The notes below the pieces were generated by a model. It did not search any database and had not been told where the DNA came from. It saw only the letters and a program-made list of their open reading frames with translations. A stretch of 11,425 nt of DNA, taken from assembly GCA_003644825.1 (NCBI GenBank), contig QNDJ01000018.1, positions 1 to 11,425 of the forward strand, read 5' to 3'. Both the position numbers and the translations under genes were made by a program. Each line of letters opens with the position of its first letter. Positions within the stretch are counted from its first letter, which is position 1. This DNA comes from B21-G16 sp003644825 [NCBI: Candidatus Zhuqueibacterota bacterium] (GTDB lineage Bacteria; SM23-31; B21-G16). Positions 1 to 11,425 of the stretch are shown piece by piece.

Positions 1-510
1 ATCAACCTTTTTAACATTTAATCTATTAAAAGAATTTAAAACCTTAAGATCGCCCTTTCTGATATTTTCTGAAATAACTTTCAAACATCTTTTGGAGTAT
101 ACTGCAAAAAGAGGTTCAAGAAATCCATTATACTCCGGAACGATAATATCATATTGTGTTTCTACATATTCAAACAAATAAGATATTGCTCCGGGTTCTA
201 TAAATGGCATATCACAGGCTAAAATAAAATTATAAAATGTATCGGAGTAATTCAACCCTGTGTAAATTCCTCCAAGAGGTCCTTTTCCAGGTATTTTATC
301 CTTTACAATTAATTCCACTTCAAGTTTTATGTATTTTTCTATATTATTTGTTACAATTATAATCTTATTGAATAAACCTTTCAGCACTTCAACTATATTT
401 TCTATAATGGTTCTACCATTAATTTCTATGAAGGGTTTAGGTAAGAAGATTCTGCTTGATTTCCCTCCACATAGAATAATTGCATTTGCATTTCTGAATA
501 AATTGTTCAT
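1..510 (-). CDS. mobA: MobA-like molybdenum cofactor guanylyltransferase (partial, C-terminus off the left edge)
   Basis: Reading the minus strand from the ATG at 508-510 gives 170 uninterrupted codons to the window edge, with no stop, so the 3' end is missing. The product resembles MobA, which transfers GMP from GTP to molybdopterin in the cytoplasm to make the guanine dinucleotide cofactor of enzymes such as formate dehydrogenase. Visible features are the N-terminal nucleotide-binding signature AIILCGGKSSR (residues 10-20) followed by PK at 24-25, GPLGG at 77-81, ACDMP at 98-102 (its Asp matches the metal-binding Asp of the family), and a later EPLFAVY. The loop between GGKSSR and the Lys is shorter than the usual RMGxxK spacing. 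The start lies 6 bases after the protease stop, with only a weak purine-rich stretch before it, so translational coupling is likely. A related nucleotidyltransferase such as MocA or IspD is less likely given the GPLGG and CDMP motifs. Confidence 0.85.
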   Translation of the reverse strand, partial: MNNLFRNANAIILCGGKSSRIFLPKPFIEINGRTIIENIVEVLKGLFNKIIIVTNNIEKYIKLEVELIVKDKIPGKGPLGGIYTGLNYSDTFYNFILACDMPFIEPGAISYLFEYVETQYDIIVPEYNGFLEPLFAVYSKRCLKVISENIRKGDLKVLNSFNRLNVKKVD

Positions 511-516
511 CTACTT

Positions 517-1002
517 TTATTTTTCTCTAATTGTCTTTTTTATTAGCTTAATGATTTCCGGGATTTTTCTGGCAATTTCTGGAGACAGTTCCATACCACT
601 TACGATTTCTTTCGGTTCAACCCCGATTATAGTTATATCTTTAAATGATTTACCGGTCCTTTCAACAATACTCAATGCCTCCATAAAACCAAGCTGATGG
701 AGGGAAATAGAAGCTACATCGCCGGATATAATATCTTCTGGTTTAAATTTATAGACCGTTCCAGGCTTACCCCCACCCTTAACAGCATCTATAACAATAA
801 GTTTTTCCACATTTCCAAGCATCTGCAACGCATCCAGAGTTGCAGTTCCTGCATCTATTAAACTTACATCTTCTGGAAGTGTTGTTTTTTCCAGTTCTCT
901 TATTATGTGAACTCCCACACCTTCGTCTTTAAGTAATAAATTACCAATTCCTATTATTACTATTCCAGAAGTAAGGTCCGGGAGTAAGCCATTACTGGTC
1001 AT
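517..1002 (-). CDS. [NiFe] hydrogenase maturation endopeptidase (HyaD/HybD/HycI family)
   Basis: This 161-residue cytoplasmic protease removes the C-terminal tail of the hydrogenase large subunit after nickel insertion, which lets the active site close. It begins the conserved fold with GIVIIGIGN (13-21) and DEGVGVH (26-32). The three nickel-sensing residues known from HybD appear as Glu27, Asp72 (in VIDAVKGG) and His102 (in SLHQLG), and the length is normal for the family. It starts 12 bases after the large-subunit stop, which fits its substrate being the preceding gene product. There is no clear Shine-Dalgarno sequence before the ATG and an in-frame stop lies immediately upstream. No earlier start is therefore possible, and translation probably depends on coupling to the upstream gene. 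Confidence 0.93.
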   Translation of the reverse strand: MTSNGLLPDLTSGIVIIGIGNLLLKDEGVGVHIIRELEKTTLPEDVSLIDAGTATLDALQMLGNVEKLIVIDAVKGGGKPGTVYKFKPEDIISGDVASISLHQLGFMEALSIVERTGKSFKDITIIGVEPKEIVSGMELSPEIARKIPEIIKLIKKTIREK

Positions 1003-1014
1003 TTATTACATAGA

Positions 1015-2571
1015 TTATAAAATTCTGAATTTACTTATCAATTCACCATCAGGATTAATCATATGCACAGCACAGGCAATGCATGGGTCAAAAGAACGAA
1101 CCACTCTGACAGCCTCAATTGGGTTCTTCGGGTCTTTAATTGGTGTTCCAATCAGTGCCTGCTCGATTGGTCCTTTCTGTCCCATATCATCTGTAGGACC
1201 GGCATTCCAGGTTGTCGGAACAACACATTGATACCTGTCAATCTTTTTATTTTTAATTGTAATCCAGTGACCAAGAGAACCTCTCGGTGCTTCTGTTAAT
1301 CCCATTCCTTTACCTTCTGCAGGGATTTCAAATTTATTATGAACAGGCTTGGATGGGTCAAGTTGCTTTACCCATTCTGCACATCGGTCTGCTACAACCT
1401 TACAATCAAATGCTCTGGCAGCGTGCCTCCCAAGAACAGAGAATAGTGCATTAATATCGGCATTAAAAATCTTCAGAGTCCCTTCTATCAGCTTTGAGAC
1501 ATTTTCGTTTTTACCACTTAAATGAGCTGTTACCATTCTTGCCAGAGGTCCAACCTCTACTACCTTTTTATCATAACGAGGTGCTTTAATCCAGGAATAA
1601 GAACCAGGTTTTTCTGGTTGTGGAACTGTTTCACCTTTTGATGGATGGAGACCACTTCCTGAAGAAAACCTTGAGTTTTTAACATACTCTGCAATTTTAT
1701 CCGCTGAGAAAGGTTTTAGCTTGCCATCTATATATACACCTGGCGGAAGAAGTTTGTTGTTTCCATCTATATCTTCTTCAAAAACACCGTAAGAAAGGAA
1801 ATTACCACATCCTTTTCCGATTGAAAAATATTCTTTATACACTTTTGCAACCTCTATAACATCAGGAATGTAGTTATTATCAATAAAGGTTTGTAGTTCT
1901 TTTAATCTGGAAGCATAGGCGATAATTTTGTCAACTGTGGGTTTTTGTGTTGCTCCACCCGGCATTATTCCCATTTCGTGGGGCATTTTTCCGCCGAATA
2001 TACACAGCATTTCATGGGCTTTACTTCTCATTTCCAGAGCTTTCAGATAATCTGCAATAGCTGCAATGTTTAACTCTGTGTCTGTAATGTAATTTCCCTT
2101 ATATCGAGGAAGAAATGGAGCGGCAGCTGTAGTTCTTCCACTATCTACTTCAGATTTTACCCAGGCTTTTACCCTGTTCAGTTTCGGGTCTTTTCCTTTA
2201 TAATTAAGAATAGCTGTTATATCCACATAATCAAGTGCAGCAAGATGATAGAAATGGAGTATATGAGATTGAATGTAATTTGCTCCGAGCATCAGGTTTC
2301 TGATTAATCTACCGTTTTCCGGGGGTTTTACTCCAAGAGCACTATCAAGATTCAATGTCGAAGCCTGAGCATGGCTGGCCGGGCACACTCCACAAATCCT
2401 CTGGGTAATCATCTGGGCATCAACAGGATTCCTTCCTTTAAGAATTATCTCCCATCCTCTAAACATTTCTCCACTACTTTTTGCATCAACAACCTTACCA
2501 TTATCGACTTCAACTTCTATTTTGAGATGCCCTTCAATCCTGGTTATTGGATCTATGGTGATTTTTTGCAT
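1015..2571 (-). CDS. [NiFe] hydrogenase large (catalytic) subunit, group 1 type
   Basis: The 518-residue catalytic subunit carries the Ni-Fe site for reversible H2 oxidation. The four metal-binding cysteines are in RICGVCPASH (Cys60 and Cys63) and DPCIACAVH (Cys497 and Cys500). Position 497 is Cys, not selenocysteine, so this is not a [NiFeSe] enzyme. A 15-residue tail follows His503, which is the expected cleavage point for the protease encoded next. The N-terminal ITIDPITRIEGHLK is typical of the family. The start is well supported by a GGAG Shine-Dalgarno sequence 7 bases before the ATG. It has no signal peptide of its own and is expected to be co-exported with the Tat-bearing small subunit, whose stop lies 30 bases upstream. 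Length and partners fit periplasmic uptake (HynA/HybC-like) hydrogenases, and no cytochrome b subunit gene is adjacent. Confidence 0.96.
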   Translation of the reverse strand: MQKITIDPITRIEGHLKIEVEVDNGKVVDAKSSGEMFRGWEIILKGRNPVDAQMITQRICGVCPASHAQASTLNLDSALGVKPPENGRLIRNLMLGANYIQSHILHFYHLAALDYVDITAILNYKGKDPKLNRVKAWVKSEVDSGRTTAAAPFLPRYKGNYITDTELNIAAIADYLKALEMRSKAHEMLCIFGGKMPHEMGIMPGGATQKPTVDKIIAYASRLKELQTFIDNNYIPDVIEVAKVYKEYFSIGKGCGNFLSYGVFEEDIDGNNKLLPPGVYIDGKLKPFSADKIAEYVKNSRFSSGSGLHPSKGETVPQPEKPGSYSWIKAPRYDKKVVEVGPLARMVTAHLSGKNENVSKLIEGTLKIFNADINALFSVLGRHAARAFDCKVVADRCAEWVKQLDPSKPVHNKFEIPAEGKGMGLTEAPRGSLGHWITIKNKKIDRYQCVVPTTWNAGPTDDMGQKGPIEQALIGTPIKDPKNPIEAVRVVRSFDPCIACAVHMINPDGELISKFRIL

Positions 2572-2601
2572 TTGTCTTCTCCTTTACTTTGTTTTTCTAT
2601 T

Positions 2602-3615
2602 TTACACAAGGTTTTTAACTTTCTTAATTTTTCCTGTCCATCTAATATCTTTCACCTTTGAAACAGGAAGAACTGAATAAAGCCCTTCACCTTCATGGTC
2701 TGGAAAAGTAGGCTCTGTACATCCAATACAGGGAGAACCACACTGAATGCACCAGTTAACTTTGTTATTCCAGCTTCTTATAGGGACATCACAATGAGAT
2801 ATTGGACCCTTACAGCCTAATTCAAATAAACATCCTTCATCATCTCCATAATCTTTTGCCATTTTACCTTCATCAAAGTATCCTCTTCTCTCGCACTGGT
2901 CGTGAACAAGTTTTCCAAAAAATAGTTTTGGGCGTTTTTCCTCATCAAGCTCAGGAACTCCGAAAAGTAATACATGTGCAATTGTTCCAACGACCCAATC
3001 AGGATGACAGGGACAACCGGGTATATTTATCACTGTAGCCTTTGGAATTATTTTATAAACCGGCATAGCTCCAGTAGGGTTTGGTGTTCCAGAAGGAATA
3101 CCTCCAAATGCAGCACACGTTCCTACACTTAATACTGCCTGAGCGTTTGCTCCAAGCCTTTCCACCCATTCCTTTGCGGTGATATGTTTTCCATTACTTT
3201 CTCCCATTGTAGAATAGATACCATTTTCTTTTGTTGGAATGGAGCCCTCCACAACAAGAACATATTTTCCTTTTTTATTTGTTTCAGCGTCTGTAAGTAT
3301 TTTCAGGGCGAGGTCACCCGCAGAAGCCATTATGTTGGGATGAAATTCCAGACTTATTGTTTCTGTAAGAACTTCGGCAATTTCGGGATAAACAGTGTTT
3401 ATCGTAGAAATTGAACAACCAGCACAGGATTGACCCTGTATCCATAAAACCGGAAGATTTCCAGCCTTAACTGCCTTCTCTTCAAGGGATTTCTTTACAG
3501 GTGCTACCCATTCTGAACCTCCAGTTTTTGAGGCACAGGCTGTAACTCCCGCCACACCAACAGTTACTGTTCCTCGGCCCATCAGCTCCAAAAACTCTCT
3601 ACGCGTAAGACCCAT
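2602..3615 (-). CDS. [NiFe] hydrogenase small (Fe-S) subunit with Tat signal and putative lipobox
   Basis: This 337-residue electron-transfer subunit passes electrons between the Ni-Fe site and a periplasmic acceptor. The N-terminus has a twin-arginine motif (TRREFLELMG, residues 4-13), a hydrophobic stretch, then VTAC ending at Cys27, which fits a lipoprotein signal. Proximal cluster ligands are Cys64 and Cys67 (QSCAGCS), Cys167 (SVGTCAAFGG) and Cys201 (PGCPCHPDW). The distal cluster has His238, Cys241, Cys262 and Cys268. The medial cluster region has Cys275, Cys296 and Cys299, plus Cys289 and Cys292 in NWCIQCGSPC. Many relatives have Pro where Cys289 stands, so the medial cluster is likely [4Fe-4S] rather than [3Fe-4S] (inference). 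There is no C-terminal membrane helix, unlike HyaA and HybO. The start is fixed by a strong AGGAGG five bases before the ATG. This is the first gene of the hydrogenase unit. Confidence 0.95.
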   Translation of the reverse strand: MGLTRREFLELMGRGTVTVGVAGVTACASKTGGSEWVAPVKKSLEEKAVKAGNLPVLWIQGQSCAGCSISTINTVYPEIAEVLTETISLEFHPNIMASAGDLALKILTDAETNKKGKYVLVVEGSIPTKENGIYSTMGESNGKHITAKEWVERLGANAQAVLSVGTCAAFGGIPSGTPNPTGAMPVYKIIPKATVINIPGCPCHPDWVVGTIAHVLLFGVPELDEEKRPKLFFGKLVHDQCERRGYFDEGKMAKDYGDDEGCLFELGCKGPISHCDVPIRSWNNKVNWCIQCGSPCIGCTEPTFPDHEGEGLYSVLPVSKVKDIRWTGKIKKVKNLV

Positions 3616-3662
3616 CTGGACCTCCTTTCTTTTTTATTGTTATAAAAATAAAAATACTTTTT

Positions 3663-3687
3663 ATGTTAATTTTGTTAATTGTTTAAT
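3663..3687 (-). repeat. Three direct copies of a GTTAAT-like element, possible operator
   Basis: On the plus strand the stretch reads TGTTAAT, two spacer bases, TGTTAAT, then TGTTTAAT with no spacer. On the transcribed strand these are tandem ATTAACA-like units about one turn of helix apart. They lie just downstream of a perfect TATAAT, so they would overlap the start of the hydrogenase transcript, a usual place for a repressor. The surrounding DNA is very AT-rich and chance repetition is a real possibility. Confidence 0.3.
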
Positions 3688-3696
3688 ATAATATAA

Positions 3697-3702
3697 ATTA
3701 TA
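3697..3702 (-). promoter_or_regulatory. Candidate -10 box of the hydrogenase unit
   Basis: The minus strand reads TATAAT here, an exact match to the sigma70 -10 consensus, about 80 bases upstream of the small-subunit ATG. No good -35 box lies 16-18 bases further upstream (only TATATA-like sequence), and similar A/T hexamers occur nearby, so the assignment is tentative. I saw no sigma54 -24/-12 pair (TGGC/TTGC spacing) in the gap. Confidence 0.3.
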
Positions 3703-3811
3703 CAATTTTTCTAATAAAATATATATGTTACTAGAAAGATAAAGATAACTTAAAATATATTTTGAAAATAGAGAATTAAAATTGAAAAAGAGGATGTTTA
3801 TATTATTGTTA

Positions 3812-3860
3812 GGTATCCACCGGACACGTAAATGGTACTCATATCCTATTTATAGATACC
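3812..3860. repeat. GC-richer patch bounded by a short inverted repeat
   Basis: GGTATC at 3812-3817 and GATACC at 3855-3860 form perfect inverted 6-base arms around 37 bases. That interior includes CCACCGGACACG, a composition unlike the surrounding AT-rich gap. The arms could be the ends of a small insertion-sequence remnant, the base of an RNA structure, or a regulatory region. I cannot assign it to a known family from sequence alone. Confidence 0.35.
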
Positions 3861-3934
3861 CTCGACCTTTTAATACAACATTTCATTGAGTAGAAATTAA
3901 AATATTGATTATCTTTTTTAAACTAAATAATAAA

Positions 3935-4480
3935 CTATTTCTTTTTTGGAACAGGATGAGCAATTTTCTTAAATGCTTCTTTAAAATCTTTTATTTCTAC
4001 ATAAGTGGGGCTTTTTTTATTATGACAATCTTTACACCGGTCCAGAGTTTTTATTCCACCATTAGCTAAAAACTTTTTTGTATCCTTCATTATGGTCATC
4101 TTTTTGTATACACTTCCCGGTCCATGACACGCTTCACAACCCACACCTTCTTCAATTTTGTAACTTGTAGCAAGGAGTTTTTTATCCTTTGTTCCGGCTG
4201 TAGTATGACATTCAAGACATTCCTTTGCTTTTTGAGGGTCTCCTTTTATTCCGAGTTTTTTTGCAATTTTTTTGCTTTCATCAGATGCCAGAGTTTCATA
4301 AGCTTTTGAATGTTTTTCTTTACTCCAGATTGCTGCCTGATTACCATACTTTTTTAATTTGTGACAGATGTTACACTTCTTAACTCCCACATACTTGTAA
4401 GTTTTCTTTGCCTGCTGAAAATTCAAAAATAGAAAAGATGCAAGTAAAAGACTTAAAAATAAGAACAAAAATTTTTTCAT
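3935..4480 (-). CDS. Tetraheme cytochrome c, c554-like, periplasmic
   Basis: This 181-residue secreted protein has a Lys-rich start and a hydrophobic signal segment (residues 4-20). It carries four CxxCH heme-attachment motifs: CNICH (36-40), CLECH (88-92), CEACH (115-119, followed by GPG) and CKDCH (149-153). His57 (KHSKAY) and His175 (IAHPVP) are candidate axial ligands. Spacing and the EGVGCEACHGPG segment resemble the cytochrome c554 family of tetraheme electron carriers. A soluble or loosely attached periplasmic carrier is the likely role. It follows rnfB by 43 bases and has a good GGAG seven bases before the ATG, so it probably belongs to the rnf transcript. It also faces the hydrogenase genes and is a plausible electron shuttle between the two enzymes, but that link is inferred only from position. 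Confidence 0.88.
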   Translation of the reverse strand: MKKFLFLFLSLLLASFLFLNFQQAKKTYKYVGVKKCNICHKLKKYGNQAAIWSKEKHSKAYETLASDESKKIAKKLGIKGDPQKAKECLECHTTAGTKDKKLLATSYKIEEGVGCEACHGPGSVYKKMTIMKDTKKFLANGGIKTLDRCKDCHNKKSPTYVEIKDFKEAFKKIAHPVPKKK

Positions 4481-4523
4481 AATATATCTCCTTTAGAATT
4501 TTCCTTATTTTTATTTTATTAAA

Positions 4524-6620
4524 TTAAGTTCCAGAAAGTTCCTTTTTTTCAGTTTTTTTCTTTTCTTTTACAGGATTTATATACGGATTATAACAATAGA
4601 TCCCGCATTGCAGGCATCTTCCGGCTTCATAAATTGCCTTTTCTTCAGGGATAGTTTCTTTCAATTCGTTGAAATTATCGAGTCTTTCCTCGGGTGGAAG
4701 TGTTTTTTCTTTTACTTTTTCGGATTTATCTACACCTTCGAGTTTTTCCAGTTGAGATTCAGGGATCAGGTCCTTCTGCCTTTTTATAACAGGAATATGC
4801 CCTTCAGTAAGCTTATAATGTATTGACCTGGCAGCAAACCTACCCTCAGATATAGCTTTGGTTGCAATATCAGGTCCGGTTCTGAAGTCTCCACCAGCAA
4901 ATACAAAAGGCTCGCTGGTCTCACCTGTTTCTTCGTCCACTATTATTGTTTGCCTTCTTGTCAATTTCAAATGTCCACTTCTTTCATCAGGTCGAACAAA
5001 AGAGGCATCAGGATGTTGACCAATAGTTAAAATTATAGAATCCGCATCAACAGTCATTCTCTCTGATGGGTCATACTTAGGGTTAAATCTACCCTCTTCA
5101 TCAAAAACAGAAGTACACCGCTGGAGCTCTATTCCCTTGATTCTACCATTATCGGTTATATACCTGTAGAATCCCCAGGAACAATTTATATTTACACCTT
5201 CTTCAATAGCCTCTTCTATTTCTTCATCAAGAGCTGGCATCTCACATCGTTTTTCGAGGCAGTATAACTTTATATTTTTAACTCCCATTCTAACAGCTGT
5301 TCTTGCAGCATCCATAGCTACATTACCACCACCTATAACTACAACTTTCTCTCCGAGGTCAAATTTCTCACCTTTTGAAGCACCCTCCAAAAACTTTGTT
5401 CCTAAATAAACACCATCAGGGCTTTCATCTTTTGTCAATGTGTAGCTTTCCCAGGCTCCAATAGAGATATACACAGCCTCGTATCCATTGGCAAAAAGAA
5501 ATTCAAGATTGAAATCTCTCCCTAATTTTACATTCTTTCTTGCCTCAATACCAAGTTTCAGTATTCCTTCGATTTCCCAATCCAGTATCTTTTTTGGTAA
5601 TCGGTACTCGGGGATTCCATACCTAAGCATTCCACCCAGTTTTGGTTCTGCCTCGAATATAGTTACAGTGTATCCCAATCTACGGAGATAATATGCACAG
5701 GATAAACCTGAAGGTCCACCACCTACAACAGCAACTTTATGACCATTATCTGGAAGAACAGGAACAGGAATCCTCTTATTATTAACATACTCGTAATCTG
5801 CACAGAATCTTTTTAAGGAATTAATAGCAACAGGTTCATCTATTAAATTACGCCGGCAAACTTCCTCACAGGGGCGAGGACAAACCCTGCCAATGGATAA
5901 GGGAAGTGGACATCTTTCTTTTATTGTTAATAATGCGCCCTCAATATCACCTTCTCTAATCTGTTTGATATATCTCGGAATATCGATATCCGAAGGACAC
6001 GCCTGTCTGCACGGAGATAAACATTCCTCTACTGTATTAAAATGTAAGATTCTATCCGAGGCAGATAGAAGTGAAATTATACCTCTGGGACATGCCTCTA
6101 CACATTTACCACAGGCTCGACATCTAGAAGGGTCAGTTATGGGAAGGTGATTTTTACCCATCCTGATAGCATCAAAAGGGCAAACATTCACACACGTTCC
6201 AAGGCCCAGACAACCAATTTCACAGATAAGGTCTCCTTTAAATAGTTTATCTGCTGCTCTACAATCTTCAACACCCTCATAAATGTACTTTCTTTCGGAA
6301 CGTTCGCCACCATTACAATAACTTTCCCAGATTTTTGGTTCAACAATGCCAACTTCCATTCCCATAATTCTACCAACATTATCGTGGATAGTTGGGCCAC
6401 CTGCTACACAGGCAGTTACTGGGGCTTCACCTTTGACAATAGCTTCAGCACAGGCTGCACATCCAGCATATCCACAGGCACCACAATTGGCACCAAGCAA
6501 TGCATCCTGAACTTCAAGAATTCGCTTATCTATTTTTACATAAAAGACCTTTGAGGCTATACCCAGAGCTATACCTACAAATATACCTAATCCGCCAAGA
6601 AATGCTAATGAATACCACAT
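4524..6620 (-). CDS. rnfB: RnfB fused to a GltD/NfnL-like NAD(P)H:ferredoxin-type flavoprotein
   Basis: At 698 residues this is more than twice the usual RnfB length. Residues 3-25 form a membrane anchor. Residues 44-73 are the RnfB Fe-S domain (Cys46, Cys49, Cys54, Cys71), followed by two ferredoxin-like clusters (Cys133/137/143/147 and Cys167/170/173/177). From about residue 195 it becomes a GltD/dihydropyrimidine-dehydrogenase-type domain. That domain has an N-terminal cysteine-rich Fe-S region (Cys200/204/208 and Cys247/251/255), an FAD site VVGGGPSG (298-305), a nucleotide site VVIGGGNVAMDAARTA (427-442), and a closing FAD motif GGDFRTGPDIATKAI (576-590). A final CLQCGIYC (669-676) may hold another metal site. 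There is no Met between residues 154 and 331, so the second half is not a separately started gene. The start has AAGGA at good spacing. Known RnfB receives ferredoxin electrons; here the fused part suggests direct exchange with NAD(P)H. Confidence 0.93.
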   Translation of the reverse strand: MWYSLAFLGGLGIFVGIALGIASKVFYVKIDKRILEVQDALLGANCGACGYAGCAACAEAIVKGEAPVTACVAGGPTIHDNVGRIMGMEVGIVEPKIWESYCNGGERSERKYIYEGVEDCRAADKLFKGDLICEIGCLGLGTCVNVCPFDAIRMGKNHLPITDPSRCRACGKCVEACPRGIISLLSASDRILHFNTVEECLSPCRQACPSDIDIPRYIKQIREGDIEGALLTIKERCPLPLSIGRVCPRPCEEVCRRNLIDEPVAINSLKRFCADYEYVNNKRIPVPVLPDNGHKVAVVGGGPSGLSCAYYLRRLGYTVTIFEAEPKLGGMLRYGIPEYRLPKKILDWEIEGILKLGIEARKNVKLGRDFNLEFLFANGYEAVYISIGAWESYTLTKDESPDGVYLGTKFLEGASKGEKFDLGEKVVVIGGGNVAMDAARTAVRMGVKNIKLYCLEKRCEMPALDEEIEEAIEEGVNINCSWGFYRYITDNGRIKGIELQRCTSVFDEEGRFNPKYDPSERMTVDADSIILTIGQHPDASFVRPDERSGHLKLTRRQTIIVDEETGETSEPFVFAGGDFRTGPDIATKAISEGRFAARSIHYKLTEGHIPVIKRQKDLIPESQLEKLEGVDKSEKVKEKTLPPEERLDNFNELKETIPEEKAIYEAGRCLQCGIYCYNPYINPVKEKKKTEKKELSGT

Positions 6621-6640
6621 AGTATCATATCCTTATTTAT

Positions 6641-7213
6641 CTAAGCCATACCCTTAAAACCTAAAAATGCCAGTGCCATTAATCCTACTGAAACCATTGC
6701 AATAGCAGTTCCTTTGAAGATTCTTGGAATATGACATATCTCATATCGTTCTCTTATACCGGAAAACAAGGTTATTGCTAAACCATAACCTACAGAACTA
6801 CTAAATGCAAAAATCGCTGTCTCTATAAAATTATAACTACTTCTTATACACAGAATAGCTACCCCAAGAACAGCACAGTTTGTGGTGATTAATGGCAAAA
6901 ATATTCCAAGTGCCTGGTATAGATTCTTCAAATTTTTTCTTACATAAAATTCCGTAAGTTGAACAAATCCCGCAATAACCAGTATAAAAACAACCGTTTG
7001 TAAATGAACAAGATTTAAAGGTTCAAGAAAAGCTTTTTGAAATATCCAGGTAACTATTGAAGACATAGTAAGAACAAAAACCACTGCCAGAGCCATACCA
7101 ATAGCGGAATCTCTTTTCTGGGAAACACCTAAGAATGGACAATTGCCAAGATATTTTGCCAGTATTATATTATTAACAAATATTGCAGAAACTATCATAA
7201 ATATGAATTTCAT
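6641..7213 (-). CDS. rnfA: RnfA, integral membrane subunit of the Rnf complex
   Basis: This 190-residue, very hydrophobic protein is predicted to have six membrane helices and has the usual length of RnfA/NqrE. RnfA and RnfE form a pseudo-symmetric pair that holds an iron-sulfur centre inside the membrane and carries electrons across it. The two conserved cysteines are present in the expected half-helix contexts: Cys25 in LGNCPFLG and Cys113 in TTNCAVLG. The motif NNIILAKYLG at the first helix is characteristic. AAGGAG lies 8 bases before the ATG, the rnfE stop is 16 bases upstream, and rnfB begins 20 bases downstream. RnfA and RnfE are homologous; this one is assigned as RnfA by NNIILAKYLGNC and by its position just before rnfB. 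Confidence 0.95.
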   Translation of the reverse strand: MKFIFMIVSAIFVNNIILAKYLGNCPFLGVSQKRDSAIGMALAVVFVLTMSSIVTWIFQKAFLEPLNLVHLQTVVFILVIAGFVQLTEFYVRKNLKNLYQALGIFLPLITTNCAVLGVAILCIRSSYNFIETAIFAFSSSVGYGLAITLFSGIRERYEICHIPRIFKGTAIAMVSVGLMALAFLGFKGMA

Positions 7214-7229
7214 CAGTTCAGCTCCTTAA

Positions 7230-7814
7230 CTACTTTTTAAAAACGTTCATTACCGCTAATAAAACACCAAGGCATATAAATGCTCCCGGAGCAATCACAA
7301 GAAATGAAAATGGCAGATATGATTTACCAAATACGCTCATTCCGAAAAAAGTTCCGGAACCGAGAATCTCCCTGATACTTGCAAGAACTGTCAATGAAAT
7401 AGTAAAACCAAGCCCGATTCCAAGACCATCCGCAAAAGAATAGATAACCGAATTCTTTGAAGCAAATGCCTCGGCTCGACCTAATATAATGCAATTAACA
7501 ACTATTAAAGGAATAAAAATACCAAGCTGTTCATAAAGCGTATAAAAATAAGCTTGAGTTACAAGCTCTACAATAACTACAAAGCTGGCAATTAGCACAA
7601 TATAGGAAGCAATTCTTACTTCTGACGGTATTATCTTCCTTAAAAAAGAAATTATTACATTAGAGCAAACAAGAACAAAAGCTGTAGCAAGCCCCATTCC
7701 CAGACCATTCTTTGCTGCGGAAGTAACCGCCAGAGTAGGGCATAACCCTAATACCAGCCTGAAAGGCGGTATATCTTTCCAGAATCCCTTGGTAAACTCA
7801 CTTATTACTCTCAT
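7230..7814 (-). CDS. rnfE: RnfE, integral membrane subunit of the Rnf complex
   Basis: This is a 194-residue membrane protein with about six helices, homologous to RnfA and NqrD. Conserved cysteines are Cys25 (LGLCPTLAV) and Cys108 (VVNCIILGRAEAFA), which with the RnfA pair would bind the intramembrane Fe-S centre. NCIILGRAEAFA is a hallmark of RnfE/NqrD. I chose the ATG at 7812-7814. A longer reading would need a TTG at 7833-7835 and adds seven non-conserved residues, whereas the ATG leads straight into VISEFTKGFWKDIPPF, the usual N-terminus, with GGAAA about 8 bases before it. With this start the gene overlaps rnfG by 17 bases, implying coupled translation. Confidence 0.94.
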   Translation of the reverse strand: MRVISEFTKGFWKDIPPFRLVLGLCPTLAVTSAAKNGLGMGLATAFVLVCSNVIISFLRKIIPSEVRIASYIVLIASFVVIVELVTQAYFYTLYEQLGIFIPLIVVNCIILGRAEAFASKNSVIYSFADGLGIGLGFTISLTVLASIREILGSGTFFGMSVFGKSYLPFSFLVIAPGAFICLGVLLAVMNVFKK

Positions 7815-8400
7815 AGCTTTTTTCCAGAGTTTCAATTATTTCTTTTTGATGATTACGAATTAACTGAGCAGCATTTTCAACTGCACTTACAATAGCAGTA
7901 CTTGAATAAGAAGCACCTGTCAAAACATCTATTTTGCCACCATCTTTCTTAAGTTTAAAACTTTCTTTATATGGTAATCCATAATATTGACTCAGGTAAG
8001 AGAATTCCAAAGCCCTTGCTCCAATACCTGGAGTTTCGTGATGTTCTGTAGCTGCAACACCAAGAATTGTAGAGTTCTCAAAGTTGAACCCTACCATAAG
8101 TTTAATGTCTCCTCCGAATCCACCGGGACCAATACTCTCGAAAGCAACAGCTATGCATTTCCCCCCTTTGAACCCGGGATAAAAAACATATTTAACACCA
8201 TCAAAGGTCATTTCTTTTTTTGTTGCAGCGGGGTCATTTTCCACATTCTTCATAATTTCCTTAATTGCAGGACCTCGAATATAAATGTCCTTTTGAGCTT
8301 CTATTCGGGTATTCAATGAATTTTTTAATGCTGTAAGAGAAGTCCCGGATAAACCTCCTATTACTCCTATTACAAGAACTATTTTTACCATTTTAGACAT
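7798..8400 (-). CDS. rnfG: RnfG, periplasmic flavin-carrying subunit of the Rnf complex
   Basis: This 200-residue protein has one N-terminal membrane helix (about 4-23) and a periplasmic FMN-binding domain. RnfG carries covalent FMN, attached by ApbE, and passes electrons on the outer face of the membrane. Family landmarks are EHHETPGIGARA (119-130) and the flavinylation motif DVLTGASYSS (158-167). The acceptor position is Ser164, where most relatives have Thr, and Ser is compatible with the known attachment chemistry. No apbE gene lies in this window. AAGGGA before the ATG supports the start. It overlaps the end of rnfD by 8 bases and the start of rnfE by 17. Its periplasmic position makes it the likeliest contact for the cytochromes encoded in the same operon (inference). 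Confidence 0.94.
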   Translation of the reverse strand: MSKMVKIVLVIGVIGGLSGTSLTALKNSLNTRIEAQKDIYIRGPAIKEIMKNVENDPAATKKEMTFDGVKYVFYPGFKGGKCIAVAFESIGPGGFGGDIKLMVGFNFENSTILGVAATEHHETPGIGARALEFSYLSQYYGLPYKESFKLKKDGGKIDVLTGASYSSTAIVSAVENAAQLIRNHQKEIIETLEKSYESNK

Positions 8401-9367
8401 TTAAATTCCCTTTCAAATAAGCAGGTTTTGAATAAATCTCATCTAAAAATGGGTTTGCAATATTCATTAAAAGTATTGCATATACTGCACCGTGTAAATT
8501 ACTTCCAAGTGAACGAATCAATATTGTAAATGCACCAGCAAAGAATCCGAAAATCAACATAGGGATCGGGTTCACCGGTGTTGATGATGTGTCTGTTACA
8601 AGGAAAAATGCAGCAAAAAAAGTCATACCTGCAAATAAATGGAAAAATGGACTAGGATATGCCTGGGAGTTTAATAGATGAAATAACTCTCCAGTAACAA
8701 GTATTCCCACTAAAAAACTAACCGGTTTATGCCAAGTTATATATCCACGGATGATTAAATATAATCCTCCGATTAAAATAAATAATCCCGCCGATGAACC
8801 AAGACCGCCCGCCTGTTTCCCAATAAAAAGATCCCATAAATTGTATAGATGACTACCAGCAGTACCTGCTGATTTTGACACACTCAAAGGGTCTATGGAT
8901 ATAAAACCTGTTTTAAAAAATTGTTGAGATGAGGTGTAATCAACTATTTTTGACCAGGATAATTGCATAATAGCAAAGCCTACAAGAACAGGATTCAAAG
9001 GGTAGCTACCATAACCACCAAATATCATCTTACCCAGTCCAACCATTACAAGAACACCCATAATAACAAGCCACCAGGGGGTGGATGGTGGCAACAACAA
9101 TGCCAGTAAAATACTTATGTATATACTATGAAGGTCAAAAATGCTTCCCTTGGTATGTAATAATCTTCTGAATATGATTTCAAAAATGACAGCAAAAACA
9201 ATTGATAATGCAAGTACCCGTGCAGCATTAAGATGATAGATAACAATAGAAAAAATTATTGCAGGTACCAGAGCAATAATGTGATTTCCCATCATTTTCG
9301 GTAAGGTTACTCCAGAATGCCAAAGAGGCTCCTGAGATATTAGTAGCCTTTTACTCTTCGAGTTCAT
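8393..9367 (-). CDS. rnfD: RnfD, membrane subunit of the Rnf complex, with an altered flavin site
   Basis: This is a 324-residue polytopic membrane protein homologous to NqrB. Family landmarks are GGYGSYPLNPVLVGFA (117-132), FFLVTDTSSTPVNP (254-267) and AVYAILLMNIANPFLDE (294-310). In studied RnfD/NqrB a Thr in a DxxTxAT-like motif carries covalent FMN. Here the corresponding stretch reads DPLSVSKSAGTAG (159-171), with Lys165 at the acceptor position, so the flavin may be missing or moved to Thr169. I chose the ATG at 9365-9367 because GGAG lies 7 bases upstream. A longer in-frame reading from 9400 adds 11 residues inside rnfC without a better ribosome site. The chosen start overlaps the rnfC end by 17 bases. 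Confidence 0.93.
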   Translation of the reverse strand: MNSKSKRLLISQEPLWHSGVTLPKMMGNHIIALVPAIIFSIVIYHLNAARVLALSIVFAVIFEIIFRRLLHTKGSIFDLHSIYISILLALLLPPSTPWWLVIMGVLVMVGLGKMIFGGYGSYPLNPVLVGFAIMQLSWSKIVDYTSSQQFFKTGFISIDPLSVSKSAGTAGSHLYNLWDLFIGKQAGGLGSSAGLFILIGGLYLIIRGYITWHKPVSFLVGILVTGELFHLLNSQAYPSPFFHLFAGMTFFAAFFLVTDTSSTPVNPIPMLIFGFFAGAFTILIRSLGSNLHGAVYAILLMNIANPFLDEIYSKPAYLKGNLNV

Positions 9368-10628
9368 TTTGTTTCTCCAAAGTTGCTTCATCCAGAGCAA
9401 ATTTTATATACTGAACTAATGGGCGATGTGCCGGGCAAACATAGCTGCATAAACCACACTTTATGCATGCACCAGCGCCCAGTTTAAGGGCTTCCTCAAA
9501 ATAGTAAAATTCACTCCGTCTGGTTATGAGATGAACCTGTAGATTCTCAGGACAAATCCGGGTACAGCTACCACAATTTATACAGGGGTAATTCTCTACA
9601 AATGATTTTTTTGTGTCCTTTTTTAGATATATACCATCAGAAAACATTGTTAAAGAAATATCAAGGTCAAACTGAGAAAAACCTTTCATTGGTCCACCGA
9701 TATTTACTCTTTCACCTTCTTCAACATTTATATTCAACGTTTTAAGGATATCTCTTATCGGTGTACCATAGAAAACTTCAATATATTTTGGGTTGTCCAT
9801 AAAATCGCTGAATACAGAAATCCGTTTTTTAATATTCGGGATTCTCAAATAAATTGCATTATAAACTGATAATAAATCTTCTGCTTTTATAACCACCATA
9901 CCATATTCTTTATATTTTTTCCAGGCAGGCCTTTTAAATCCGAGTAATCGATTAACAATGTAATGTTCGAGTCTATCAAGATAATTATAAGGGATGGATA
10001 AAACTTCTACATTATTCGGGAATTTTCCTTTTACCGAACTGTAGTCTGCTTCATCAACAGCTAAATAAATTTTTGCTACCGGGGCTAATATTTTTAGTAT
10101 ATTCAAAGATTTGATAATGGCATCATAATTATTTCTTAAACACATTCTGTTATTTATAAAACCTGGTTCTTCATCAACACAGTTTATAAGAACTTTCTTT
10201 ACGACATCGCCAGAAAGCTCGGAGTCAAAAGTCCAGGGTGTATTTACCCCGGTCGAAAGCAGTTGATTGATAATCTCGCTTGCTCTCTTTTCTGGTGGTT
10301 TATTACTGATAGGAACAGGAGAAGTTTCAACTTTTTCTACATTTAAAATAATTGCTGGTGTTTTTTCACCAAGGCTTGAAAATCTGTTTTCGATTCCTGA
10401 AATTTCTCCTGGAAGAGGAGCTCGCAGAGTAAAACCATTCTCGGTCCTCGCAATTATCTGCCCCGCTGAAACCTTTTCTCCCTGTTTTATAATGGGTTGA
10501 AAATCAAAAGAATCTCCATATTTCAGATTTATAATCAACTTCTCTACTTCAGGAGATTTTTCAAGAGGAATATCTTTTTTAATTTCTGGAAGTTTAATCT
10601 CTGCTTTTTTCAATTGTATAAGGTTCAT
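9351..10628 (-). CDS. rnfC: RnfC, peripheral Fe-S subunit of the Rnf complex, with degenerate NADH/FMN site
   Basis: This 425-residue soluble subunit sits on the cytoplasmic face and in known complexes oxidises or reduces NAD(H). The order of domains is normal: an N-terminal barrel-like part (about 30-100), a Rossmann-like Nuo51 region (about 115-300), GGPMKGFSQFDLD (311-323), and two [4Fe-4S] motifs, CINCGSCTRICP (349-360) and CIKCGLCSYVCP (388-399). The glycine-rich motif GxGGAxFP expected near residue 127 is instead STGVNTPWTF. The later YPxGxE motif is replaced by IPYNYLDRL (212-220). Fe-S transfer is therefore retained but FMN and NADH binding look lost. The ATG is 9 bases after the cytochrome stop with a weak GTGAG upstream. 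The family assignment is firm; the functional loss is inference. Confidence 0.92.
   Translation of the reverse strand: MNLIQLKKAEIKLPEIKKDIPLEKSPEVEKLIINLKYGDSFDFQPIIKQGEKVSAGQIIARTENGFTLRAPLPGEISGIENRFSSLGEKTPAIILNVEKVETSPVPISNKPPEKRASEIINQLLSTGVNTPWTFDSELSGDVVKKVLINCVDEEPGFINNRMCLRNNYDAIIKSLNILKILAPVAKIYLAVDEADYSSVKGKFPNNVEVLSIPYNYLDRLEHYIVNRLLGFKRPAWKKYKEYGMVVIKAEDLLSVYNAIYLRIPNIKKRISVFSDFMDNPKYIEVFYGTPIRDILKTLNINVEEGERVNIGGPMKGFSQFDLDISLTMFSDGIYLKKDTKKSFVENYPCINCGSCTRICPENLQVHLITRRSEFYYFEEALKLGAGACIKCGLCSYVCPAHRPLVQYIKFALDEATLEKQNELEE
9375..9378 (-). promoter_or_regulatory. Ribosome binding site that decides the rnfD start
   Basis: The minus strand reads GGAG here, followed by seven bases and ATG at 9367, an ideal arrangement inside the 3' end of rnfC. 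It favours the shorter rnfD over the in-frame ATG at 9400. Confidence 0.7.
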
Positions 10629-10637
10629 TGAATCATC

Positions 10638-11309
10638 TCACTTTAAATGACATGCACTACAACGGGTTTTTCCTGATTCTGTAAAATACGCAGGAAGGGT
10701 ATCTGCATGACAGGTAATACATTTTAAATGGTATAACCCGGTTTTACCTCTGGCCTGATGACATCCGCTACATTCGCTACCATGAATACTGAGTAAATCT
10801 TCGTGAGAAAAATCAGATGGATTTAGTTTTTCTTCATGACAGTTTGAGCATAACATTAATACCGGTTTTGCAGAACCCTGTTCGTGGCAGGTATTACAGG
10901 TTTTTGGTTTTATACTTCTATCCACACTATGACAGGTCGTACATTTTTTATGGATTTCTACAATATCATCGTGAGAAAAATCTTTTTCTGGCAGTTTTTT
11001 ACCGTTTTCCCAGGTTATTTTAGATTGATAAACCTGATCTTTAGAGTATTCATTTTCATGGCATTCACTGCATTCAAATTCCAGTGCTCCACTTATAAGT
11101 TCATGATGGCAACTACTGCAGGAAACATTCTTGCCAGATGTATGACGGTAATGGTCAAACATAACATTTCCAGCAACAATTGTGTAATAGTATCTAAAAG
11201 GGGGAGGAGGGGCTTCAGTTCCACTAAAAATATATCCTGCAATACCTGCTAATCCAATACAAACCAGAATCAATATAAAAATAGTATTATAGGTTTTACC
11301 AAACGTCAT
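10638..11309 (-). CDS. Octaheme cytochrome c, membrane-anchored, first gene of the rnf operon
   Basis: This 223-residue protein has an N-terminal hydrophobic helix (about 9-28) and a short proline-rich linker (APPPPF, 33-38). Eight CxxCH motifs follow, at Cys64, 80, 123, 138, 154, 180, 197 and 217. Heme spacing and scattered extra His residues (His53, 56, 113, 120, 169, 176) suggest bis-His hemes of the c3/c7 kind. An internal repeat is visible: FSHDDIVEIHKKC (111-123) and FSHEDLLSIHGSEC (167-180) precede the third and sixth hemes. It should be an electron wire on the periplasmic face, held by an uncleaved anchor. Cytochromes placed before rnfC are known in some sulfate reducers and, as MmcA, in Methanosarcina, where they exchange electrons with the Rnf complex. 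The ATG has GAGAG at suitable spacing. Confidence 0.9.
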   Translation of the reverse strand: MTFGKTYNTIFILILVCIGLAGIAGYIFSGTEAPPPPFRYYYTIVAGNVMFDHYRHTSGKNVSCSSCHHELISGALEFECSECHENEYSKDQVYQSKITWENGKKLPEKDFSHDDIVEIHKKCTTCHSVDRSIKPKTCNTCHEQGSAKPVLMLCSNCHEEKLNPSDFSHEDLLSIHGSECSGCHQARGKTGLYHLKCITCHADTLPAYFTESGKTRCSACHLK

Positions 11310-11353
11310 TTTATTTCTCTCAAATTAGAGGTAATAAGAAATTTAAAAAATTA

Positions 11354-11381
11354 AATTTAACAAAAATTTCCTAATTGTCAA
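11354..11381 (-). promoter_or_regulatory. Candidate sigma70 promoter of the cytochrome-rnf operon
   Basis: On the minus strand a perfect -35 box TTGACA (11376-11381) is followed after 16 bases by TAAATT (11354-11359), a 4-of-6 match to the -10 consensus. Transcription would begin near 11347, giving a leader of roughly 38 bases before the cytochrome ATG. No other hexamer pair in the 116 bases upstream of the gene fits as well. Confidence 0.55.
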
Positions 11382-11396
11382 CTTTTTTTTCTTTTA

Positions 11397-11423
11397 TTTA
11401 TGGTGGAACTCATTAACCATAAA
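11397..11423. repeat. Inverted repeat upstream of the rnf promoter
   Basis: TTTATGGT (11397-11404) and ACCATAAA (11416-11423) are perfect inverted 8-base arms around 11 bases. The centre lies about 30 bases upstream of the -35 box, a place suited to an activator site. Read on the plus strand it could instead be a hairpin, but the window ends before any T run could be seen. On the minus strand it is followed by A-rich, not T-rich, sequence, so it is not a terminator for minus-strand transcripts. Confidence 0.4.
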
Positions 11424-11425
11424 AG

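Follow-up and report, generated by a model that had tools for sequence, protein, structure and literature searches.

At which point would pyridine nucleotide meet an Rnf complex whose RnfB subunit carries a flavoprotein of its own, and where would the electrons go from there? The question is raised by a gene in the 11 425-nucleotide stretch of DNA analysed here (the window), in which rnfB is joined in frame to a GltD/StnC-like flavoprotein, giving a product of 698 aa. An earlier note on this DNA had proposed that pyridine nucleotide may feed or drain electrons directly at RnfB, merging an Nfn-like and an Rnf-like function in one polypeptide.

The fusion gene and its neighbours

The note's open frame of 698 codons, holding RnfB and then GltD-type parts, is real, and Pfam and NCBIfam agree on it; the strand, which the note did not give, is minus. 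Window 4524-6620 is a single intact frame of 698 codons and one stop, with an ATG start at 6620. Pfam finds, in order along the product, FeS (residues 43-72), 4Fe-4S motifs (137-183), Fer4_20 (202-279) and Pyr_redox_2 (295-593), while RnfB models of NCBIfam cover residues 4-191 and GltD-type models 197-677. The 4Fe-4S cluster cysteines of the RnfB half are complete (C133/137/143/147 and C167/170/173/177). No Met lies between C177, the last of these, and C200, as had been stated for the junction, and the C-terminal cysteine motif claimed at the same time is present as EAGRCLQCGIYC. The six cysteines from C200 to C255 and C669/C672/C676 are invariant in 10/10 aligned fusions. The solved NfnB chain carries the equivalent RCLQC motif at its N-terminus, which makes the GltD half a circular permutation.

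Table 1. Features of the window, in the order of transcription
Feature	Coordinates	Strand	Basis
c-type cytochrome, eight CxxCH, first gene of cluster	10638..11309	minus	Pfam, motif count
rnfC without Gly-rich FMN/NADH loop, eight cluster cysteines kept	9351..10628	minus	NCBIfam, alignment, motif pattern
rnfD, Asp replacing flavinylated Thr (C. tetanomorphum Thr153)	8393..9400	minus	NCBIfam, alignment, motif pattern
rnfG, flavinylation motif DVLTGAS kept	7798..8400	minus	NCBIfam, alignment, motif pattern
rnfE, both conserved intramembrane cysteines kept	7230..7835	minus	NCBIfam, alignment, tree
rnfA, both conserved intramembrane cysteines kept	6641..7213	minus	NCBIfam, alignment
rnfB::gltD fusion gene, 698 aa	4524..6620	minus	translation, Pfam, NCBIfam; full-length homologues in 11 other genomes
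RnfB half, residues 1-195: TM anchor, FeS domain 43-72, two 4Fe-4S clusters	6036..6620	minus	Pfam, NCBIfam, alignments
GltD-type Fe-S domain, residues 200-279: C200/204/208, C247/251/255, Lys270 ligand position	5784..6023	minus	Pfam, alignments
FAD/pyridine-nucleotide domain, residues 293-606, Arg340 conserved	4803..5744	minus	Pfam, alignments
Nucleotide-binding subdomain of other ancestry, residues 430-548, YCLEKRCEMPA replacing YRR..EMPA	4977..5333	minus	alignment, segment trees
C-terminal cysteine motif EAGRCLQCGIYC, residues 665-676; counterpart of NfnB N-terminal RCLQC	4593..4628	minus	alignments
Cytochrome c554-like protein, four CxxCH, directly after fusion gene	3935..4480	minus	Pfam, motif count
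NiFeSe-family hydrogenase small subunit; Tat-type signal and lipobox-like Cys by eye	2602..3615	minus	Pfam, NCBIfam
NiFeSe-family hydrogenase large subunit; Cys instead of Sec at Ni-site motif by eye	1015..2571	minus	Pfam, NCBIfam
Hydrogenase maturation protease (HycI type)	517..1002	minus	Pfam

All six Rnf subunits (RnfABCDGE) are encoded together in the window. Genes on the same strand follow in the order eight-haem cytochrome, rnfC, D, G, E, A, rnfB::gltD, four-haem cytochrome, hydrogenase small and large subunit, and protease. RnfA, RnfB and RnfE score above the TIGR cut-offs, RnfC, RnfD and RnfG below them. No homologue of the window hydrogenase was found in the sequence around other fused loci. 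The structure prediction reached a mean pLDDT of 42, and its model was left unused. Promoter-like matches stand at shuffle level (38 vs 38.7 in shuffles) and terminator-like matches above it (14 vs 7.6, sd 3.1); neither class is used as evidence.

The same genome holds a second, ordinary rnfCDGEA cluster with a loop-bearing RnfC, followed by tatC, on contig C145 (L076, 340-4609). No rnfB was found on that contig, nor a second rnfB elsewhere in this 84% complete genome. Since C145 starts ~340 bases before its rnfC, a second rnfB may be missing from the assembly; the fused RnfB might also serve both clusters. Across the fusion genomes, three hold an ordinary Rnf with a loop-bearing RnfC besides the fused one.

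Authenticity and distribution of the fusion

A search of 59 other genomes, including five phylum mates, gave no further fusion and suggested one unique to the window, a view overturned by a survey of 386 genomes (the window's own included), which found it in six. A further survey of the phyla of the new matches found it in 2/8, 6/7, 2/5 and 1/2 genomes. The full-length fusion thus occurs in at least 12 of 398 different genomes, from five phylum-level groups, 12 being a lower bound because the 386-genome search scored the two best first-look candidates per genome. The other eleven proteins are 43-52% identical to that of the window; four of the twelve are near-copies (98-100% identical), and nine are clearly different. 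A scan of viral contigs gave no match, and one of genome contigs with poorly conserved peptides returned three ordinary RnfB only.

Since the assembly is fragmented (493 contigs, 84% complete), an assembly or frameshift artefact has to be considered, but we reject it as having next to no chance of being right. Homologues with the same full-length architecture, for which the earlier note had proposed a search, are present in 11 other genomes with the identical frame intact and no frameshift or stop at the junction, and purifying selection acts across it. The 46 alignment columns around the junction are gap-free in 12/12 fusions. For the 37 junction codons dN is 0 between close relatives (G124-G395, dS 0.09; G394-G395, dS 0.46), and 0.036 for G223-G388, where dS is saturated.

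As far as the contigs show it, the fusion follows rnfCDGEA: nine loci display the whole order and two a part of it, while one contig is cut at the fusion. In a tree restricted to RnfE ORFs of at least 170 aa, which drops one fused locus (L142), the RnfE of ten fused loci, the window's among them, group in a single clade (support 100/99). The fused system thus probably arose once and then moved between phyla, as judged from this tree. Since fused RnfE is one clade, associations seen at fused loci amount to about one evolutionary event, and Fisher p values for motif associations were left unused because the fused rows share one ancestor.

Changes in the other Rnf subunits

RnfC. The earlier note had asked whether the fusion co-occurs with an altered RnfC, and it does. 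The Gly-rich FMN/NADH loop (GxGG...P; GxGGAxFP) is absent in 9/9 fused loci with rnfC (seven clearly different sequences, as three of the nine are near-copies), and present in 46/46 other RnfC loci checked; an RnfC-like match occurs in 189 of the 386 genomes. Window RnfC scores 28.0 bits for Complex1_51K against a cut-off of 31.2, and has no SLBB match at E 0.001. Against a profile of fused RnfC, five of the six fusion genomes reach 499-634 bits while no other genome of the 386 exceeds 339 bits, a gap that is partly by construction, as the same sequences built the profile; the sixth genome's contig ends before rnfC. All 55 RnfC (9 fused and 46 other) retain the eight cluster cysteines, whose conservation in 9/9 fused loci suggests that electrons still pass through RnfC.

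RnfD. In C. tetanomorphum, Thr153 of RnfD bears FMN (PMC9588780); the window has Asp in this column. By pattern search the flavinylation motif is found in 0/9 fused vs 32/40 other RnfD. The column holds Thr in 39 of the 40 others and Ser in one, so that the eight failing the pattern still have Thr or Ser. Four of the nine fused sequences carry Asp, Glu, Leu or Ala there, and five a Thr placed by MAFFT from sequence that is not motif-like; the RnfD evidence is alignment-dependent.

RnfG, RnfA and RnfE. The RnfG of 9/9 fused loci has the strict form of the flavinylation motif, D-x-x-[S/T]-G-A-[S/T] (PMC12052999). Of the 23 other RnfG, many of them truncated, two match this strict form and three a looser one; the aligned Thr is there in 17 and gapped in six. 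The RnfA and RnfE cysteines are kept in fused loci except in one truncated RnfE.

Before motifs were counted, L150, L158, L161 and L166 were dropped as repeats of loci; L116, L117, L122, L125, L130, L131 and L144-L148 were likewise not recounted, and subunit ORFs under 130 aa were dropped. The fusion, the losses, the retained motifs, the gene order and their conservation are read directly from the sequences.

Cytochromes and the proposed electron path

A protein with at least three CxxCH motifs lies beside rnf in 10/12 fused loci (the available sequence of the other two, L112 and L138, shows no cytochrome) vs 0/56 other rnf loci (26 of these 5 kb or longer); as these comparison loci were not picked to include known Desulfovibrio or Methanosarcina cases, loss of the RnfC loop is inseparable from the cytochrome link.

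Some cytochromes beside fused rnf genes are very rich in haem motifs: L113 12728-14344 has 22 CxxCH, L139 2294-4762 has 27 and L114 7294-8793 has 16. An MtrC/MtrF-like Pfam domain scores above the cut-off in that of L113 and below it in that of L139. These three proteins possibly serve extracellular electron transfer.

The published Rnf path runs through RnfB, RnfA/E, RnfG, RnfD and RnfC to NAD (PMC9588780). It is most likely that pyridine nucleotide goes in or out at RnfB, as the earlier note had proposed. We think it more probable than not, going by sequence, that the complex is a rewired Rnf2 of the Desulfobacula toluolica Tol2 type, acting as an NAD(P)H/ferredoxin:periplasmic cytochrome c oxidoreductase. 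The FAD of the fused GltD/StnC-like domain would exchange hydride with NAD(P)H; single electrons would pass over the two [4Fe-4S] clusters of the GltD part to the ferredoxin clusters of RnfB, and from RnfB through RnfA/E to the FMN of periplasmic RnfG. The ordinary return leg (RnfD FMN, RnfC FMN, NAD+) would be broken, and electrons would leave to, or come from, the adjacent multihaem cytochrome c. Since the flavin sites of RnfD and RnfC are apparently lost and the first part of the path is kept, RnfG to cytochrome would be the natural exit. In the window's genome the cytochromes may also connect to the neighbouring periplasmic hydrogenase. Cofactor occupancy, the path, its direction and any ion pumping are inferred. 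In D. alaskensis the cotranscribed cytochrome dhcA was reported as unimportant for fitness and rnf as important (PMC4215793), so adjacency of a cytochrome is no proof of electron flow.

Conservation of the eight RnfC cluster cysteines in 9/9 would also suit a return leg that works, with RnfC serving a partner other than NAD+, RnfB-GltD and RnfC both acting as cytoplasmic ports and the cytochrome as an accessory; the RnfC of Tol2 is said to need an acceptor or donor other than NAD (PMC5109826). We consider this arrangement unlikely: RnfD, the link from RnfG to RnfC (PMC9588780), is without its flavin-attachment motif in 9/9 fused loci, and no further redox partner was recognised there in a search with window-protein homologues and haem motifs.

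Alternatively, the GltD half could act as a tethered ferredoxin:NAD(P) reductase, one that would balance the ferredoxin and nucleotide pools at the membrane without passing electrons straight into the membrane part. Proteins with a ferredoxin motif and GltD but no RnfB are common (matches from query residues 153-165), and the RnfB cluster cysteines are kept. Such a tether is improbable: the junction has one and the same length in 12/12 fusions, the nucleotide site of RnfC is lost along with it and the gene keeps its place in the rnf operon, which together suggest an integrated port.

The flavoprotein half

The best solved relatives are 9bov, 9n5u and 8oh5_C, ahead of NfnB. With its 1172 residues and matching C114, K170 and R239, 8oh5_C is probably StnC, from the Stn transhydrogenase of Sporomusa. 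It shares with the window module a GltD-like NADPH/FAD make-up, a Lys at the proximal cluster, an Arg near FAD, a permuted C-terminal cysteine motif and a SIGRVCP/SIGKICP motif. StnC differs in its NuoG- and FdhF-like domains and its StnABC complex, whereas the window module sits on RnfB without such domains by Pfam and NCBIfam; the window protein also lacks the Arg-Arg of the YRR motif. The StnC Cys114 position is Ile or Val in the fusions, and the same change is reported in two StnC relatives (PMC10482914).

These residues bear on the second part of the earlier proposal, an Nfn-like function merged with Rnf. The fold family is common to NfnB, and Arg340 (counterpart of StnC Arg239 and NfnB Arg201) is conserved in 12/12 fusions, as would fit a domain that splits NADPH electrons between low-potential ferredoxin/RnfB and a higher-potential acceptor. 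Yet Lys270 occupies the ligand position of the FAD-proximal cluster in 12/12 fusions, a residue shared with StnC, whose FAD is reported to be non-bifurcating (PMC10482914), and the NfnB alignment has Glu there; an NfnA-like second flavin subunit is absent among the window proteins. Because the proximal cluster has the Lys of StnC and not the Glu of NfnB, the Nfn-like role is not favoured, and we give bifurcation a low probability.

A nucleotide-binding subdomain of probable other ancestry

The YRR...EMPA motif is found in 11/12 fusions, the window alone having YCLEKRCEMPA. Whole-domain GltD trees place the window outside the other fusions (AU p = 0.09), against one origin of all GltD halves. 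Three-segment trees indicate that the protein falls outside because it is a mosaic: window residues 198-425 and 552-677 fall among the other fusions (support 95/91 and 100/99), whereas residues 430-548 sit with GltD domains from other proteins, the nearest being L009, L106, L107, L013 and L011. A common clade of 430-548 with the fusions is rejected at AU p = 7.6e-11, which is not a blind test, as the segment limits were set after the identity table was seen. The smaller whole-domain trees and the segment trees leave out L140-L142 (near-copies of L113) and hold 20 and 18 of 47 non-fusion rows; the segment trees also leave out the long-branched L012 and L023. The 430-548 subdomain sets the window protein apart from the 11 other fusions compared.

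Among 50 GltD-type loci, 35 have YRR, nine have the window-like LE form and six were unread by the pattern. Arg-Arg in such folds binds the NADPH 2'-phosphate, and an acidic residue there favours NADH. The window enzyme probably prefers NADH, as judged from this motif.

GC3 is near-even along the fusion gene (0.24 to 0.30), which argues against a recent foreign insertion at 430-548, so the subdomain swap, if real, would be old.

L107 and L002 encode NuoG-type 2Fe-2S and 4Fe-4S domains. L009 601-4044 and L108 1-3384 are long flavoproteins, HdrA-like by eye and unnamed by Pfam, whose GltD-type domain has the CLE motif; they may be related to the HdrA-NfnB fusions that have been described from ANME-1 (PMC9012536).

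Relation to known systems

D. toluolica Tol2 is described as having a different type of Rnf, with an RnfB of ~700 aa with NAD-binding sites and an RnfC without NADH and ligand-binding domains (PMC5109826). The Rnf2 of D. multivorans is of this type and lies beside an ordinary Rnf1; five of its subunits were detected under all tested conditions, and its cytochrome in lactate-grown cells only (PMC5109826). One study describes Rnf2 as abundant and constitutive in each of its six Desulfobacteraceae strains and treats it as a sodium pump that links the NADH, ferredoxin and NADP pools (PMC11887813); its mode of action is said to await verification (PMC5109826).

By its architecture, which is known from genomes and proteomes, the window system belongs to this Tol2-type Rnf2 (D. 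toluolica Tol2, D. multivorans, D. autotrophicum HRM2). It shares with the published description of the type the ~700-aa RnfB with a nucleotide-binding domain, the RnfC without NADH-oxidoreductase and ligand-binding (SLBB) domains, the cytochrome gene in the cluster and the ordinary Rnf1 in the same genome (here on C145). It differs in an apparently different phylum-level group, the hydrogenase operon and the nucleotide subdomain of other ancestry. The RnfD change, the StnC-type ligand and occurrence in other phyla go unmentioned for Tol2-type Rnf2 in the parts available to us of PMC5109826 and PMC11887813, supplements excluded. The present analysis adds the other phyla, the RnfD change and the mosaic in the window protein.

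Other systems are more distant. Ordinary NAD-dependent Rnf differs from that of the window, in which RnfC is without the GxGGAxFP loop and RnfD without the covalent-FMN Thr. The Rnf of Methanosarcina acetivorans also has a multihaem cytochrome but takes ferredoxin as donor, and the part of its published description available to us mentions no GltD fusion. In Na+-NQR, NqrA (the RnfC homologue) is proposed to have lost its FMN and NAD sites when NqrF, a new NADH module, became the entry point for electrons (PMC4014512). The loss of a nucleotide site in the RnfC homologue alongside a new NADH module is the same; NqrF, though, is another flavoprotein that replaces RnfB, NqrA also lost its cluster cysteines, and the acceptor is ubiquinone.

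Implications

The signature of the fused loci predicts a reaction other than a link between NADH, ferredoxin and NADP pools, namely one of NAD(P)H or ferredoxin with periplasmic cytochrome c. A bolder reading, which we offer tentatively and think rather doubtful, is of a third redesign of the Rnf core beside Nqr and the methanogen Rnf, fed by NAD(P)H and emptying into cytochromes, that would use half of the U-shaped path across phyla and in which the window lineage would have swapped an NADPH for an NADH port. The fused complexes are also a natural experiment on the need for the RnfD flavin in ion pumping: if they pump ions without RnfD FMN, pumping cannot depend on it. That recombination can exchange the nucleotide port itself is suggested by the mosaic of the window protein.
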